From Neisseriaceae bacterium ESL0693 (GTDB taxonomy: Bacteria > Pseudomonadota > Gammaproteobacteria > Burkholderiales > Neisseriaceae), in contig JAQTIE010000007.1 in assembly GCA_029433475.1 (NCBI GenBank), positions 62,001-126,000 on the forward strand: DNA of 64,000 nucleotides, in the 5' to 3' direction. A program made the position numbers and the translations under genes. Of this stretch, positions 1 to 64,000 are shown piece after piece (position 1 is the stretch's first letter; every line of letters begins with the position of its first letter). The notes beneath the pieces are model-generated. The model ran no database searches and was not told where the DNA came from. It worked only from the letters and a program-made list of their open reading frames with translations.

Positions 1-333
<333 letters not shown>

Positions 334-340
334 TGATGAA

Positions 341-835
341 CTAAATACGCAAAGTGTGTTCGCCACGACTCAAACCGGTAACGCCTGTTCTTGCCGTTTC
401 CAGAATTAAACTGTGACCAATGGCTTTTAAAAAGGCATCCAGTTTCTCACTGGTACCAGTAAGTTCAATGGTTATGGTTTTGTCGGATATATCAATGATA
501 TGGGCGCGGAATATCTCTGCCAGCTGAATGATATTGGCGCGATCTTTGTGATTTGCCTGTAATTTAACCAGCATTAATTCCCGTTCAACCAGACTGTGTC
601 CGGTTAAATCACAGACTTTAATCACTTCAATCAGTTTATTAAGCTGTTTGACGATCTGTTCAATGGTGCCCTCATCAGACGAATAGGTAGTAATGGTCAT
701 GCGTGAAAGTGAGGCATCTTCAGTGGGCGCGACGGAAAGTGAATTAATGTTGTAACCGCGTGCAGAAAATAGCCCTACAATCCGGCTCATGGCGCCGGCC
801 TCATTTTCCATCAGGATAGATAATATGTGTTTCAT
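341..835 (-). CDS. ilvN: Acetolactate synthase small (regulatory) subunit
   Basis: This 164-residue protein is the regulatory subunit of acetohydroxyacid synthase. It begins with an ACT domain (MKHILSILMENEAGAMSRIV, then GLFSARGYNI) that in this family binds valine for feedback inhibition. The C-terminal half matches the IlvH/IlvN C-terminal domain (ELTG...KLDAFL). Length is normal for the family. Its start overlaps the end of the catalytic-subunit gene by 4 bp (ATGA), which implies translational coupling and equal production. Also called ilvH in many Proteobacteria; the symbol choice is a convention. Confidence 0.95.
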   Translation of the reverse strand: MKHILSILMENEAGAMSRIVGLFSARGYNINSLSVAPTEDASLSRMTITTYSSDEGTIEQIVKQLNKLIEVIKVCDLTGHSLVERELMLVKLQANHKDRANIIQLAEIFRAHIIDISDKTITIELTGTSEKLDAFLKAIGHSLILETARTGVTGLSRGEHTLRI

Positions 836-2616
836 GGCATACTCCGGATATCATAAGTACGGTCTTGTACTTTGTTGACATGTGTATCTGCCTTTTTCTC
901 ACACATGTGCTGAGGCAAAACCATTTCATCCAGACCTTTGCCATTACCTACCATGGGATAGACATTTTGTTTGCGATCAGTGATGAAGTCGATGAAAACC
1001 AGTTTATCTTTGAGTGCTATGGCTTCTTTTAAAGCTGCTTCCACTTCCGATGGTTTTTCAATCCGCATACCAACATGACCATAGGCTTCTGCCAGTTTGA
1101 CAAAGTCGGGTAATGATTCCATATAGGATGCAGCATAACGATCGTGATAATAAAATTCCTGCCACTGTCTGACCATACCCAGATAGCGATTGTTCAGGTT
1201 AATGATTTTTATGGGCAGGCTGTATTGAAAACAGGTGGATAGTTCCTGGATATTCATTTGAATGGAGCCTTCGCCTGTAATACAGAAAACATCTTCATCA
1301 GGGTGTACAAATTTGGCACCCATGGCATAAGGCAAACCCACACCCATGGTACCTTGTCCGCCCGAATTCAGCCATTGGCGTGGTCGCTGAAAGGGATAGT
1401 ACTGAGCCGCAAACATCTGGTGTTGTCCAACATCAGAGGTAATGATGGCGTTATTGTTTGTGAGTTTGGCCAATGTCTGAATCACAAACTGTGGTTTAAT
1501 GACTTCGTCGGAAGGTTCATACCAGAAGCCGTCACGCTGGCGCCAGTCTTCTATGGTATGCCACCATTTTTGTAATGCTTCTGTATTGAAGGTATAGCTT
1601 TGTTTTTCCCAGATGGCTAAAATTTCAGTCAGAATGTTTTTAACATCACCTACAATGGGCACATCAACTTTAACGCGTTTATCAATACTGGAAGGGTCAA
1701 TATCAATTTGAATGATTTTCTTGCCGTTGGCTGTAAATTTATCGGGCACGGAAATTACCCGGTCATCAAAGCGGGTGCCGATGGCCAGTACAACATCTGC
1801 ATTTTGCAAGGTCATATTGGCTTCATAGCTGCCATGCATACCAGCCATGCCCAGAAATTGTTTATCAGTAGACGGGTAGGCGCCCAGCCCCATGAGGGTG
1901 GCGGTAGCAGGTGATTGGGTTTTGTGAATTAATTGTGTCAGTATTTCGCTGGCATTACCAAGCACAACACCGCCGCCAAAATGAATGACGGGACGTTTGG
2001 CTGAAGCAAGCAACTGAGTGGCTTTTTTAATTTGTCCGATGTGACCCTGTTCAATCGGCTGGTAAGAGCGAATGTGCAGTTTTTCCTGCGGATAGCTGAA
2101 ATTGGCCATTGCCTGAGTGACATCTTTAGGAATGTCGATGACTACCGGACCCGGTCGCCCACTTCTGGCAATCTGAAAGGCTTTCTTAACTGTTTCCGCA
2201 ATCTTATGAACATCGGTGATCAGAAAATTGTGCTTAACACAAGGTCGGGTAATGCCAATGGTGTCTACTTCCTGAAATGCATCTGAACCAATGGCAGGGG
2301 TAGCTACTTGTCCGGTAATGATGACTACAGGTACAGAATCTGAATTGGCTGTAGCAATGCCGGTAATGGTGTTGGTTGCTCCCGGACCGGAGGTTACCAG
2401 AGCAACCCCAATTTTCTGGCCATTGCTGGCGCGGGAATAGGCGTCTGCAGCATGTACGGCGGCTTGTTCATGTCTGACTAAAATGTGCCGGAACTTATTC
2501 AGCTGTAAAATGGCATCGTAAATTTCAAGTACAGCGCCACCAGGATACCCGAAAATGTGTTCTACACCTTCAGCTTTAAGACTTTGCACCAAAATTTGTG
2601 CACCAGATAATTGCAT
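832..2616 (-). CDS. ilvB: Acetolactate synthase large (catalytic) subunit
   Basis: This 594-residue thiamine-diphosphate enzyme condenses two pyruvates, or pyruvate with 2-oxobutyrate, as the first committed step of branched-chain amino-acid synthesis. Visible hallmarks are the catalytic Glu50 in VRHEQAAVHAADAY, the central FAD/transhydrogenase-like domain (FGGGVVLGN, GMAGMHGS), and the C-terminal ThDP-binding region with GEGSIQMN and NNRYLGMVRQWQ. Length is usual for IlvB/IlvI. It is the first gene of an ilvB-ilvN-ilvC cluster and is preceded by an unusually structured leader of about 270 nt, so attenuation-type control is possible. Confidence 0.96.
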   Translation of the reverse strand: MQLSGAQILVQSLKAEGVEHIFGYPGGAVLEIYDAILQLNKFRHILVRHEQAAVHAADAYSRASNGQKIGVALVTSGPGATNTITGIATANSDSVPVVIITGQVATPAIGSDAFQEVDTIGITRPCVKHNFLITDVHKIAETVKKAFQIARSGRPGPVVIDIPKDVTQAMANFSYPQEKLHIRSYQPIEQGHIGQIKKATQLLASAKRPVIHFGGGVVLGNASEILTQLIHKTQSPATATLMGLGAYPSTDKQFLGMAGMHGSYEANMTLQNADVVLAIGTRFDDRVISVPDKFTANGKKIIQIDIDPSSIDKRVKVDVPIVGDVKNILTEILAIWEKQSYTFNTEALQKWWHTIEDWRQRDGFWYEPSDEVIKPQFVIQTLAKLTNNNAIITSDVGQHQMFAAQYYPFQRPRQWLNSGGQGTMGVGLPYAMGAKFVHPDEDVFCITGEGSIQMNIQELSTCFQYSLPIKIINLNNRYLGMVRQWQEFYYHDRYAASYMESLPDFVKLAEAYGHVGMRIEKPSEVEAALKEAIALKDKLVFIDFITDRKQNVYPMVGNGKGLDEMVLPQHMCEKKADTHVNKVQDRTYDIRSMP

Positions 2617-2641
2617 ATCGACCTCTACGATTCAGGTAGCC

Positions 2642-2771
2642 CGACTGACGAGCAAGCGATGTTCAAAGCAATGAGCTACTATTAACTTACAAGTGACGAT
2701 TTCAGGTACGTGCCCATAAGTTGTTAATTAATAGTGAACAGTCAGTCGCACGTCCGGTAGTCGGAGTAGCT
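2642..2771 (-). promoter_or_regulatory. Structured ilv leader with interleaved inverted repeats
   Basis: In RNA order the leader of ilvB holds element A (AGCTACT, 2771-2765), B (CGACTGAC, 2748-2741), C (GCACGT, 2753-2748), C' (ACGTGC, 2713-2708, complementary to C), A' (AGTAGCT, 2680-2674) and B' (GTCAGTCG, 2649-2642). A pairs perfectly with A' and B with B', but the two pairings cross. They must therefore either form a pseudoknot or be alternatives. Nearer the gene, ACCT can pair with AGGT of the ribosome-binding site (about 2625-2638). No U-tract follows, so control at translation is more likely than termination. The pairing is observed; the function is inferred. Confidence 0.45.
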
Positions 2772-2826
2772 GCCTAGGGTTATCAAAATGTGTGTTAACG
2801 ATAAAACAGTTTTTCTGGTTAATCAA
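2728..2826 (-). CDS. Possible 32-residue leader peptide upstream of ilvB
   Basis: A short open frame starting at TTG runs for 32 codons and ends in TAA inside the ilv leader. Its C-terminal part, RQLLRLPDVRLTVHY, has four leucines and two valines within eleven codons and overlaps elements A and B of the interleaved repeats. That is the arrangement expected if ribosome stalling on Leu/Val codons selects between RNA folds. Against it: the start is a weak TTG without a clear ribosome-binding site, and the Leu/Val run is modest compared with enterobacterial ilv leaders. Treat as a candidate only. Confidence 0.3.
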   Translation of the reverse strand: MINQKNCFIVNTHFDNPRQLLRLPDVRLTVHY

Positions 2827-2842
2827 GTCTTACAATGGTGAT

Positions 2843-2872
2843 ATAAACCAAAATTGGCTAATTTTGGTTTAT
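2843..2872. repeat. Perfect 13-bp-arm palindrome upstream of ilvB
   Basis: ATAAACCAAAATT (2843-2855), a 4-nt spacer, and its exact reverse complement (2860-2872). It lies at or just downstream of the likely transcription start of the ilvBNC leader. It may be an operator for a dimeric regulator or the first hairpin of the leader RNA. There is no following U-run on the minus strand, so a terminator for the leader is unlikely. Confidence 0.5.
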
Positions 2873-2885
2873 TATATTCTTTTAA

Positions 2886-2913
2886 ATTGCATATTATTGG
2901 TTTTTTATGTCAA
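2886..2913 (-). promoter_or_regulatory. Candidate promoter of the ilvB-ilvN-ilvC cluster
   Basis: On the minus strand a consensus -35 TTGACA (2913-2908) is followed after 16 bp by TGCAAT (2891-2886), which matches four of six -10 positions. Transcription would begin just before the 13-bp palindrome and give a leader of roughly 270 nt. A second possibility, TAGACA with TAATAT at an 18-bp spacing, lies slightly upstream. Confidence 0.35.
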
Positions 2914-3215
2914 ATTTAGACCATATATTATGTATATCGAGTGTTAATTGTCTAAATTTTACTTATTAATGGGTATTTTGGCGAAATAGAAAAAGGATTT
3001 TTAAATTCTGTTGGTTTTCATTGATTTTTATTTTTAAATAATAATGAGTTATAAATTAGATTGTGTATATCGAATTAATAGGGATTGTTATTTTTAGGTG
3101 CCGTAAATCCGGCATGGGTTCGGAAACTGTGAATAATATATAACTCATTATTTCTATATGATTAATGACTATTTTTTGATCTGAATTCTGATTGAATCAG
3201 TGTGTTTGATCTTTA
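2914..3215. other. AT-rich intergenic stretch between the ilv promoter and sixA
   Basis: About 300 bases of very AT-rich DNA separate the ilv promoter region from the end of sixA. I see no open frame with a credible start, no RNA gene and no strong terminator for sixA here. The A/T bias may itself serve as an UP element or nucleoid-protein binding zone for the ilv promoter, but nothing specific supports that. Confidence 0.4.
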
Positions 3216-3686
3216 TTATTTTAACATGGCGGGGCTCAGCATGACTTTTAACCGCGCTTGTGGTCTGCCATGAATAAACTCAAAGCTGAACCACCAGAAT
3301 GCTGCTTTTTTAACACTCCAGTATTGTTGTGGTAGCCAGCTGCCATTCAGTAAATAACTACATAGTTGTCCTATCCAGGGTTGATGACCTACCCATACCA
3401 GCGGTGTTTGATCAGTCTGGCTTTGCAATAAATTCATTACGCTACTGATATGAGTATCCGGATTCAGAGTAGGCATGATGGCGGCAGGTCGTTTGAGATA
3501 GGCTGCTGTCTGCTGACTACGCAAGGCTTGAGACACAAGGACACGGGTATCGGGCGGCAGGTGTTCTTTCAGCCATGCAGCGCTGATTTTTGCCTGCTGC
3601 TGTCCTTTTCTGGTTAAGGGGCGATATAGGTCACGCTGTCCGTCCTGGGCTTCGGCATGACGCCATAAGATGATCTCCATGGTCAT
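3216..3686 (-). CDS. sixA: SixA-type phosphohistidine phosphatase
   Basis: The 156-residue protein opens with the histidine-phosphatase signature in the form ILWRHAEAQDG (RHA instead of RHG, as in SixA), and carries the second catalytic histidine in WVGHQPWIGQL. It is the size of single-domain SixA proteins, which remove phosphate from phosphohistidine, for example on phosphorelay or nitrogen-PTS proteins. That is suggestive here because ptsN, hprK and rapZ lie about 1-3 kb away, although on the opposite strand. The gene is divergent from ubiA. The substrate cannot be told from sequence. Confidence 0.8.
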   Translation of the reverse strand: MTMEIILWRHAEAQDGQRDLYRPLTRKGQQQAKISAAWLKEHLPPDTRVLVSQALRSQQTAAYLKRPAAIMPTLNPDTHISSVMNLLQSQTDQTPLVWVGHQPWIGQLCSYLLNGSWLPQQYWSVKKAAFWWFSFEFIHGRPQARLKVMLSPAMLK

Positions 3687-3819
3687 TTTTCCTCTTCTAT
3701 TTTATGAGTGACAGGGCAGATTATGGTTAAAATCAGACTATGATACAATGGCTCCTCCATTTTCTTTTGCAAATATTCATTTGTCAGAATTTGTTTATCT
3801 TATTTCAGAAAATCATAGC

Positions 3820-4728
3820 ATGAAACTATCCTCTGGTTCGGATCATAAAAATATATCATGGTTTTATTTGTTAGAGCGTATACATATTTATATACAATTG
3901 ATGCGTCTGGATAGGCCGATCGGTATTCTGCTTTTGTTGTGGCCAACCTTATGGGCTTTATTGATTGCCGGGCAGGGTGTGCCTGATATGAAGATTGTCA
4001 TATTATTTGGTCTGGGCACTGTGTTGATGCGTAGTGCTGGCTGTGTGATCAATGATTATGCTGACCGGGATTTTGATGGTGCTGTGGCGCGTACTTGTAA
4101 CAGGCCGTTTGCTTTAAAAAAGGTTTCCAGCAAGGAAGCATTGATCTTAACCGGTGTTTTATGTTTTTTGGCCGCTTTGTGCCTGTTTCCGCTGAATTTG
4201 CTGACTTGGTTACTGAGTTTACCGGCATTGTTTCTGGCGTTGACTTATCCGTTTACTAAACGGTTTTTTCCGATTCCGCAATTTTATTTGGGGATAGCCT
4301 ATTCTTTTGGTATTCCCATGGCTTTTGCTGCTCAGGCGGGTTATGTGCCTTTGTCCGCCTGGGTATTGATGGGTGCAAATTTATTCTGGACATTGGCTTA
4401 TGATACTATTTATGCCATGGCGGATAAGGAAGATGACATTAAAATCGGCATCAAAACCTCAGCGCTGACTTTTGGTCGTCATGATCTTGAGATGGCGATG
4501 CTATGCCATTTGATTTTTGATGCTTTGATGATGATGGTGGGCTTATTGATTCAGGCCGGCTGGTTTTATTGGCTGGCTGTGCCTATCGTAATGATATTGC
4601 AGTTCAGGCAGTATCAAATGGCCAAAGGCCGTGATCGTGAGTGTTGTTTTCGGGTTTTTCTCTCTAATAATCATGTTGGTATGGTCTGGTTTCTGGCTAT
4701 TTTACTGGATTATTTATGGCCGAAGTAG
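3820..4728 (+). CDS. ubiA: 4-hydroxybenzoate octaprenyltransferase
   Basis: This polytopic membrane protein attaches the polyprenyl tail to 4-hydroxybenzoate in ubiquinone synthesis. The first Asp-rich prenyl-diphosphate motif is visible as [20 protein letters not shown], and the second as [14 protein letters not shown]. It starts its first helix near [20 protein letters not shown]. The open frame extends 24 codons upstream to an ATG at 3748, but the ATG at 3820 gives a normal 302-residue protein, so I prefer it. It stands between divergent sixA and ptsN. Confidence 0.92.
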
Positions 4729-4878
4729 TCATGATGATAGAGTGGTTTACTTTAGTGCATTAAATGTTGGCTGAATTAATGATTTAATGCATTGTTTGCA
4801 TTTGAGATGACTCGACAGTGGCAGTACAATCACTTAGGTTGAGCACAATAAATATATAGTATTGGATTAGAATTGATG

Positions 4879-5331
4879 ATGAGTCTGATTAAAGATATTT
4901 TGCCCATATCACACATTGTATTGGATTTAGATGTGGGCAGTAAAAAACGGCTTTTTGAGCAGGCGGGATTGTTGCTGGAGAATGATGATGGTTTGTCGCG
5001 TGCTGATGTTTTTGATTGCCTGTTTGCACGGGAAAAATTAGGCTCTACCGGATTGGGGCAAGGTGTGGCTATACCTCACGGACGAACCAGTGCGGTAAAA
5101 AATACAGTAGGTGTATTCTTCCGCCTTAAAAATCCGGTCTCTTTTGATGCACCCGATGGTCTGCCTGTATCATTGGTATTTGTGCTGTTGGTACCGGAGA
5201 ATGCTTCAAGCCAGCATTTGGAAGTATTGTCAGAGCTGGCCAATAAATTTTCGCTGAAATCAGTGCGTGATGCTTTACTTGCGGCAACAAGTAAGGAAGA
5301 AGTGCAGCTGATTCTGACGTCAGCCAATTAA
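4879..5331 (+). CDS. ptsN: Nitrogen-PTS enzyme IIA (EIIA-Ntr)
   Basis: A 150-residue EIIA type-2 domain protein. The phosphorylatable histidine sits in GVAIPHGR, and LGSTGLGQG precedes it as usual. PtsN receives phosphate from NPr/HPr and signals nitrogen, potassium and envelope status rather than moving sugar. Three possible starts lie in tandem (TTG 4873, ATG 4876, ATG 4879); [16 protein letters not shown] from 4879 best fits homologues. It is followed closely by hprK and rapZ, the standard betaproteobacterial regulatory cluster. Confidence 0.93.
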
Positions 5332-5360
5332 TTCATGTTGCTTTAATCAAAGTTAATCCT

Positions 5361-6323
5361 ATGCCCAGTATTTCTGTTCGTCGCCTCTATCAAGACAATC
5401 AAACCAAATTAAAACTGGCCTGGTCAGCAGGTACAGCAGGGGCTGATAACCGGATCAGTGTAGATGCGGATAAACCAGTGCTGGCATTGGTGGGTCATCT
5501 TAATTTTATCCATCCCAATCAGGTACAGGTCATCGGGATTGCTGAAGTCGAATATCTTAATAAAATGGAGGCGGGCGAAGTTAAATCAACTTTGGATGAA
5601 TTGTTTGATTTAACCATGGCATTGGTGATTGTGGCCAATGATCTGGCTGTTCCTTATATGTTGCGGGATTATTGTCATACCCACAATATCCCGTTGCTGA
5701 CTTCGAAAACAGAAAGCCCGTTTCTGATGGATGTGCTGCGGATTTATTTGCAGCGGGTACTGGCTTCTTCAACAGTCAAGTACGGGGTTTTTCTGGATGT
5801 GTTTGAAATCGGTATTTTGATTACCGGTCAGTCCGGTCTGGGTAAAAGTGAACTGGCGTTGGAGCTGGTTTCGCGCGGTCATGGTCTGGTGGCCGATGAT
5901 GCAGTAGAATTGTATCGCATTGGTCCGGAAACATTGGAAGGGCGATGTCCGCCCATGCTCAGGGATTTTCTGGAGGTTCGCGGGCTGGGTGTACTCAATA
6001 TCCGTGCTATTTTTGGCGAAACGGCCATACGGCCAAAAAAGACATTACAGTTGATTATTAATCTGGTATTGGCTGATGATCAGTATATGCAAAGCCTGGA
6101 TCGTTTAAGCATTCAAAGTGAGACAGAATCAATTTTAAATGTGGCGGTACGCAGTATTACGTTGCCGGTGGCGGTAGGGCGCAATCTGGCGGTATTGGTT
6201 GAGGCGGCTGTGCGTAATTATATTTTACAGCTTCGTGGCAAAGACAGTACAAAAGAATTTTTGCATCGTCATAACGCAATGCTTGAAGAGGATGGCGGTA
6301 ATTATGAGGATAGTGTTGATTAG
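5361..6323 (+). CDS. hprK: HPr kinase/phosphorylase
   Basis: The 320-residue bifunctional enzyme phosphorylates and dephosphorylates a serine of HPr in the cytosol. Its N-terminal domain is followed by the Walker A loop GQSGLGKSE and the family signature [16 protein letters not shown]. Length is normal. The Walker loop has Gln where most homologues have Asp (GDSGxGKS), a conservative-looking variation. It starts 29 bp after ptsN and its last 20 bp overlap the beginning of rapZ, so the three genes are probably one operon. Confidence 0.94.
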
Positions 6324-7161
6324 TGGTTTATCCGGTTCGGGTAAATCTATTGCTTTACGTCTTCTGGAAGATGTTGGCTTTATCTGTGTAGATAATCTGC
6401 CAATTGAATTATTACCTCCTTTGATACATCACTATCAGTCTACGGGAGTGACCCAACTAGGGGTTAGCGTGGATATCCGTTCCCGTTTTCGTTTCCCTGA
6501 ATTGTTCACTTTGATACAAACACTGCGGCTGCAAGGTCATTGTGTTGATGTTTTGTTTCTGACGGCAACAGAGCAGGTATTGTTAAGGCGATTTTCTGAA
6601 ACACGTCGCAGTCACCCTCTGGCGAAGGAGCGGCAGACTTTGCAGGAAAGTATGGCGGCAGAACGTGACTACATGTCTGCTCTGGCCAGTCAGGCTTATA
6701 TTCTGGATACTTCTTTATTAAGTGCTTCTCAATTAAGGTGTGATGTACAAGAGTGGCTTGATTTACCCAAAGTAGCTATGCACATTGTTTTAGAGTCATT
6801 CGGTTTTAAGTTCGGGCCACCGCAGGGTCTGGATTTTGTTTTTGATGTGCGCTGTTTGCCTAATCCTTTTTATGATCATACATTACGACCTTATACTGGT
6901 CTGGATCTGCCCATCGTAGATTTTTTTATCCATCAGCCGCTCATGCAGGAAATGATTGACGACATTGCTGTTTTTCTTGGTCGCTGGTTGCCTGAGATGG
7001 AAAAGGAAAGTCGGAGCTATGTTAATATTGGTATTGGCTGTACTGGCGGACAGCATCGATCTGTCTATATTGTTGAATCGTTAGCACGAAAACTGAAAGA
7101 TTATGATGTTCTGGTGCGCCATCGTCAGCTTGACGGCGTTGGGGATGAAAAACCGTTATAA
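6304..7161 (+). CDS. rapZ: RNase adapter protein RapZ
   Basis: The 285-residue P-loop protein starts [15 protein letters not shown], with Walker A at residues 8-15. The C-terminal RNA-binding domain has the expected [16 protein letters not shown] and the signature [10 protein letters not shown]. RapZ is known to bind small RNAs that control amino-sugar synthesis and to deliver them to RNase E. The frame is open for 35 codons further upstream inside hprK, but that part is out-of-frame hprK sequence, so the ATG at 6304 is chosen. Genes overlap by 20 bp, indicating coupling. Confidence 0.93.
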
Positions 7162-7259
7162 TGGCGGGCTTCTTTCATCTTGTTCATGATAAATCATAAA
7201 TGATGGTCTGTGAAAATAGGTGATTGTTTTATTTTAGCGTGCGTAATTTAAGGAAATTT

Positions 7260-8183
7260 ATGGCTATTCAATGGTATCCGGGTCACATGCATAAAGCAAA
7301 GAAAGCCATCATCGATCGCCTTAAAAATGTCGATATGGTGATTGAGGTCTTGGATGCACGATTACCAGCGTCCAGTCTGAATCCTTTATTGGCCAAGCTG
7401 GCAAACGATAAGCCTAAATTAAAAATTTTGAATAAATGTGATCTGGCCGATCCGGAACGTACTCAAATCTGGCTGGCAGATTATAATGCCCGACCGGCTA
7501 CGCGCGCCATTGCACTGGAGGCATCGGATAAACAGGCAGCCAGCAAGCTGATTCATGAGTGCCGTATGCTGGTGCCACATCGTAAAGGCATTGAGAAACC
7601 TTTACGTGTGATGATTTGCGGCATTCCGAATGTAGGTAAATCCACTTTAATCAATGGAATGCTGGGTAAAAGAGGCGCCAAAACCGGCAATGAACCAGGT
7701 ATTACTAAAGCCGAACAAAGATTAATTCTGGCAGACGATTTCTGGTTGTATGATACGCCGGGTATGCTCTGGCCGAAAATCATTGTTGAAGAGGCCGGCT
7801 ATCATTTGGCCGCCAGTGGCGCAGTAGGGCGTAATGCTTTAGATGAAGAGGTTGTGGCGCTGGAATTATTGGATTATCTGCGGCGCCATTATCTGACTTT
7901 ATTACAAAACCGATATCAGGCTGACCTTAGTCTGAGTCCGCATTGGCTCGATCATGAATGGCTGGATTGGATTGCCAAGAAACGGGGTGCTTTACTCAGC
8001 GGCGGTCGGGTTGATCATCAAAAGGCAGCAGAACGGGTTTTAACCGATTTCAGGGATGGGCATATTGGCCGGATTACGCTGGAAACACCCAATCAATGGG
8101 CCATCTGGCTGAAAAAGGGACAGCAGCAGGAAAGTGCTTTAAAGGCACAGCGTGAATTGAAAAAAGCGGCGCGTAAAGGCTAG
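7260..8183 (+). CDS. ylqF: Ribosome-assembly GTPase of the YlqF/RbgA family
   Basis: This 307-residue protein has the circularly permuted GTPase order: G4 (NKCDL) comes first, then G1 (GIPNVGKST), then G3 (DTPG). The N-terminus AIQWYPGHMHKAKK is typical of YlqF/RbgA, which acts in late large-subunit assembly. A good AAGGAAATTT ribosome-binding site precedes the ATG at 7260, whereas the longer open frame begins at an unsupported TTG. The C-terminal helical domain is present. In Proteobacteria its exact ribosomal step is less well defined than in Bacillus. Confidence 0.9.
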   Translation: MAIQWYPGHMHKAKKAIIDRLKNVDMVIEVLDARLPASSLNPLLAKLANDKPKLKILNKCDLADPERTQIWLADYNARPATRAIALEASDKQAASKLIHECRMLVPHRKGIEKPLRVMICGIPNVGKSTLINGMLGKRGAKTGNEPGITKAEQRLILADDFWLYDTPGMLWPKIIVEEAGYHLAASGAVGRNALDEEVVALELLDYLRRHYLTLLQNRYQADLSLSPHWLDHEWLDWIAKKRGALLSGGRVDHQKAAERVLTDFRDGHIGRITLETPNQWAIWLKKGQQQESALKAQRELKKAARKG

Positions 8184-8320
8184 TATTTATGTATGGCCAG
8201 AACATGCTTCTTTCTATCACTGGAATTATTGTTATTTATTCTTTTGAAATATTGAATTGGGTATGCTGGTTTGTGATTTAATGTTCAAAGTATGGTGTTT
8301 TATCTGCCGGCCCATTGTTT

Positions 8321-8932
8321 ATGACTGAATCCTTTTCTTCATCTGCTGAAACGTTAATTGAAGCGGCACTACTGACTCAGAACCAGTCGCTGAGCGAGCG
8401 TGCCCTGCGTCATCTTGTTAGCCCGCCTTTATCGGCAGACAAACTGATTGATATTCTGGAGACGCTACAATGCCGCTGGCAGAATCGGGCACTTAAATTG
8501 GTGCAGACCCATGAAGGATGGCGTTTCCAGCTTACTGGTGATGCTTTTGAAAGATTAAGTCATCTGGAAGTACAGCGAACGCCAAGATATTCGCGTGCGG
8601 TATTGGAAACATTGGCGATTATTGCCTATCAGCAACCAGTGACACGTGGTGATATTGAGGCCATACGTGGCGTTGCAGTTTCATCCACTGTTTTACAAAC
8701 TTTACAGGATCGGGGCTGGATTGAAATCATCGGCCAGCGTGATTCATTAGGACGCCCCAATTTATGGGCTACAACAGGTGATTTTTTAAGTGATTTACAA
8801 TTGTCTGATCTTAATCAATTACCCCCTTTAACCGAATTGGGCGAATTAATTCTGCCTGATTTTACTGAACCTGCCGTATCCAATCATACCGCAGAAGAAC
8901 CATCTGATGATGGATTAGGAACTCAAAAATGA
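8321..8932 (+). CDS. scpB: Segregation and condensation protein B
   Basis: A 203-residue winged-helix protein that, with ScpA, forms the kleisin complex of SMC and helps chromosome segregation. The conserved core RYSRAVLETLAIIAYQQPVTRGDIEAIRGV is present in pieces around residues 85-115. The ATG at 8321 is preferred over an in-frame TTG six bases earlier. The stop overlaps the rluB start by 4 bp (ATGA), the usual scpB-rluB pairing. No scpA or smc is in this window. The last 30 residues are acidic and probably disordered. Confidence 0.9.
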   Translation: MTESFSSSAETLIEAALLTQNQSLSERALRHLVSPPLSADKLIDILETLQCRWQNRALKLVQTHEGWRFQLTGDAFERLSHLEVQRTPRYSRAVLETLAIIAYQQPVTRGDIEAIRGVAVSSTVLQTLQDRGWIEIIGQRDSLGRPNLWATTGDFLSDLQLSDLNQLPPLTELGELILPDFTEPAVSNHTAEEPSDDGLGTQK

Positions 8933-9966
8933 ATCAAACCAAACATAAATCGTTAACCAAACGACAAATACGAGATGGCGTTACTGTGAAACCCGGACGT
9001 CAGACATCTAAAAAAAATACTCATCGTACCCGTCAGGCAACAGATGAGAAACATCAGAGTGTTCAAACTCCTTCAGCTGCATTGCAGCCAGTTAAACAAC
9101 GCGTACCGCGTGCCAAAAAAATGGTGGTACGCAACCCGAATCAGGAAACACAACTACGGGCACGTACATTAAAAGAGCAACGATTTGATATAAGCCGGAT
9201 TGAACCTGTGCGGTTACAAAAAGCACTGGCTGCCTCAGGCGCAGGCTCCAGACGCGAAATGGAACAATGGATCAGCCAGGGGCTGGTTGTGGTAAATGGT
9301 AAAACAGCCAAACTGGGTGACCGGATTTTACCTACTGATGAAGTGAGTATCCGCGGGAAACAGATTCGTATCAAATGGCCTGATCGGCTGCCGCGCATTG
9401 TGTTGTATTACAAACAGGAAGGTGAAATTGTCAGCCGGGATGACCCGCAAGGACGGGTTAGTATTTTCGACCGGTTGCCACAAACCGTCAGCAGTCGTTG
9501 GGTAGCTATTGGCCGGTTGGATATTAATACTTGTGGTCTTTTAATCTTAACCACCTCGGGTGAATTGGTGAATCGCTTTGCCCATCCCAGCTTTGAAGTT
9601 GAACGCGAATATGCAGTCAGAGTATTGGGTGAACTGACGATAGAACAAAAACAGGCTTTGCTGGAGGGTGTTCAACTGGATGATGGTATCGCCAAGGCAC
9701 AGGCACTGAGCGAACAGGGTGGAGAAGGTGCCAATCGTTGGTACAATATTGTGGTTAAAGAAGGACGCAATCGGGAAGTACGGCGGTTATTTGAAAGCCA
9801 GGGACTGGTGGTGAGCCGTTTGGTGCGGGTGCGATTTGGTCCGTTGGCACTGCCAACACGTCTGAAACGTGGTCAGTATTATGAACTAAATGAGGTCGAA
9901 GTGGCCGGCATTATGCGCTGGGCAGGAATGAATACAGCCATTGCTCACAAAAATAAAAGACGTTAA
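8929..9966 (+). CDS. rluB: 23S rRNA pseudouridine synthase RluB
   Basis: The 345-residue protein has a long basic, lysine/arginine-rich N-terminal tail (about 85 residues), an S4 RNA-binding domain (LQKALAASGAGSRREMEQW), and the RsuA-family catalytic domain with the active-site Asp in GRLDINTCGLL and the C-terminal EGRNREVRRLFE. RluB isomerises U2605 of 23S rRNA in E. coli. It is translationally coupled to scpB and is followed by a hairpin terminator. RluF-like activity is an alternative, but the scpB neighbour favours RluB. Confidence 0.9.
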   Translation: MNQTKHKSLTKRQIRDGVTVKPGRQTSKKNTHRTRQATDEKHQSVQTPSAALQPVKQRVPRAKKMVVRNPNQETQLRARTLKEQRFDISRIEPVRLQKALAASGAGSRREMEQWISQGLVVVNGKTAKLGDRILPTDEVSIRGKQIRIKWPDRLPRIVLYYKQEGEIVSRDDPQGRVSIFDRLPQTVSSRWVAIGRLDINTCGLLILTTSGELVNRFAHPSFEVEREYAVRVLGELTIEQKQALLEGVQLDDGIAKAQALSEQGGEGANRWYNIVVKEGRNREVRRLFESQGLVVSRLVRVRFGPLALPTRLKRGQYYELNEVEVAGIMRWAGMNTAIAHKNKRR

Positions 9967-9981
9967 TTTAATATTTGATTC

Positions 9982-10035
9982 GCACACATGTGGAATAAAA
10001 AATATTCAACGTGTGTGCAGAAATTTTATTTTTTG
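9982..10035 (+). terminator. Terminator after rluB
   Basis: An imperfect 16-bp hairpin (arms 9982-9997 and 10003-10018, with one wobble and one mismatch) is followed by a T-rich tract to about 10035. It fits an intrinsic terminator for the scpB-rluB unit and separates it from the FNR-box region. Confidence 0.7.
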
Positions 10036-10461
10036 TTGTTTACACTCTAATGGTAAGATCATACGATCATGGTATAATAAAATGCCCTTATTATATTGGT
10101 ATCGCTGTTTATCTTTAATAAGATAACATATTTCAGAATATCAATAGTGTAGATGCTCATACATGGTATCTGCCGCAATTTAAAAATTAAAATACCCACC
10201 TATCCGATTTTATTGAATTAATGAGCGCAAATCAAAATTACATGGTAAAGCGATTAATTTAATAAAATGACATAAGAAAATTACATAAATTTGATATAGA
10301 TCAAACTTTTATCAAATAAATATGTAAAATAATCAAAAAAATTGTCACGAACGATACTTTAGTGCGATACTGTTGAGCTAAATAAAAACAGATTATTTAC
10401 CTACTATAAAACATGGTTTTAAGCCATGTTCATTATCCACACCATAGAAAATGGAGTCATA
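10036..10461 (+). other. Long intergenic region upstream of the PAS gene
   Basis: About 425 bases with no convincing protein gene. An extended -10 promoter element (TGGTATAAT, 10070-10078) without a good -35 lies near the left end, and the FNR-type box lies at 10291-10304. The stretch between them is long enough for a small RNA, but I see no terminator-like hairpin that would end one. The rest is very AT-rich. Confidence 0.45.
10291..10304 (+). promoter_or_regulatory. Perfect FNR-type binding site
   Basis: TTGATATAGATCAA matches the FNR/ANR consensus TTGAT-N4-ATCAA at every defined position. Its centre is 27-31 bp before candidate -10 hexamers (TAAAAT at 10325 or AATAAT at 10328), close to the -41.5 geometry of an FNR-activated promoter. 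The transcript would have a 5' leader of about 125 nt before the PAS gene. FNR is the oxygen-labile iron-sulphur regulator of anaerobic and microaerobic genes, so the downstream pair is probably induced when oxygen is low. Induction is inferred from the site only. Confidence 0.75.
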
Positions 10462-10953
10462 ATGATTGCACCAATGCCGGAACCAACAATTGAACATCGT
10501 ACTTTTGAATTAACACATTATGATGGTGTTAAACGCACTGTCTATTGTACTGAAGAGGAAAAGCAGTTTCCCGATGGTTGCCTGATCACATCGACGACTG
10601 ATTTGGAAGGTGTTATTACACACGTCAATGATGCATTTATCGAAATGAGTGGCTGGTCTAAAGATGAGTTGATGGGTGCAGAGCATTATATTCTTCGGCA
10701 TCCGGACATGCCCAAAGTAGCATATCAGGATTTATGGACAACGGTGCAGGAGGGGAAAAAATGGCACGGATATGTTAAAAATCTGCGTAAAAACGGTGGG
10801 TTTTACTGGGTATATGCAACGATTGTGCCCAGCTTTCGTGATGGAGAAATCAAAGGTTATACATCTGTTCGCAGAAAACCATCCAGAAGTAAAATTAATG
10901 AAATGGCTGCTTTATATGCTCAGATGATTCAGGCAGAACGGGGGGAAGCATGA
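10462..10953 (+). CDS. Stand-alone Aer-like PAS sensor protein
   Basis: The 163-residue protein is essentially one PAS domain closely resembling the N-terminal sensor of the aerotaxis receptor Aer: TTDLEGVITHVNDAFIEMSG (residues 45-64), LRHPDMPK (78-85) and VKNLRKNGGFYWVYA (105-119). In Aer this fold holds FAD and reads redox state. Here there is no membrane segment, HAMP, kinase or methyl-accepting domain. The start ATG at 10462 has GGAG seven bases upstream; a longer frame begins at 10426 without such a site. It is coupled by a 4-bp overlap to a PhnD-like gene, which is presumably its partner. Flavin binding is inferred. Confidence 0.8.
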   Translation: MIAPMPEPTIEHRTFELTHYDGVKRTVYCTEEEKQFPDGCLITSTTDLEGVITHVNDAFIEMSGWSKDELMGAEHYILRHPDMPKVAYQDLWTTVQEGKKWHGYVKNLRKNGGFYWVYATIVPSFRDGEIKGYTSVRRKPSRSKINEMAALYAQMIQAERGEA

Positions 10954-11702
10954 GTAAATTGAATTTTCTGATTGCGCCGGATTTTTCTCCTGAATATTTC
11001 ACTGGCTGGCATTTTCTCAGTACGCGGTTACAAAGAATGATCGATTTGCCGATTCATTTGATTTTACCGGCAAATGCCACTGAGGAGCGCCAGCAGATTG
11101 AGCGGGATAATGTAGATCTGATTTATACTAATCCGTTTGATACTACTGACTTGGTACGCAAATATGGCTATCTACCGGTAGTGATCCCCAAAAATCACTC
11201 TGATGAAACTGTGATTGCCAGAGGAGTGGAAAGTACAGTTAACAGCTTTGAAGACATTAAGCCTGGAATGACTGTCGCCTATACAGATAATCTGGACGTT
11301 AAACTGGTGAGTCTGCGATTACTGGAGGCCGTAGACATCAGTGAAAAAGACCTGACCTGGCTGCATGTGGATTCTTTTTCTTCTGTGGCACGCAGTCTGA
11401 TTCAAAGTAAGGCTGATATTGGTTTATTTATGAGTTCTGCTTATCATAATCTGACCAAGTTTACCCGCAGCCAATTGAATCTCTTAATTGAAAGTCAGAT
11501 TCATGATTTATCTCACGTTATCCTGATTCATCCACGTCAGGCAGAATTACGTGATCAATTACAGGATATTTTCAGCCGTATTCAGGAAGAACCGTCCGGG
11601 CAATTGATTTTAAATGATCTGGGTTTGCAGGATGGCTTTGAACCTTTAAGCAGAGACAAACTGGAGCTTCTAATTGACCTGATTGAAACATTACGTGATT
11701 GA
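10950..11702 (+). CDS. Cytoplasmic PhnD-like substrate-binding protein
   Basis: The 250-residue protein resembles the phosphonate/phosphite periplasmic-binding fold (PhnD family): an early beta strand LNFLIAPDFSPEYF, then NVDLIYTNPFDTTDLVRKYG, then AYTDNLDVKLVSLRLLEA and ADIGLFMSSAYHNL. It lacks a signal peptide, lipobox or transmembrane helix, and no permease or ATPase gene adjoins it. It is therefore unlikely to serve an ABC importer and may bind a ligand in the cytosol. It starts in the PAS gene with ATGA overlap behind a GGGGGA ribosome-binding site. Ligand and partner are unknown. Confidence 0.65.
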   Translation: MSKLNFLIAPDFSPEYFTGWHFLSTRLQRMIDLPIHLILPANATEERQQIERDNVDLIYTNPFDTTDLVRKYGYLPVVIPKNHSDETVIARGVESTVNSFEDIKPGMTVAYTDNLDVKLVSLRLLEAVDISEKDLTWLHVDSFSSVARSLIQSKADIGLFMSSAYHNLTKFTRSQLNLLIESQIHDLSHVILIHPRQAELRDQLQDIFSRIQEEPSGQLILNDLGLQDGFEPLSRDKLELLIDLIETLRD

Positions 11703-11731
11703 TGTATATTTGATATACTTCATTCCTGATT

Positions 11732-11778
11732 AAATCAACGCAGTATTCAAAATTGAATACTGCGTTGATTTTATTTTA
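11732..11778 (+). terminator. Strong terminator closing the PAS/PhnD operon
   Basis: A perfect 19-bp inverted repeat (arms 11732-11750 and 11753-11771) is followed by a T-rich tail. It isolates the two-gene operon from dusC and indicates that the pair is a self-contained transcription unit. Confidence 0.9.
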
Positions 11779-11796
11779 TGTTTTATGAGAGAAATC

Positions 11797-12798
11797 ATGA
11801 GTTGTATGATGCCTGTTTCTGAATCTGTACATCGGCCACCACAACTGTTGCTGGCACCCATGCAAGGCTTGGTAGATGATGTAATGCGCACAATTTTAAC
11901 TGAGATCGGTGGTTTTGATGGTTGTGTAACTGAGTTTGTGCGGATTACCCATACTATTCATGGCCGTCAGACATGGTTAAAATACATGCCTGAAATAAAG
12001 AATCAGAACAAAACACCGTCTGGTACACCCGTGGCCATTCAGCTATTGGGTAGTGATGCAGATAATATGGTACAAAATGCATTATACGCAGTGAATCTGG
12101 GAATTAATCATATTGACCTGAATTTTGGCTGTCCGGCACCTACCGTCAATCAACATCAAGGGGGAGCAATTTTATTGCGGGAGCCAAAGCGGATTGAACA
12201 CATTGTTTCCACTATACGCCAGCATTTACCCGCTCATATTTTTCTCAGTGCCAAAATGCGATTGGGCTATGAGCATAAAGACCTGGCTCTGGATTGTGCC
12301 CGGGCAATTGAAAATGGTGGTGCTCAACAACTGACAGTTCATGCAAGAACCAAAATAGAAGGTTATCAGCCGCCGGCACATTGGGAATGGATCAGGCGTA
12401 TCCGCGAAATAGTAGCATTACCTTTAGTGGCTAATGGCGATGTTTTTAGTCTGGACGATTATCAGCGAATTCGTCAGATCAGCCAGTGTGATGATGTTAT
12501 GCTGGGACGCGGAGCCGTCATGATGCCAGACCTTGCGCGGCAAATTGCTGCATTTAATCGCCATGAATGTATAGAAGTGATGCCCTGGTCGGAAGTGGTA
12601 TTGTGGCTGGAAAAATTTTTGCTTTTATGCAGTAACAAAAATGCCGCATCAAAGTATCCCAGCGCCCGGTTAAAACAATGGCTGGCCATGCTAAAGCAAC
12701 ATTATCCAGAAGCAGAAGTTTTATTTAATCTATTGCGTACCCTGACGACCATAACAGACATACAATATACGTTACAAAAATATATTGCGACCCTTTAA
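11797..12798 (+). CDS. dusC: tRNA-dihydrouridine synthase C
   Basis: A FMN-dependent TIM-barrel enzyme of about 333 residues that reduces uridine in the tRNA D-loop. It begins the barrel with LLLAPMQGLVDDVMR, has CVTEFVRI as in DusC, the catalytic cysteine in NFGCPAPTVN, and the FMN-phosphate binding segment VMLGRGAVMMP. E. coli DusC modifies U16. The ATG at 11797 is preferred because GAGAGAA lies upstream, while the earlier in-frame ATG at 11785 abuts the preceding terminator tail. A SpoU methyltransferase gene follows 11 bp downstream, so they are likely co-transcribed. Confidence 0.9.
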   Translation: MSCMMPVSESVHRPPQLLLAPMQGLVDDVMRTILTEIGGFDGCVTEFVRITHTIHGRQTWLKYMPEIKNQNKTPSGTPVAIQLLGSDADNMVQNALYAVNLGINHIDLNFGCPAPTVNQHQGGAILLREPKRIEHIVSTIRQHLPAHIFLSAKMRLGYEHKDLALDCARAIENGGAQQLTVHARTKIEGYQPPAHWEWIRRIREIVALPLVANGDVFSLDDYQRIRQISQCDDVMLGRGAVMMPDLARQIAAFNRHECIEVMPWSEVVLWLEKFLLLCSNKNAASKYPSARLKQWLAMLKQHYPEAEVLFNLLRTLTTITDIQYTLQKYIATL

Positions 12799-12809
12799 AT
12801 TACCCCACT

Positions 12810-13601
12810 ATGTCATCGAAATTCATTCAATCAGCCTCCAATCCTGAAATTAAACATCTGGCCAAGCTGATCAGACAACGCAGCTATCGCCAGAGCCATC
12901 AGCAAATCGTGGTGGAGGGGATACACTTACTCCAGACTTTTATTGACGCCGACATGCCGATATTTAAAGTCTACGTACCTGAGACCTGTTACACCGAGGC
13001 AGAAATACAAATATTACTCTCGCGGATTACACCTGATAAAATTGTGTTTGTTGCTGAAGGCGTTTTGCATAAAGTCAGCAGTTTATCTAATGCTGAAGAA
13101 ATTACAGCTATTTTTTATTTGCCGGCAACAAACATGGAAATATCTGGCAAAGATGTGGTTATTCTGGAGGATGTACAGGATCCGGGTAATGTGGGTACCA
13201 TTTTACGCAGCAGTATAGCCACGGGGATTACTGATATTGTATTGAGTAAGCATTGTGCGGATGTGTGGTCGCCTAAAGTATTGCGTTCTGCCATGGGCGC
13301 CCATGCTTTTTTAAAATTTCATGAGGCAGAGGACATTGCTTTATGGTGTCGCCAATACCCGTATTTAATTTATGCAACTGTATTAAGTGCATCGGCTCAG
13401 AGTCTTTATGCCTTAGACCTAACCCAACCGTCTGCCTGGATTTTTGGTAATGAAGGGGCGGGTATCCGGCAGGATACTCTGGCTGCAATAAGGCATCATG
13501 TTATCATTCCGATGACTGGGCCGGCTGAATCGCTCAATGTGGCCATGGCGGCCAGTGTGTGTTTGTTTGAGCAGCAGCGGCAACGGTTAAATAGTCCATG
13601 A
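12810..13601 (+). CDS. SpoU/TrmH-family RNA 2'-O-methyltransferase
   Basis: The 263-residue protein has an N-terminal RNA-binding domain (ASNPEIKHLAKL, VVEGIHLLQTF) and the knotted SPOUT catalytic domain with motif 1 in ILEDVQDPGNVGTILRSS, motif 2 in IFGNEGAGI and motif 3 in IPMTGPAESLNVAMAASV. These are the S-adenosylmethionine-binding knot residues. The exact RNA target (an rRNA or tRNA ribose) is not evident; a clear RlmB is encoded separately at 28.7 kb, so this one has another target. It follows dusC, consistent with an RNA-modification operon. Confidence 0.85.
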   Translation: MSSKFIQSASNPEIKHLAKLIRQRSYRQSHQQIVVEGIHLLQTFIDADMPIFKVYVPETCYTEAEIQILLSRITPDKIVFVAEGVLHKVSSLSNAEEITAIFYLPATNMEISGKDVVILEDVQDPGNVGTILRSSIATGITDIVLSKHCADVWSPKVLRSAMGAHAFLKFHEAEDIALWCRQYPYLIYATVLSASAQSLYALDLTQPSAWIFGNEGAGIRQDTLAAIRHHVIIPMTGPAESLNVAMAASVCLFEQQRQRLNSP

Positions 13602-13703
13602 ACTACTTTTTTAACAGATATCAATTAAGTGACAAACACAAGGACAAGCCCGTAGTTTGGTGTTATCCTGTGGGTTTAGGTGTAAACACAAAACATATCA
13701 AGT

Positions 13704-15281
13704 ATGAATAAACGTATTTTGATGATAATGGCCACACTTGTGGTTGTATTACTATTGATCATATTGATTTTGCCCTATTATTTAGGTATCAAAACAAAGC
13801 AAAGTTTACAAAAACAGCAATCTTTGCTGGCTCAGAATTCAATGGTTACGTTAAGTGAGCATACCTACCAGCGCGGCTGGTTTACTTCCACTGAAACCAT
13901 GACCATTCATTTCAAACCCACATTTTTATCAGGTATCCAACAAAAATTACCTGATAATGTGCGTACGGTATTACAACAACCCATTACAGTAGTTAATCAT
14001 ATACATCATGGTTTATTTGCCAGTGGTTTCAAACCTGTACGCGCTCGAGTGAATACTGAATTTCAGTATACCCCGGAAACACAACAAATTCTGGCGCGTT
14101 TTTTTGGTCAGCAAGCGCCTTTGAGAATGGAAAATGTTATTGATTTGAACGGGCATGGCAATATTCAACTCAATATTCCCGCATTTAACTATGAAGAACT
14201 GTCGGGAATTAAATTAATCTGGGAAGGATTGCAGTCAAGCATCAGCTATGCTCCCGATTTTGATCAATATGATAATGAGATTAAAACGCCTGGTCTGAAT
14301 GTCATTCTGGCTGATAAAGGAACTCTTTCATACAAAAATCTGACTATCCATACCCACACAGAAAATAGTCAGTCCGGGCTATCGCTGGGGCACAGTAAAG
14401 TCAATCTGGAAAAATTTAATGTGCAATGGCAGCAGGGTGTAAGCTATGATGTCCGATTGAATGATTTATTGAATTTTGTCAGTGATTTACAAATCGGTGC
14501 TTTTATCAATCCCACTGGTTCTGTACCGCCTTCCAGAATTGAAGTGCAGAATCTGTACTTTAGTACGGATATGCAGCAAAAAGAACAATGGGTAGACAGC
14601 CATGGTCAATTTGGTTTTGATAAATTGCTATACGGGCAGGAAACCTATGGTCCATTAAATATTGATGCCGCAGCGAAACATTTAGATGCTCAGAGTCTGG
14701 CGGCTTTGAAAAATAAATTCAGTGAATTGGCCACCCAAAACCTCAATGAAGAAGAATTACGTAATGCCATTGTGGCGGCAGCGCGACATGAAGGACTGGG
14801 ATTATTTACCCATGACCCATTGATTACATTGAATCGATTTACCTTACAGATGCCGGAAGGACTGGTGAATATTCAAGGTTCATTTGGTTTTAGAAATCTG
14901 CAAGCAGCAGATATGCAGCAATTTGGCAGCATGATTCGCAAAGTTCAATCACAAATGAATTTAAGTATTCCGCAAACCATACTGGAAAATTTTGCCGTGA
15001 CCCAAGCGCGGGCACTGTTTACTGTCGACAGCAGTATTGAAGGTGAAAATGCCTTGGCTGACATTGATCAGACCATTCGTTTAATGGTAGATACTTCGCT
15101 AAAAGCAATGGCACAGAAGGGTTATCTAACCACTGATCAGGGTATAGTCAACACCACAGTGCAATTGAATAATGGTCAGTTGCTGTTCAATCATAAAACC
15201 TTGATGGCTGAACCTGAAGAGGAAAACTGGGATGAAGAAGGTGTGGCGGCCAGTTCAGCAACAGCGGTAAATGAACAGTAA
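13704..15281 (+). CDS. DUF945 (YdgA-like) protein
   Basis: The 525-residue protein begins with one transmembrane helix (ILMIMATLVVVLLLIILILPYY in part) followed by a large extracytoplasmic domain. The pattern GIKTKQSL after the helix, LSEHTYQRGWFTSTETM near residue 50-65, and the length fit the YdgA/DUF945 family. The function of this family is not established; an envelope-linked role is usually assumed because of the anchor. It ends with an acidic tail (EPEEENWDEEG). It stands alone between the methyltransferase gene and a bidirectional terminator. Confidence 0.75.
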   Translation: MNKRILMIMATLVVVLLLIILILPYYLGIKTKQSLQKQQSLLAQNSMVTLSEHTYQRGWFTSTETMTIHFKPTFLSGIQQKLPDNVRTVLQQPITVVNHIHHGLFASGFKPVRARVNTEFQYTPETQQILARFFGQQAPLRMENVIDLNGHGNIQLNIPAFNYEELSGIKLIWEGLQSSISYAPDFDQYDNEIKTPGLNVILADKGTLSYKNLTIHTHTENSQSGLSLGHSKVNLEKFNVQWQQGVSYDVRLNDLLNFVSDLQIGAFINPTGSVPPSRIEVQNLYFSTDMQQKEQWVDSHGQFGFDKLLYGQETYGPLNIDAAAKHLDAQSLAALKNKFSELATQNLNEEELRNAIVAAARHEGLGLFTHDPLITLNRFTLQMPEGLVNIQGSFGFRNLQAADMQQFGSMIRKVQSQMNLSIPQTILENFAVTQARALFTVDSSIEGENALADIDQTIRLMVDTSLKAMAQKGYLTTDQGIVNTTVQLNNGQLLFNHKTLMAEPEEENWDEEGVAASSATAVNEQ

Positions 15282-15290
15282 TGATTCAAT

Positions 15291-15329
15291 AATAAAAGGA
15301 GACTGATTATTAATCAGTCTCCTTTTATT
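15291..15329. terminator. Bidirectional terminator after the DUF945 gene
   Basis: A perfect 19-bp inverted repeat (15291-15309 and 15311-15329, single-base loop) with A-rich left and T-rich right flanks. It can end transcription of the DUF945 gene on the plus strand and may also stop read-through from mutL on the minus strand. The remaining 200 bases before mutL hold no gene that I can see. Confidence 0.85.
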
Positions 15330-15544
15330 ATATGGATAGAATGCACCTGTTTTATTTTTTAAGCAGACCGCGTAATCATTGGGATATATACAATCATGAA
15401 TCCTATGATGACTATCTGTGCATTAGGCTTGTGGTCTGAAAATTCCGTCTTTGCACAAAATCATTTTTAATCGTCTTGAGATTAAAATAGCAAATCTGAA
15501 TTCATTAAATCATGCAGCGGACAATCAGGGTCATACGAAATGTT

Positions 15545-17437
15545 TTATTGTCCGCGTAGAAACAAGGCATCCAGATCCTGCAATCTGAGTTTAATCCAGG
15601 TAGGGCGGCCATGATTACATTGATTACTGCGCTCTGTATGCTCCATATCGCGCAGCAGGGCATTCATTTCCGGCAGAGTTAATCTGCGACCGGCGCGCAC
15701 GGAACCATGACAGGCCAGAGTAGATAAAAGGCGATTTTCCTGTTCCTGAAGTATAGCGCTGTGCCCGAAAGTCATTAATTCTGCCAATACCTGTTGGGTC
15801 AGATGAGCCAGATTACTTTTAGCCAGCATGGCAGGAACGGCTTCAATAGCTAATGTTGATTCGTTGACAATCGCCAGTGTTAATCCATACTGGTTTAATA
15901 ATGTCTGATATTCTGTGGCGGTGGCCATTTCTTCATAACTGACCTGAATGTGTTCCGGAATTAATAATGTTTGGCTCTTAACCTGACCGGACTGATCTCT
16001 TTGTGATTTCATTTTTTCATAATTGACCCGTTCGGCAGCTGCATGCATGTCTACCAGAATCAATGCCTCTTCAGCCTGTGCCAAAATATAAATATCCAAT
16101 AACTGTGCAATGGCATATCCCAATGGAGGGAAAGAGAAATCAGATTGCTGATCCATAGGCATGCTACGTAAACCTTGCATCACTTCTAAATGCAATAGTT
16201 CATCTTCACCAGAGGTGGATTGGGTATCTTGATATAGCTGTGCATAGGTTTGCAGTGCTGTTTGTGCTTCCTGTAATTTGAAAGCCTGTTGCAGCGGTGT
16301 ATGTACGGCATAAGCCGGATCAGTCAATGGCTTTGGTCTAGGGGCAGATTTGCCCGCGGTATAAGCCTGAGGATTAACACTGGCAGGCTGTTTGGCCATC
16401 ACCTCATGCAAAACCATATCAGGCTGGGATATAGATTCAGTTTGTGCTGCATTGGTGGTGGCCAATGCTTTATTCAAGCTATGTAATACCAGCTGATGTA
16501 CTGCCTGACCTTGATGAAAACGAACTTCTGCTTTGGTTGGGTGTACATTGGCATCTACCTCTGTCGGCGGCAAGGTAAGAAACAGTACAAATGCCGGAGT
16601 GATGGATTGATGCAGGACATCATTATAGGCTTGCTTTACAGCGTGCAGAATAATTTTATCTTTAACAAATCTTTGGTTGATAAATATATATTGCTGACTG
16701 TTTTTTCCCTGTGTAAATGTGGGCTTGGCAATGAATCCAGATAAGTGCATCTGGTTCAGTTGCTCATTTATGGTGAGACTGGCTGTTTGAAATGCAGTAC
16801 CTAAAATAGCGGCACTGCGTGAAGCTAAATCCTGAACCGGTAAGGTCATAATGTTTTTACCATTATGACTGAGCGAAAAAGCAACATGACAATGAGCCAG
16901 AGCCAGGCGTTCCCAGATGGTGCGACAATGGGCATATTCTGTGGCTTCAGATTTCAAAAAGGCGCGCCGTGCCGGCGTATTAAAAAATAATTCGAATATC
17001 TCGATCGTGGTACCAATTTGATGTACGGCAATTTTGGGTTCAGACAATTGGCCATCTTCAGCATAAATCTGCGTACCCTGAGCATCTTTTGCATTGCGGC
17101 TGGTCAGGGTTAAGCGGCTCACTGAGGCAATACTGGCCAGCCCCTCTCCTCTGAACCCCATGCTCATGACTTTTTCCAGATCAGCCAATGAACTGATTTT
17201 ACTGGTTGCATGCCGCTGTAATGCCAAAGGAATATCAGAGCTTTGAATACCAGCACCGTTATCTTTGACGCATAATCTTTTAATCCCACCATTTTCCAAT
17301 TCAACGTCAATGCGGGTTGCACCCGCATCGAGGCTGTTTTCAATAATTTCCTTCAAGGCATTGGCGGGTCGTTCAACCACCTCACCAGCGGCAATCTGAT
17401 TGATTAAATGATCGGGTAAAAGGTGGATTTCGCTCAT
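15545..17437 (-). CDS. mutL: DNA mismatch repair protein MutL
   Basis: The 630-residue protein couples mismatch recognition by MutS to downstream repair. The N-terminal GHKL ATPase has IAAGEVVERPANALKEIIENSLDAGA-type motifs, including the catalytic Glu, DNGAGI, and RHATSKI followed by GFRGEGLASI. A linker rich in Ala, Gln and Thr precedes the C-terminal dimerisation domain (LDIYILAQAEEALILVDMHAA, ending ACHGSVRAGRRL, CNHGRPTW). The final motif is as in MutL proteins; I do not see the DQHAX2EX4E endonuclease motif intact (it reads DMHAAAERVNYE), so endonuclease ability is doubtful. Confidence 0.95.
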   Translation of the reverse strand: MSEIHLLPDHLINQIAAGEVVERPANALKEIIENSLDAGATRIDVELENGGIKRLCVKDNGAGIQSSDIPLALQRHATSKISSLADLEKVMSMGFRGEGLASIASVSRLTLTSRNAKDAQGTQIYAEDGQLSEPKIAVHQIGTTIEIFELFFNTPARRAFLKSEATEYAHCRTIWERLALAHCHVAFSLSHNGKNIMTLPVQDLASRSAAILGTAFQTASLTINEQLNQMHLSGFIAKPTFTQGKNSQQYIFINQRFVKDKIILHAVKQAYNDVLHQSITPAFVLFLTLPPTEVDANVHPTKAEVRFHQGQAVHQLVLHSLNKALATTNAAQTESISQPDMVLHEVMAKQPASVNPQAYTAGKSAPRPKPLTDPAYAVHTPLQQAFKLQEAQTALQTYAQLYQDTQSTSGEDELLHLEVMQGLRSMPMDQQSDFSFPPLGYAIAQLLDIYILAQAEEALILVDMHAAAERVNYEKMKSQRDQSGQVKSQTLLIPEHIQVSYEEMATATEYQTLLNQYGLTLAIVNESTLAIEAVPAMLAKSNLAHLTQQVLAELMTFGHSAILQEQENRLLSTLACHGSVRAGRRLTLPEMNALLRDMEHTERSNQCNHGRPTWIKLRLQDLDALFLRGQ

Positions 17438-17476
17438 GAGTGACCTATCAGTAACAATAAGAAGGAGATCAAAACT

Positions 17477-18124
17477 TTATATACCAGGCCGTTTAAATTG
17501 ATGACGCACCAACTCAATCAGTGCTGGCAGCAGAGAGATCAGAATAATGACCATCATAGTGAGAGATAAATTATCTTTGACAATATTTAGATTACCAAAC
17601 CAATAACCTGCATAAGAAAAGAGCAAGACCCACACACAGCCACCAAAAATATTATAACGAAGAAACTGGCTATAATCCATTTGACCCATACCACCGACAA
17701 AGGGGGCAAAGGTACGGATTATGGGTATGAAACGGGCAATAATAATGGTTTTACCACCGTGTCGGGCATAAAAGGCTTGTGTTTTATAGAGGTAGTCTGG
17801 CTTAAAAATTCTGGATTGTGGATTACTGAATAATTGCCGGCCGAAGAATTTACCCCCGGTAAAATTGACAATATCACCTAAAATGGCAGCCAGAATCAAC
17901 AATAGCACCATGACATGGATATTCATTTCACCGATGGCAGCAATACTGCCAGCAGCAAATAATAAAGAATCCCCAGGTAAGAAAGGGGTGATTACTAAGC
18001 CTGTTTCACAGAAAATCAGAATAAACAGAATAGCATATATCCAAAGTCCATAGTTGACGACAAAATACTGCAAATGCTGATCAATATGCACGATGAAATC
18101 AATGATTGCCGATAAAAATTCCAT
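17477..18124 (-). CDS. DedA-family membrane protein
   Basis: A 215-residue polytopic inner-membrane protein with the family signatures ETGLVITPFLPGDSLLFAAG and ARFIPIIRTFAPFVGGMGQMDY. DedA proteins are implicated in lipid-carrier flipping and membrane homeostasis, including undecaprenyl-phosphate recycling in some members. It lies 39 bp upstream of mutL on the same strand and may share a transcript with it. The specific lipid cannot be assigned from this sequence. Confidence 0.88.
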   Translation of the reverse strand: MEFLSAIIDFIVHIDQHLQYFVVNYGLWIYAILFILIFCETGLVITPFLPGDSLLFAAGSIAAIGEMNIHVMVLLLILAAILGDIVNFTGGKFFGRQLFSNPQSRIFKPDYLYKTQAFYARHGGKTIIIARFIPIIRTFAPFVGGMGQMDYSQFLRYNIFGGCVWVLLFSYAGYWFGNLNIVKDNLSLTMMVIILISLLPALIELVRHQFKRPGI

Positions 18125-18355
18125 AAGAATAAATCAGTAGAATAAAACATTCATTTTAGCGCAAAGTGGCTATGAATACCGGCTAAACCTATTGGTTTGC
18201 ATCGTAATCAGTGAAAACAAGAAATTATGTTTACTGGTGTGATGTAAAACATTCTTGAATGGGCTGATTGATAAAAATACAGATCACAGGCTCAGACATC
18301 CGGGTGTTTTATTTTTGATAAACGATCAAAAAGCAATAATAAGCCCGGTTAAGGT

Positions 18356-18383
18356 CTTGAAATTTGCTTTTCCAGTACCATGT
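18356..18383 (+). promoter_or_regulatory. Sigma-32-like heat-shock promoter of lon
   Basis: CTTGAAA (18356-18362) is followed after 13 bp by TACCATGT (18376-18383), close to the RpoH consensus CTTGAAA-N(11-16)-CCCCATNT. The predicted start lies about 35 bases before the lon ATG. Heat-shock control of lon is well known in Proteobacteria, so the match is credible. Confidence 0.7.
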
Positions 18384-18423
18384 TGACAACCAAATTAATT
18401 TAAATTTGGAAAGGTTAATATTC

Positions 18424-20859
18424 ATGACCGAAGTACATCAGGCTCAGCCTACCACTCTGGCTATGCTGCCTTTACGTGATGTAGTGGTTTATCCGCATAT
18501 GGTATTGCCTCTTTTTGTCGGGCGGGAAAAATCCATAGCCGCATTAAATGCCGCTATGGAGCATGATGAACCCGTATTTTTACTGGCACAGAAAAATGCC
18601 AGTACGGAAGAGCCACACATTGATGATATGTATACTATAGGTACGGTTGCTAATGTACTGCAAGTATTAAAGTTACCCGATGGGACAGTAAAAGTATTGG
18701 TTGAAGGTTTATATCGTGCCCGGGTACAGCATCTGGATGAAGAAGATCCTTATGTGCAGGCACACATTGTTCTTTGTGAAGAAACAGAAAACAACAGCGC
18801 CGATCAGGAAGCGCTGCGTCGCACATTACTGGCACAATTTGATCAATTGGCTAAATTAAATAAAAAAATCCCGGACGAAGTGGTCAGCACCATACATGCG
18901 ATTGAAGACAATAGTCGTCTGGCCGATACCATTACTGCCCATTTGCAGTTAAAGCTGGAACAAAAGCAGGAAATTCTGTTTCTGATTAATATCACGGCTC
19001 GCATGGAACATCTGTTGCAATTACTGGAAGCCGAACTGGATATTTTGCAGGTTGAGAAACGCATTCGCGGCCGTGTTAAACGGCAAATGGAGAAATCCCA
19101 GCGTGAATACTATCTTAATGAGCAGGTTAAAGCCATTCAGAAAGAATTGGGTGAAGGTGAAGATGACCTTGATGCATTGGAAAAGCAGATTCAAGAAGCG
19201 GGCATGAGTACCGAGGCAGAAGAAAAATGCATGGCCGAAATGAAAAAACTGCGGATGATGCCACCCATGTCGGCAGAATCTACTGTAGTACGCAATTATA
19301 TTGATACCTTACTGTCTTTGCCGTGGAAGAAAAAAAGCAAAATCAGTAAAAATATTACCAAGGCAGATCTGATTTTGAATGCCGATCATTATGGCCTGGA
19401 CAAGGTTAAAGAACGTATTCTGGAATACCTGGCTGTACAAAAACGCATGAATCGCTTGAAAGGACCTATTTTGTGTCTGGTGGGTCCTCCGGGAGTGGGT
19501 AAAACATCATTAGGGCAGTCTATTGCCCGTGCCACGGGGCGTAAATATGTGCGTATGGCTTTAGGTGGTGTCCATGATGAAAGTGAAATTCGTGGTCATC
19601 GTCGTACCTATATTGGTTCTATGCCCGGTAAAATTTTACAGAATCTGGCTAAGGTGGGTGTTAAAAATCCGCTCTTTTTATTGGATGAAATCGATAAAAT
19701 GGGTGGTGATTTTCGTGGTGATCCGGCCAGTGCTTTACTGGAAGTGCTGGATCCGGAACAAAATCATTCCTTTGCCGATCATTATGCCGAGGTGGAATTT
19801 GATCTGTCTGATGTGATGTTTATTGCTACATCCAACAGCATGAATATTCCTTCAGCGCTCTTGGATCGTATGGAAATTATTCGTTTATCAGGCTATACCG
19901 AAGACGAAAAAATCAATATTGCCATGCAATATCTGGTTGAAAAGCAGATAAAACAAAATGGGCTGCGCGCAGATGAGATTGAAATTGATCAATCGGCAGT
20001 ACGAGACATCATTCGTTACTATACCCGTGAGGCCGGTGTGCGTTCTCTTGATCGCGAGATTGCCAAAATCTGTCGTAAAGTGGTGATGCAGCAAGCACTG
20101 ACCACAGAAAAAGCTGGGCAGACAGCGGTCAAAAAAGAAGGTACTCTGAAGCCTGTGGTCGTCAACGCAGAAAATCTGCATGATTATCTGGGCGTGAGAC
20201 GATTTGATTATGGCGTGGCTGAAAGTGAAAATCGGGTAGGTCAGGTCACTGGTCTGGCCTGGACAGAAGTTGGCGGAGAATTACTCACGATTGAAGCCAG
20301 CAAATTTCACGGTAAAGGCCATATTATCCGTACCGGCAAACTGGGCGATGTGATGCAGGAATCCATCAGCGCCGCATGGAGTGTAGTACGTTCTCGGGCA
20401 GAAAGTCTGGGTATAGAACCCAATTTCTATGAAAAGAACGATATTCATGTACATGTGCCTGAAGGGGCAACGCCGAAAGACGGTCCCAGCGCCGGTAGTG
20501 CTATTACGCTGGCCATTGTTTCAGCCTTCACGGGTATTCCTGTTCGGGCAGATGTTGCCATGACGGGCGAAATTACTCTGCGCGGGGAAGTGTTGCCTAT
20601 TGGCGGCTTAAAGGAAAAACTGCTGGCTGCCTTGCGTGGCGGTATTAAACATGTGTTGATTCCGAAGGATAACGTCAAGGATCTGGAAGAAATTCCTGAG
20701 AATATCTGCAAGGAACTGACCATACATCCGGTACAATGGATTGATGAAGTGCTTAATTTAGGACTGGCATATGCGCCCAGTCCCTGGGCTGAAGTCACTA
20801 AAGAGACACCATTACCCACCACTGACCGTAAGTCAAGCAAAAGTACTATAAAACATTAA
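18424..20859 (+). CDS. lon: ATP-dependent protease Lon
   Basis: The 811-residue cytosolic AAA+ serine protease degrades misfolded and regulatory proteins. It has the Lon substrate-binding N-domain ([20 protein letters not shown]), a coiled-coil middle region, Walker [10 protein letters not shown], Walker [11 protein letters not shown], and the protease domain with the Ser-Lys dyad in [10 protein letters not shown] and [10 protein letters not shown]. The ATG at 18424 has GGAAAGG upstream; the frame upstream to 18364 overlaps the promoter and is rejected. The order lon-hupB-ppiD is the same as in E. coli. A terminator follows. Confidence 0.97.
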
Positions 20860-20865
20860 TAGATG

Positions 20866-20907
20866 CAGCCATTCACCAACACAACAGGTGAATGGCTGTA
20901 ATTTTTT
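20866..20907 (+). terminator. Terminator after lon
   Basis: A perfect 12-bp hairpin (20866-20877 with 20887-20898, 9-nt loop) followed by TAATTTTTTG. It separates lon from the independently promoted hupB. Confidence 0.85.
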
Positions 20908-20939
20908 GTAGAGAATTCATTTTCACCCCCATCAAATGC

Positions 20940-20969
20940 TTGACATAAAGATTTTGAGCTTGCTATAAA
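20940..20969 (+). promoter_or_regulatory. Promoter of hupB
   Basis: A consensus -35 TTGACA (20940-20945) and -10 TATAAA (20964-20969) are separated by 18 bp. This is the best vegetative promoter match in the area and fits the high expression expected of HU. Confidence 0.7.
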
Positions 20970-21055
20970 TGCTTGTACTGTTTGATTAGGCCATTAGCAC
21001 GAGTTAATGGTTAATAATTAACTGATCACCATAACAATAGAAAGGGACTTTCATT

Positions 21056-21325
21056 GTGAATAAGTCTGAATTGATTGAAGCTATCGCCAAAGATGCTGAT
21101 TTGCCAAAAGCAACCGCAGCCAAAGCACTTGACGGTATGATGAATGCTGTCGCTGCTGCTTTGAAGACCGGAGATACCGTGACATTAATTGGTTTTGGTA
21201 CGTTCTATGTAGGCGAACGGTCTGCTCGTACTGGCCGCAATCCTAAAACAGGTGAGCCATTGGAAATTAAAGCGTCTAAAACACCTAAATTCCGTGCAGG
21301 CAAATCATTGAAAGATGCCATCTAA
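21056..21325 (+). CDS. hupB: DNA-binding protein HU-beta
   Basis: The 89-residue histone-like protein starts MNKSELIEAIAKDADLPK and contains the DNA-binding arm signature GFGTFYVGERSARTGRNPKTG. HU dimers bend and compact DNA. The start is a GTG at 21056 with AAAGGGA upstream; no ATG gives the conserved N-terminus. It has its own promoter and terminator and precedes ppiD, as in enterobacteria. Confidence 0.97.
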   Translation: MNKSELIEAIAKDADLPKATAAKALDGMMNAVAAALKTGDTVTLIGFGTFYVGERSARTGRNPKTGEPLEIKASKTPKFRAGKSLKDAI

Positions 21326-21346
21326 CCCATACCGGTTGAGGTGATG

Positions 21347-21371
21347 AAAGCGGGGATAACCCGCTTTTTTG
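21347..21371 (+). terminator. Terminator after hupB
   Basis: A GC-rich 8-bp stem (21347-21354 with 21360-21367) and T-tract immediately after hupB, a classical intrinsic terminator. Confidence 0.85.
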
Positions 21372-21473
21372 CTATTTATTGGGCAGGATTACTTTTATTA
21401 CAACATGGTTCTATAATAAGAAAACCGTTACAATAATCCACTTTGATCAGTTTTACGGAAAAATACTAATCTT

Positions 21474-23000
21474 ATGTTTCATGCTATTGAAAAATATAAA
21501 TTACCCGCCCAGATTCTATTGGGTCTCATCGGCCTGAGTTTTGTTTTTGCGGGTGGTTATTCTTTATCCATGACGGGTACCGATTACATTGCCAAGGTAG
21601 GCGATATCAAAATCAGTACCGCCGATGTTTCGGATACTTTCAGACGAGTGCAGACACAAGGGGCATCAGTTGATAAACAAACCGTTTATCAAGGATTACT
21701 GGATCAGGCCTATGTACAGCAAGGTGCTAAAAATCTGGGGGTTTCTGTTTCACTGGATCAGATTAAGCAAATCATTATCAAAGATCCGGCTTTTCAGGAA
21801 AATGGTCAGTTCAGCAAAAATAAATATCAGCAGTTTTTACAACAGAGCGGTCTGAGAGAAGAGGATTTAATTGATGCATTTCGTAAACAGGTTGCATTAC
21901 AAACCATGTATAACCTGATTCAGGCCGGTAATATGGTCAGTGATCAGCAGGCTGAGCAAATGATTACCTTATTACAATCACCGCGTCAGATGCAGACCAT
22001 GGCCTTTTCCTCCGATCAGTTTATTCAGAAAGTAGCGGTTGATGAGGCTAAACTCAAAGCATTTTATGAGAAAAATAAAAAGAATTACTTTCTGAATCAG
22101 GCGATTAAATATGAATATCTCAGTCTTTCGGCCAGTGAATTAGCCACTAAGCAGACGGTGAGTGATTCCGAACTACAGGAAGCCTATAATCAGTTACCAG
22201 TGGCCGCTTCAGAAACCAAGCCAACATTAGAAACGCTTAAAGCAACACTGACTCAGCAAATTCAGCAGCGCAAAGCCATTAAAGCATTACAGGAAGCTAA
22301 AGATACACTGACTGACATGGCTTTTAATCATCCACAATCTTTACAGCCGGCGGCCGATAAATTGAAACTGCCCATTCACAAAATGGATCAGCTTTGGTTA
22401 ACCAGTGATGAAGCCAAAAAAATGCAATTGCCGCAAAGTCTGCAAGACGCTTTATTCAGCGCAGATGTGATCGAAAAGAACTATAACTCTGATCTGATTG
22501 ACGTAGGCGATAATCAATACTGGGTAATACATGCATTAGCGGTGCGCAAAGCGCATCAGGCCACCTTTGAAGAAGTCAAATCACAGGTACAGAAAGATTA
22601 TGTTGCGCAACAAAGCAGTCAATTGGCCATGGACGCCGCTAAACAAACTTTAGCCAATGCTCAAAAAGACGGAACTATTGAAGGCGAATGGTCTGCCGTC
22701 ACTGTTTTAACACCTCAGAAGGCTGTTGTATTGATGCCACCTAAAGACTTTACAAGCTGGGTGAAAGCCAAACCTATTCAAGATAAGCCAGCTTATATTT
22801 TACTGACACAGGGTGATAATCCTATATTGGTTAAAATCAATACCATTCTGCCTCCAGAAAATGTAAATGATGCCTTACCCAATATGAAAAACCTGCTTGG
22901 GCAAGGTGAAACACAGCAATTACTGGCCAGTACGCTGGAATGGTTAAAGGCCGATATTAAATTGAAAAAAGGGGCACAAAAGCTGGATAATGATGATTAA
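21474..23000 (+). CDS. ppiD: Periplasmic folding factor PpiD
   Basis: A 508-residue inner-membrane-anchored protein: one N-terminal helix (ILLGLIGLSFVFAGGYSL), a SurA-like N-terminal chaperone region (LLDQAYVQQGAKNLGVSV), and a C-terminal domain where a parvulin-type isomerase domain would be expected. I do not recognise a conserved parvulin core: the middle region goes from SELQEAYNQL directly into KPTLETLKATLTQQIQQRK, so this version appears shorter than the 620-residue E. coli protein and may lack isomerase activity. PpiD assists newly exported proteins at the Sec translocon. It follows hupB as usual. Confidence 0.85.
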   Translation: MFHAIEKYKLPAQILLGLIGLSFVFAGGYSLSMTGTDYIAKVGDIKISTADVSDTFRRVQTQGASVDKQTVYQGLLDQAYVQQGAKNLGVSVSLDQIKQIIIKDPAFQENGQFSKNKYQQFLQQSGLREEDLIDAFRKQVALQTMYNLIQAGNMVSDQQAEQMITLLQSPRQMQTMAFSSDQFIQKVAVDEAKLKAFYEKNKKNYFLNQAIKYEYLSLSASELATKQTVSDSELQEAYNQLPVAASETKPTLETLKATLTQQIQQRKAIKALQEAKDTLTDMAFNHPQSLQPAADKLKLPIHKMDQLWLTSDEAKKMQLPQSLQDALFSADVIEKNYNSDLIDVGDNQYWVIHALAVRKAHQATFEEVKSQVQKDYVAQQSSQLAMDAAKQTLANAQKDGTIEGEWSAVTVLTPQKAVVLMPPKDFTSWVKAKPIQDKPAYILLTQGDNPILVKINTILPPENVNDALPNMKNLLGQGETQQLLASTLEWLKADIKLKKGAQKLDNDD

Positions 23001-23077
23001 ATAGATGTCAGTCTATGCGTGTAATAGCTGACAGATTGAATGGTTATTACTCTGCTGTTTAGTTTAAAGGGCAAGTT

Positions 23078-24424
23078 ATGTTGTACATCAGTCATCATGC
23101 AATTAGTGATGAGATACTGTTTGAACGAGAAAGTATTACACCGGCGGTTTTTTTGCAACAGTACCATGAAATTGCGCAGCAACAGCATGATTTTGCCCAA
23201 TTAGACATTACCAAACGGATTGACTTATTGTTGATTTTGGCAGACAGACTGGAAGCGGCTAAGTCAGAACTTGCCTATCAGATTTGTATTGAAGTCGGGC
23301 GATGTTTACGCGAATGTGAAGCTGAAGTTAATAAATCAATCGCCTTAATCCGTTATTATGCTCAGGTAGCGCCTGAATATCTGGCTGATAAGACTATTAA
23401 TACAGAGGCCAGTTTAAGTCAGGTAAGGTTTGAAGCTTTAGGAGTAGTACTGGCGGTTATGCCCTGGAATTACCCTTTATGGCAGGTAGTGCGTTTTGCC
23501 ATTCCTGCTTTATGCGCTGGTAATGCCTGTCTGGTAAAGCCGGCACCCAGTGTAGGGAAAATCACGCAGATGCTGTTTGATCTGGTTGGTGATGCATTAC
23601 CCTTTCAGGTGACATGGCTGGCTCATGATGATATTGAAACCGCCATCGCCCAAACGGATGCGTTGGCCTTTACCGGCTCAACCCAAACCGGCCGCAATCT
23701 TGCTGCCATGGCGGGGCGACATCTGCGTAAATCAGTCATGGAACTGGGAGGCAGTAATGCACTTATTGTATTGGCTGATGCGGATATCACCGCGGCGGCC
23801 AAAGCAGCATGTTATTCTCGATTTCGTGACGCAGGTCAATCCTGTAATGCAGCCAAAAGATTGATTGTTCAAAAACAAATTGCTGCTCCGTTTGTTCGTG
23901 CATTAATGACTGAATGTCAGGCGCTGCATATGGGCGCACCATGGCTGCCACAAACCACCTTACCGCCTTTGCATCGTGCCGATTTAAGAGACCGGTTACA
24001 AGATCAGGTAGATGATGCTTTAAATCGTGGTGCACGGTGTCTGACTGGTGGTTATATTCCGCAAAAACAAGGTTTTTTCTATCCCGCAACCTTACTTGAC
24101 CATGTTAGTCCTGAAAGTCAGGTATATAATGAGGAAGTATTCGGACCTGTTGCCGTCATTTTGTATGCGGATTCAGCTAAAGAAGCGGTTGATCTGGCCA
24201 ATGACACTTCATTTGGTCTGGGTGCCAGTATTTATACCCAGCATACTGCTGAGGCATGGCAATGGGCAAAACAGCTTGATGTAGGAAGTGTTTTTATTAA
24301 CCGGCACACCAGTAGTGATTTACGCTTGCCTTTTGGTGGCGTAAAAGATTCCGGTTTCGGACGTGAGTTATCAGAATTTGGTTTATACCAGTTTGTGAAT
24401 ATTAAGACATATTGGCAAAAGTAA
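23078..24424 (+). CDS. NAD(P)-dependent aldehyde dehydrogenase, succinate-semialdehyde type
   Basis: The 448-residue enzyme belongs to the aldehyde dehydrogenase superfamily. Visible are the catalytic Asn in MPWNYPLWQVVRF, the glycine motif FTGSTQTG, the general-base Glu in MELGGSNALIV, the nucleophilic Cys in AGQSCNAAKR, and EEVFGPVAVI. The overall form is nearest to succinate-semialdehyde dehydrogenases of the Sad/YneI group, which finish GABA breakdown. That would complement the spuABC operon at 45.8-49.3 kb, though the genes are far apart. Substrate specificity cannot be settled from sequence. Confidence 0.8.
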   Translation: MLYISHHAISDEILFERESITPAVFLQQYHEIAQQQHDFAQLDITKRIDLLLILADRLEAAKSELAYQICIEVGRCLRECEAEVNKSIALIRYYAQVAPEYLADKTINTEASLSQVRFEALGVVLAVMPWNYPLWQVVRFAIPALCAGNACLVKPAPSVGKITQMLFDLVGDALPFQVTWLAHDDIETAIAQTDALAFTGSTQTGRNLAAMAGRHLRKSVMELGGSNALIVLADADITAAAKAACYSRFRDAGQSCNAAKRLIVQKQIAAPFVRALMTECQALHMGAPWLPQTTLPPLHRADLRDRLQDQVDDALNRGARCLTGGYIPQKQGFFYPATLLDHVSPESQVYNEEVFGPVAVILYADSAKEAVDLANDTSFGLGASIYTQHTAEAWQWAKQLDVGSVFINRHTSSDLRLPFGGVKDSGFGRELSEFGLYQFVNIKTYWQK

Positions 24425-24474
24425 AATTTCGCTGGTTCCCAGTCAGTGGTATTGATCAGATTTTGTGATAATTC

Positions 24475-25296
24475 ATGAATATCACATGGGATTTTCTTAT
24501 TGATGATAAGGATACGATGATGTTTTTGGTCAGGCCTTCTGGATGGTTTCTTGCTGGCAGTATGGCGATGCTGGCAGCGCTATGTTGGCAGATACAATCA
24601 CATCACTATTCTTGTGATGAAAATGAAGAATCAGCAACTGCCTACACCATCACTCAATTTCCACCTTTGCAGCTATTGAAGGTAGCCGGACATCATGGTC
24701 ATGCCCATGCTTTTTATGCTTTGGTAAAAACCAAAGCCAATGATCAATATACTTCCCCTGACGAATCCATACCAATCAATCAGGTTATTCCTCTTTCTGG
24801 TCAGGAAGGTGAGGTAACTTTATGGTATACCGATCGCCAGAAAAAAATGCAGGGTAATTATCACAATGGTCAGCCAGATGGACAATGGCGAATCTGGTAT
24901 CCTAATGGTCAGCTGGCCATGGAAACTTATTGGCGCAATGGTGTACCTGAAGGAAAGGCGATTCACTGGTATGAAAATGGACAGAAAAGAGGTGAATTAA
25001 ATTTTGTTGACGGCAAAGGGGAAGGGCGCTGGCAGCGTTGGCATAATAATGGACAGTTATCACAAGACATGATGGTGCATGAAGGCGAAGTGCAAACGTT
25101 AACCAGCTGGGATAAAGATGGCCGGTTAATAGCTGATATTGCCATACAGGATCATAAGCAAAACGGAGTGGTTTTAAGCTGGTATCCATCTGGTACTAAA
25201 AAAAGTGAATCGATATTCAGACAAGATGAATTAATCAAAAAGACGGAATGGGATGAAGACGGTAATATCATTAATCTAGAAAATGATGATCATTAA
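24475..25296 (+). CDS. Membrane-anchored MORN-like (YwqK-type) repeat protein
   Basis: The 273-residue protein has an N-terminal hydrophobic helix (GWFLAGSMAMLAALCW) and then about six copies of a 20-23-residue repeat of the type G-x-W-x-x-W-[YH]-x-N-G-Q, for example GQWRIWYPNGQLAMETYW and GRWQRWHNNGQLSQDMM. Such repeats form beta-sheet meanders seen in antitoxin-like YwqK proteins and in cell-surface proteins. Its substrate or partner is unknown. The start could be the ATG at 24475 or one of the internal ATGs near codons 15-16, which would give a shorter lead-in to the membrane helix. A strong terminator follows. Confidence 0.7.
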   Translation: MNITWDFLIDDKDTMMFLVRPSGWFLAGSMAMLAALCWQIQSHHYSCDENEESATAYTITQFPPLQLLKVAGHHGHAHAFYALVKTKANDQYTSPDESIPINQVIPLSGQEGEVTLWYTDRQKKMQGNYHNGQPDGQWRIWYPNGQLAMETYWRNGVPEGKAIHWYENGQKRGELNFVDGKGEGRWQRWHNNGQLSQDMMVHEGEVQTLTSWDKDGRLIADIAIQDHKQNGVVLSWYPSGTKKSESIFRQDELIKKTEWDEDGNIINLENDDH

Positions 25297-25321
25297 TCAG
25301 GATTGAATAAATAACAACCTT

Positions 25322-25363
25322 AAATAAAAATAGAGCTGTTGATCAACAGCTCTATTTTTATTT
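25322..25363. terminator. Bidirectional terminator between the YwqK-type gene and hom
   Basis: A perfect 42-nt palindrome (arms 25322-25342 and 25343-25363) with A/T-rich ends. It sits between two converging genes and can terminate both. Confidence 0.9.
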
Positions 25364-25379
25364 ATTTGATAAATTATCA

Positions 25380-26693
25380 TCAGCGGGCATGTAAACTTTC
25401 CATGCGAATCATGGTAATGGGAGCGATCACGCGTGACAGATTTTCCATACAGCTGATGGCCTTTTTAATGGTTCCTTCTCTGGTTGAATGCGTCAGAATA
25501 ACAATTTCGGCGGTGTCATGATGAACAACACCTTTTTGAATCAGCGCTTCAATGGAGATGTGTTCAGAAGCAAGAATATTGGCAATTTCACCCAATACGC
25601 CAGGTTCATCTCGTGCCGATACCCGCAGATAATAGCTACTGATGATGTTGTCCATAGATAGGATGGGAGTGTTTTCCAAGAGAGCGGGCTGAAAAGCCAG
25701 ATAAGGCACGCGATTATGGGGATTACTGTCTATCAGACGCGCCACATCAATAATATCTGCCACCACAGCGCTGGCTGTAGGTGCCGCACCCGCACCCGCA
25801 CCATAATATAATGTCTGACCCACCATATTGGACTGTACAGATACTGCATTCATGACGCCATCTACTTTGGCAATAAGCCGGGCTTGTGGAATTAATGTGG
25901 GATGCACACGCAATTCAATACCCGCAGATGTTTTACGCGTAATACCCAGTAACTTGATGCGATAGCCCAGTTCTTCAGCATATTGAATGTCCTGCTGTGC
26001 CAAGTGTTTAATGCCTTCCAGATAGCACTGATCAAAATGAATCGGTGTACCAAAAGCCAGAGAGGATATCAGGCTGAGTTTATGGCCGGCATCTTGTCCT
26101 TCAATATCAAAAGTCGGATCGGCTTCCGCATAACCAAGTTCTTGTGCCTCTTTCAGGGTTTCATCAAAAGCACTGTGACGAATGCGCATTTCGCTCAGGA
26201 TAAAATTACTGGTACCATTAATAATGCCGGCAACAGACTGAATCTGATTGGCGGCCAATCCTTCACGCAAAGCTTTAACAATGGGAATGCCACCAGCAAT
26301 AGCCGCCTCAAACATGACCATAACTCCCTGTTTGGCTGCCAGGGCAAAAATTTCGTTACCATGTTCTGCCAATAGCTTTTTATTGGCGGTTACAATGTGC
26401 TTACCGTTTTTGATGGCTTGAATAACTGCATCTTTAGCCGTGGTGGTTCCACCAATCAGCTCAACCACAATATCCACATCCTTGGCATTAACCACATCAT
26501 TAACATCGTTGCTAATAAAGGTATGTTCATCCAGCAGAGATTTAGCACGTTCAGTGTGGCGATTGGCCACATGGCTAATCGTCAGCTCACGGCCTAAACG
26601 GCGGCCAATATCTGCAGCATTAGTTTTTAAAAGTTCAATAGTGCCACCACCTACCGTGCCAACACCCAATAAACCAATGCGAATAGGCTGCAT
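25380..26693 (-). CDS. hom: Homoserine dehydrogenase
   Basis: The 437-residue enzyme reduces aspartate semialdehyde to homoserine for threonine and methionine synthesis. It has the NAD(P) Rossmann motif GLLGVGTVGGGTIELL, the catalytic-domain signature GIINGTSNFIL, the substrate-binding EADPTFDIEGQDAGHKL and a C-terminal ACT domain (SARDEPGVLGEIANILA) for threonine feedback. AAGGAG lies just before the ATG. The single-domain form (no aspartokinase fusion) is usual in betaproteobacteria. It is divergent from the Mth938-like gene. Confidence 0.96.
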   Translation of the reverse strand: MQPIRIGLLGVGTVGGGTIELLKTNAADIGRRLGRELTISHVANRHTERAKSLLDEHTFISNDVNDVVNAKDVDIVVELIGGTTTAKDAVIQAIKNGKHIVTANKKLLAEHGNEIFALAAKQGVMVMFEAAIAGGIPIVKALREGLAANQIQSVAGIINGTSNFILSEMRIRHSAFDETLKEAQELGYAEADPTFDIEGQDAGHKLSLISSLAFGTPIHFDQCYLEGIKHLAQQDIQYAEELGYRIKLLGITRKTSAGIELRVHPTLIPQARLIAKVDGVMNAVSVQSNMVGQTLYYGAGAGAAPTASAVVADIIDVARLIDSNPHNRVPYLAFQPALLENTPILSMDNIISSYYLRVSARDEPGVLGEIANILASEHISIEALIQKGVVHHDTAEIVILTHSTREGTIKKAISCMENLSRVIAPITMIRMESLHAR

Positions 26694-26815
26694 ATTTACT
26701 CCTTGCGTTGAACAGATTTGATTTGTATAGTCTGCTGTTCGTTAAAAGTATCTATGCTAACGGAAAAGAAAACATTTGACCACAATTACCCCTTAAAAGT
26801 TAAAGGATTGTGAAT

Positions 26816-27187
26816 ATGCTGATTACTGAAATGAATCATGAACAATCATTACAGATAGAAAACTGCGATAAACAGAACATTACCATTAGCAGCCAACAAT
26901 ATTCGCTGCCGGTATGCCTTACAGATCAAATGGTTATTTCTGTCAGTAAAATGGCAGTAACTGAGCTGGATACAGAAGATTTTGCAGACGCTATCGGCCA
27001 GCGACCAGAGGTTATTTTAGTCGGCACTGGTCGGCAGCATCTTTTTTTAGCACCTAAACTGGTGGCCACTCTTGCCAGTCATGGCATAGGTCTGGAAAGC
27101 ATGAATACCCAGGCTGCTTGTCGTACTTGTATGATTTTGCGCAGTGAAGGAAGATCAGTCTGGGCATGGTTATGGCCTGATGAGTAA
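26816..27187 (+). CDS. Mth938/NDUFAF3-like protein
   Basis: A small protein of 123 residues of the DUF498 family. Its core QRPEVILVGTGRQHLFLAPKLVATLASHGIGLESMNTQAACRTCMILRSEGR (read in parts) matches the conserved G-T-G and T-x-x-A-x-x-T-Y/C-N pattern of these proteins. The eukaryotic relative NDUFAF3 helps assemble respiratory complex I, but a bacterial role is not established. The ATG at 26816 is chosen because AAAGGA lies 8 bases upstream; a GTG at 26810 is too close. Confidence 0.75.
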   Translation: MLITEMNHEQSLQIENCDKQNITISSQQYSLPVCLTDQMVISVSKMAVTELDTEDFADAIGQRPEVILVGTGRQHLFLAPKLVATLASHGIGLESMNTQAACRTCMILRSEGRSVWAWLWPDE

Positions 27188-27237
27188 ATGACCGGCACCA
27201 CACAAGGCGCCAGCCTTTTGATCAGGATCAGATTATT

Positions 27238-28191
27238 TTAAACCTTCTGACCTTTGATAATATTCATACCAGCGCTGACCAAACTACCGATATCAGCCAC
27301 GTTGGCGGGCATGATTAAAGTATTATTGGTTTTAGCCAGCTTAGCAAAGGCGTCAACATATTGTTCTGCCACTTTCAGATTTACGGCTTCAGCACCGCCC
27401 GGTTGTTGTATCGCCTGAGCTACGGATGAAATGGCCTCGGCAGTAGCTTTGGCAACCAGACGCAGGGTTTCTGCTTCAGCTTGAGCCTGATTGATTTTGG
27501 CAATTTTGGCGGCATCAGAAGCATTAATGACGGCTTGCGCTTCACCTTGAGACTTCTGAATATCAGCTTCACGCTGGCCTAAAGCCAGATTGATCTGTTC
27601 TTGTTTGACCCCTTCAGAGTTGGCAATACGAGCGCGCTTTTCACGTTCGGCCGTGGTTTGCGCCTGCATGGATTGCAGGATTTCCTGTGGCAGAACCAGA
27701 TTCTGAATTTCATAACGCAACACTTTCACGCCCCATGATACGGCTGCCTCATCCAGAGAAGAAACCACCAGACGATTAATCTCATTCCGTTCTTCAAACG
27801 TTTTATCCAGTTCCATGCGTCCGATAACAGACCGCAGGGTAGTTTGTGCCAATTGGGTGATGGCCAGAACATAATTACTGGTGCCATAGGAGGCCTGTAC
27901 CGGGTCGGTTACCTGAAAATAAATCACTCCGTCTACGGTCAGCTGGGTATTGTCACGGGTGATACATACCTGACTAGCCACCTCCAATGGAATTTCTTTC
28001 AATGTGTGTTTATAAGCTACGCGATCAATAAATGGAATAATAAACGCCAGGCCGGCAGACAAGGTACGATGATAACGTCCCAATCGTTCGATGATATAAA
28101 CTTCCTGCTGCTGTACTCGTTGAAAGGCATGATAGCCAAACACAAAAATAGCGATAAAAATAATTACAGCTATCGTAGAAAATTCAAACAT
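27238..28191 (-). CDS. qmcA: SPFH/stomatin-like membrane protein (QmcA type)
   Basis: The 317-residue protein has one N-terminal transmembrane helix (TIAVIIFIAIFVFGYHAF), the SPFH/band-7 domain (VYIIERLGRYHRTLSAG to WGVKVLRYEIQNLVLP) and an Ala/Gln/Glu-rich coiled coil that in homologues drives ring assembly. Such proteins organise membrane microdomains and control proteases such as FtsH. Its 5' partner gene encodes an NfeD-like protein and overlaps it by 8 bp, the classical SPFH-NfeD pairing. Confidence 0.87.
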   Translation of the reverse strand: MFEFSTIAVIIFIAIFVFGYHAFQRVQQQEVYIIERLGRYHRTLSAGLAFIIPFIDRVAYKHTLKEIPLEVASQVCITRDNTQLTVDGVIYFQVTDPVQASYGTSNYVLAITQLAQTTLRSVIGRMELDKTFEERNEINRLVVSSLDEAAVSWGVKVLRYEIQNLVLPQEILQSMQAQTTAEREKRARIANSEGVKQEQINLALGQREADIQKSQGEAQAVINASDAAKIAKINQAQAEAETLRLVAKATAEAISSVAQAIQQPGGAEAVNLKVAEQYVDAFAKLAKTNNTLIMPANVADIGSLVSAGMNIIKGQKV

Positions 28192-28633
28192 TTTTTATAT
28201 TCTCCAAAGTAGTATCAGGGTTTAAACTAATGAATAAGACATTGCCTTTTTGGCCGGTGATGTAGGCTATACTGCCAGGTTTTGCCTCCTTTGCATCTTG
28301 AAGGCAGGCCTGCCAGACAGTGCCCCGGTATTGTACTTGCCACAGGTTATCTGCCAGTGGTTTATACAATACCACCGGCTGGCCATCGTCAATGGCCTGA
28401 GTGAATAACTCAGCAGAAGGGCTTGGCTGACGTTTTTTCAGCCAGAATCGCATAAATAAAATGCCTGCAATTGAGCACAGAATAGCAATCAGTGCATTGG
28501 TATTCTGCGAAGTCTGAAACAGCCATGCAGACAGACCAGCGCTGGCCAGGGAAGCACTGATGATCAGTAAATAAAATGTTCCGGTAAACATTTCAATAAT
28601 AAATAAGACAACGGCTGCAATGATCCAGTACAT
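28184..28633 (-). CDS. NfeD-like membrane protein
   Basis: A 149-residue protein with three or so hydrophobic segments (YWIIAAVVLFIIEMFTG, LLIISASLASAGLSAWL, ALIAILCSIAGILFMRF) and a C-terminal OB-fold domain (GQPVVLYKPLADNLWQVQYRGTVWQA). This is the YbbK/NfeD short form that accompanies SPFH proteins. The stop lies 8 bp inside the downstream SPFH gene, so they are translated together. A joint role in membrane quality control is inferred from the family. Confidence 0.85.
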   Translation of the reverse strand: MYWIIAAVVLFIIEMFTGTFYLLIISASLASAGLSAWLFQTSQNTNALIAILCSIAGILFMRFWLKKRQPSPSAELFTQAIDDGQPVVLYKPLADNLWQVQYRGTVWQACLQDAKEAKPGSIAYITGQKGNVLFISLNPDTTLENIKNV

Positions 28634-28678
28634 GAGTGGTCACTATCATTTATAGGATTATATGAGGTTCAGCGGGCA

Positions 28679-29422
28679 TTACTGAGTCAGCATTCGCTGG
28701 CGGCAAGTTTCGCTCAATACCATACCGGTGCTGACAGAAACATTCAGACTTTCCACTGTACCAAACATGGGAATAGACACCAGAGTATCACATAAATCAC
28801 GGGTAAGACGGCGCATACCACTGCCTTCTGCACCCATTACCCAGGCAATCGCTTCAGGCGCCTGAAAATGATATAAATCCACATCAGCGTTCATGTCTGT
28901 ACCCACAATCCAGACACCGCGCTCTTTTAATTCTCGAATAGTGCGCGCCAGATTGGTCACGGTTACATATGGTATGGATTCGGCCGCGCCACAAGCCACT
29001 TTGCTGACAGTAGCATTAATGCCGGCACTTTTATCCTTGGGTGCAATAACAGCATGTACGCCCATGGCATCAGCAACTCGCAAACAGGCGCCCAGATTAT
29101 GAGGATCAGTAATACCATCTAAAATCAGTAAAAACGGAGGGGTATGCAGATTATCCAACACGTCATCTAAATCAACATGATTTTTGGAGGCATCGATAAA
29201 ACCAACCACGCCCTGATGGCGCGCATGTTTACTTAATGCATCTAACCGGGCGGCATCTGCGTTAATCACGCGGACATTTTCTGCCGCGGCCTTGGACAAG
29301 ACATCACGCATGCGCGCATCGTGTTTGCCTTCCAATACATACAGTTCAATGATGCTGTCTGGTTGTTGCCATAAACGGGCATTGACCGCATGAAAGCCCA
29401 TAATTAATCTTTGATTTGGCAT
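28679..29422 (-). CDS. rlmB: 23S rRNA (guanosine-2251-2'-O)-methyltransferase
   Basis: A 247-residue SPOUT enzyme with an N-terminal substrate-binding domain ([19 protein letters not shown]) and SpoU motifs [28 protein letters not shown] and [18 protein letters not shown]. Family and length match RlmB, which methylates G2251 in the peptidyl-transferase P-loop of 23S rRNA. It lies 45 bp upstream of the NfeD/SPFH genes on the same strand. Confidence 0.92.
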
Positions 29423-29706
29423 AGCTTAAAATTTTTTGTATTTAAAAATCAGTACAGCATTATAGCGGATATTACTTACTGCCGTGTGTTTGTGGTATTC
29501 AATGCCTGAAAATATAAACAGACGTTATTGATGAATTGCTTTATTGAAAATAAACCGATACCATCAGAAAGCTTGATTTAATTACGGAAATAAAATCCCT
29601 GAATGCACTTTATTTAAAATATTGGATAACGTGACCCATTGGTAGAGATGAGGGGTTTGATCATGATTGTAGTTATTTAAACAATTGAATTGGAGCGGTA
29701 AACAAT

Positions 29707-30369
29707 ATGGAATATTATCTTATCGTTTTTACAAAATTTGTAATTGGTTTCGTGGTTGTCATTGTCCATTTGAACCTCTCAGGCAAAACTCAGCTATCAC
29801 AAATGACGCCCGTTGATTTTATTGGTAACTTTGTACTCGGTGGTATCATTGGCGGCGTGATCTACAATGATCAGATTCCAATTCATGAATATATTATTGT
29901 ATTACTTCTGGGTGTATTCTTGATTTCTTTTCTGAACTGGGTCAGCAAACATGTCTGGTTTTTCAGAGCGTTTACGATTGGAGAACCTATTCCCATTATT
30001 AAGAATGGTCATTTTTTGATGGAGAATATTTTAAAGAAAAGCAATAAAATTGACATTATGAATGTGGCCTCTCAATTACACGCCCAGGGGATACAGTCAT
30101 TTCAACAGGTGCGTTATGCACAAATTGAGCCCAGTGGCGCGCTGACAGTGGTTTGCAAGAGCAGCAAACTGCCTTCTGTTATTTTAATGAAAAATGATAA
30201 TGTACGGACATCTGAATTAAAAGACATAGGCAAAAACCAGCAATGGCTGGAAGATGAGATCAAAAAATTAAAAATAGATCCTAAAGAAATTTTTATTGCT
30301 GAATTCTGGGATGGCACAGTGTCATTTGTCTTAAAAAATGGCGAATCAAAGCAAGATCCGGATAAGTAA
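29707..30369 (+). CDS. YetF-like (DUF421) membrane protein
   Basis: The 220-residue protein has three N-terminal transmembrane helices and a cytosolic C-terminal part with PIPIIKNGHFLMENILKKS followed by LRAQG-like HAQGIQSFQQVRYAQIEPSGALTV, the hallmark of the YetF/YdfR family. In Bacillus these proteins are linked to germination and membrane integrity; a Gram-negative role is not established. A synthase-like gene follows after 27 bp, perhaps in one operon. ATG at 29707 is preceded by TGGAG. Confidence 0.82.
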   Translation: MEYYLIVFTKFVIGFVVVIVHLNLSGKTQLSQMTPVDFIGNFVLGGIIGGVIYNDQIPIHEYIIVLLLGVFLISFLNWVSKHVWFFRAFTIGEPIPIIKNGHFLMENILKKSNKIDIMNVASQLHAQGIQSFQQVRYAQIEPSGALTVVCKSSKLPSVILMKNDNVRTSELKDIGKNQQWLEDEIKKLKIDPKEIFIAEFWDGTVSFVLKNGESKQDPDK

Positions 30370-30396
30370 TCATCCTGCCGGTTTTGAGGGGGAAAG

Positions 30397-31293
30397 TTGG
30401 GTTACAATGACTGTTTAATTTTTCCTGATAGTAGATATTACGTGTTACCCCTTGATTATTGTCGTCAGAAAATTAAGAATCATCCTCAGTGTGGCATTGT
30501 TGGCTTTCCCTTTTTGTCTGTTGCCAAGCGTAGTGCATTATTGGCCGTACATGCCTATGCTACAGAAATAACCGCTATTACAGAAAATTACTCTGATCGG
30601 AATGTTGCACTGACTACATTGCAATGGTGGCAAGAACAGACAGCGGATTTATATCGGAAAAGCGATCAGCCTGCTCATCCGGTATTACAACTATTAAAGC
30701 CTGCAATCAGACAATTTAACCTGCCACAAGCTGAATTACTGGTTTTACTTCAATCAAAACAGTACCTTCTTACCCGGTCACGTTTTAGTGATATGGAGGA
30801 GCTGATTAAATATGTGCGTCAGGCAGGTTATGCCTCTGGGCGGTTGACAAGTCGGATTTTGGGTTTTCAGACAGATGAAACACTGGATTATGCTGACTTG
30901 GTAGGACAAGTACTGTTTATGAGTCATTTAATTTCGCGCATTGGCGCTGATGCACGCCAAGGACGCCTTTATCTGCCGGTTAAAGAACTGCAAACGGCCA
31001 ATGTCCCGGCTGCCTTGATTTTAAATCATCAAGGTAGCAATGAATTCAATCAGCTGATGGCCAAGTTGATTGAAACATTAAAAGCCACGCATCTGGAAGC
31101 AGCGTCTATACTTCCGGCCGTGGACAAACGCAGACAAAAACTCAGTCTGGCTCAATTGGCTTGCAGTTATGCATTGTTAGAAGAAATCAGTCGTGATGGG
31201 GTTGCTAATCTTTTGCGCTATCAATTGAATCTGCCCCGGCCGAGACAATTTAGGATTGCATTGAAAACAACTTTGTGGGGATTGCGGTTTTAA
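30397..31293 (+). CDS. Divergent squalene/phytoene synthase relative
   Basis: The protein of up to 298 residues has the fold signature of head-to-head isoprenoid synthases: LDYCRQKI, then FLSVAKRSALLAVHAYATEI, and IGADARQGRLYLPVKEL. The first Asp-rich metal motif is missing: where active enzymes have a DDxxD-like run after the Arg-Ala-Tyr helix, this one reads TEITAITENYSD. The second motif keeps only part of its acidic residues. It may be catalytically impaired or use a different substrate. The TTG at 30397 has GAGG seven bases upstream; a GTG at 30442 would start right before LPLDYCRQ and is equally possible. Confidence 0.65.
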   Translation: MGYNDCLIFPDSRYYVLPLDYCRQKIKNHPQCGIVGFPFLSVAKRSALLAVHAYATEITAITENYSDRNVALTTLQWWQEQTADLYRKSDQPAHPVLQLLKPAIRQFNLPQAELLVLLQSKQYLLTRSRFSDMEELIKYVRQAGYASGRLTSRILGFQTDETLDYADLVGQVLFMSHLISRIGADARQGRLYLPVKELQTANVPAALILNHQGSNEFNQLMAKLIETLKATHLEAASILPAVDKRRQKLSLAQLACSYALLEEISRDGVANLLRYQLNLPRPRQFRIALKTTLWGLRF

Positions 31294-31556
31294 AACCCAA
31301 TTCATTTAAAGAAAGCGATAAAAATAAACTATTTTAACTGAATATTTGATATAAAATTCAAAATATGAGATTAAACTAGCTATTTAATTCTATTTTTGTA
31401 TAGATTTTTGAATGATTATTTTATTGAGTGACGAATAATACGGGGGTGAATAATTCATTTATGTGTATAATTACTTATTCCTAACAAAATAACATGCATA
31501 CTCTGTAAATGTTTATTTGTTGTTATTGTTGGTATTTGCAATTCAGGAAATCATAC

Positions 31557-32561
31557 ATGACTTATCTTTCAAAAAGTACAGCCTTCCTTAGTATAACTGC
31601 GGCCATTTTATTGGCAGCATGCAGTCCGGCCAAACAGGATACCGATACAGCCAAAGCCAGTGCCAATATGAAAAAAGTGGCCATTACCGCCATTGTTGAA
31701 CATCCGGCGCTGGATTCGGTACGTCAGGGGGTGATTGATGAACTGGCTTTACAAGGCTATCAGCAAGGTAAGAATGTACAAATTGATTTTCAAAGCGCCC
31801 AGGGCAATACGGCTACTGCCGGTCAGATTGCCAAAAAATTTGTGGGCGACAAACCTGATGTAATTGTGGCCATAGCCACGCCCAGTGCGCAATCTGTTAT
31901 TGCTGCCACTAAAAATATTCCCGTGGTTTTTGCAGCAGTTACCGATCCGGTGGCCGCTCAGCTGGTGCCCAGCTGGGCACCCAGCAAAACCAATGTTACC
32001 GGTGTTTCCGATGATTTGCCGCTGGAGCCGCAAATCGATTTAATGAAGAGCATTGTTCCCAATCTGAAAACGGTTGGTTATGTATATAGCCCGGGAGAAG
32101 TAAATTCTACGGTCGTGATGGGGAAACTTAAGGATTTATTAACGCCTCAAGGCATTAAATTGGTCGCAGTACCGGCACAGAGAACCACTGATGTACCGCT
32201 GGCTGTCCGAAGCCTGCAAGGTAAGGCAGATTTGATTTATACCTCATTGGATAATAATGTGGTTTCTGCCTATGAATCCATGTATAAAGCGGCCAAAGAA
32301 AGTAAATTACCTTTAGTGGCTTCAGATACAGATTCTGTCAGACGAGGCGCCGTGGCGGCGTTGGGTGTTAATTACCATGAACTGGGCATGACAACAGGCA
32401 AAATCGTTGTGCGTATTTTAAAGGGTGAAAAAGCTGGTGATATTGCACCGCAGCGCGAATCGAAAGAAACACTGAATCTACTGGTCAGCCCCGCCCATGC
32501 CGCAGAGGAAGGCGCAACCTTGTCCGCTGATTTGCTCAAAAAGGCAAAGATAGTAGAATAG
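31557..32561 (+). CDS. ABC transporter substrate-binding lipoprotein (COG2984 type)
   Basis: The 334-residue protein has a lipoprotein signal peptide with lipobox LLAAC and a binding-protein fold of the ABC_sub_bind family: VAITAIVEHPALDSVRQGV, DVIVAIATPSAQSVIAAT, PVVFAAVTDPVAAQL. Relatives in other bacteria carry aromatic amino acids such as tryptophan or tyrosine, so that is the best guess. ATG at 31557 with AGGAA upstream is chosen over an upstream start at 31509. Permease and ATPase genes follow directly. A TATAAT-like -10 lies at 31466-31471, without a clear -35. Confidence 0.83.
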   Translation: MTYLSKSTAFLSITAAILLAACSPAKQDTDTAKASANMKKVAITAIVEHPALDSVRQGVIDELALQGYQQGKNVQIDFQSAQGNTATAGQIAKKFVGDKPDVIVAIATPSAQSVIAATKNIPVVFAAVTDPVAAQLVPSWAPSKTNVTGVSDDLPLEPQIDLMKSIVPNLKTVGYVYSPGEVNSTVVMGKLKDLLTPQGIKLVAVPAQRTTDVPLAVRSLQGKADLIYTSLDNNVVSAYESMYKAAKESKLPLVASDTDSVRRGAVAALGVNYHELGMTTGKIVVRILKGEKAGDIAPQRESKETLNLLVSPAHAAEEGATLSADLLKKAKIVE

Positions 32562-32653
32562 GTCATTCAGCTATTCTGTGACGATGCAACATCGACAAAC
32601 GAGGTATTTATTTTGCCGGTGTTGTTTTTATTTTATTTTTATTCTGGTTGTTT

Positions 32654-33556
32654 ATGTCAACAATTGCTTTATTTGGTGCTTTGGAAAGTGGCCTGATTTA
32701 TGCGCTGGTTGCATTGGGCGTTTTAATCTCATTTCGTATTCTGGATTTTCCTGATCTGACCGTTGATGGCAGTTTCCCTCTGGGTGGAGCGGTATTTGCA
32801 GTTTGTGTCATGCATGGTGTTAATCCCTGGTTGGGTTGTCTCTTGGGCGCAGCTGCCGGCGCTTGTGCCGGTTTTGTTACGGCCTGGCTGCATGTCTCTT
32901 TGAAAATTATGCAATTGCTGGCCAGTATTCTGGTGATGGTGGCTTTGTATTCTGTAAATTTACGTATTATGGGAGCCCCCAATCTGCCTTTACTGAATCA
33001 GCCCAGTGTATTTGCCCCGTTTTTCAATGCCGATGCCAGCAATCAATACTGGATACAACCATTGGTGATTCTGGCTTTTGTGCTGGTAGGTAAATTTTTA
33101 CTGGACTGGTTTTTCTCAACACAGACCGGGTTAGCCATGCGTGCTACGGGTGCCAATACCCGTATGGCTAAAGCACAGGGAATTAATACCTCTGCCATGC
33201 TGATACTGGGCATGGCTTTATCCAATGCCTTTATCGGTCTTGCTGGCGCTTTATTTGTACAGACACAGGGCGGAGCCGACATTTCCATTGGTATCGGTAC
33301 TATTGTTGTGGGTCTGGCAGCTGTGATCATTGGTGAAACGTTAATTCCGGGAAAACGCTTTATTGTCATTACGCTGGCAGTAATTGTGGGTGCTTTATTG
33401 TATCGTCTGTTTATTTCATTCGCACTGGGCAGTGAAACATTACAAAATATGGGGTTTGGTCCACAAGATTTGAATTTGGTGACCGCAATTTTGGTGATAC
33501 TGGCGTTACGTTTGCCAGCTATTAAAGCTTATATCAAAAGGAAATTACGGTCATGA
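32654..33556 (+). CDS. ABC transporter permease (COG4120 type)
   Basis: A 300-residue permease with about eight to nine transmembrane helices (ALFGALESGLIYALVALGVLISF at the start). The motif FPDLTVDGSFPLGGAV and the cytoplasmic loop TGLAMRATGANTRMAKAQGI are typical of the permeases that accompany COG2984 binding proteins. The ATG at 32654 follows an in-frame TTG by six bases. The stop overlaps the ATPase start by 4 bp, which indicates translational coupling. Confidence 0.85.
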   Translation: MSTIALFGALESGLIYALVALGVLISFRILDFPDLTVDGSFPLGGAVFAVCVMHGVNPWLGCLLGAAAGACAGFVTAWLHVSLKIMQLLASILVMVALYSVNLRIMGAPNLPLLNQPSVFAPFFNADASNQYWIQPLVILAFVLVGKFLLDWFFSTQTGLAMRATGANTRMAKAQGINTSAMLILGMALSNAFIGLAGALFVQTQGGADISIGIGTIVVGLAAVIIGETLIPGKRFIVITLAVIVGALLYRLFISFALGSETLQNMGFGPQDLNLVTAILVILALRLPAIKAYIKRKLRS

Positions 33557-34347
33557 TGTATGCAGAAAATTTAAAACTGACTTTTAATCCCGGTACACCG
33601 ATTGAGAATCCGGCATTGCGGGGCATGAGTCTGCATATTAATGATGGCGAATTTGTAACCGTTATTGGTAGCAATGGCGCAGGAAAATCTACTTTTCTTA
33701 ATGCCATCAGTGGCGATACCATGGTCGATTCCGGCATTATTAAGATTAATAATGTGGATGTCAGCCGCAAACCGGCGCACCAGCGTGCGGCTTTGGTGGC
33801 GCGGGTTTTTCAGGATCCGATGGCGGGAACCTGTGAAGCCTTAACCATTGAAGAAAACATGGCTTTGGCACTTCAGCGCGGGCGTAAACGCGGGCTGAGA
33901 AATGCCATTAATAAAGAAAATCGGGCCTTATTCCGGGAAAAACTGGCAATCCTTAATCTGGGATTAGAGAACCGGCTCAGTGACCGCATCGGCTTACTCT
34001 CTGGCGGCCAAAGACAGGCTGTCAGTCTGCTGATGGCCTCTTTGCAAACGTCCAAAATTTTACTGCTGGACGAACATACAGCAGCGCTCGACCCCAAAAC
34101 CGCCGCCTTTGTACTGACATTGACGGATAAAATTGTCCAGGAAAACCGGTTAACGGCCATGATGGTAACGCATTCCATGCAACAGGCACTGGAACACGGT
34201 ACGCGTACAATTATGCTGCATCAGGGGCAAGTGGTTCTGGATATCGCCGGTAAAGAGCGTGATGGCATGACAGTGGCGGATTTATTGCAAATGTTTGAGC
34301 AAACCCGCGGTGAAAAAATTACCGATGATGCTTTATTATTAAGCTAG
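33553..34347 (+). CDS. ABC transporter ATPase (COG1101 type)
   Basis: The 264-residue protein has Walker A GSNGAGKST, signature motif LSGGQRQ, Walker B ILLLDEHTAALD and switch His in MMVTHSMQQAL. It energises the importer encoded just upstream. ATPases of this group have DEHTAALDP in Walker B, as seen here, which supports the COG2984/4120/1101 assignment over a generic amino-acid importer. No terminator follows clearly before rluE. Confidence 0.9.
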   Translation: MMYAENLKLTFNPGTPIENPALRGMSLHINDGEFVTVIGSNGAGKSTFLNAISGDTMVDSGIIKINNVDVSRKPAHQRAALVARVFQDPMAGTCEALTIEENMALALQRGRKRGLRNAINKENRALFREKLAILNLGLENRLSDRIGLLSGGQRQAVSLLMASLQTSKILLLDEHTAALDPKTAAFVLTLTDKIVQENRLTAMMVTHSMQQALEHGTRTIMLHQGQVVLDIAGKERDGMTVADLLQMFEQTRGEKITDDALLLS

Positions 34348-34431
34348 TTCAGGCCTGATTATTCAAATACAGGTTGTTTGCCTTCTGGTACAGCCTGTAT
34401 GATGTTCTCTTTGGCTTATCTGTTTTCAGGC

Positions 34432-35010
34432 ATGAATCAATCAACCTTAATCGCATTCAATAAACCTTATGGGGTTATCTGCCAGTTTAGTCCTCATGAA
34501 AAACATGCAACACTAAAACACTATATACCGATACCTGAAGTTTATCCGGCAGGAAGATTGGATACAGACAGTGAAGGATTATTGTTGCTGACTTCAAATG
34601 GCGCGTTACAATCCAGAATCAGCCACCCCAGGAACAAAATGCTGAAAACCTACTGGGCACAGGTAGAGGGTACGCCGGATGTGGCAAAATTGCAGCAATT
34701 GCAGCGTGGTGTGGTGTTAAAAGAATTTACCACACAACCGGCCAAGGTAAGGTTATTGACTGCTGCTGAAAGTAACCGCCTGTGGCCGAGAAATCCACCG
34801 ATTCGTGTGCGTCAGACTGTCAGCGATTTTTGGCTGGAAATTAAAATCACCGAAGGCAAAAACCGGCAGGTACGCAGAATGTGTGCCAAAGTAGGCTGGC
34901 CCTGCTTACGCTTGGTCAGGGTAGCCATAGGGCCATTAAATATTTTTGATATGCATCTGGGTCTAGGGCAATGGCAGCAGATTGAATCTGGCCGGCTGAT
35001 ATCAGGCTAG
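34432..35010 (+). CDS. rluE: 23S rRNA pseudouridine synthase RluE
   Basis: The 192-residue protein of the RsuA family lacks the S4 domain and starts almost at the catalytic domain: LIAFNKPYGVICQFSP, active-site Asp in AGRLDTDSEGLLLL, and EGKNRQVRRMCAKVGWPCLRLVR. Length and missing S4 domain fit RluE, which modifies U2457 of 23S rRNA. The ATG at 34432 starts the conserved N-terminus; the in-frame TTG at 34378 has no support. Confidence 0.88.
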   Translation: MNQSTLIAFNKPYGVICQFSPHEKHATLKHYIPIPEVYPAGRLDTDSEGLLLLTSNGALQSRISHPRNKMLKTYWAQVEGTPDVAKLQQLQRGVVLKEFTTQPAKVRLLTAAESNRLWPRNPPIRVRQTVSDFWLEIKITEGKNRQVRRMCAKVGWPCLRLVRVAIGPLNIFDMHLGLGQWQQIESGRLISG

Positions 35011-35314
35011 CTTCATCTATTTAGCGGTTAACCGTTTTAGATGCATAACCATCTCTCAGAATTGCCAAAATATCAGTCCATACCAGTAAGCATATCCAAA
35101 AACACCATTAATGAAATGACATCAATCCGGCTGCTTTGGGGATAAAAAACCGGTGATCAGTATATAAACCGATTTTAGAAAGATAGCTGATGAATCATCA
35201 TGCCATCTGGAAAAATATCAAATACCACAAATATTTATTTGTTATTGAACCATAAAAAACGGTATGTTAATACATACCGTTTTATGCTGGCTGTCGCTCT
35301 TGGATTATCCGTGT
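35011..35314. other. Intergenic stretch with terminator (35256-35283)
   Basis: About 300 bases between rluE and the first MetQ-like gene hold one clear element: a 12-bp perfect hairpin (35256-35267 with 35272-35283). On the minus strand it ends in a run of six T, so it terminates the metQ-like gene; on the plus strand it may stop rluE transcripts. I see no gene in the remainder. Confidence 0.75.
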
Positions 35315-36142
35315 TTAAAAAGCAGGTACCACGGCGCCCTGATACTTTTGATTAATAAAATCTTTTACTTCAGATGAAGTAAGAACTTTCTTTAATGCCT
35401 GTATTTCCGGTTTGTTTTCATCTTTTTGCCGTACCACCAGAATATTGACATAAGGCGAGTCTTTCTGTTCAAGGAATAAAGCGTCTTTGCCCGGGTTTAA
35501 TTTTGCTTCTAATGCAAAATTGGTATTGATGGCCGCTAGCGCCACATCATCCAGTACGCGGGGTAATTGTGCCGCTGACATGGCAATAATTTTTAAATGT
35601 TTGGGATTATCGATAATGTCGCTTGGTGTACCATTGATACCCACACCATTTTTCAAGGTGATTAAGCCAGCTTTCTGCATTAAGGCCAATGCGCGGCCAT
35701 CATTACTGAAATCATTGGGAATGGCTACCTGATCACCTTCTTTTAAGTCACGCAGAGACGTTATTTTTCTGGAATAAATACCCATCGGCTCAATATGAAT
35801 ATTGGCCACATTACTCAGATTTAAATGATGTGATTTCTGAAATGCTTCCAGATAGGGGATGGTTTGAAAGAAATTAGCATCAATTTCTTTATTAGCCAAA
35901 GCCATGTTGGAGCCGGCATAGTCAGTTATCTGGATAATATTTAATTTAATCCCTTGTTTGGCCAATAAAGGTTGCACAAATTCCAGAATCTCAATATGCG
36001 GTACGGCAGTCGCGGCAATTTTGATCACTGTGGCCGGACGGGAGGCCATTGGTTTATCCTCTGTGCTGTTTTGCTGCTGGCAGGCGGTTAATATTGCTGA
36101 TATTGTCACACAAGACAACAGTATTTTGATCCAATTTCTCAT
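35315..36142 (-). CDS. MetQ/NlpA-family lipoprotein, paralogue 1
   Basis: A 275-residue lipoprotein with signal peptide and lipobox ILTAC, followed by the NlpA_lipoprotein fold: IKIAATAVPHIEILEFVQPLL, DYAGSNMALANKEIDANFFQTIPYL, GDQVAIPNDFSNDGRALALMQ. Such proteins bind methionine for the MetNI transporter. No metN or metI lies beside it; the full metNIQ set is at 60.8-63.5 kb. It is highly similar to the next gene to the right and clearly a tandem duplicate. AGGA precedes the ATG at 36142, preferred over an upstream in-frame start. Confidence 0.88.
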   Translation of the reverse strand: MRNWIKILLSCVTISAILTACQQQNSTEDKPMASRPATVIKIAATAVPHIEILEFVQPLLAKQGIKLNIIQITDYAGSNMALANKEIDANFFQTIPYLEAFQKSHHLNLSNVANIHIEPMGIYSRKITSLRDLKEGDQVAIPNDFSNDGRALALMQKAGLITLKNGVGINGTPSDIIDNPKHLKIIAMSAAQLPRVLDDVALAAINTNFALEAKLNPGKDALFLEQKDSPYVNILVVRQKDENKPEIQALKKVLTSSEVKDFINQKYQGAVVPAF

Positions 36143-36558
36143 TATCAGGTCCTGTATAGATGGGTCAGTAAATGATGTGGCCAAAACCAATTAGCCATCA
36201 ATAATGCAATCCGGTCATGTATTAGTATTTGAGTAGAAGCCCTATTTGTGTATGGCCTACTTTAGCAATGATTATCCATATTTTCCAGTCTGATTAGATG
36301 ATTTATCAATCAATTAAGTTGAATTATTTTAATTGAAACGGTAACTCATGAAAAAAAATAATGGCTCTGATTTTATTTTTGATGTCGGTCTGAATCAGAT
36401 TCATGGTGCTTTATCTGAATCATTTATCAAGCTGTCAGACTGAATCCGGAATATTAAACTCACACATGAATATTATCCGGTTTGCTTAGGATGATTAGAA
36501 GTATAAAAAAACGGCATGCACACCGGCATACCGTTTCATTTAATCATCAGGTTAATCA
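36143..36558. other. Intergenic region between the two metQ-like genes
   Basis: About 415 bases that hold the promoter region of paralogue 1 and the terminator of paralogue 2 (hairpin 36509-36536 with one mismatch, ending in T7 on the minus strand). I looked for S-box/SAM-riboswitch or MetJ-box hallmarks and did not recognise any. The rest is AT-rich without a credible open frame. Confidence 0.6.
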
Positions 36559-37386
36559 TTAAAAGGCCGGAACAATAGCACCTTGGTATTTCTGATTAAT
36601 AAACTCTTTAATTTCAGGTGAGGTCAGTGCTTTTTTCAATGCTTGTATTTCCGGACGGTTTTCATCGCCAGTGCGTACCGCCAGAATATTGGCGTAAGGA
36701 GAATCCTTTTGTTCAATAAACAAAGCATCTTTAGTCGGGTTTAGCTTGGCTTCCAAGGCAAAGTTGGTATTAATAAGCGCCAGCGATACATCATCCAATA
36801 CTCGCGGCAACTGCGGAGCGTCCATTTCAATGATTTTTAATTTTTTAGGGTTATCAATAATGTCGCGTGGCGTACCATGGATACCTACACCATCTTTTAA
36901 AGTGATCAGACCGGCATTCTGCATTAAAGCCAGAGCGCGACCATCGTTGCTGGGGTCATTCGGAATGGCAACATGGTCACCATTTTTCAATTCATTCAAT
37001 GATTTTATTTTTTTGGAGTAAATGCCCATTGGTTCAATGTGAATATTGGCCACATTGGTAAATTTTAAATGGCGCTCTTTCGTAAATGCTTCAAAATAAG
37101 GAATGGTCTGAAAGAAATTGGCATCAATTTCTTTGTCTGCCAACGCCATATTGGGTCGGACATAATCGGTCATCTGGATAATTTTGAGTGTAATACCTTC
37201 TTTGGCCAGTAAAGGTTTGGCCGCTTCCAGAATTTCGACATGCGGTACTGGTGTAGCCGCAATCTGAATGATTTTGGATGGTTCTGTTTGTGTTGTTTTA
37301 TTATTACTCTCTGTCTGATGATTACATGCTGACAATAACGCGGATAAGGCTATGCAGGACAATAATGGCTTAATCCATGCTCTCAT
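36559..37386 (-). CDS. MetQ/NlpA-family lipoprotein, paralogue 2
   Basis: A 275-residue lipoprotein (lipobox LLSAC) nearly colinear with paralogue 1, sharing DANFFQTIPY, NVANIHIEPMGIYS, KKLKIIEM-like and ending NQKYQGAIVPAF. The two proteins differ mainly in the signal peptide and scattered positions, including YVRPNMALADKE here against YAGSNMALANKE in paralogue 1. Both have their own terminator of related sequence, so the whole cassette was duplicated. Probable methionine or related amino-acid binding, using MetNI encoded elsewhere. Confidence 0.88.
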   Translation of the reverse strand: MRAWIKPLLSCIALSALLSACNHQTESNNKTTQTEPSKIIQIAATPVPHVEILEAAKPLLAKEGITLKIIQMTDYVRPNMALADKEIDANFFQTIPYFEAFTKERHLKFTNVANIHIEPMGIYSKKIKSLNELKNGDHVAIPNDPSNDGRALALMQNAGLITLKDGVGIHGTPRDIIDNPKKLKIIEMDAPQLPRVLDDVSLALINTNFALEAKLNPTKDALFIEQKDSPYANILAVRTGDENRPEIQALKKALTSPEIKEFINQKYQGAIVPAF

Positions 37387-37439
37387 TTTGAATCCTCTAT
37401 CAATTAACTAACATAAAAAATCTAAAACTAACGTTTATT

Positions 37440-37469
37440 TTGAGCCATTATCATACAATAATGGCTCAA
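37440..37469. repeat. Inverted repeat between uvrA and metQ-like paralogue 2
   Basis: A perfect 12-bp inverted repeat (37440-37451 with 37458-37469, 6-nt spacer). It lies downstream of uvrA on the minus strand, but only a weak A/T-rich sequence follows rather than a clean U-run. It could be a weak uvrA terminator or an operator for the lipoprotein gene. Confidence 0.55.
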
Positions 37470-37504
37470 AGATAGCCATGATATTAAGCCACTGGCACAG
37501 ATTA

Positions 37505-40333
37505 TTAAGCATTCAATAACGGTTTTAAGTACTTACCGGTATAGCTACGGGTATTTTCTGATACTTGTTCGGGCGTGCCTTCTGCAATAATGGTACCACC
37601 ACCATCACCGCCTTCCGGCCCCAGGTCAACAATGTAATCAGCTGTTTTGATTACATCCAGATTGTGCTCAATGATCACAATGGTATTACCTTTGCCTTTC
37701 AGACGCTGAATAACTTGTAATAATAACGCGATGTCTGCAAAATGCAGGCCGGTAGTCGGTTCATCCAGAATATACAAAGTACGGCCTGTGTCGCGTTTGG
37801 ATAATTCAAGTGCCAGCTTGACCCGTTGCGCTTCGCCACCAGAGAGTGTGGTGGCTGACTGGCCTAATCGCACATAACCTAAACCAACATCTAATAATGT
37901 TTGCAGTTTACGTTTGATAATGGGCACAGCATCAAAAAAGAGGGCAGCTTCTTCAACAGTCATGTCCAGAATCTGACTGATATTTTTACCTTTATATTGT
38001 ATTTCCAAGGTTTCACGATTGTACCGCTTACCATGGCAGACTTCACACGGGACATAGATATCAGGCAGAAAATGCATTTCAACTTTCAGAACTCCATCAC
38101 CCTGACAGGCTTCGCAGCGACCACCTTTAACATTGAAAGAGAAGCGGCCGACATTGTAGCCGCGTTCACGTGCCAGAGGTACGCCGGCAAAGAGTTCACG
38201 AATGGGGGTGAATAAGCCGGTATAGGTGGCCGGATTTGAACGCGGTGTTCTGCCGATGGGGGATTGATCTACATTGATCACTTTATCCAATTGATCCAGA
38301 CCAATAATTTCATCATAAGAGGCGGGCTCAGTACTGGCTCGATTGAGTTCACGTGCGGCAATTTTGGCCAGAGTATCGTTGATCAGTGTGGATTTGCCGC
38401 TACCGGATACACCTGTAATGCAAGTAATCAAACCAAGCGGTAAATTGAGGGTGATTTCTTTCAGATTATTGCCTTTGGCGCCTTTGAGCGTCAATAAACG
38501 CTCCGGGTCAGCGGGTGTACGTTCAGACGGAATCTCGATTTTCTGACGCCCGCTTAAATATTGCCCTGTCACTGATTCGGCACAGGCGCTGAGTTTGGCC
38601 GGTGGTGCCGCCACAATGACATGGCCACCGTGTTCGCCGGCACCAGGCCCCATGTCCACCACAAAATCAGCGGTACGGATCGCATCTTCATCATGTTCAA
38701 CCACAATAACGCTGTTGCCCAGATCTCGTAAATGTTTTAGCGTGTCCAGTAAGCGATCATTATCGCGCTGATGTAAGCCAATGGAAGGTTCATCCAGAAC
38801 ATACATAACACCGGTTAGACCAGAGCCTATCTGACTGGCCAGGCGAATACGCTGGGCTTCGCCACCGGACAGAGTTTCAGCACTGCGTGCCAGATTGAGA
38901 TAATTCAGACCGACATTAATTAAAAAACCAAGCCGCTCGGTAATTTCTTTAAGAATTTTTTCTGCAATCTGTTGCTTATTGCCTTCCAGATTCAGGTGGG
39001 CAAAAAAGTCCAGTGCCTGACTTAATGGCCATGAGCTTACTTCATGTAGCGGCTTTTGGTTAATGTAAACATAGCGGGCTTCCTTACGCAGACGGGCGCC
39101 ACCACAGGCAGGGCAGGCGCGATGGCTTTGATACTGGCTTAATTCTTCGCGCACGGCATTGGAATCTGTCTCACGATAGCGGCGTTCCATATTGACCATA
39201 ATACCTTCAAAAGCATGGCTGCGCTGGAAGGTGGTGCCACGTTCGGATAAATAGGTAAATTCTATGGCTTCCTTGCCAGAACCAAACAGAATAATATTCT
39301 GTATTTTTTCAGGCAGTTGATTGAAAGGAGTATTAGCATCAAACTGGTAATGTCTGGCCAAAGATTGAATCATCTGAAAATAAAAGGTATTGCGTTTATC
39401 CCATCCTTTGATGGCGCCACTGGCCAAAGACAAATCAGGATGCATCACTACCCGCTCAGGGTCGAAAAAATTCATGCTGCCCAGACCATCACATTTGGCG
39501 CAGGCGCCCATGGGGTTATTGAAGCTGAATAACCGCGGCTCTAATTCTTGTAAACTATATGAGCAGGCAGGGCAGGCAAAGCGGGCTGAAAACCAGTGTT
39601 CTTTACCGGAATCCATTTCCAGCGCCAATGCCCGGTCATTGCCATGACGCAATGCCGTTTCAAAGCTTTCTGCCAGTCTTTGTTGCAAATCTGGCCGAAC
39701 CTTGACACGATCAATGACTACATCAATATTATGCTTGATGTTTTTTTTCAATGCCGGCACGTCTTCTAAAGCATAAATTTCACCATCAACTCGAACACGG
39801 GCAAAGCCCTGAATTTGTAAATCAGCAAATAATTCAACAAATTCACCTTTGCGTTCACGCACAGCCGGTGCCAGAATCATCACACGGGTATCTTCTGGCA
39901 ATGCCATCACATGGTCGACCATTTGAGATACGGTCTGGCTGGTTAGAGGAAGATTGTGTTCAGGGCAATAGGGCGTGCCTACTCTGGCGTAAAGTAAACG
40001 CAGATAATCATGAATTTCTGTGACGGTACCCACGGTGGAGCGTGGATTGTGACTGGTGGCTTTCTGTTCAATGGAAATAGCAGGAGACAGACCTTCAATC
40101 AGGTCAACATCTGGTTTTTCCATCATCTGTAAAAACTGACGCGCATAGGCAGACAGGCTCTCTACATAACGGCGCTGTCCTTCTGCATATAGGGTATCAA
40201 AGGCTAAGGAAGATTTGCCACTGCCTGATAAGCCGGTAATAACCACCAGTTTATGCCGTGGTATATCTAAATCTACATTTTTTAAATTGTGGGTACGTGC
40301 TCCGCGAATACGAATAGTATCGTTATCTGACAT
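37505..40333 (-). CDS. uvrA: Excinuclease ABC subunit A
   Basis: A 942-residue DNA damage sensor of nucleotide-excision repair with two ABC modules. Walker A sites are GLSGSGKSS (about residues 34-42) and GVSGSGKST; signature motifs LSGGEAQRI and LSGGEAQRV; Walker B regions [10 protein letters not shown] and [10 protein letters not shown]. Zinc-binding cysteines are seen in [21 protein letters not shown] and [11 protein letters not shown]...CEVCHGKRY. Length is normal. It stands alone on the minus strand. Confidence 0.98.
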
Positions 40334-40455
40334 TGTACTGTGCTTTCAGGCTGCTAATTAAAGAATATTTGAAAAACAAAGCTTATCCAAAATCTCAATC
40401 ATAAAAAATAGTGATTAGATAAATGGTTACCTAGTAGCCAAATTACAATCATCTA

Positions 40456-41784
40456 TTATTGTTTTAATAGCAAAAATTTGCAATCTTTGCGTAAAACCGG
40501 CGACTTTAGCAATAAATAGGTCAGCATGAACAGATTACCTATGGCCACCATGAGATAAAGCAGATTGATGCTGTCGAATAACCAGATTAATAAAGAACTG
40601 GCCACAGCAGAAAACAGCATGAATAATCCATTAACAATATTATTTGCCGCAATGGCATGCGTGCGAAATTCATGGGTACTGCTGGTTTGCAGCCAGGTAT
40701 ACAAAGGAATGGAGAAAAAACCGCCCGATAAACCGATACCCAGAATGCACACCATGACCCCATAGGAGTGAGCCTGTTGCAAGAAGTAAACCAATGATTG
40801 TGGTTGAACATGATGCTGATCATGAGTCAGATACACCAGAGTACAACCGAAAATACTGAGACCCAGTGTGGCCGGTATGATCAGGCTTAAATGCAATTGC
40901 CCTTTGCTGAATTTGGCACATAACAGAGAGCCCAGACCAATGCCAACAGAAAACAAAGTCAGCATCAGATTGAAAACGTTGGCATCACCACCCAGATTTG
41001 AGCGTGTAAACGTGGGAAGCTGTGTCATGTAAACTGAGCCGATCAGCCAGAACCAGGAAATACCCATGATGGCAGTCCAGATATTTTTCTGCTGATGGCT
41101 TTTCCGTAATAATTGCCATGTGCGCTGCCCGATGTTGAAATGAAGGGGAATATCAGGTGTTACTGGTGCTACGGGCAGCATAAACAGACTGGCTATCTGA
41201 CCTACTATGGCAATCAGCAATAATCCGGTGATTAGCCAGTATAAATCCATGCCGGCCAATATTGAACCTAATAATTGTCCGAACAGAATGGCTATAAAGG
41301 TGCCGGATTCGACCAGCCCATTACCGCTGACCAGTTCCGATGGTTTTAAGTAGTCGGGCAATATGGCGTATTTCAAAGGACCAAACAGCGCCGAATGCGT
41401 GCCCATTAAAAACAAACACAGCATTAATAAAACAATACTGTGCAGTAAAAATCCGACGGCCGCAATGGACATGATCACCAGTTCCATCAATTTGATATTG
41501 CGTGCCACTGTGGCTTTGTCAAATTTATTGGCAATTTCGCCGCCTAGGGTGGAAAACAGAAAATAGGGCAAGATGAATAAAAATGCGGCCAGATTAAGCA
41601 ACTGACTGGCTGGTAGCCATGAATGATGGTTAAACTGAGAGAAACTGATTAAAACAAAGAAAGCTGTCTTAAATAGATTATCATTCAGTGCATTGCATAA
41701 TTGGGTACAGAATAAGGGCAGAAATCGTCTTGATGTAACAAAGCTGAAGTAATGTGTTGATTTTAAGTTATCAGGAATAGGCAT
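40456..41784 (-). CDS. LplT-like MFS transporter
   Basis: The 442-residue protein has about twelve transmembrane helices and the N-terminal pattern RRFLPLFCTQLCNALNDNLFKTA typical of the MFS branch that carries lysophospholipids (LplT) and is often fused or linked to acyltransferases. Other supporting pieces are GEIANKFDKATVARNIK, LFGPLKYAILPDYL and NGLVESGTFIAILFG. No acyltransferase/Aas gene is adjacent here. Likely role: moving lysophospholipid across the inner membrane; substrate remains inferred. Confidence 0.7.
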   Translation of the reverse strand: MPIPDNLKSTHYFSFVTSRRFLPLFCTQLCNALNDNLFKTAFFVLISFSQFNHHSWLPASQLLNLAAFLFILPYFLFSTLGGEIANKFDKATVARNIKLMELVIMSIAAVGFLLHSIVLLMLCLFLMGTHSALFGPLKYAILPDYLKPSELVSGNGLVESGTFIAILFGQLLGSILAGMDLYWLITGLLLIAIVGQIASLFMLPVAPVTPDIPLHFNIGQRTWQLLRKSHQQKNIWTAIMGISWFWLIGSVYMTQLPTFTRSNLGGDANVFNLMLTLFSVGIGLGSLLCAKFSKGQLHLSLIIPATLGLSIFGCTLVYLTHDQHHVQPQSLVYFLQQAHSYGVMVCILGIGLSGGFFSIPLYTWLQTSSTHEFRTHAIAANNIVNGLFMLFSAVASSLLIWLFDSINLLYLMVAIGNLFMLTYLLLKSPVLRKDCKFLLLKQ

Positions 41785-41862
41785 GGCATGGATTCAGATA
41801 TTTTATCTATAGATAAAATAATCTTCATTATGGTTGAATTAAATAGAATATGAAGCGCGGTT

Positions 41863-42183
41863 TTATAATGTTCCCGTCAGATCTTCAAGAATATAGTGTT
41901 GGTGATCAATGTGTAAAAATTGCTGTTGCAGCTTTCCGATGATTTCTCCTGTTTCATTGGTTAACTGAAGATAATCCCCTTGTTTATACCAGAACAACAT
42001 AGGCTGGTTGGAGAGTTTCTGTAAAGTCTGATGTGCCGCTGAATCTGAAGAAATTGCATCATCGGCCATTTTGATGGCGAAATAACCTTTTTCACTGTTT
42101 GATTTGTCAGAATCTTCTTCATTCATCAACACCATAAACCCTAAATGCTGCCGAAAAGGGTCACTAATACCAAAATAATACAT
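41863..42183 (-). CDS. Small protein of unknown function
   Basis: A 106-residue open frame in a gene-sized gap, with ATG at 42183. I do not recognise the family. It has no signal peptide or membrane helix and is moderately acidic. The C-terminal half, MLFWYKQGDYLQLTNETGEIIGKLQQQFLHIDHQHYILEDLTG (seen in parts), looks like an alternating beta-rich segment. It lies 78 bp upstream of the LplT-like gene on the same strand and might be co-expressed with it. Confidence 0.5.
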   Translation of the reverse strand: MYYFGISDPFRQHLGFMVLMNEEDSDKSNSEKGYFAIKMADDAISSDSAAHQTLQKLSNQPMLFWYKQGDYLQLTNETGEIIGKLQQQFLHIDHQHYILEDLTGTL

Positions 42184-42376
42184 ATTATCAAAACCAGCAA
42201 TAAATTAAGTATTTATAATATCATTATATAGGCATACTTGTCATTTACTGGTTTACATTATGCCTGATGATATTAATTATTAAACCATTTTGATTTTGGT
42301 GTAATTAATGAATCTGCGATCTCAGTAAAAAAACTCAATGACTGATATTAATCATTTGATTATGGTTTTAATTTGC

Positions 42377-44134
42377 TTACAAATTAGTCAGTTTGATTTT
42401 CTGACCCGGACGTAAAATTTTATTGCCATGTACTTTTCTCAGTTTCTGCACGGGAATATTAAATTGCTGTGCAATACCTGTTAAAGTATCTCCCTTTTTA
42501 ATGGTATAAGAAGCGGGGATAACAGGGGTTTTCTTGCGGTTATTCTGGACAGTGTTATGAATGCTTTTTTTACGCTTGAGATCGCTATCATTAAATGAAA
42601 CAGCCAGTATTTGCCCTGGGTGAATATTATTTCCGCGCAGATTATTGGCAGTAACCAAATCAGCAACATTCAAATGATATTTTTGGGCAATAGAGAATAA
42701 AGTGTCACCTGTAACGACTTTATGGGTTGTTGCTTTGGCTTTGGCAGAAGATTTACTGGCTGCTGAAGACTGGGTGGTGGTTTTATCGGTATTTAATTTC
42801 AGATTATGGCTGGTCTGGAAGGTAGCGGCGGCAGAAGCACGGCCACTCATGGACACTTTCATTAAATAAGGTGATGAGGCATTCACTGAGCCAGGTGCTG
42901 AAACTGAGGCAGTGGTTATATCAGTTGTGGCTTGAACCGGATTCGTGGCCAATGTTATTGTACGATCCAGTGCAGTATCTGAATCAATACCATCTATACT
43001 TCGTTTATTATCAATGTTAAAGTCATTCTTACTCAGTAACAGACTGCGGCCAGCCGGAATAATATTACTGTGTAAATTGTTTAATCTTTTAATATCACTG
43101 ATATTCATGCCGGTTTGTTCGGCCAGCTCCATGATTCTGATGGGCTGATCTGCGGTATAAATATTCCAGGAAAGTAAGCTGTTTTTATCTGCCTGGCGGT
43201 AATTGCGTTCAAAGGTTTTAACCGCACTGATAGGCAGTAGCATTTTGCGATTGGCTTTGGGAATAAAAACAGGGCTTCTAAAACTTGGATTTAATGCCAG
43301 AAATTCAGAGATGGAGATATTGGCCAGACGTGCGGCGCTGGTAATATCTATCGGCTCTTCAATATTAATGGCTTCAAAATAGGGTTTATTAGGAATGGAC
43401 GCCAAGCGAATGCCAAAAGCTTCGGGATTTTCTATAATATTACGTACGGCCAATAATTTGGGAACATAATTGCGTGTTTCATTGGGCAGACGCAAGTTTT
43501 CATAGGTTGGGTCAATGCCGCTGAGTTCTGCCCGTTTAATGGCTTTGCCGACATTGCCTTCACCCCAATTATAAGCCGCCAGTGCCAAAGACCAGTCACC
43601 AAACAAATCATGCAGATATTGCAGGTAAGTCAGGGCTGCATCAGTGGCAGCATACACATCATGGCGCCCGTCATATAGATTATTTTGTTCCAGCCCGTAT
43701 TGGCGGCCGCTGGCAGGCATAAATTGCCACAAACCGGAGGCGCCTACCCGCGATTGGGCTTTATTAACAAAAGCACTTTCAATAAACGGTAAAAGAGCGA
43801 CTTCAGCCGGAATCTGTCTTTTTTCTGCTTCGGTAACAATATGATAAATGTAAGGCTGGCTGCGATCAATCATACGGTTGAGGTAATCACTGCGGCTGGC
43901 ATAAAATTGTTCTTGCTGTCTGACCAGTTCGGGATTGACTTCAGTCATACGAAAATCCCGACGTATCCGTCCCCAGATATCGTTCATTGAATATGCCTTA
44001 CCTTTTAAGGTAGCGGCATTTAAATTCATTATGGCCAGGCCGATATCATTACTGCTGTAGGACTGTGCTAGACAAATAGACGGAACAAATACTAAACTGG
44101 TCAAAGTCAATGCTATATGCTTCAATTGAGCCAT
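42377..44134 (-). CDS. mltD: Lytic murein transglycosylase D with LysM domains
   Basis: The 585-residue secreted protein cleaves peptidoglycan glycan strands. It has a signal peptide (ALTLTSLVFVPSICLAQ), an SLT catalytic domain with the active Glu in LLPFIESAFVNKAQSRVGASGLWQFM (in parts) and AYNWGEGNVGKA, then one degenerate and two clear LysM modules at the C-terminus (HKVVTGDTLFSIAQKYHLN and YTIKKGDTLTGIAQQFNIP). The signal peptide lacks a lipobox Cys, so it is probably soluble periplasmic. ATG at 44134 is preferred to an upstream one at 44197. Divergent from a YafS-like gene, as in E. coli. Confidence 0.92.
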   Translation of the reverse strand: MAQLKHIALTLTSLVFVPSICLAQSYSSNDIGLAIMNLNAATLKGKAYSMNDIWGRIRRDFRMTEVNPELVRQQEQFYASRSDYLNRMIDRSQPYIYHIVTEAEKRQIPAEVALLPFIESAFVNKAQSRVGASGLWQFMPASGRQYGLEQNNLYDGRHDVYAATDAALTYLQYLHDLFGDWSLALAAYNWGEGNVGKAIKRAELSGIDPTYENLRLPNETRNYVPKLLAVRNIIENPEAFGIRLASIPNKPYFEAINIEEPIDITSAARLANISISEFLALNPSFRSPVFIPKANRKMLLPISAVKTFERNYRQADKNSLLSWNIYTADQPIRIMELAEQTGMNISDIKRLNNLHSNIIPAGRSLLLSKNDFNIDNKRSIDGIDSDTALDRTITLATNPVQATTDITTASVSAPGSVNASSPYLMKVSMSGRASAAATFQTSHNLKLNTDKTTTQSSAASKSSAKAKATTHKVVTGDTLFSIAQKYHLNVADLVTANNLRGNNIHPGQILAVSFNDSDLKRKKSIHNTVQNNRKKTPVIPASYTIKKGDTLTGIAQQFNIPVQKLRKVHGNKILRPGQKIKLTNL

Positions 44135-44291
44135 GTGAATACCATGATATGCATGCAAAATTATGTGAATATTAAAGGTCAGATAGGTGATGGTCAAGGA
44201 CGAAGCTGTTTTTTTACAGATATATTCTAAGTAATATTATGTATTTTATTATTTAAAACATAAATTTATAAACTGATAACCACAATATGGC

Positions 44292-44999
44292 ATGAATGAT
44301 AAATTATTAGATCAATGGTTTATGTCTAACCGATTCGGATATTATCTGAGTCAGTTGGAAAAATCGTTTTTACAGACGAAACTCAATACCATCGCAGCGC
44401 AGACTGTATTACAAATCGGTATGCCTGCGTGGCAATTTAATATATCGAACAATAAAATACAATATATTATTCAACCTGATAGGGAGGAAATATTAAATCA
44501 GACTGATTCTGGAAAACAACTATTGCCTTACTCTTGCCAGAGCATGGATCTGATTATCTGGCCTCATGGCATGGATAAAAAAAATTCAACCCAAACCTTA
44601 GGTGAAATTTATCGGGTACTGAAAGAGGGTGGAAAAATATTGTTAACCGGTTTCAATCAGGCAGGTTACTGGCGGTTATTGTATGGCAGACCCATTCTGG
44701 CGCAATGCCAGATACACAAAGCAGGTGAGGTTATCCGGTGGTTACATAAACAACAGTTTGTATTAAATGAAGGCCAGTTTTTAGGTTATGGTCTGACTGG
44801 AAAGCATTCGCATACCCATCATTATATTGAGCTTATGGGTAACCGCTGGTGGCCGCATCTGGCTGCATTATATGCATTGGTACTAGAAAAGCGCACCATA
44901 CCTTTGACACCGATAATAGATTATCAGGCTTTGCCATATTCGCCTGTTTTAGCGCAGGTGAGCGCTGACCCATCTGGTCAGATAAATGACAATATCTGA
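44292..44999 (+). CDS. YafS-like class I methyltransferase
   Basis: The 235-residue protein has the methyltransferase-11 style motif ... SCQSMDLIIWPHGMDK ... LGEIYRVLKEGGKILLTGFNQAGYW (shown in parts), placing the post-motif IV/V region. The N-terminal SAM-binding glycine motif is weak (VLQIGMPAW). Position next to and divergent from mltD matches E. coli yafS. The methyl acceptor is unknown. Confidence 0.75.
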   Translation: MNDKLLDQWFMSNRFGYYLSQLEKSFLQTKLNTIAAQTVLQIGMPAWQFNISNNKIQYIIQPDREEILNQTDSGKQLLPYSCQSMDLIIWPHGMDKKNSTQTLGEIYRVLKEGGKILLTGFNQAGYWRLLYGRPILAQCQIHKAGEVIRWLHKQQFVLNEGQFLGYGLTGKHSHTHHYIELMGNRWWPHLAALYALVLEKRTIPLTPIIDYQALPYSPVLAQVSADPSGQINDNI

Positions 45000-45005
45000 A
45001 TAAAA

Positions 45006-45035
45006 CGGGTATTTGTCTGAATAAGCAAATACCCG
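45006..45035. terminator. Hairpin between converging YafS-like gene and nfsB
   Basis: A perfect 10-bp inverted repeat (45006-45015 with 45026-45035). The plus-strand 3' side has only a short U-rich sequence, and the minus-strand 3' side ends in TTTTA. It may end transcription from either side. Confidence 0.6.
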
Positions 45036-45055
45036 GTTATGTCATTTGACTATTA

Positions 45056-45700
45056 TTACAGGAAAGTAAATAAATCCTCTGTATCTAAGCGCGATTTAGG
45101 AAGCTTGGCATTAAAATCATCTGCGGCATGATAGCCCAGTGTGGCCACAACAACGCTGGTCAATCCTTTTTGCTTTAGCTGTAATATCTCATCCAGTTTG
45201 CCCGCATCAAAGCCTTCTATAGGGGTAGAATCAATACCTAAAGCCTGCGCGGAAAAAAGCAGGCCACTCAGAGCAATATAAAGCTGTTTGCTTTGCCAGT
45301 TTAATAGCGCCTCCGGACTGGTATTATTTAAACCGATAAAATATCGGCGCGTAGCATCATTTTCCTGCCGTTGCTGTTCATTGGCAAACCGGCCGTCTGC
45401 TTCCTCTTTATCCAAAACCTTTTGCAAATATGTTTCATCCAGACTGGTTTTGGCACAAAATATCACAGTATGCGAAGCATTCTGAACTTTAGGCTGATTG
45501 GCTCCGGCAAAGGCCGGTAAGATCTGCTTTTTGGCCTCTTCAGTACCGATAACCATAAAATGCCAGCCTTGTGCATTGACTGAAGACGGGCAATAACGCA
45601 GAAACTGGCATAATTGATCCATATCAGCTAGTGAGATCTTTCTGGCCGGATCGTAAGATTTGGCTGTATAGCGGTTCTGAGACAATTGATTAAGATTCAT
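45056..45700 (-). CDS. nfsB: NfsB-like oxygen-insensitive nitroreductase
   Basis: A 214-residue FMN-dependent NAD(P)H oxidoreductase. The N-terminal RYTAKSYDPARKIS, the FMN-site RYCPSSVNAQGWHFMVIG, and LGIDSTPIEGFD match the NfsB/dihydropteridine reductase group, with size exactly typical. It reduces nitro compounds and quinones in the cytosol. It is the last gene of a minus-strand block but is separated by 84 bp from spuC and is probably independent. Confidence 0.88.
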   Translation of the reverse strand: MNLNQLSQNRYTAKSYDPARKISLADMDQLCQFLRYCPSSVNAQGWHFMVIGTEEAKKQILPAFAGANQPKVQNASHTVIFCAKTSLDETYLQKVLDKEEADGRFANEQQRQENDATRRYFIGLNNTSPEALLNWQSKQLYIALSGLLFSAQALGIDSTPIEGFDAGKLDEILQLKQKGLTSVVVATLGYHAADDFNAKLPKSRLDTEDLFTFL

Positions 45701-45784
45701 GATGGCTTATTCCTTTATTTATTGTGTTTGCCACTATTATACATCGGCATTGATAAAACACATTTAATGCCAGTACAAAATGGG

Positions 45785-47167
45785 TTAAGCCGGTGATGCT
45801 GATGTCTGGCGCTGATCCATGATGGTTTCAAATTCAATCATGCATTGTCGGGCAATGGCCAGCATTTGTTCAATTTCGTCCGGAGTAATGATTAATGGCG
45901 GCGCAGCCACAATATGATCGCCACAGGCGCGCATAATGAGATTATGTTTAAAAAACAGATCTCGGCAGATTAATCCGGCTTCCCCCCAATTAGGCCATAA
46001 TGTTTTGGTATGTTTATTTTTAACCAAGGTAAAACCGCACATTAATCCTAAGCTCCTGACATCAGCAACATATTTAAAGGGTTTAAATGTTTCCGCCCAG
46101 CGTTTTTGCAGATACGGGCCTGTCTGATCATGCACGCGCTGAATGATGTGCTCTTTATCTAAAATAGACAGATTGGCTCTGGCAACAGCAGCAGATACCG
46201 GATGGCCGCCATAAGTAAAGCCGTGATTAAATTCACCACCGGCTAAAAGACCAGCCGCTACCTTATCATTGACTAAGACAGCACCAATCGGTAAATAACC
46301 AGAAGACAGTCCTTTGGCCATGGTAAAAATATCCGGCTCAAAACCTAAAGCCTGATAACCAAACCATTGTCCAGTACGGCCATAGCCGCAGATCACTTCA
46401 TCAGATACCAGCAGAATATCGTATTTCTGACATATTTCCTGAATTCTGGGCCAGTAGGTTTCGGGCGGAATAATCACACCACCGGCACCTTGAATCGGTT
46501 CTCCTACAAATGCCGCAATTTTATCCGCCCCAATACTAAGAATTTTTTCCTCCAGCCAGTTGGCTGCTCTTAAGCCAAATGCTTCTTCTGTTTCATTCGC
46601 TCTGGCCAGACCGTAATACCAGGGTTGTTCGATATGTACAATATTGGAAATCGGCAGGCCGCCCTGGGTGTGCATGCTTTTCATGCCGCCTATACTAGCC
46701 GCGCCAATGGTAGAGCCATGATAGCCATTCCAGCGTCCAATGATCACTTTTTTATCTGGCTGTCCGACCGATGTCCAGTAATGCCGTACCATGCGCATCA
46801 TGGTGTCGACTGATTCAGAGCCTGAATTGGTATAAAACACATAATTGAACTGAGGCGGAGTGATATCGATTAATTTTTTAGATAATTTGATCACGGCCGG
46901 ATGAGTGGTTTTAAAAAAGGTATTATAAAACGGTAACTTTTCCATTTGCTTTTTGGCGACTTTAGCCAGTTTCCGGCGGCCATAGCCGATATTGACACAC
47001 CATAGCCCGGCCATGGCGTCCAGAATTTTTTGTTTATTTTCATCGTAAATATATACACCTTTGGCTTTAACAATGACACGAACACCTTCTTTTTGTAACT
47101 GTGCATTATCAGAAAAAGGGTGTAAGTGGTGACGCATGGCTTCATGGCTGTGGTGCTTTTTACTCAA
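45785..47167 (-). CDS. spuC: Putrescine/polyamine aminotransferase (SpuC-like)
   Basis: A 460-residue class III PLP aminotransferase. It has DAMAGLWCVNIGYGR near the N-terminus, YTNSGSESVDTMMRM, the Asp in LLVSDEVICGYGRTG, and the catalytic Lys in FTMAKGLSSGYLPIGA. It resembles SpuC, which transfers the amino group of putrescine to pyruvate. The open frame reaches an ATG at 47203, but AAGGAG lies 7 bases before an in-frame TTG at 47167, so TTG is the likely start. spuB and spuA-like genes precede it, which supports polyamine catabolism. Confidence 0.85.
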   Translation of the reverse strand: MSKKHHSHEAMRHHLHPFSDNAQLQKEGVRVIVKAKGVYIYDENKQKILDAMAGLWCVNIGYGRRKLAKVAKKQMEKLPFYNTFFKTTHPAVIKLSKKLIDITPPQFNYVFYTNSGSESVDTMMRMVRHYWTSVGQPDKKVIIGRWNGYHGSTIGAASIGGMKSMHTQGGLPISNIVHIEQPWYYGLARANETEEAFGLRAANWLEEKILSIGADKIAAFVGEPIQGAGGVIIPPETYWPRIQEICQKYDILLVSDEVICGYGRTGQWFGYQALGFEPDIFTMAKGLSSGYLPIGAVLVNDKVAAGLLAGGEFNHGFTYGGHPVSAAVARANLSILDKEHIIQRVHDQTGPYLQKRWAETFKPFKYVADVRSLGLMCGFTLVKNKHTKTLWPNWGEAGLICRDLFFKHNLIMRACGDHIVAAPPLIITPDEIEQMLAIARQCMIEFETIMDQRQTSASPA

Positions 47168-47236
47168 TTTGCTGCTCCTTCGCGGGTTATTGGTCAAAAT
47201 CATTCATTTATATGAGGAACTGAAATTTTTCAGACA

Positions 47237-48571
47237 TCATACGTGTAACAATAAAAATTTGCGTTCCCAAGGGCTGATGACTCTGAAGTATTCAGAAACT
47301 TCCTGCTCTTTAACCGCAATGTACATATCAACAAAGCGGTTACCCAGAAGTTCATGAAAGGGTTCACACTGGCGTAATCGCTCAATTGATTCTTCCAGTG
47401 TGGTGGGAAACTGGTAAGGTAAGGTGTAGGCATTGGTGCTCATCGGCGTGCGAGGGGGCAGTTTTTCAACAATGCCCAGATAACCGCAGGCCAGAGAACA
47501 TGCCATAGCCAGATAAGGGTTAACGTCTACACCGGCCAGACGATTTTCAATACGACGATTTTTTGGTGCCGAGCGCGGTACCCGCAATCCTACTGTGCGG
47601 TTGTCATATCCCCATTCTACATTGGTGGGTGCGGCAGTATAGCGGGTCAGTCGACGAAAAGAATTCACATAAGGCGCAAAAAAGGGCATGGTCAGAGGCA
47701 AATATTTCTGTAAGCCGCCAATAAAATAGAAAAACAATTCAGAAGGAGAGCCGTCATCATTACTGAATGCATTGGTGCCATTATCCATATGACGCAAGCT
47801 TTGATGCAGGTGCATGGCGCTACCGGGTTCTCCCTCCATTGGTTTGGCCATAAAAGTAGCATACATTTTGTGATGAAATGCGGCTTCACGGACGGTTCGT
47901 TTGAATAAAAATACCTGATCGGCCAAATCAAGAGCATCGCCGTGCAGAAAATTGATTTCCATCTGGGCGGCACCGATTTCATGAATCAGCGTATCCACTT
48001 CCAGATTCTGTTCATGACAATAATCATAAATTTCCTCAAACAATGGATCGAATTCATTCACCGCGTCAACGGCATAAGATCGCCGGCCAAATTCACTGCG
48101 ACCAGTACGGCCAATGGGTGGGCGCAGAGGTACATCAGGATCAGGGTTGGGGGAAATCAGATAAAATTCAATTTCAGGGGCTACGATGGGTTGCAATCCC
48201 AGGTTGGCATAGAGTTGTAGTGCACGCTTTAAGACATTGCGTGGCGCCGTTTCTACCGGCAAACCATCGGCTGAAAAACAATCAAAAATCAGCGAAGCTG
48301 TCGGATCCTGTGCCCAAGGTACAAAACGTAAAGTTGAGGCATCTGGTTTAAGCTCCATGTCAGAATCAGTTTCATCAATTAATTCTGTCTGTGGATATTC
48401 TCCGGTAACTGTTTGTAATAACACCGCTTCTGGCAGGCGCATTTCAGGTTCGGAAATAAATTTATCCTTGGGAATGATTTTACCTCGCGCCACACCGGTA
48501 ATGTCTGGCAAAATACATTCTACCTCAGTAATACCATGCTCTTTAAGCCAATCAAAAATGTCATCATACAT
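47237..48571 (-). CDS. spuB: Gamma-glutamylpolyamine synthetase (SpuB/PuuA-like)
   Basis: A 444-residue glutamine-synthetase-fold enzyme. It shows the N-terminal beta-grasp (ECILPDITGVARGKIIP), the metal-binding EIEFYLISP, GAAQMEINFLHGDALDLAD and AMHLHQSLRH, and the phosphate-binding NRRIENRLAGVDVNPYLA. The absence of GS adenylylation motif and the neighbours spuA and spuC favour gamma-glutamylation of polyamines over ordinary glutamine synthesis. It sits 18 bp downstream of spuA. Confidence 0.88.
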   Translation of the reverse strand: MYDDIFDWLKEHGITEVECILPDITGVARGKIIPKDKFISEPEMRLPEAVLLQTVTGEYPQTELIDETDSDMELKPDASTLRFVPWAQDPTASLIFDCFSADGLPVETAPRNVLKRALQLYANLGLQPIVAPEIEFYLISPNPDPDVPLRPPIGRTGRSEFGRRSYAVDAVNEFDPLFEEIYDYCHEQNLEVDTLIHEIGAAQMEINFLHGDALDLADQVFLFKRTVREAAFHHKMYATFMAKPMEGEPGSAMHLHQSLRHMDNGTNAFSNDDGSPSELFFYFIGGLQKYLPLTMPFFAPYVNSFRRLTRYTAAPTNVEWGYDNRTVGLRVPRSAPKNRRIENRLAGVDVNPYLAMACSLACGYLGIVEKLPPRTPMSTNAYTLPYQFPTTLEESIERLRQCEPFHELLGNRFVDMYIAVKEQEVSEYFRVISPWERKFLLLHV

Positions 48572-48589
48572 AGGTCACCTGAATTTAAA

Positions 48590-49348
48590 TTAAAAATTTG
48601 ATTTTTCTGATTTATATTGTACACATGCCTCACGAAATGCTTTAAAAACAGCTATTGATACCGGATTCTGGTCATATTGCCATTCGGGATGCCACTGAAC
48701 CGCATAGCCGAAAATAGGGGCGTTATCAATACGGAAAGCCTCAATCAGGCCATCAGACGCACACGCTTCTATGGTCAGCCCCGGTGCCAGATCTTTAATC
48801 CCTTGCTGATGCAGAGAATTCACACAGATTTGTTGTGTATTTAACCAATGATACAACCAGCTGTCTTTAACCACTTTAACATGATGTGCATCGGCATACT
48901 GGGTAGCAATACTGGTATTTTCGGGTTCACGATGATCAAGATAATGCGGCAATTCCTGAACATGCTGATGTAAGGTGCCGCCCAGGGCAACATTAATCTC
49001 CTGAAGGCCGCGGCAAATACCCAGTAAAGGAATACCAAGATTGATGAGCATGGGAATCAATGGCAAGGCGGTCTGGTCGCGATGAGTATCGTGCAAGGTA
49101 CCGGCACGCGATTTGGCACCATGGTAATGGTGTGGCGCTACATTTGAATAGGCACCAGGCAACAGCACACCATCCAACAGGGGCAGTAGTCGTGCCAATA
49201 CGGCTTCATCAGACAGAGCAGGGAGTAAAATAACATCACCAACAGCATGTTGTATTGCCTGAACGTATTTGTCACCAACAGCATGAAAATCCCATTGGCC
49301 GATCAATTTTACATCACACATCAGACCAATCAGCGGACGAGAATGCAT
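48590..49348 (-). CDS. spuA: Gamma-glutamyl-GABA hydrolase (SpuA/PuuD-like)
   Basis: A 252-residue class I glutamine-amidotransferase-like hydrolase of the peptidase C26 group. The nucleophilic Cys is in LLGICRGLQEINVALGG and the catalytic His-Glu in GYAVQWHPEWQ. It removes the glutamyl cap in the gamma-glutamylated polyamine pathway, releasing GABA or an amino acid. It is the promoter-proximal gene of the operon spuA-spuB-spuC. No pathway-specific oxidase or dehydrogenase gene lies next to the operon; an aldehyde dehydrogenase is at 23.1 kb. Confidence 0.87.
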   Translation of the reverse strand: MHSRPLIGLMCDVKLIGQWDFHAVGDKYVQAIQHAVGDVILLPALSDEAVLARLLPLLDGVLLPGAYSNVAPHHYHGAKSRAGTLHDTHRDQTALPLIPMLINLGIPLLGICRGLQEINVALGGTLHQHVQELPHYLDHREPENTSIATQYADAHHVKVVKDSWLYHWLNTQQICVNSLHQQGIKDLAPGLTIEACASDGLIEAFRIDNAPIFGYAVQWHPEWQYDQNPVSIAVFKAFREACVQYKSEKSNF

Positions 49349-49543
49349 GTTCGGATACCTTTAATTTATTGTGTTGAAGATAAATATTATCATACCGCCA
49401 ATGATTGACAAGAAGTTGTTAAATTATTTATTTAAAATATCAAAGATATAAGCAGAATTTTTTTAATATAAAGCCAATCATAAGTGGGCAAATGAGCAGA
49501 CTTTGTCTAAAATAGCTCTTATTTAAATGTAAACAGGAATTGA

Positions 49544-50077
49544 ATGATGGCTGATTTTAATCAGATACTGGATGCGGGTGATGTAGAAGGTGGCATTATT
49601 AATGCCGTGGTTGAGATTCCGGCTGGCTCCAATCATAAAATCGAATGGGATCGTCAGTTAGGCGTGATGAAATTGGATCGCGTAGAACCAGCCATATTTG
49701 CAAAACCAACCAATTATGGGTTTATTCCGCAAACATTGGACGAAGATGGCGATGAATTGGATATTCTGATTATTACAGACCAGCCGTTGACAACAGGTAT
49801 TTATCTGAAAGCACGTATCATTGGTGTGATGAAATTCATGGATGATGGTGAAGTTGACGATAAAATTGTGGCAGTGCCGGAAGATGATCGCCATAATGGC
49901 AATGCGATTAAATCATTGGCTGATGTACCAGCCCAATTAATCAAACAGATTGAATTTCATTTCAATCATTATAAAGACCTGAAAAAAGCAGGCACCACAC
50001 AGGTAACGCACTGGGGTGATGTGGATGAAGCCAAAGCAGTCATTCGCGAATCACAACAACGATGGAAAGATCAGTAA
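49544..50077 (+). CDS. ppa: Inorganic pyrophosphatase
   Basis: The 177-residue soluble family I enzyme hydrolyses pyrophosphate and drives biosynthesis. It has EIPAGSNHKIEWD, NYGFIPQTLDEDGDELDILI with the metal-binding Asp cluster, and DDGEVDDKIVAVPEDD. An ATG at 49544 or 49547 is used; AGGAA is upstream. It is monocistronic: a terminator follows at 50088-50127. It is divergent from spuA. Confidence 0.96.
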   Translation: MMADFNQILDAGDVEGGIINAVVEIPAGSNHKIEWDRQLGVMKLDRVEPAIFAKPTNYGFIPQTLDEDGDELDILIITDQPLTTGIYLKARIIGVMKFMDDGEVDDKIVAVPEDDRHNGNAIKSLADVPAQLIKQIEFHFNHYKDLKKAGTTQVTHWGDVDEAKAVIRESQQRWKDQ

Positions 50078-50087
50078 CAACTGACTT

Positions 50088-50127
50088 AAAAGCCGGATAG
50101 TGAAAAGAACAATCATATCTGGCTTTT
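50088..50127 (+). terminator. Terminator after ppa
   Basis: A 12-bp stem with one G-U wobble (50088-50099 with 50116-50127) just after the ppa stop, ending in TTTT. Confidence 0.75.
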
Positions 50128-50212
50128 AATAGAATTAAAAATTTAACATAATATATATTATGCGAAATTAAATAACTGGAATAGCAAATATCGCAAAACA
50201 ATATTTTGAACA

Positions 50213-50701
50213 TTATGCTGATAATATCAGCCGGCGCAATTCATGATCATCAGGTAGCCGGTTAACCCGTAACCGAATGATTTTTAATCCAGCGCCAGCC
50301 AGTGCTTTATTTTTACGTGCATCATCAGCACGGCGTTTGGCCGTATCATGGCTGGAGTCATCCAGTTCAATAACCGCAATCGGAAAACTATCCTGATCAC
50401 AGATCACAAAATCATAACTGGTGCGACAAATGCGATTAAACCAATATTGCACATTCTGGCCTTGCTGAACCCGAAGTACGCGGCTGGCCTGAACCTGAGC
50501 CAATACAATCATGTCCGGAAAAATTTCAACCAACCGCCAGTATAACTGACGTTCAGGTATACTCATTAATGCACACGTTTCAAATGGCCAAATGGCAGGT
50601 TCCGGGGATATTTGTTTTGATGAGCGGCTTCGTTTGGGTTTAACCATCAATAATATAAAACACAAAGCAACTACACATAAAATAACCATATTGGCAGACA
50701 T
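50213..50701 (-). CDS. DUF2726 membrane-anchored protein
   Basis: A 162-residue protein with an N-terminal transmembrane helix (MVILCVVALCFILLMV) and a DUF2726 domain of the restriction-endonuclease-like fold: YDFVICDQDSFPIAVIELDDSSHD followed by RADDARKNKALAGAGLKIIRL (in parts). The D-x...E-x-D pattern is reminiscent of the PD-(D/E)xK core, so it may be a nuclease relative. AAGGAAAAC just before ATG 50701 decides the start over an in-frame start 8 codons upstream. Its role is unknown. Divergent from polA. Confidence 0.8.
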   Translation of the reverse strand: MSANMVILCVVALCFILLMVKPKRSRSSKQISPEPAIWPFETCALMSIPERQLYWRLVEIFPDMIVLAQVQASRVLRVQQGQNVQYWFNRICRTSYDFVICDQDSFPIAVIELDDSSHDTAKRRADDARKNKALAGAGLKIIRLRVNRLPDDHELRRLILSA

Positions 50702-50892
50702 GATGTTTTCCTTTATAGGATACAATGAATAGTGTTTTAATGCGTCAGATACCGTATCATGATCACTGTTTTACCAGCTCAGATACACTGGCTTTATCTT
50801 TTAAAAATCAATAAAATCCGAACAACTGACTCGGATACAGATATATTTTATATTTTATTATATTGATTACCCGCATATTGTGGATTGGTCTC

Positions 50893-53691
50893 ATGCAAAA
50901 AACTTTACTCTTGGTGGACGGTTCGTCCTATTTATATCGCGCATTCCATGCCCTGGCACCTTTAACCAGCCCGGCTGGTATGCCAACAGGTGCCGTCTAT
51001 GGTGTTTTGAATATGTTGCGGCGGCTACGGCTGGATACACCCCATGATTATGCCTGCTGTGTCTTTGATGCTAAAGGCGAAAATTTTCGGCATGCATTAT
51101 ACCCCGACTATAAGGCCAATCGCCCGCCGATGCCGGAAGATTTGCGTCCGCAGGCAGAAATTTTACCCGAGTTGGTTTATCAGATGGGCTGGCCGGTATT
51201 GGTTGTGTCAGGCGTGGAAGCCGATGATGTGATCGGTACCTTAACCCAGACAGCAAAACAGTCTGGTTACCACACCATTATCTCTACTGGCGATAAAGAT
51301 ATGGCGCAATTGGTCAACGATCAAGTAACCTTGGTCAACACCATGACCAATGAATTACTGGACATAGATGGCGTAATAGCTAAATTCGGTGTCAGGCCAG
51401 ATCAGATCATTGACTATTTAAGCTTGATTGGCGACAAAGTTGACAATGTGCCCGGTGTGGATAAATGTGGCCCCAAAACCGCGGTCAAATGGCTGAATGA
51501 ATATGGATCATTACAAAACATCATAGCTCACGCCGAAGACATTAAAGGTAAAGTGGGAGAAAATTTACGCCAGGCCTGCCCTCATCTACCTCTTTCCCAC
51601 CAATTGATCACCATTAAGACTGATGTGGATTTAACAGAAGTATTACCCAATGATTTTAATGATTTAAAACGGCATGAGCCAGAATGGGCGGTATTGAAAA
51701 CCCGCTTTCAGGAACTGGGGTTTAAAGGCTGGCTGAAAGAAGCCGATAACCACTTAAATCATCAATCTTCTGCTTCTGAAACCGTGGCCGATAGTGAAGA
51801 TTTATTCAGCGTTCAACCAGATCAATTACCGCCCCCTGCTGAACATACCAGTCAGGATCAGGTGTTAATGAATCTTAAGAATAGCCCTCGTTATTATCGC
51901 GCTATTACCAGTCAATCCCAGTTAGATGAACTTGTTAAACAATTGGAAAGTGCAAAAACCATTGCGCTGGATACTGAAACCACCAGCCTGGACGCAATGC
52001 AGGCTAAGCTGGTTGGCCTCAGTATTGCCTTTTCAGCTGGCGATGCTGTCTATATTCCCGTAGGCCATACCCTTACCGCAGCACCTGAACAGCTGCCTCT
52101 GGAAACCGTATTAACTGCACTAAAACCTTTTCTTGAGTCTGATCAATTGGGTATTATTGGTCAGAACATCAAATATGATCAGCATGTACTGGCCAATTAT
52201 CAGGTGCACCTGCGTCACATTGTGGGTGACTCCATGCTGGCCTCGTACATTGTTGAAAGCCATCTCGGTCATGGTCTGGATGAACTGGCCGCCCGCCATT
52301 TAGACTGGCAAACCATTCATTATGAAGACTTATGTGGCAAAGGTGCCAAACAAATCAGCTTTGCTGATGTGGCTATTGATGATGCTGTCAGTTATGCGGC
52401 TGAAGACGCCGATGTCTGTCTGCGCCTGGAGACATTATTGCGCACCAAAATGGATACGGCACAGCTTAAATTGTATACGGAAATGGAATTACCGGTAGAA
52501 CAGGTATTGTTTATCATGGAACGTACCGGCGTGCTGATTGATCAGACAGAATTAAGACATCAAAGCCACGAACTGGGCAAAGAATTGATGCAATTAACCC
52601 ATGAAGCAGAACAACTTGCCGGCCAGCCTTTCAACCTGAATTCGCCCAAACAATTACAAACCATTCTGTTTGAACAAATGGGTATTCCTACCACGGGTCT
52701 TAAAAAAACAGCTTCTGGCGGTATTTCAACGAATGAAGCAGTTTTGGAAAAACTGGCGCCCGACTACCCTTTGCCTAAATTGATTCTGCAAACCCGTAGC
52801 CTGAGTAAACTGAAGTCTACCTATACCGATAAACTCCCCCAGCTGGTTAATCCGGATACCGGCCGTGTACACACAACCTATGCCCAGGCCGTGGCCATTA
52901 CCGGTCGTTTAGCCAGCAATAATCCCAATTTACAGAATATCCCTGTACGGACAGAAGAAGGCAGACGCATCAGAAAAGCCTTTATTGCACCGCCGCAAGC
53001 CAGTATTGTATCTGCCGACTACTCACAAATTGAATTGCGGATCATGGCTCATTTATCGGATGATGCGACCTTGATTGAAGCGTTTCAGCACGGACAGGAC
53101 ATTCACCGGCGCACCGCTGCCGAAATTTTTGCCATTGAACAGCATGAAGTCACTTCAGAACAACGTCGCTATGCCAAAACCATTAATTTTGGCTTAATCT
53201 ATGGTATGAGTGAATATGGTCTGGCCAAAACATTAAATATTGAATTGGCGGCCGCACAACATTTTATTGCCCGTTATTTTGCCCGTTACCCAGGCGTACA
53301 TGAATACATGGAGCGCACTAAGGAACAAGCGTTACAACATGGCTATGTGGAAACTTTATTTGGCCGGCGGCTTTATTTAACTGGCTTACACAGTCGCAAT
53401 GGCAATGAACGCGCCGGCGCCCTGCGCGCTGCCATTAATGCCCCCATGCAAGGTACAGCTTCAGATCTGATCAAACGCGCCATGATTGCAGTACAAGACT
53501 GGCTTACCCGGCAATCATTGCACAGCCGTTTAATTATGCAGGTACACGATGAATTGATTATCGAAACACCACAGGCAGAATTGTCACTGGTGAAAAAAGT
53601 ACTTCCTGAACTGATGGCCAGTGTAGGTACATTAAAAGTACCATTAGTGGCTGATGTCGGCAGTGGTTCAAATTGGGAAGAAGCCCATTAG
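50893..53691 (+). CDS. polA: DNA polymerase I
   Basis: A 932-residue three-domain enzyme: 5'-3' flap exonuclease (LLVDGSSYLYRAFHAL, ADDVIGTL, TGDKDMAQLV), a 3'-5' exonuclease domain with the acidic motif ALDTETTSLD, and the family A polymerase with motif A SADYSQIELRIMAH, motif B RRYAKTINFGLIYGMSEYG and motif C MQVHDELIIE. It fills repair gaps and removes RNA primers. ATG at 50893 gives the conserved N-terminus; an in-frame TTG at 50863 is less likely. A terminator follows. Confidence 0.97.
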   Translation: MQKTLLLVDGSSYLYRAFHALAPLTSPAGMPTGAVYGVLNMLRRLRLDTPHDYACCVFDAKGENFRHALYPDYKANRPPMPEDLRPQAEILPELVYQMGWPVLVVSGVEADDVIGTLTQTAKQSGYHTIISTGDKDMAQLVNDQVTLVNTMTNELLDIDGVIAKFGVRPDQIIDYLSLIGDKVDNVPGVDKCGPKTAVKWLNEYGSLQNIIAHAEDIKGKVGENLRQACPHLPLSHQLITIKTDVDLTEVLPNDFNDLKRHEPEWAVLKTRFQELGFKGWLKEADNHLNHQSSASETVADSEDLFSVQPDQLPPPAEHTSQDQVLMNLKNSPRYYRAITSQSQLDELVKQLESAKTIALDTETTSLDAMQAKLVGLSIAFSAGDAVYIPVGHTLTAAPEQLPLETVLTALKPFLESDQLGIIGQNIKYDQHVLANYQVHLRHIVGDSMLASYIVESHLGHGLDELAARHLDWQTIHYEDLCGKGAKQISFADVAIDDAVSYAAEDADVCLRLETLLRTKMDTAQLKLYTEMELPVEQVLFIMERTGVLIDQTELRHQSHELGKELMQLTHEAEQLAGQPFNLNSPKQLQTILFEQMGIPTTGLKKTASGGISTNEAVLEKLAPDYPLPKLILQTRSLSKLKSTYTDKLPQLVNPDTGRVHTTYAQAVAITGRLASNNPNLQNIPVRTEEGRRIRKAFIAPPQASIVSADYSQIELRIMAHLSDDATLIEAFQHGQDIHRRTAAEIFAIEQHEVTSEQRRYAKTINFGLIYGMSEYGLAKTLNIELAAAQHFIARYFARYPGVHEYMERTKEQALQHGYVETLFGRRLYLTGLHSRNGNERAGALRAAINAPMQGTASDLIKRAMIAVQDWLTRQSLHSRLIMQVHDELIIETPQAELSLVKKVLPELMASVGTLKVPLVADVGSGSNWEEAH

Positions 53692-53724
53692 AAATAATTA
53701 ATATCAATAGATTTCTGACATAAA

Positions 53725-53760
53725 AAATACTTGTCTGATGTTGGTGTCAGACAAGTATTT
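53725..53760 (+). terminator. Terminator after polA
   Basis: A 14-bp perfect hairpin (53725-53738 with 53747-53760). A-rich and T-rich flanks make it usable from both strands, ending polA on one side and rpe on the other. Confidence 0.85.
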
Positions 53761-53779
53761 CAATCTTATCATCTGGATT

Positions 53780-54475
53780 TTATTTACAACCTGCGGGTTT
53801 AATATTAATCAGCTCTTGGCGCATGGCACTGATTTGCTTTGCGTAATCCTCATGGCCGAAAATGGCTGAGCCAGCCACAAATGTATCGGCACCCGCTTGC
53901 GCAACTTGGGCAATATTGCTGATTTTAATGCCGCCATCAACCTCAAGCCGGATTTTACGGCCAGTCTCGCCTTCATAAATATCAATCAATGAACGAACCT
54001 GACTGATTTTCTGTAATGTCTGCGGAATAAATTGCTGGCCGCCAAATCCCGGATTAACAGACATCAATAAAATCACATCCAGCTTATCCAATACATGTTC
54101 TAAAACATACACTGGTGTTGCCGGATTCAACACCAATCCGGCTTTACATCCTCTGCTTTTGATCAGTCCCAGACTGCGATCAATGTGTCGGCTCGCCTCC
54201 GGATGAAAAGTGATAATATCGGCTCCGGCCTCAGCAAAAGCATCAATCATCTGGTCAACAGGTTCCACCATCAGGTGAACGTCAATAGGCACCTGTGCAT
54301 AGGGTTTTAAAGCCTGGCAGATCATGGGGCCAAATGTCAGATTGGGCACATAATGATTGTCCATAACATCAAAATGGATCCAGTCTGCTCCCGCAGCAAT
54401 CACATGGGTAATTTCTTCGCCCAGACGGGCAAAATCTGCTGATAAAATACTGGGGGCGATATAATATTCGGTCAT
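53780..54475 (-). CDS. rpe: Ribulose-phosphate 3-epimerase
   Basis: The 231-residue TIM-barrel enzyme interconverts ribulose-5-phosphate and xylulose-5-phosphate in the pentose-phosphate pathway. It shows [15 protein letters not shown], the metal His in [17 protein letters not shown] and [26 protein letters not shown] and EVDGGIK. Length is normal. ATG at 54475 is preferred: the frame continues upstream only to a TTG. It converges with polA. Confidence 0.95.
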
Positions 54476-54616
54476 AATTAAATTATTTGATGATTTATTG
54501 TGAATAGCCAATAACGAGCGGTACTAATTTACGCAAGTTTACGGCCATTATACGTGTTTCACTACAGCTCTTGTATACTTTGATATAGAAAATGTTTTTA
54601 TTTCCTGGAGAACAAA

Positions 54617-55021
54617 GTGGCTATTATTAGATCTAACCGAAAGCTGGTCACTTTATGTACGATGGTAGGAATATCTTTATTAAGCACTACTGCACTGGCC
54701 GCCACCCAGACCAGCTGTGATATTCGCAAACTTGAACTGACACCCGCCCAAAAAACCAAAATGCGGCTGATTCGTGTACAGTACCGGGATAATGGGGGTA
54801 ATTTTCATTATGCTTCTAACAATAATCAGTATAATAATAAGAAATTAGCCAGAATTCTAACACAACCCAATTTTGAAGAAGCTCAGGCAAAACGTTATAT
54901 ACTGGAACGGTACGCGGAAAGAATGCAACAGGATATTGATGAATTAAAAGTGCAATATCATTTTTTACAGGTACTGAATGATCAGCAGCGTCAAAGCTGG
55001 ATTAATCACTGCCTGCGTTAA
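54617..55021 (+). CDS. Spy/CpxP-like periplasmic protein
   Basis: The 134-residue protein has a cleavable signal peptide (LCTMVGISLLSTTALA|A) and the LTxxQ motif pair of Spy/CpxP chaperones: LELTPAQKTKMRLIR and VLNDQQRQSWINH near the end, with helical, charged sequence between. Two cysteines near each end (CDIRK, HCLR) could form a disulphide. Such proteins are stress-induced ATP-independent chaperones. Start is GTG 54617 with GGAG 7 bases upstream. A terminator follows. Confidence 0.65.
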   Translation: MAIIRSNRKLVTLCTMVGISLLSTTALAATQTSCDIRKLELTPAQKTKMRLIRVQYRDNGGNFHYASNNNQYNNKKLARILTQPNFEEAQAKRYILERYAERMQQDIDELKVQYHFLQVLNDQQRQSWINHCLR

Positions 55022-55045
55022 AACTGCCTGATGTTCTCATTATCT

Positions 55046-55071
55046 AAAGCCAGCATTAATATGCTGGCTTT
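55046..55071. terminator. Terminator between the Spy-like and pilin-like genes
   Basis: A 10-bp hairpin (55046-55055 with 55062-55071, 6-nt loop) between converging genes, with AAA on the left arm start and TTT on the right arm end, so it serves both strands. Confidence 0.8.
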
Positions 55072-55086
55072 TAAAATCACACTACA

Positions 55087-55596
55087 TCAACCTCGCTCGC
55101 ATTTATCTGAATTTTTGATGGTACTAATACTTGCTGCTATCGTATCTGTATCAGTACAGGTGTAGGCCTCACCCAGATCGTTCATCCATAAATTTTTACG
55201 ATAACCCGACCGTTCGGGTTTGGCATATAAATGATAATTGCTGCTACATGCCTCATCATTATCGCAGGCTATACCAATAGTATATTTAGGCGGCACACTC
55301 GATGATTGCTGAATGCTGGATATTTTTGGCTGAATATATTTGGTCTCAATATCATCTTTGGATAAACCGGTATTGTTTACGTCACCCAGCTGCGCCACCT
55401 TCTGATTTAAAATCTCCTGATTGACTGTTATCAATATGGTTTTGGCTTCGGCCAGATCGCCTTTTTCGACATAGCGCGAATAAGATGGCCAGGCAATACC
55501 GGCCAGCACACCTATGATAATAATGGTTGTCAATAACTCCACCAAAGTAAAACCAGCCATCATGTATTTTTTAGGATTAATCAATTTTATTCTCAC
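55087..55596 (-). CDS. PilE-like type IV pilin protein
   Basis: A 169-residue prepilin: short basic leader ending MMAG, then FTLVELLTTIIIIGVLAGIAWPSYSRYV (in parts), with Glu5 and a long hydrophobic helix. The globular part has five cysteines (CDNDEACSS, YTCTDTD, KCERG) likely forming disulphides. Prepilin peptidase would cut after Gly. It is the last gene of the dnaB-linked minor pilin cluster; in Neisseria this position is PilL/PilX or PilE-like. It is probably a minor pilin of pili or competence pseudopili. Confidence 0.83.
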   Translation of the reverse strand: MRIKLINPKKYMMAGFTLVELLTTIIIIGVLAGIAWPSYSRYVEKGDLAEAKTILITVNQEILNQKVAQLGDVNNTGLSKDDIETKYIQPKISSIQQSSSVPPKYTIGIACDNDEACSSNYHLYAKPERSGYRKNLWMNDLGEAYTCTDTDTIAASISTIKNSDKCERG

Positions 55597-55625
55597 TGTG
55601 TTGGATAGAAATATTTAACCCGGAT

Positions 55626-56219
55626 TTAAATATTTAAGTAAGGCATAGTGGCTTCGACCACTTCCTGCACCATACCTGTAGACGAAGGATTTTCCCCCCA
55701 GCCTTTGGCTGTAATACGGAAAAGAAATTTATTATCTGAATTTTTTCCTAAATACTCAATGGCATAATCGTAATTTTGGGCATTCTGGCTATTGATGGGA
55801 GTACTTAACAAATATTCGCCAGTATCATTTTTCCTTCTCCATACTTCTTCTAAATTCTTTGTGTCATTACAACTCAATTCAAAACGTTTGGTACCCATAT
55901 TCTTCTCTTCCAGCCCTTTAGCGGCACAACGATGATCGGTACACTTGCAATCAAATTTGAATATTTTATCTTCATTGTCATTGTCTTCTCCCCAGCTGCG
56001 GATATCATCTTCAGCATTTCTTAATCCGGACTGAGCATTTTGCATGGCCAACTGACGATCACTGTCATTGGCACTGGTGTGGGCATCCATGGTTGTGCTT
56101 TGCATGGTGGAAATCACCAGAAACGCAATCACAATCATCACAATTAAAACCATAAATAAAGCAAATCCGGATTGATTTGAATATGATGTCCATTGTTTAT
56201 TTTTCATTGTCATGATCAC
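55626..56219 (-). CDS. pilX: PilX-like minor pilin (Neisseria PilK type)
   Basis: A 197-residue protein with prepilin cleavage site NQSG|FALFMVLIVMIVIAFLV and the PilX N-terminal domain hallmark LAMQNAQSGLRNAEDDI. It lacks Glu5 of ordinary pilins, as PilX/GspK proteins do. It contains several cysteines (FDCKCTDHRCAAK). PilX homologues cap or prime the pilus with PilV and PilW. Start among tandem Met codons is uncertain. It lies in the dnaB pilin operon. Confidence 0.83.
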   Translation of the reverse strand: MIMTMKNKQWTSYSNQSGFALFMVLIVMIVIAFLVISTMQSTTMDAHTSANDSDRQLAMQNAQSGLRNAEDDIRSWGEDNDNEDKIFKFDCKCTDHRCAAKGLEEKNMGTKRFELSCNDTKNLEEVWRRKNDTGEYLLSTPINSQNAQNYDYAIEYLGKNSDNKFLFRITAKGWGENPSSTGMVQEVVEATMPYLNI

Positions 56220-56255
56220 TTAATTAAAATTTGATATAAACAGGTATGCACAATA

Positions 56256-57230
56256 TTATTCATCTAAAGCCTGTTGAGCGCAGACTGCACCCTGACGTAC
56301 CATAGATTTGATGACATACGTCACAGGGCCAGAGCTACTGGCATTTGCTGTACAGGTACCGGCATCATTAACACCATTCGGACATGTTGTTAAGGTAGTG
56401 GTGATCAAAATCGGTGGATTCTTTTTATCAAAATCCAGTTGATTTTGCAAAATTGTCAATTTAGGATCCTTCCATGCCAGATTCTCCCATGCCACATCAG
56501 CATTGTCATCCTCAGGAACGCTCGGGCAGTTTGTGCTTTTAAGATCATCATATTGAAATTGCTGTTGTACACTGATGACATTGTCTACCAGTAATTGGGG
56601 GGCACCCAGATTGTTTGTGTTGCCATTAGTATACAGAATCCGGTATAAACCCTTCTTCCCAGTGCTCACATCGGTGGCTACAACATAAATCACACCTTGC
56701 AAAGTATTATCGCCCACAATAGCATGGCCACAACTGTTTTTACTCTCCCCTGCACCCTCGTCTTTTCCTGTGGCTACAACACTATTGGCCAGTGCTTCGC
56801 TACCAGACACCATAACTAATGCGGTACTGTTTGTATCAAGAGTAAGACCAGGATTATCGGCGTTAAAACTGATGGGTAACGTCGTGGAAATAGACTGGGT
56901 GTTATTGTTATCATCAAATGCGCCAGTCATTTTACCAGTATTCAACTGTGCGGCAGTAGGCGCATCCATGCAACTATAATTACCCAGCTGCCGCGCATCG
57001 CGGCGCATCATGTTGGCCGTGTTACGAACATCTTGCTCATACGCAACCCGGGTCTGTACCTGTTGCTTTAGCCGGAAAGTAGAAAAATAAGTCGAGCTGG
57101 CCGCCAGCAGAACCACAATACCAATGGCGCTAGCCACCATAAGCTCAATCAGAGTAAGCCCGCGCTGATGACGAGGTGAACGGTTTCTGCTGTTTTGAAT
57201 ATTGCTTATCATAGGATAAATCAATCTCAT
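56256..57230 (-). CDS. pilW: PilW-like minor pilin (Neisseria PilJ type)
   Basis: A 324-residue prepilin with cleavage site QRG|LTLIELMVASAIGIVVLLAA and a long C-terminal globular domain. Size, Glu5 and position between PilV- and PilX-like genes match PilW. It overlaps the end of the pilV-like gene by 4 bp. Minor pilins initiate pilus assembly. Cysteines in CGHAIVG, NCPSVPE and TTCPNGVNDAGTC may stabilise the head. Confidence 0.85.
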   Translation of the reverse strand: MRLIYPMISNIQNSRNRSPRHQRGLTLIELMVASAIGIVVLLAASSTYFSTFRLKQQVQTRVAYEQDVRNTANMMRRDARQLGNYSCMDAPTAAQLNTGKMTGAFDDNNNTQSISTTLPISFNADNPGLTLDTNSTALVMVSGSEALANSVVATGKDEGAGESKNSCGHAIVGDNTLQGVIYVVATDVSTGKKGLYRILYTNGNTNNLGAPQLLVDNVISVQQQFQYDDLKSTNCPSVPEDDNADVAWENLAWKDPKLTILQNQLDFDKKNPPILITTTLTTCPNGVNDAGTCTANASSSGPVTYVIKSMVRQGAVCAQQALDE

Positions 57231-57811
57231 GGTTGGTTATTGTTTGAATCAGAATCATCATTTGGCTGGTTATTGCTTGAGCCAGAATCAGCGTTTGGTT
57301 GGTCATTGTTTGAACCAGAACCATCGTTTACTGATAAAGAATAGGTAAAATTATTGTCATTCTGGTCATCGCTACGATTATTCTGCCCCTGCCAGCTGAC
57401 CGTGATCTGACCATTTTTAATTTCACATTTGCTGATGGTTGGTGTATTGGATAAGTGCAGACCCAATTTATTAACGCAGTCATTCCCGCTGGTATTAAAA
57501 TTACTGTAATCAAAAACCAAATAGCTGACACGGGTTTCCTCTTTGCCACTGCCATGGCTGAATGCCCGAGCCGCCATTTTAGGTTCTGCCCGCATTATTT
57601 CAATATAATTCTGTACTGCCCGGGTTACTTCGGCCTGATTGGCGGCGTTGATGGAGGTATTCACTGCGCCCAATTGAGCCAGCATCAATGCCAGCACACC
57701 AAACGACAAAACAAAAATAGCCACAATCACTTCGATCAGCGTGGAACCTTGCTGATGACGGGACAAAATATGAGCCCGCTGTATTGTTTGATCAGGAAAG
57801 CATGGTTTCAT
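57227..57811 (-). CDS. pilV: PilV-like minor pilin with repeat tail (Neisseria PilI type)
   Basis: A 194-residue prepilin with cleavage site HQQG|STLIEVIVAIFVLSFGVLAL, followed by AQLGAVNTSINAANQAEV, typical of PilV. The C-terminus is unusual: it ends with three 11-residue units of Asn/Asp/Ser/Gly/Gln-Pro type (NDGSGSNNDQP, NADSGSSNNQP, NDDSDSNNNQP), encoded by a 33-bp tandem repeat. The tail is hydrophilic and probably flexible. The stop overlaps pilW by 4 bp. Confidence 0.83.
   Translation of the reverse strand: MKPCFPDQTIQRAHILSRHQQGSTLIEVIVAIFVLSFGVLALMLAQLGAVNTSINAANQAEVTRAVQNYIEIMRAEPKMAARAFSHGSGKEETRVSYLVFDYSNFNTSGNDCVNKLGLHLSNTPTISKCEIKNGQITVSWQGQNNRSDDQNDNNFTYSLSVNDGSGSNNDQPNADSGSSNNQPNDDSDSNNNQP
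57231..57329 (-). repeat. Three tandem 33-bp coding repeats in pilV
   Basis: Three contiguous 33-bp units (57231-57263, 57264-57296, 57297-57329) differ at a few positions each and encode 11-residue Asn/Asp/Ser-rich units just before the stop codon. Because 33 is a multiple of three, copy-number change would alter tail length and not the frame. Confidence 0.9.
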
Positions 57812-57813
57812 TT

Positions 57814-58464
57814 CTAACCTTTACAATAAGTCAATTGTTTCTCTGTTGTAGAAGTCGGGCAAGCAATGGCTTTGCCTCCGGGCGTTATCACCAGCCGGCG
57901 GATGGCATTTGGTTCACCAGCGTCCTGAATAGTCACTCTGACATAAGCCTCACCCAATGCCCACTTATTTTCTTTGACACGATAACCGAAACGGCCATCA
58001 GGCATAAAAATCAGCCATTTATCTTGATTTAATGCACTACACGTATTGTTGGCACACTGCTCAACTGTAGTATTAACTGGTATATCGGCATTATTCTGTC
58101 CGAATAAGACGGAACGCAATAATGCATCATTCGCCTCTTCATAATCCTGACTCATATTATCATCACTGAATGCCAGAATACCCTGCTCTTTATGATCTGA
58201 TTTCCACTTATCGCAACCATTGGTCTGCGCGGAATTGGCTCTGACTAAAGTCGGGCAGACAATCACCGGCTTATTGATACGCAATGCCTCTGCCTTGGAA
58301 AATTGCAACAATGACCAGGTCTGATCAATACGATTTTGTACCCGTTGCTGAGCCACCATGCGCCCCATGGCGGGTAGTGCAATACTGGCAATAATCCCCA
58401 TCAGGATGACAACAACCATCATCTCAATCAGGGTAAATCCTCTTTGCTGCTGATTCGGGTTCAT
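57814..58464 (-). CDS. pilH: FimT/PilH-like minor pilin
   Basis: A 216-residue prepilin with short leader MNPNQQQRG and mature start FTLIEMMVVVILMGIIASIALPAMGR (in parts). FimT/PilH proteins are minor pilins linked to DNA uptake and pilus biogenesis. ATG at 58464 yields a classic nine-residue leader; the frame also opens six codons earlier (58482). It is the first pilin gene downstream of dnaB, as in Neisseria. Confidence 0.84.
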   Translation of the reverse strand: MNPNQQQRGFTLIEMMVVVILMGIIASIALPAMGRMVAQQRVQNRIDQTWSLLQFSKAEALRINKPVIVCPTLVRANSAQTNGCDKWKSDHKEQGILAFSDDNMSQDYEEANDALLRSVLFGQNNADIPVNTTVEQCANNTCSALNQDKWLIFMPDGRFGYRVKENKWALGEAYVRVTIQDAGEPNAIRRLVITPGGKAIACPTSTTEKQLTYCKG

Positions 58465-58562
58465 GGAATGACCATACTCCACAATAAGAGTTAAACAACG
58501 TACTGGTTTATTTTACATCAATTTATTTGCGTTGCGCTAATTTATCTTAATTAAAACACAAT

Positions 58563-59957
58563 TTATTCATAATCATAATTATCAGGCAATGCCGCATTAT
58601 CAAACTTGGTAAACTGTCCTTGAAAGGTAAGATGCACTTTACCGGTAGGACCGTTACGGTGTTTGCCAATGATACACTCTGCCAATCCTTTGAATTGACT
58701 GTCAGGATGATAATATTCATCCCGGTACATAAACATAATCAAATCGGCATCCTGTTCAATAGCGCCGGATTCGCGCAAATCAGACATTAATGGCCGTTTA
58801 TCGGTACGTTGCTCCACGGTACGGGATAGCTGAGACAACGCAATGATCGGAACTTGTAATTCCTTAGCCAAAGTTTTCAGTGAGCGGGAAATTTCTCCCA
58901 ATTCTGATGCGCGGTTATCAGAACGGCCAGAGCCGGACATCAGTTGCAGGTAGTCCAATACAATCAGCCCAAGCTTACCACCTTGCTGCCGTGCCAGTCT
59001 ACGGGCACGGGCACGTACTTCCAAAGCGGTTAAGCCGGGCGTTTCGTCAATAAACATTGGCGCATCGGTCAGTTTAACAACCGCATCATTCAATTTACCC
59101 CAATGCTCATCCTGTAGCTGTCCTGTTTTGAGTACGCTATGATCTACACGCCCTACCGAACCCAGCATACGTAAAACCAATTGTGCCCCCCCCATTTCCA
59201 TGGAAAATACAGCCACCGGCAGTTTTTCCTCAATGGCCACATGTTCGGCAATGTTGAGCGAAAAAGCGGTTTTACCCATTGATGGACGCCCCGCCACGAT
59301 AATCAGATCACCTGCCTGTAAACCGGAAGTCATTTTATCCAGATCAATAAAGCCGGTAGCAATGCCGGTAACGTCATTTTTGTTGTCACGTGAATACAGA
59401 AAATCAATCCGTGCCACTACTTCTTTTAATAAGGTGGGCATACCTAAAAAGCCCTGTTGAGAGCGGGCGGTAGATTCAGCAATCTGAAAGACACTGTTTT
59501 CTGCCTCATCCAGCATTTGCGCTGCATCTTTTCCTTGCGGATTATAGGCCGTACGGGCAATTTGCGTTCCTACAGCAGCTAGTTGCCGCATCACTGAGCG
59601 TTCGCGTACTATTTCACCATAGCGGCGGATATTGGCCGCTGAAGGGGTATTCTGGGCAAGGTTAATTAAATAAGTCAGCCCCCCTGCCGGCTCCAGTTCT
59701 TCACGTCGTTCTAATTCTTCCTGAACAGTAATCACATCCGCCGGTCGGGACAGATCAATCAGATTCCGGATGGCTCTGAAAATCAGCCGGTGTTCATACC
59801 GGTAAAAGTCACCTTCATCAATAACATCGGCAATTCGATCCCATGCACTATTTTCAAGCAATAGCCCTCCCAGAACCGATTGCTCAGCTTCGGTAGAATG
59901 TGGCGGCACGGATAGCTGTTCGGTTTCATCGCCAGGCGCAGCAGCAATATTTTCCAT
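58563..59957 (-). CDS. dnaB: Replicative DNA helicase DnaB
   Basis: The 464-residue hexameric helicase moves at the replication fork. It has the N-terminal DnaG-binding domain (SVPPHSTEAEQSVLGGLLLE), a linker, and the RecA-like motor with Walker A GRPSMGKTAF, Walker B GLIVLDYLQLMSG and arginine-finger region KEGRHR-like KHRNGPTGKVHL. Length is normal. The segment coding MEMGGAQL contains a run of eight G in the coding strand (59186-59193). Followed by the minor pilin cluster, the typical Neisseriaceae order. Confidence 0.96.
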   Translation of the reverse strand: MENIAAAPGDETEQLSVPPHSTEAEQSVLGGLLLENSAWDRIADVIDEGDFYRYEHRLIFRAIRNLIDLSRPADVITVQEELERREELEPAGGLTYLINLAQNTPSAANIRRYGEIVRERSVMRQLAAVGTQIARTAYNPQGKDAAQMLDEAENSVFQIAESTARSQQGFLGMPTLLKEVVARIDFLYSRDNKNDVTGIATGFIDLDKMTSGLQAGDLIIVAGRPSMGKTAFSLNIAEHVAIEEKLPVAVFSMEMGGAQLVLRMLGSVGRVDHSVLKTGQLQDEHWGKLNDAVVKLTDAPMFIDETPGLTALEVRARARRLARQQGGKLGLIVLDYLQLMSGSGRSDNRASELGEISRSLKTLAKELQVPIIALSQLSRTVEQRTDKRPLMSDLRESGAIEQDADLIMFMYRDEYYHPDSQFKGLAECIIGKHRNGPTGKVHLTFQGQFTKFDNAALPDNYDYE

Positions 59958-60157
59958 ATTTTTTTGTCTGAATTAAATAAGTTTGATTTTACCATTAAGT
60001 CAGGTGAGCATGTATTTGCGAGCTCTTGTATCACTGTATTACAATAAGCTTGCCGGATATTCAGAAATCAGTATGATTTTGCCAAATGTTCTGCTGTGCT
60101 GTATCCGACAAAGTATCGCAATATATAATTAATCTTGTTACGAAAAAGGAAGCAATC

Positions 60158-60748
60158 ATGGAACACAAACTGCCTGAGTTGCCGTACGCCTTGGATGCTT
60201 TAGCACCACACATTTCAAAAGAGACGATGGAATACCATTATGGTAAACATCACCAGACATACATTACCAACATGAATAACCAGATTAAAGGTACTGAATT
60301 TGAGAATCTGCCTTTAGAAGAAATTGTTAAAAAATCTTCTGGCGGCTTATTTAATAATGCCGCCCAATCATGGAATCATACTTTTTACTGGTTTGGTTTT
60401 GCACCTAAAGGCGTGGCTTTAAAAAAAGAAGGCGAACTGGCCAAAGCCATTAATGCCAAATGGGGCTCTTTTGAAGCATTCCAGGAAGCTTTTGATAAAG
60501 TAGCTGCCGGTACTTTCGGTTCTGGCTGGGCATGGCTGGTAAAAACGCCTGCGGGTGAACTGGATCTGGTATCAACCAGCAATGCCGCTACACCTTTGAC
60601 GACAGATAATGTGCCATTACTGACTTGTGATGTATGGGAACATGCTTATTACATCGACTATCGCAATAGCCGTCCTAATTACCTGAAAAATTTCTGGGAA
60701 ATTGTTAACTGGAATGAAGTTGAGCAGCGGTTTGCTGCCGCTGCCTGA
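60158..60748 (+). CDS. sodB: Superoxide dismutase (Fe type)
   Basis: A 196-residue enzyme that detoxifies superoxide. Metal ligands are visible: His in [11 protein letters not shown], His in [13 protein letters not shown], Asp and His in [12 protein letters not shown]. The [10 protein letters not shown] form is as in iron-type enzymes. ATG at 60158 is preceded by AAAGGAAGC; the frame upstream is not needed. Terminator follows. Divergent from dnaB. Confidence 0.95.
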
Positions 60749-60791
60749 TGAATATGGTGTGAACACTGTTAATCATTAAGCACTGAAACCA

Positions 60792-60821
60792 AAAGCCGGT
60801 TGTTTAAAAACAACCGGCTTT
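60792..60821. terminator. Terminator between sodB and metQ
   Basis: A 14-bp perfect inverted repeat (60792-60805 with 60808-60821) with A-rich left and T-rich right ends, between converging genes; it should act in both directions. Confidence 0.9.
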
Positions 60822-60849
60822 AATCTACCTGTCCATTATATTGGGCAGA

Positions 60850-61668
60850 TTAATTTTTAGGTGGATTCTGGGGAATATACCAATATTGATTGATATTATG
60901 GGTGTCCATATACTGTTTAAATTCGTCAGACTGGTAAGCATCTTCTACTGCTTTAACCCACGGTTTATTTAAATTGGTGTTTTTAATCGCCAGAACAAGT
61001 TCAAATGCGGGCACAATGTGCTCATGCAATAAAGCCTGTTTGGGATCAAGTTTAGCGGCATAAGCACGACTCCCGGGGACAACGGCAAAATCAAAATCGG
61101 GTAACGTGCGTGGAATATTACTTGAATCTATCTCGGAAATCTTCAGCTGGTACGGATTGGTCGCAATATCGTTTTTGGATAAGGTACCATCATTATTTTT
61201 TGGTTTTAAAGTAATCCAGCCGGCTTTTTCCAATAAGCGATAAGCACGTGCGGCATTTGAAGGATCATTGGGAATGGCCACAGTACTGCCATTTTTTACT
61301 GCTTTCAAATCCGGATAATGTACCGAATATATAGCTGTTGGCACAGTAGGTAGATGAACTAGCGCTATGAGCTGACCACCCTTATTGCGATTAAATGCGT
61401 TCAGATAAGCAGTGTGCTGATCAACATTCAAATCAATCTGTCCTTCCTGTAAAGCAATATCTGCCAACATCAGATCAGAAAAATCGATCGCTTTTATTTT
61501 GTATCCTTGTTTTTCCAATATGGGCTTAACAGCATCAAGAAATAATTGACTGTATGGCCCGGGAGATGTGCCTATCGTAATAGCGTGTTCATCTTTAGTA
61601 TTCTGGTGGCAGGATACCAAGCCTATTGTGACTACTAAAACAAGTAAATATTTATACCAGGTCTTCAT
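60850..61668 (-). CDS. metQ: D-methionine-binding lipoprotein MetQ
   Basis: A 272-residue lipoprotein (lipobox LVSC) of the NlpA/MetQ fold: AITIGTSPGPYSQLFLDAV, DIALQEGQIDLNVDQHTAYL, GSTVAIPNDPSNAARAYRLLE. It brings methionine to the MetN-MetI transporter encoded upstream. It is the third MetQ homologue of the window and is more diverged from the tandem pair at 35-37 kb. It has its own promoter after a hairpin that follows metI. AAGGAG is just before the ATG. Confidence 0.88.
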   Translation of the reverse strand: MKTWYKYLLVLVVTIGLVSCHQNTKDEHAITIGTSPGPYSQLFLDAVKPILEKQGYKIKAIDFSDLMLADIALQEGQIDLNVDQHTAYLNAFNRNKGGQLIALVHLPTVPTAIYSVHYPDLKAVKNGSTVAIPNDPSNAARAYRLLEKAGWITLKPKNNDGTLSKNDIATNPYQLKISEIDSSNIPRTLPDFDFAVVPGSRAYAAKLDPKQALLHEHIVPAFELVLAIKNTNLNKPWVKAVEDAYQSDEFKQYMDTHNINQYWYIPQNPPKN

Positions 61669-61683
61669 TGTTTCTCCTTATGG

Positions 61684-61730
61684 ATTAACATGTTAATAAC
61701 GAATTATAACTCCCCTGATTTAAATAGCAA
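61684..61730 (-). promoter_or_regulatory. metQ promoter and palindrome
   Basis: On the minus strand TTGCTA (61730-61725) and TATAAT (61708-61703) are separated by 16 bp. Just downstream lies the perfect 14-bp palindrome ATTAACATGTTAAT (61684-61697), a plausible repressor operator. It does not resemble the MetJ box (AGACGTCT). Confidence 0.55.
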
Positions 61731-61803
61731 ATACCATGATCAGTAATTCATAAATAATTATTTTTAATACTTCTCAATATTGATGATATCGCAATGAATT
61801 ATA

Positions 61804-61831
61804 AAAAAACAGTCACTAATGACTGTTTTTT
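61804..61831 (-). terminator. Terminator between metI and metQ
   Basis: A 12-bp perfect hairpin (61804-61815 with 61820-61831) ending in T6 on the minus strand. It should stop most metNI transcripts before metQ, so that metQ relies on its own promoter. This would let the binding protein be made in different amounts from the permease. Confidence 0.8.
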
Positions 61832-61843
61832 ATTTAAATTTAA

Positions 61844-62512
61844 TTAACCTTTATGAGCTCTGGTAGCCAGCCAGTTACCGATACTTTGAATCAATTGCAC
61901 GATAATGATTAATGCAATCACGGTTAAAACCATGGCCACATTATCAAACCGTTGATAACCATAATTCAAGGCCAGATCTCCAATACCGCCGCCACCGACA
62001 GCACCCGCCATGGCAGTAGCACCCACCAATCCAATTGTGGCCGTAGTCAGGCTCAGAATAATGGAAGATTTAGCTTCCGGCAGAATAAAATAACGAATAA
62101 TCTGCCAGTTACTGGCACCCATGGCTTGGGCAGCCTCAATAATCCCATGCGATACGCTTAATAATGAATTTTCAATCAATCGGGCAATATAAGGCGCAAT
62201 ATATAAAACCAAAGGCACAATGGCTGCTCTGGTGCCAATGGAAGTACCTACCAATAGCCGGGTGAACGGAATAATTGCCACCAATAAAATAATAAATGGT
62301 AGGGAGCGAACAATATTAATGATGGGATTCAGGATTTTATATAACCAGGGTTTTTGCCAGAAACTGCCCGGACGAGTGATCAGCAATAATATGCCTAGCA
62401 ACAAACCAAGCAGTGAGCCGATGAAAAAAGACACACCCACCATGATCAAAGTCTGCTCTAAAGCCTGCCAGAATTGTTCAGTTGTTAACGAGGTATTAAA
62501 CCAATGATTCAT
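61844..62512 (-). CDS. metI: D-methionine ABC transporter permease MetI
   Basis: A 222-residue permease with five to six helices and the conserved EAA loop EAAQAMGASNWQIIRYFILPEAKSSII (in parts). It moves methionine across the inner membrane with MetN. It overlaps metN by 4 bp. Length is typical of MetI. Confidence 0.93.
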   Translation of the reverse strand: MNHWFNTSLTTEQFWQALEQTLIMVGVSFFIGSLLGLLLGILLLITRPGSFWQKPWLYKILNPIINIVRSLPFIILLVAIIPFTRLLVGTSIGTRAAIVPLVLYIAPYIARLIENSLLSVSHGIIEAAQAMGASNWQIIRYFILPEAKSSIILSLTTATIGLVGATAMAGAVGGGGIGDLALNYGYQRFDNVAMVLTVIALIIIVQLIQSIGNWLATRAHKG

Positions 62513-63522
62513 GCCACTTCCCTTTCAATACGCACGCCATTTTGCTTCAAAAATGACAACGCTTCTTCAATAGCATCATCTTCACCCGATATTTGTACGA
62601 ACATGCTGCCCAGCACAACGCCACTGATTTCACGCATATTGCCGAATAAAATATTAATCTTCACCAACTGTTTCAATATAAGCTCATTAATAATGGGTTC
62701 ACGAGCCGAGTCGCCGAGAAATTCCAGCCGATAGATATCATGTTGACACACCAAACTTTCTAAAATACGTTCCGGGATTTCAGCATTCAAAACGGTGCTG
62801 ACAAATTTCTTGGTAGTATTGTGTTTGGGAGTAGAAAAAATCTCCAATACAGAACCTTGTTCTATCACCTGTCCTTGTTCCATTACGGCTACTTTATTGC
62901 AAATGGAGCTGATCACTTCCATTTCATGGGTGACCAGTAATATGGTGATGTTTTGCTCATGATTAATCTGTTTCAGCAATTTTAATATAGACAATGTTGT
63001 CTGCGGGTCTAATGCCGATGTTGCCTCATCGCACAGCAAGATAGAAGGCTGGGTAATCAGCGCGCGCGCAATACCAACCCGCTGTTTTTGTCCACCTGAA
63101 AGCTGACCGGGATAGCTGTCTTTCTTGGCCTTTAAATCGATATAATCCAGCATGGCATCCACACGCTGTTCTATTTCAGTACGATCAACATTTTGCAAAA
63201 TCAGGGGCAGCGCAATGTTTTGCCCTACTGTTTTGGTTTCCAGCAAATTAAAATGCTGGAAAATCATGCCAATATTTTTTTTGTGTTTTCGCTGTTCTAC
63301 TGCACTTAACCGGTTAAGATTGATGCCATCAACCAATACTGTACCAGAGCTGGGTTTTTCCAATTGGTTGACCAGACGAATCAAAGTACTTTTACCCGCA
63401 CCACTCCAGCCGATCAGACCAAATATGTCACCTTGATCCACCGTCAGATTAATGTCTTTTAATGCATGTACCTGCTGTTTATTTTTAATATATGTTTTGT
63501 CTATATTCTCAAATTTAATCAT
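62509..63522 (-). CDS. metN: D-methionine ABC transporter ATPase MetN
   Basis: A 337-residue ATPase: Walker A GWSGAGKST, signature LSGGQKQRVGIARAL, Walker B ILLCDEATSALDP, switch VTHEMEV, and a C-terminal NIL domain (RLEFLGDSAREPIINELIL) that senses methionine in homologues. ATG at 63522 is preceded by GGGAAAACC; a longer frame begins with GTG at 63543. First gene of metN-metI(-metQ). Confidence 0.95.
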   Translation of the reverse strand: MIKFENIDKTYIKNKQQVHALKDINLTVDQGDIFGLIGWSGAGKSTLIRLVNQLEKPSSGTVLVDGINLNRLSAVEQRKHKKNIGMIFQHFNLLETKTVGQNIALPLILQNVDRTEIEQRVDAMLDYIDLKAKKDSYPGQLSGGQKQRVGIARALITQPSILLCDEATSALDPQTTLSILKLLKQINHEQNITILLVTHEMEVISSICNKVAVMEQGQVIEQGSVLEIFSTPKHNTTKKFVSTVLNAEIPERILESLVCQHDIYRLEFLGDSAREPIINELILKQLVKINILFGNMREISGVVLGSMFVQISGEDDAIEEALSFLKQNGVRIEREVA

Positions 63523-63662
63523 GGTTTTCCCTAATTGACCCACCCAATGACTTATAGCATGACTTTGAGTTTATCGAAAGCAGGCAGTAAAATAAACTAT
63601 TTTATACATTTTCGCTACAATATGGATACAAAAGTGCTGAAGCAGATCAAAATTACTACCTG

Positions 63663-64000
63663 TTAACCGTTGTCATTTTCTCGCCAGTGCCAGCTGCGAC
63701 ACTGATTTTGCTCCCAGCATGCAGAAAATGCATCACTACTAAGCCAATGCCATTCAGCTTGTCGAGCCTCTTTTATGTCATCTTGCCATTGCTGATCAGC
63801 AATGGCTGGATGGCACATGATGATGGTTCGATCTTTTGCTTGTGTCAGCCATTGCCGCCATAATTCAGGTAAGGATATACCTTTAGGATTGAAATGATAA
63901 ATTCCACCAAAAGCGGCATTGTATAGCCACGGTTTCTTTAGCAGATATTGGTTTAAAGCCCGGCCACCCAGATGATAGATAATCTGAGCCTTTAAATCAT
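63663..64000 (-). CDS. ChbG/HpnK-like deacetylase, C-terminal part
   Basis: The open frame enters at the right edge of the window on the minus strand and ends in TAA at 63663. The last 111 residues include RTIIMCHPAIADQQWQDDI, RQAEWHWLSSDAF, which matches the C-terminal strand-loop pattern (xHPG..., R..E...L.S..F) of the YdjC/ChbG/HpnK family of sugar or hopanoid deacetylases. The catalytic N-terminus lies outside the window, so the substrate cannot be judged. It lies upstream of metN and on the same strand, 140 bp away. Confidence 0.6.
   Translation of the reverse strand, partial: DLKAQIIYHLGGRALNQYLLKKPWLYNAAFGGIYHFNPKGISLPELWRQWLTQAKDRTIIMCHPAIADQQWQDDIKEARQAEWHWLSSDAFSACWEQNQCRSWHWRENDNG

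Follow-up and report, generated by a model that had tools for sequence, protein, structure and literature searches.

The closest described systems are the Group 3 MglA/MglB switches. As presented in the main text of PMC4316618, their MglA shows a DAR motif at G5 and an unusual G4, in which the lysine is often missing, and it is accompanied by a receiver-like partner and one or two coupled roadblocks, with orphan roadblocks also present. The loci described here share this layout and differ from it in that PAS and PhnD-like genes follow the roadblock gene in a conserved order; the words "PAS", "phosphonate" and "periplasmic" are absent from the main text of that paper (PMC4316618). A likeness is also found to the actinobacterial conservons (CvnA-D), which the same text describes as operons where a sensor is encoded together with a roadblock protein and a Ras-like GTPase (PMC4316618). 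In conservons this sensor is a histidine kinase, whereas the sensor genes here encode a free PAS protein and a PhnD-like protein. In Snodgrassella communis, the main text of PMC11112851 reports a single mglA with two coupled mglB genes and, at a distance of about 10^6 bp, an orphan mglB-3. An mglB-3 allele encoding G78R (GGA to AGA) reached 100% in S. communis passaged in honeybees, changed the colony edges on soft agar and gave a competitive gain in the honeybee, not in the bumblebee (PMC11112851). In the parts of the literature covered, no input signal was found stated for beta/gammaproteobacterial (Group 3) MglA switches, and a conserved redox-type sensor plus a solute-binding protein beside a roadblock gene is a direct candidate for such an input. 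Within the openly licensed literature (CC0, CC BY and CC BY-SA papers), the combination of PAS, PhnD and roadblock was not found, nor was any paper on a PAS domain plus PhnD in Neisseria, on a PAS domain in Snodgrassella, or on roadblock, MglA and MglB proteins together in Acinetobacter; no name for the module appears in the titles or abstract starts of the related papers.

The window, that is the whole stretch of 64,000 nucleotides that was analysed, belongs to a genome of the genus Snodgrassella, a bee-gut bacterium. It shows a two-gene operon flanked by a pseudouridine-synthase-like and a dihydrouridine-synthase-like gene (both named by reading the sequence). An FNR-type palindrome with zero mismatches, TTGATATAGATCAA, is located at 10291-10304 (no strand assigned), and a possible -10 element, TAAAAT, recognised by inspection at 10325-10330 on the plus strand, is about 27 nt downstream of the centre of the palindrome. 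The first gene (10462-10953, plus strand) encodes an Aer-like PAS protein of 163 aa without an output domain and has an alternative upstream ATG at 10426. The second gene (10950-11702, plus strand) encodes a 250-aa PhnD-like (PF12974) protein of the solute-binding type without a signal peptide, and its start shares ATGA with the stop of the first gene, a 4-bp overlap. The coordinates, the overlap and the perfect FNR site given in the original prediction were all confirmed. Downstream, an intrinsic terminator at 11732-11771 (plus strand) shows an 18-bp stem, a 4-nt loop and a T-rich tail; a stable stem-loop had been predicted correctly, but with 19 pairs in its stem instead of the 18 counted. 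Its fold has -26.1 kcal/mol and a z of -9.9, and the single terminator found by a simple scan, against 1.1 expected in shuffles, is unremarkable alone. A phage origin of the pair was rejected after no phage match was found, a plasmid origin after a single plasmid record with 25% identity, and a defence gene reading after PADLOC gave no match. The window also contains, at 60850-63543 on the minus strand, genes read as a MetQ/MetI/MetN-type transporter.

A genome scan for the PhnD-like protein confirmed 245 loci, of which the best 80 by similarity (named loci) were examined together with 20 further loci (wider loci) chosen by hand from the searches of relatives' and class-wide genomes. Among the named loci (best 80 of 245), 60 show adjacent genes for an MglB-like roadblock protein, an Aer-like PAS protein and a PhnD-like protein, and this triad is found in Burkholderiales, Moraxellaceae, Xanthomonadaceae and some Neisseriaceae. 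Another 18 show the PAS and PhnD-like genes without an adjacent roadblock gene: 11 belong to Snodgrassella, six belong to rumen Neisseriaceae and the rest to Stenoxybacter. The pairing of the PAS and PhnD-like genes noticed in the window is therefore conserved in 78 of the 80 named loci, and the other two are cut by contig ends. The triad is present in 14 of the 20 wider loci, with a broken PhnD-like frame in one of them (L160); five contain a PhnD-like gene without PAS or roadblock genes (L157, L158, L159, L161 and L164), and in one (L156) the PhnD-like frame is broken and a roadblock gene is found nearby. The usual order is roadblock-PAS-PhnD-like, with two variants, PAS-roadblock-PhnD-like and the addition of an upstream PAS gene, and in the open frames of 103 loci no two of the three domains were found fused. 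The extra PAS gene precedes the roadblock gene in L178, L181 and L177 (PAS-roadblock-PAS-PhnD-like), and L177 also has two consecutive roadblock genes. A single PAS gene is followed by tandem PhnD-like genes in L077 (952-2535), from a rumen Neisseriaceae MAG, and in L162 (6796-8518), from G056. The window genome itself has a second set, a full roadblock/LC7-PAS-PhnD-like triad on contig C25, whose roadblock protein matches PF03259 over the cut-off (E 1e-15). The identity between the window and C25 copies is 56% for the PAS proteins and 32% for the PhnD-like proteins.

A gene encoding an MglA-type GTPase was found nearby on the same strand, by profile search, in 13 of the 20 wider loci and in 13 of the 80 named loci (best 80 of 245), 0.7-2.6 kb from the PhnD-like gene. 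These 13 named loci include eight of Moraxella, three of the Burkholderiales type and two of Psychrobacter. In 67 of the 80 named loci it was not found in the fetched stretch (of all 80 stretches, 27 are shorter than 16 kb); by group, the fetched stretches contain an MglA gene in none of the Neisseriaceae or Xanthomonadaceae loci, in three of the 21 Burkholderiales-type loci and in two of the 25 Psychrobacter loci. Clustering of the neighbours gave six more recurrent protein clusters, which correspond by profile comparison to four kinds: the GTPase, U208, a receiver-like protein (RR403/U367, 98.1%) and U246/U207 (97.6%). The usual gammaproteobacterial order is U246, receiver-like, MglA, U208, roadblock, PAS and PhnD-like, and the Moraxella order is roadblock, PAS, PhnD-like, U207, U367, MglA and U208. 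The assignment of U208 as a roadblock protein is unsupported (profile comparison, 0.6%), although a second coupled mglB is counted in PMC11112851, and the U208-like copy of the window genome shows a sub-threshold PF03259 match of 17 bits. The 12 co-located GTPases that were aligned keep the P-loop and TPGQ; DAR is present in 11 of them and the lysine of G4 is missing from 10, which is the Group 3 signature of a DAR G5 and an unusual G4; the roadblock/LC7 partner of such a GTPase is present in the triad and is not encoded beside the window pair. In L148 (G206), a highly divergent second PhnD-like gene (9484-10218) is located between the receiver-like and roadblock genes, in the spot occupied by MglA and U208 in other loci. 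L201 (4493-5448; G017, C125) contains a second MglA-like GTPase gene, separate from the Group 3 operon and immediately followed by a weak roadblock-like gene, and G017, G026, G032 and G035 show three MglA matches each.

The association was also found at the level of whole genomes. Across 369 genomes drawn from the class, with at most seven PhnD-like and nine MglA candidates scored per genome, MglA is present in 17 of the 19 carriers of the PhnD-like family versus 49 of the 350 other genomes, with a Fisher p of 4e-12 that overstates the association because the genomes are related and the line between carriers and others was drawn after the gap had been seen. The 19 carriers show a best E of 2e-56 or lower and the next genome shows 3e-20; G206 and G425 are the carriers without an MglA match. 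Generic PhnD matches below the gap show no excess, with MglA in seven of 43 genomes. Among 61 relatives, MglA is found in all 29 PhnD-like carriers versus four of the 32 non-carriers. Since 49 genomes of the class-wide draw contain MglA without the PhnD-like family, the module is accessory. The linkage of the genes of the module is well supported, and the stand-alone two-gene sensor was rejected on the linkage to the triad and to MglA. Of the original prediction, the linkage, the cytosolic placement, the conservation of the FNR site, the flavin-site residues and the lack of PhnE are supported, but the self-contained new signalling pair is not: the pair is instead two thirds of a roadblock triad tied to an MglA GTPase.

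In the window genome, MglA gave a single match and the roadblock family three, of which one falls below the cut-off. Its MglA locus, on contig C5, contains U246-like, receiver-like, MglA, U208-like and roadblock genes, and its only further roadblock over the cut-off is that of the C25 triad. In S. communis (G003), residue 78 of the triad roadblock, counted from MKYDF, is a glycine encoded by GGA, and Gly78 is invariant in the eight rows of the roadblock alignment. Because this residue and codon match the published G78R site (GGA to AGA), the triad roadblock is identified as MglB-3, and the "orphan" mglB-3 is concluded to be the gene that opens the triad. The protein has 120 aa by the start chosen here and 121 in the main text of PMC11112851, and in G006 the two roadblock loci are 1.46 Mb apart on a 2.53-Mb contig. 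PMC11112851 treats mglB-3 as an orphan, whereas here it heads a triad with PAS and PhnD-like genes; the main text of that paper contains neither "PAS" as a whole word nor "phosphonate". A gene under selection while Snodgrassella adapted to a new bee host can thereby be assigned two partners and may be connected with oxygen, in a gut symbiont amenable to experiments.

The best PDB match of the PAS family profile is the PAS domain of Aer (8dik, E 4e-46), in agreement with the Aer-type PAS of the original prediction. The FAD contacts reported in the main text of PMC9668731 for Aer, H53, R57, W70, N85 and R115, map at a constant offset to H75, R79, W92, N107 and R137 of the window protein, and M69, also a contact, corresponds to L91; T27, named in the same text, falls outside the constant offset and was left out of the scoring (PMC9668731). 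Among 111 homologue sequences (109 distinct), the equivalents of W70, N85 and R115 are retained in all 111, that of R57 in 110 and that of H53 in 103, with Gln in the other eight, and the M69 position shows Leu in 98 and Met in 13. E. coli Aer (8dik; PMC9668731) thus shares with the window protein the similarity over the whole length of the PAS domain and the FAD-contact residues, but Aer has HAMP, membrane and MCP parts that the window protein does not have. The 163-aa protein shows matches over the cut-off to PAS only, with neither HAMP nor an MCP signalling domain among them, and the predicted absence of an output domain holds. No MCP domain match was found in the genome, whereas seven of 14 control genomes were positive, which makes this an Aer-type sensor without an input to chemoreceptors.

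The second gene matches PF12974 (Phosphonate-bd) with an E of 5e-31, and the PhnD-like identity had been assigned correctly. AioX and ArrX have a role in arsenic-responsive signalling, not in transport; these two proteins and PtxB are periplasmic, and AioX acts with two-component partners. By sequence, AioX, ArrX and PtxB (6esk, 6x8w, 5o2j) are the nearest solved relatives of the window protein, but they are periplasmic, whereas members of the PhnD-like family have no leader and are linked to a GTPase module. In 110 of 115 homologues the motif of the mature domain lies 2-16 residues past the last Met without any hydrophobic stretch, as expected from the predicted lack of a signal peptide and cytosolic placement, and the other five, without the motif as written, have N-termini that are leaderless by reading. 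The transporter partner said to be missing near the operon was searched for in the whole genome, and no PhnE permease over the cut-off was found (best match 72.5 bits versus 216.7); of five weak matches, the strongest is the MetI-like permease of the window's own MetQ/MetI/MetN-type gene set (60850-63543), the genes being named by reading. The anion-binding loop of AioX, DSNSG, aligns with TDNxDVKL of the PhnD-like family, with Asp116 conserved in 96%, and W20, N61, E86, S182 and H189 are 99-100% conserved across the 115 homologues. Since the aligned stretch and these residues are so strongly conserved, the pocket is probably kept, with an acidic residue near the expected position of a phosphonate-type anion.

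The FNR site before the pair is the only one with zero mismatches among the 12 matches with at most one mismatch in the 64 kb, versus a shuffle mean of 6.1 such matches. The whole genome contains 21 perfect palindromes and none for the pattern read backwards. It encodes one HTH_Crp_2 regulator with clustered N-terminal cysteines, an Fnr-like protein whose best NCBIfam match is Fnr (NF008365) with 226.3 bits, 1.7 under the cut-off of 228. The two elements of an FNR-regulated promoter, TTGATNNNNATCAA and an Fnr protein in the genome, are therefore present, the latter with its model just under the cut-off. The site had been said to lie at the right distance from the operon, and this is plausible: by inspection, the spacing of TAAAAT would suit a class-II site. 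A promoter consensus scan omits this element and gives 10342-10371, with 12 promoter-like sites versus 8.1 expected; for a site position of about -41.5 relative to the start of transcription, inspection and scan point to different -10 elements. Conservation was scanned over the 200 bases upstream of the PAS gene, with dinucleotide shuffles as control. A site with at most one mismatch is conserved in 10 of the 12 Snodgrassella pair loci (shuffle mean 0.61, maximum 3), which share ancestry that is uncontrolled in these counts; it is perfect in seven, the remaining two show two-mismatch sites only, and across the loci the half-sites are constant and the spacer bases variable. Outside the genus, the site is found in seven of 20 Burkholderiales-type roadblock upstream regions (shuffle mean 0.25), three of seven in Moraxella (0.23) and one of five in Xanthomonadaceae (0.00), and with at most one mismatch in none of 25 Psychrobacter triad upstream regions (0.55). 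Among the Snodgrassella triad copies, one of nine shows a site with at most one mismatch, namely that of the window's own genome. From these sites, the window copy is probably under oxygen control through FNR.

In a tree of the PhnD-like proteins, built by a quick method with SH-aLRT support and containing several long branches, the window protein clusters with the other Snodgrassella pair proteins (99) and then with Stenoxybacter and G015 (95), and the triad copies of Snodgrassella make up a clade of their own together with a second G015 sequence (99). Because the two copies fall in separate clades, each with a G015 sequence, both are probably older than the genus Snodgrassella. The pair is present in all 14 Snodgrassella genomes and the PhnD-like gene of the triad in nine of the 14. 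G001, G012 and G024 (Stenoxybacter) carry a roadblock gene that has no adjacent PAS or PhnD-like gene, with the pair located elsewhere, although the contig of G001 ends 1.4 kb downstream; G005 contains the pair, and a third roadblock was not found in it. Comparisons among the other Snodgrassella, with the window copy left out, gave a dN/dS of 0.02-0.06 for the PAS gene and 0.04-0.16 for the PhnD-like gene (six comparisons each, some with dS over 0.9), and both genes evolve under purifying selection within the genus.

Taken alone, the membership of the pair in the roadblock-PAS-PhnD-like module is likely. With moderate confidence, the pair is taken to be a second copy, under FNR control, of the sensory part of this module, serving a Group 3 MglA switch, on the basis of the linkage, the co-occurrence in genomes, the flavin-site residues, the leaderless proteins, the conserved FNR site and the purifying selection. 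The PAS protein would bind FAD and report the respiratory or redox state, and the PhnD-like protein would bind a small solute or retain its fold as a protein-binding clamp. Both would act through the roadblock MglB-3, encoded in the other triad of the genome, and this route would reach the single MglA and hence type IV pilus motility and attachment. FNR would raise the window copy at low oxygen and shift the balance between the two sensor sets. A direct gating of MglA by the module is a tentative suggestion from gene context. Equally tentative is the wider picture, in which a cytosolic receptor formed by a flavin-redox PAS protein and a solute-binding protein would gate a Ras-like GTPase via a roadblock protein, with the oxygen-induced Snodgrassella copy tuning pili and host attachment. 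If true, this would be a ligand- and respiration-controlled GTPase input, unlike the chemosensory (Frz) or histidine-kinase (conservon) inputs, and widespread in beta/gammaproteobacteria.

Other readings place the output or the partners of the pair elsewhere. The pair could belong to the MglA module with transcription as its output, through the receiver-like/winged-helix protein beside MglA, and affect pili indirectly. The receiver-like gene is directly upstream of mglA in the window genome (L168), and a receiver fold plus a winged helix is predicted for a conserved Group 3 neighbour in the main text of PMC4316618, but the phenotype published for the mglB-3 allele is a change in colony edge (motility) and colonisation (PMC11112851), and this reading is rather unlikely. 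Less likely still is that the FNR-controlled pair has split off as an independent oxygen or metabolite sensor with a partner outside MglB/MglA. The missing adjacent roadblock in Snodgrassella, Stenoxybacter and rumen Neisseriaceae, the pair kept in G005 where no third roadblock was found, and the identity of only 32% between the PhnD-like proteins of the window and of the triad agree with such a split; against it, MglA accompanies all 29 carriers among the relatives, and G001, G012 and G024 (Stenoxybacter) keep the roadblock gene and the pair apart, as if separated with both retained. The missing roadblock would also be expected if the pair were a decaying leftover of a lost triad, which is very improbable given its presence in every Snodgrassella genome (the PhnD-like gene of the triad being in nine of 14), the dN/dS of 0.02-0.16 in other members of the genus and the FNR site kept in 10 of 12 loci. 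The good score against PF12974, a family described as periplasmic phosphonate-binding, would suit an exported PhnD-like protein partnered with an ABC transporter encoded elsewhere; with no leader in 110 of 115 homologues or, by reading, in the other five, no PhnE over the cut-off, the MetI-like permease of a MetQ/MetI/MetN-type gene set as the best weak match, and TDNxD in the place of the AioX DSNSG, export is likewise scarcely credible. The pair as an FNR-controlled sensory copy of the module serving MglA remains the preferred reading.

Two further loci were observed in these searches. L101, titled Streptomyces cinereus JCM 3040 (BMPS01000005), shows neighbours common to the Moraxella loci, and its PhnD-like protein groups with Moraxellaceae in the tree; this record is probably a contaminant or a mislabelled assembly. 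In L204 (2663-6744), from a Sphaerotilus plasmid, the PhnD-like gene overlaps a gene encoding a SpoIIE-type phosphatase, possibly another signalling use of PhnD-type domains.
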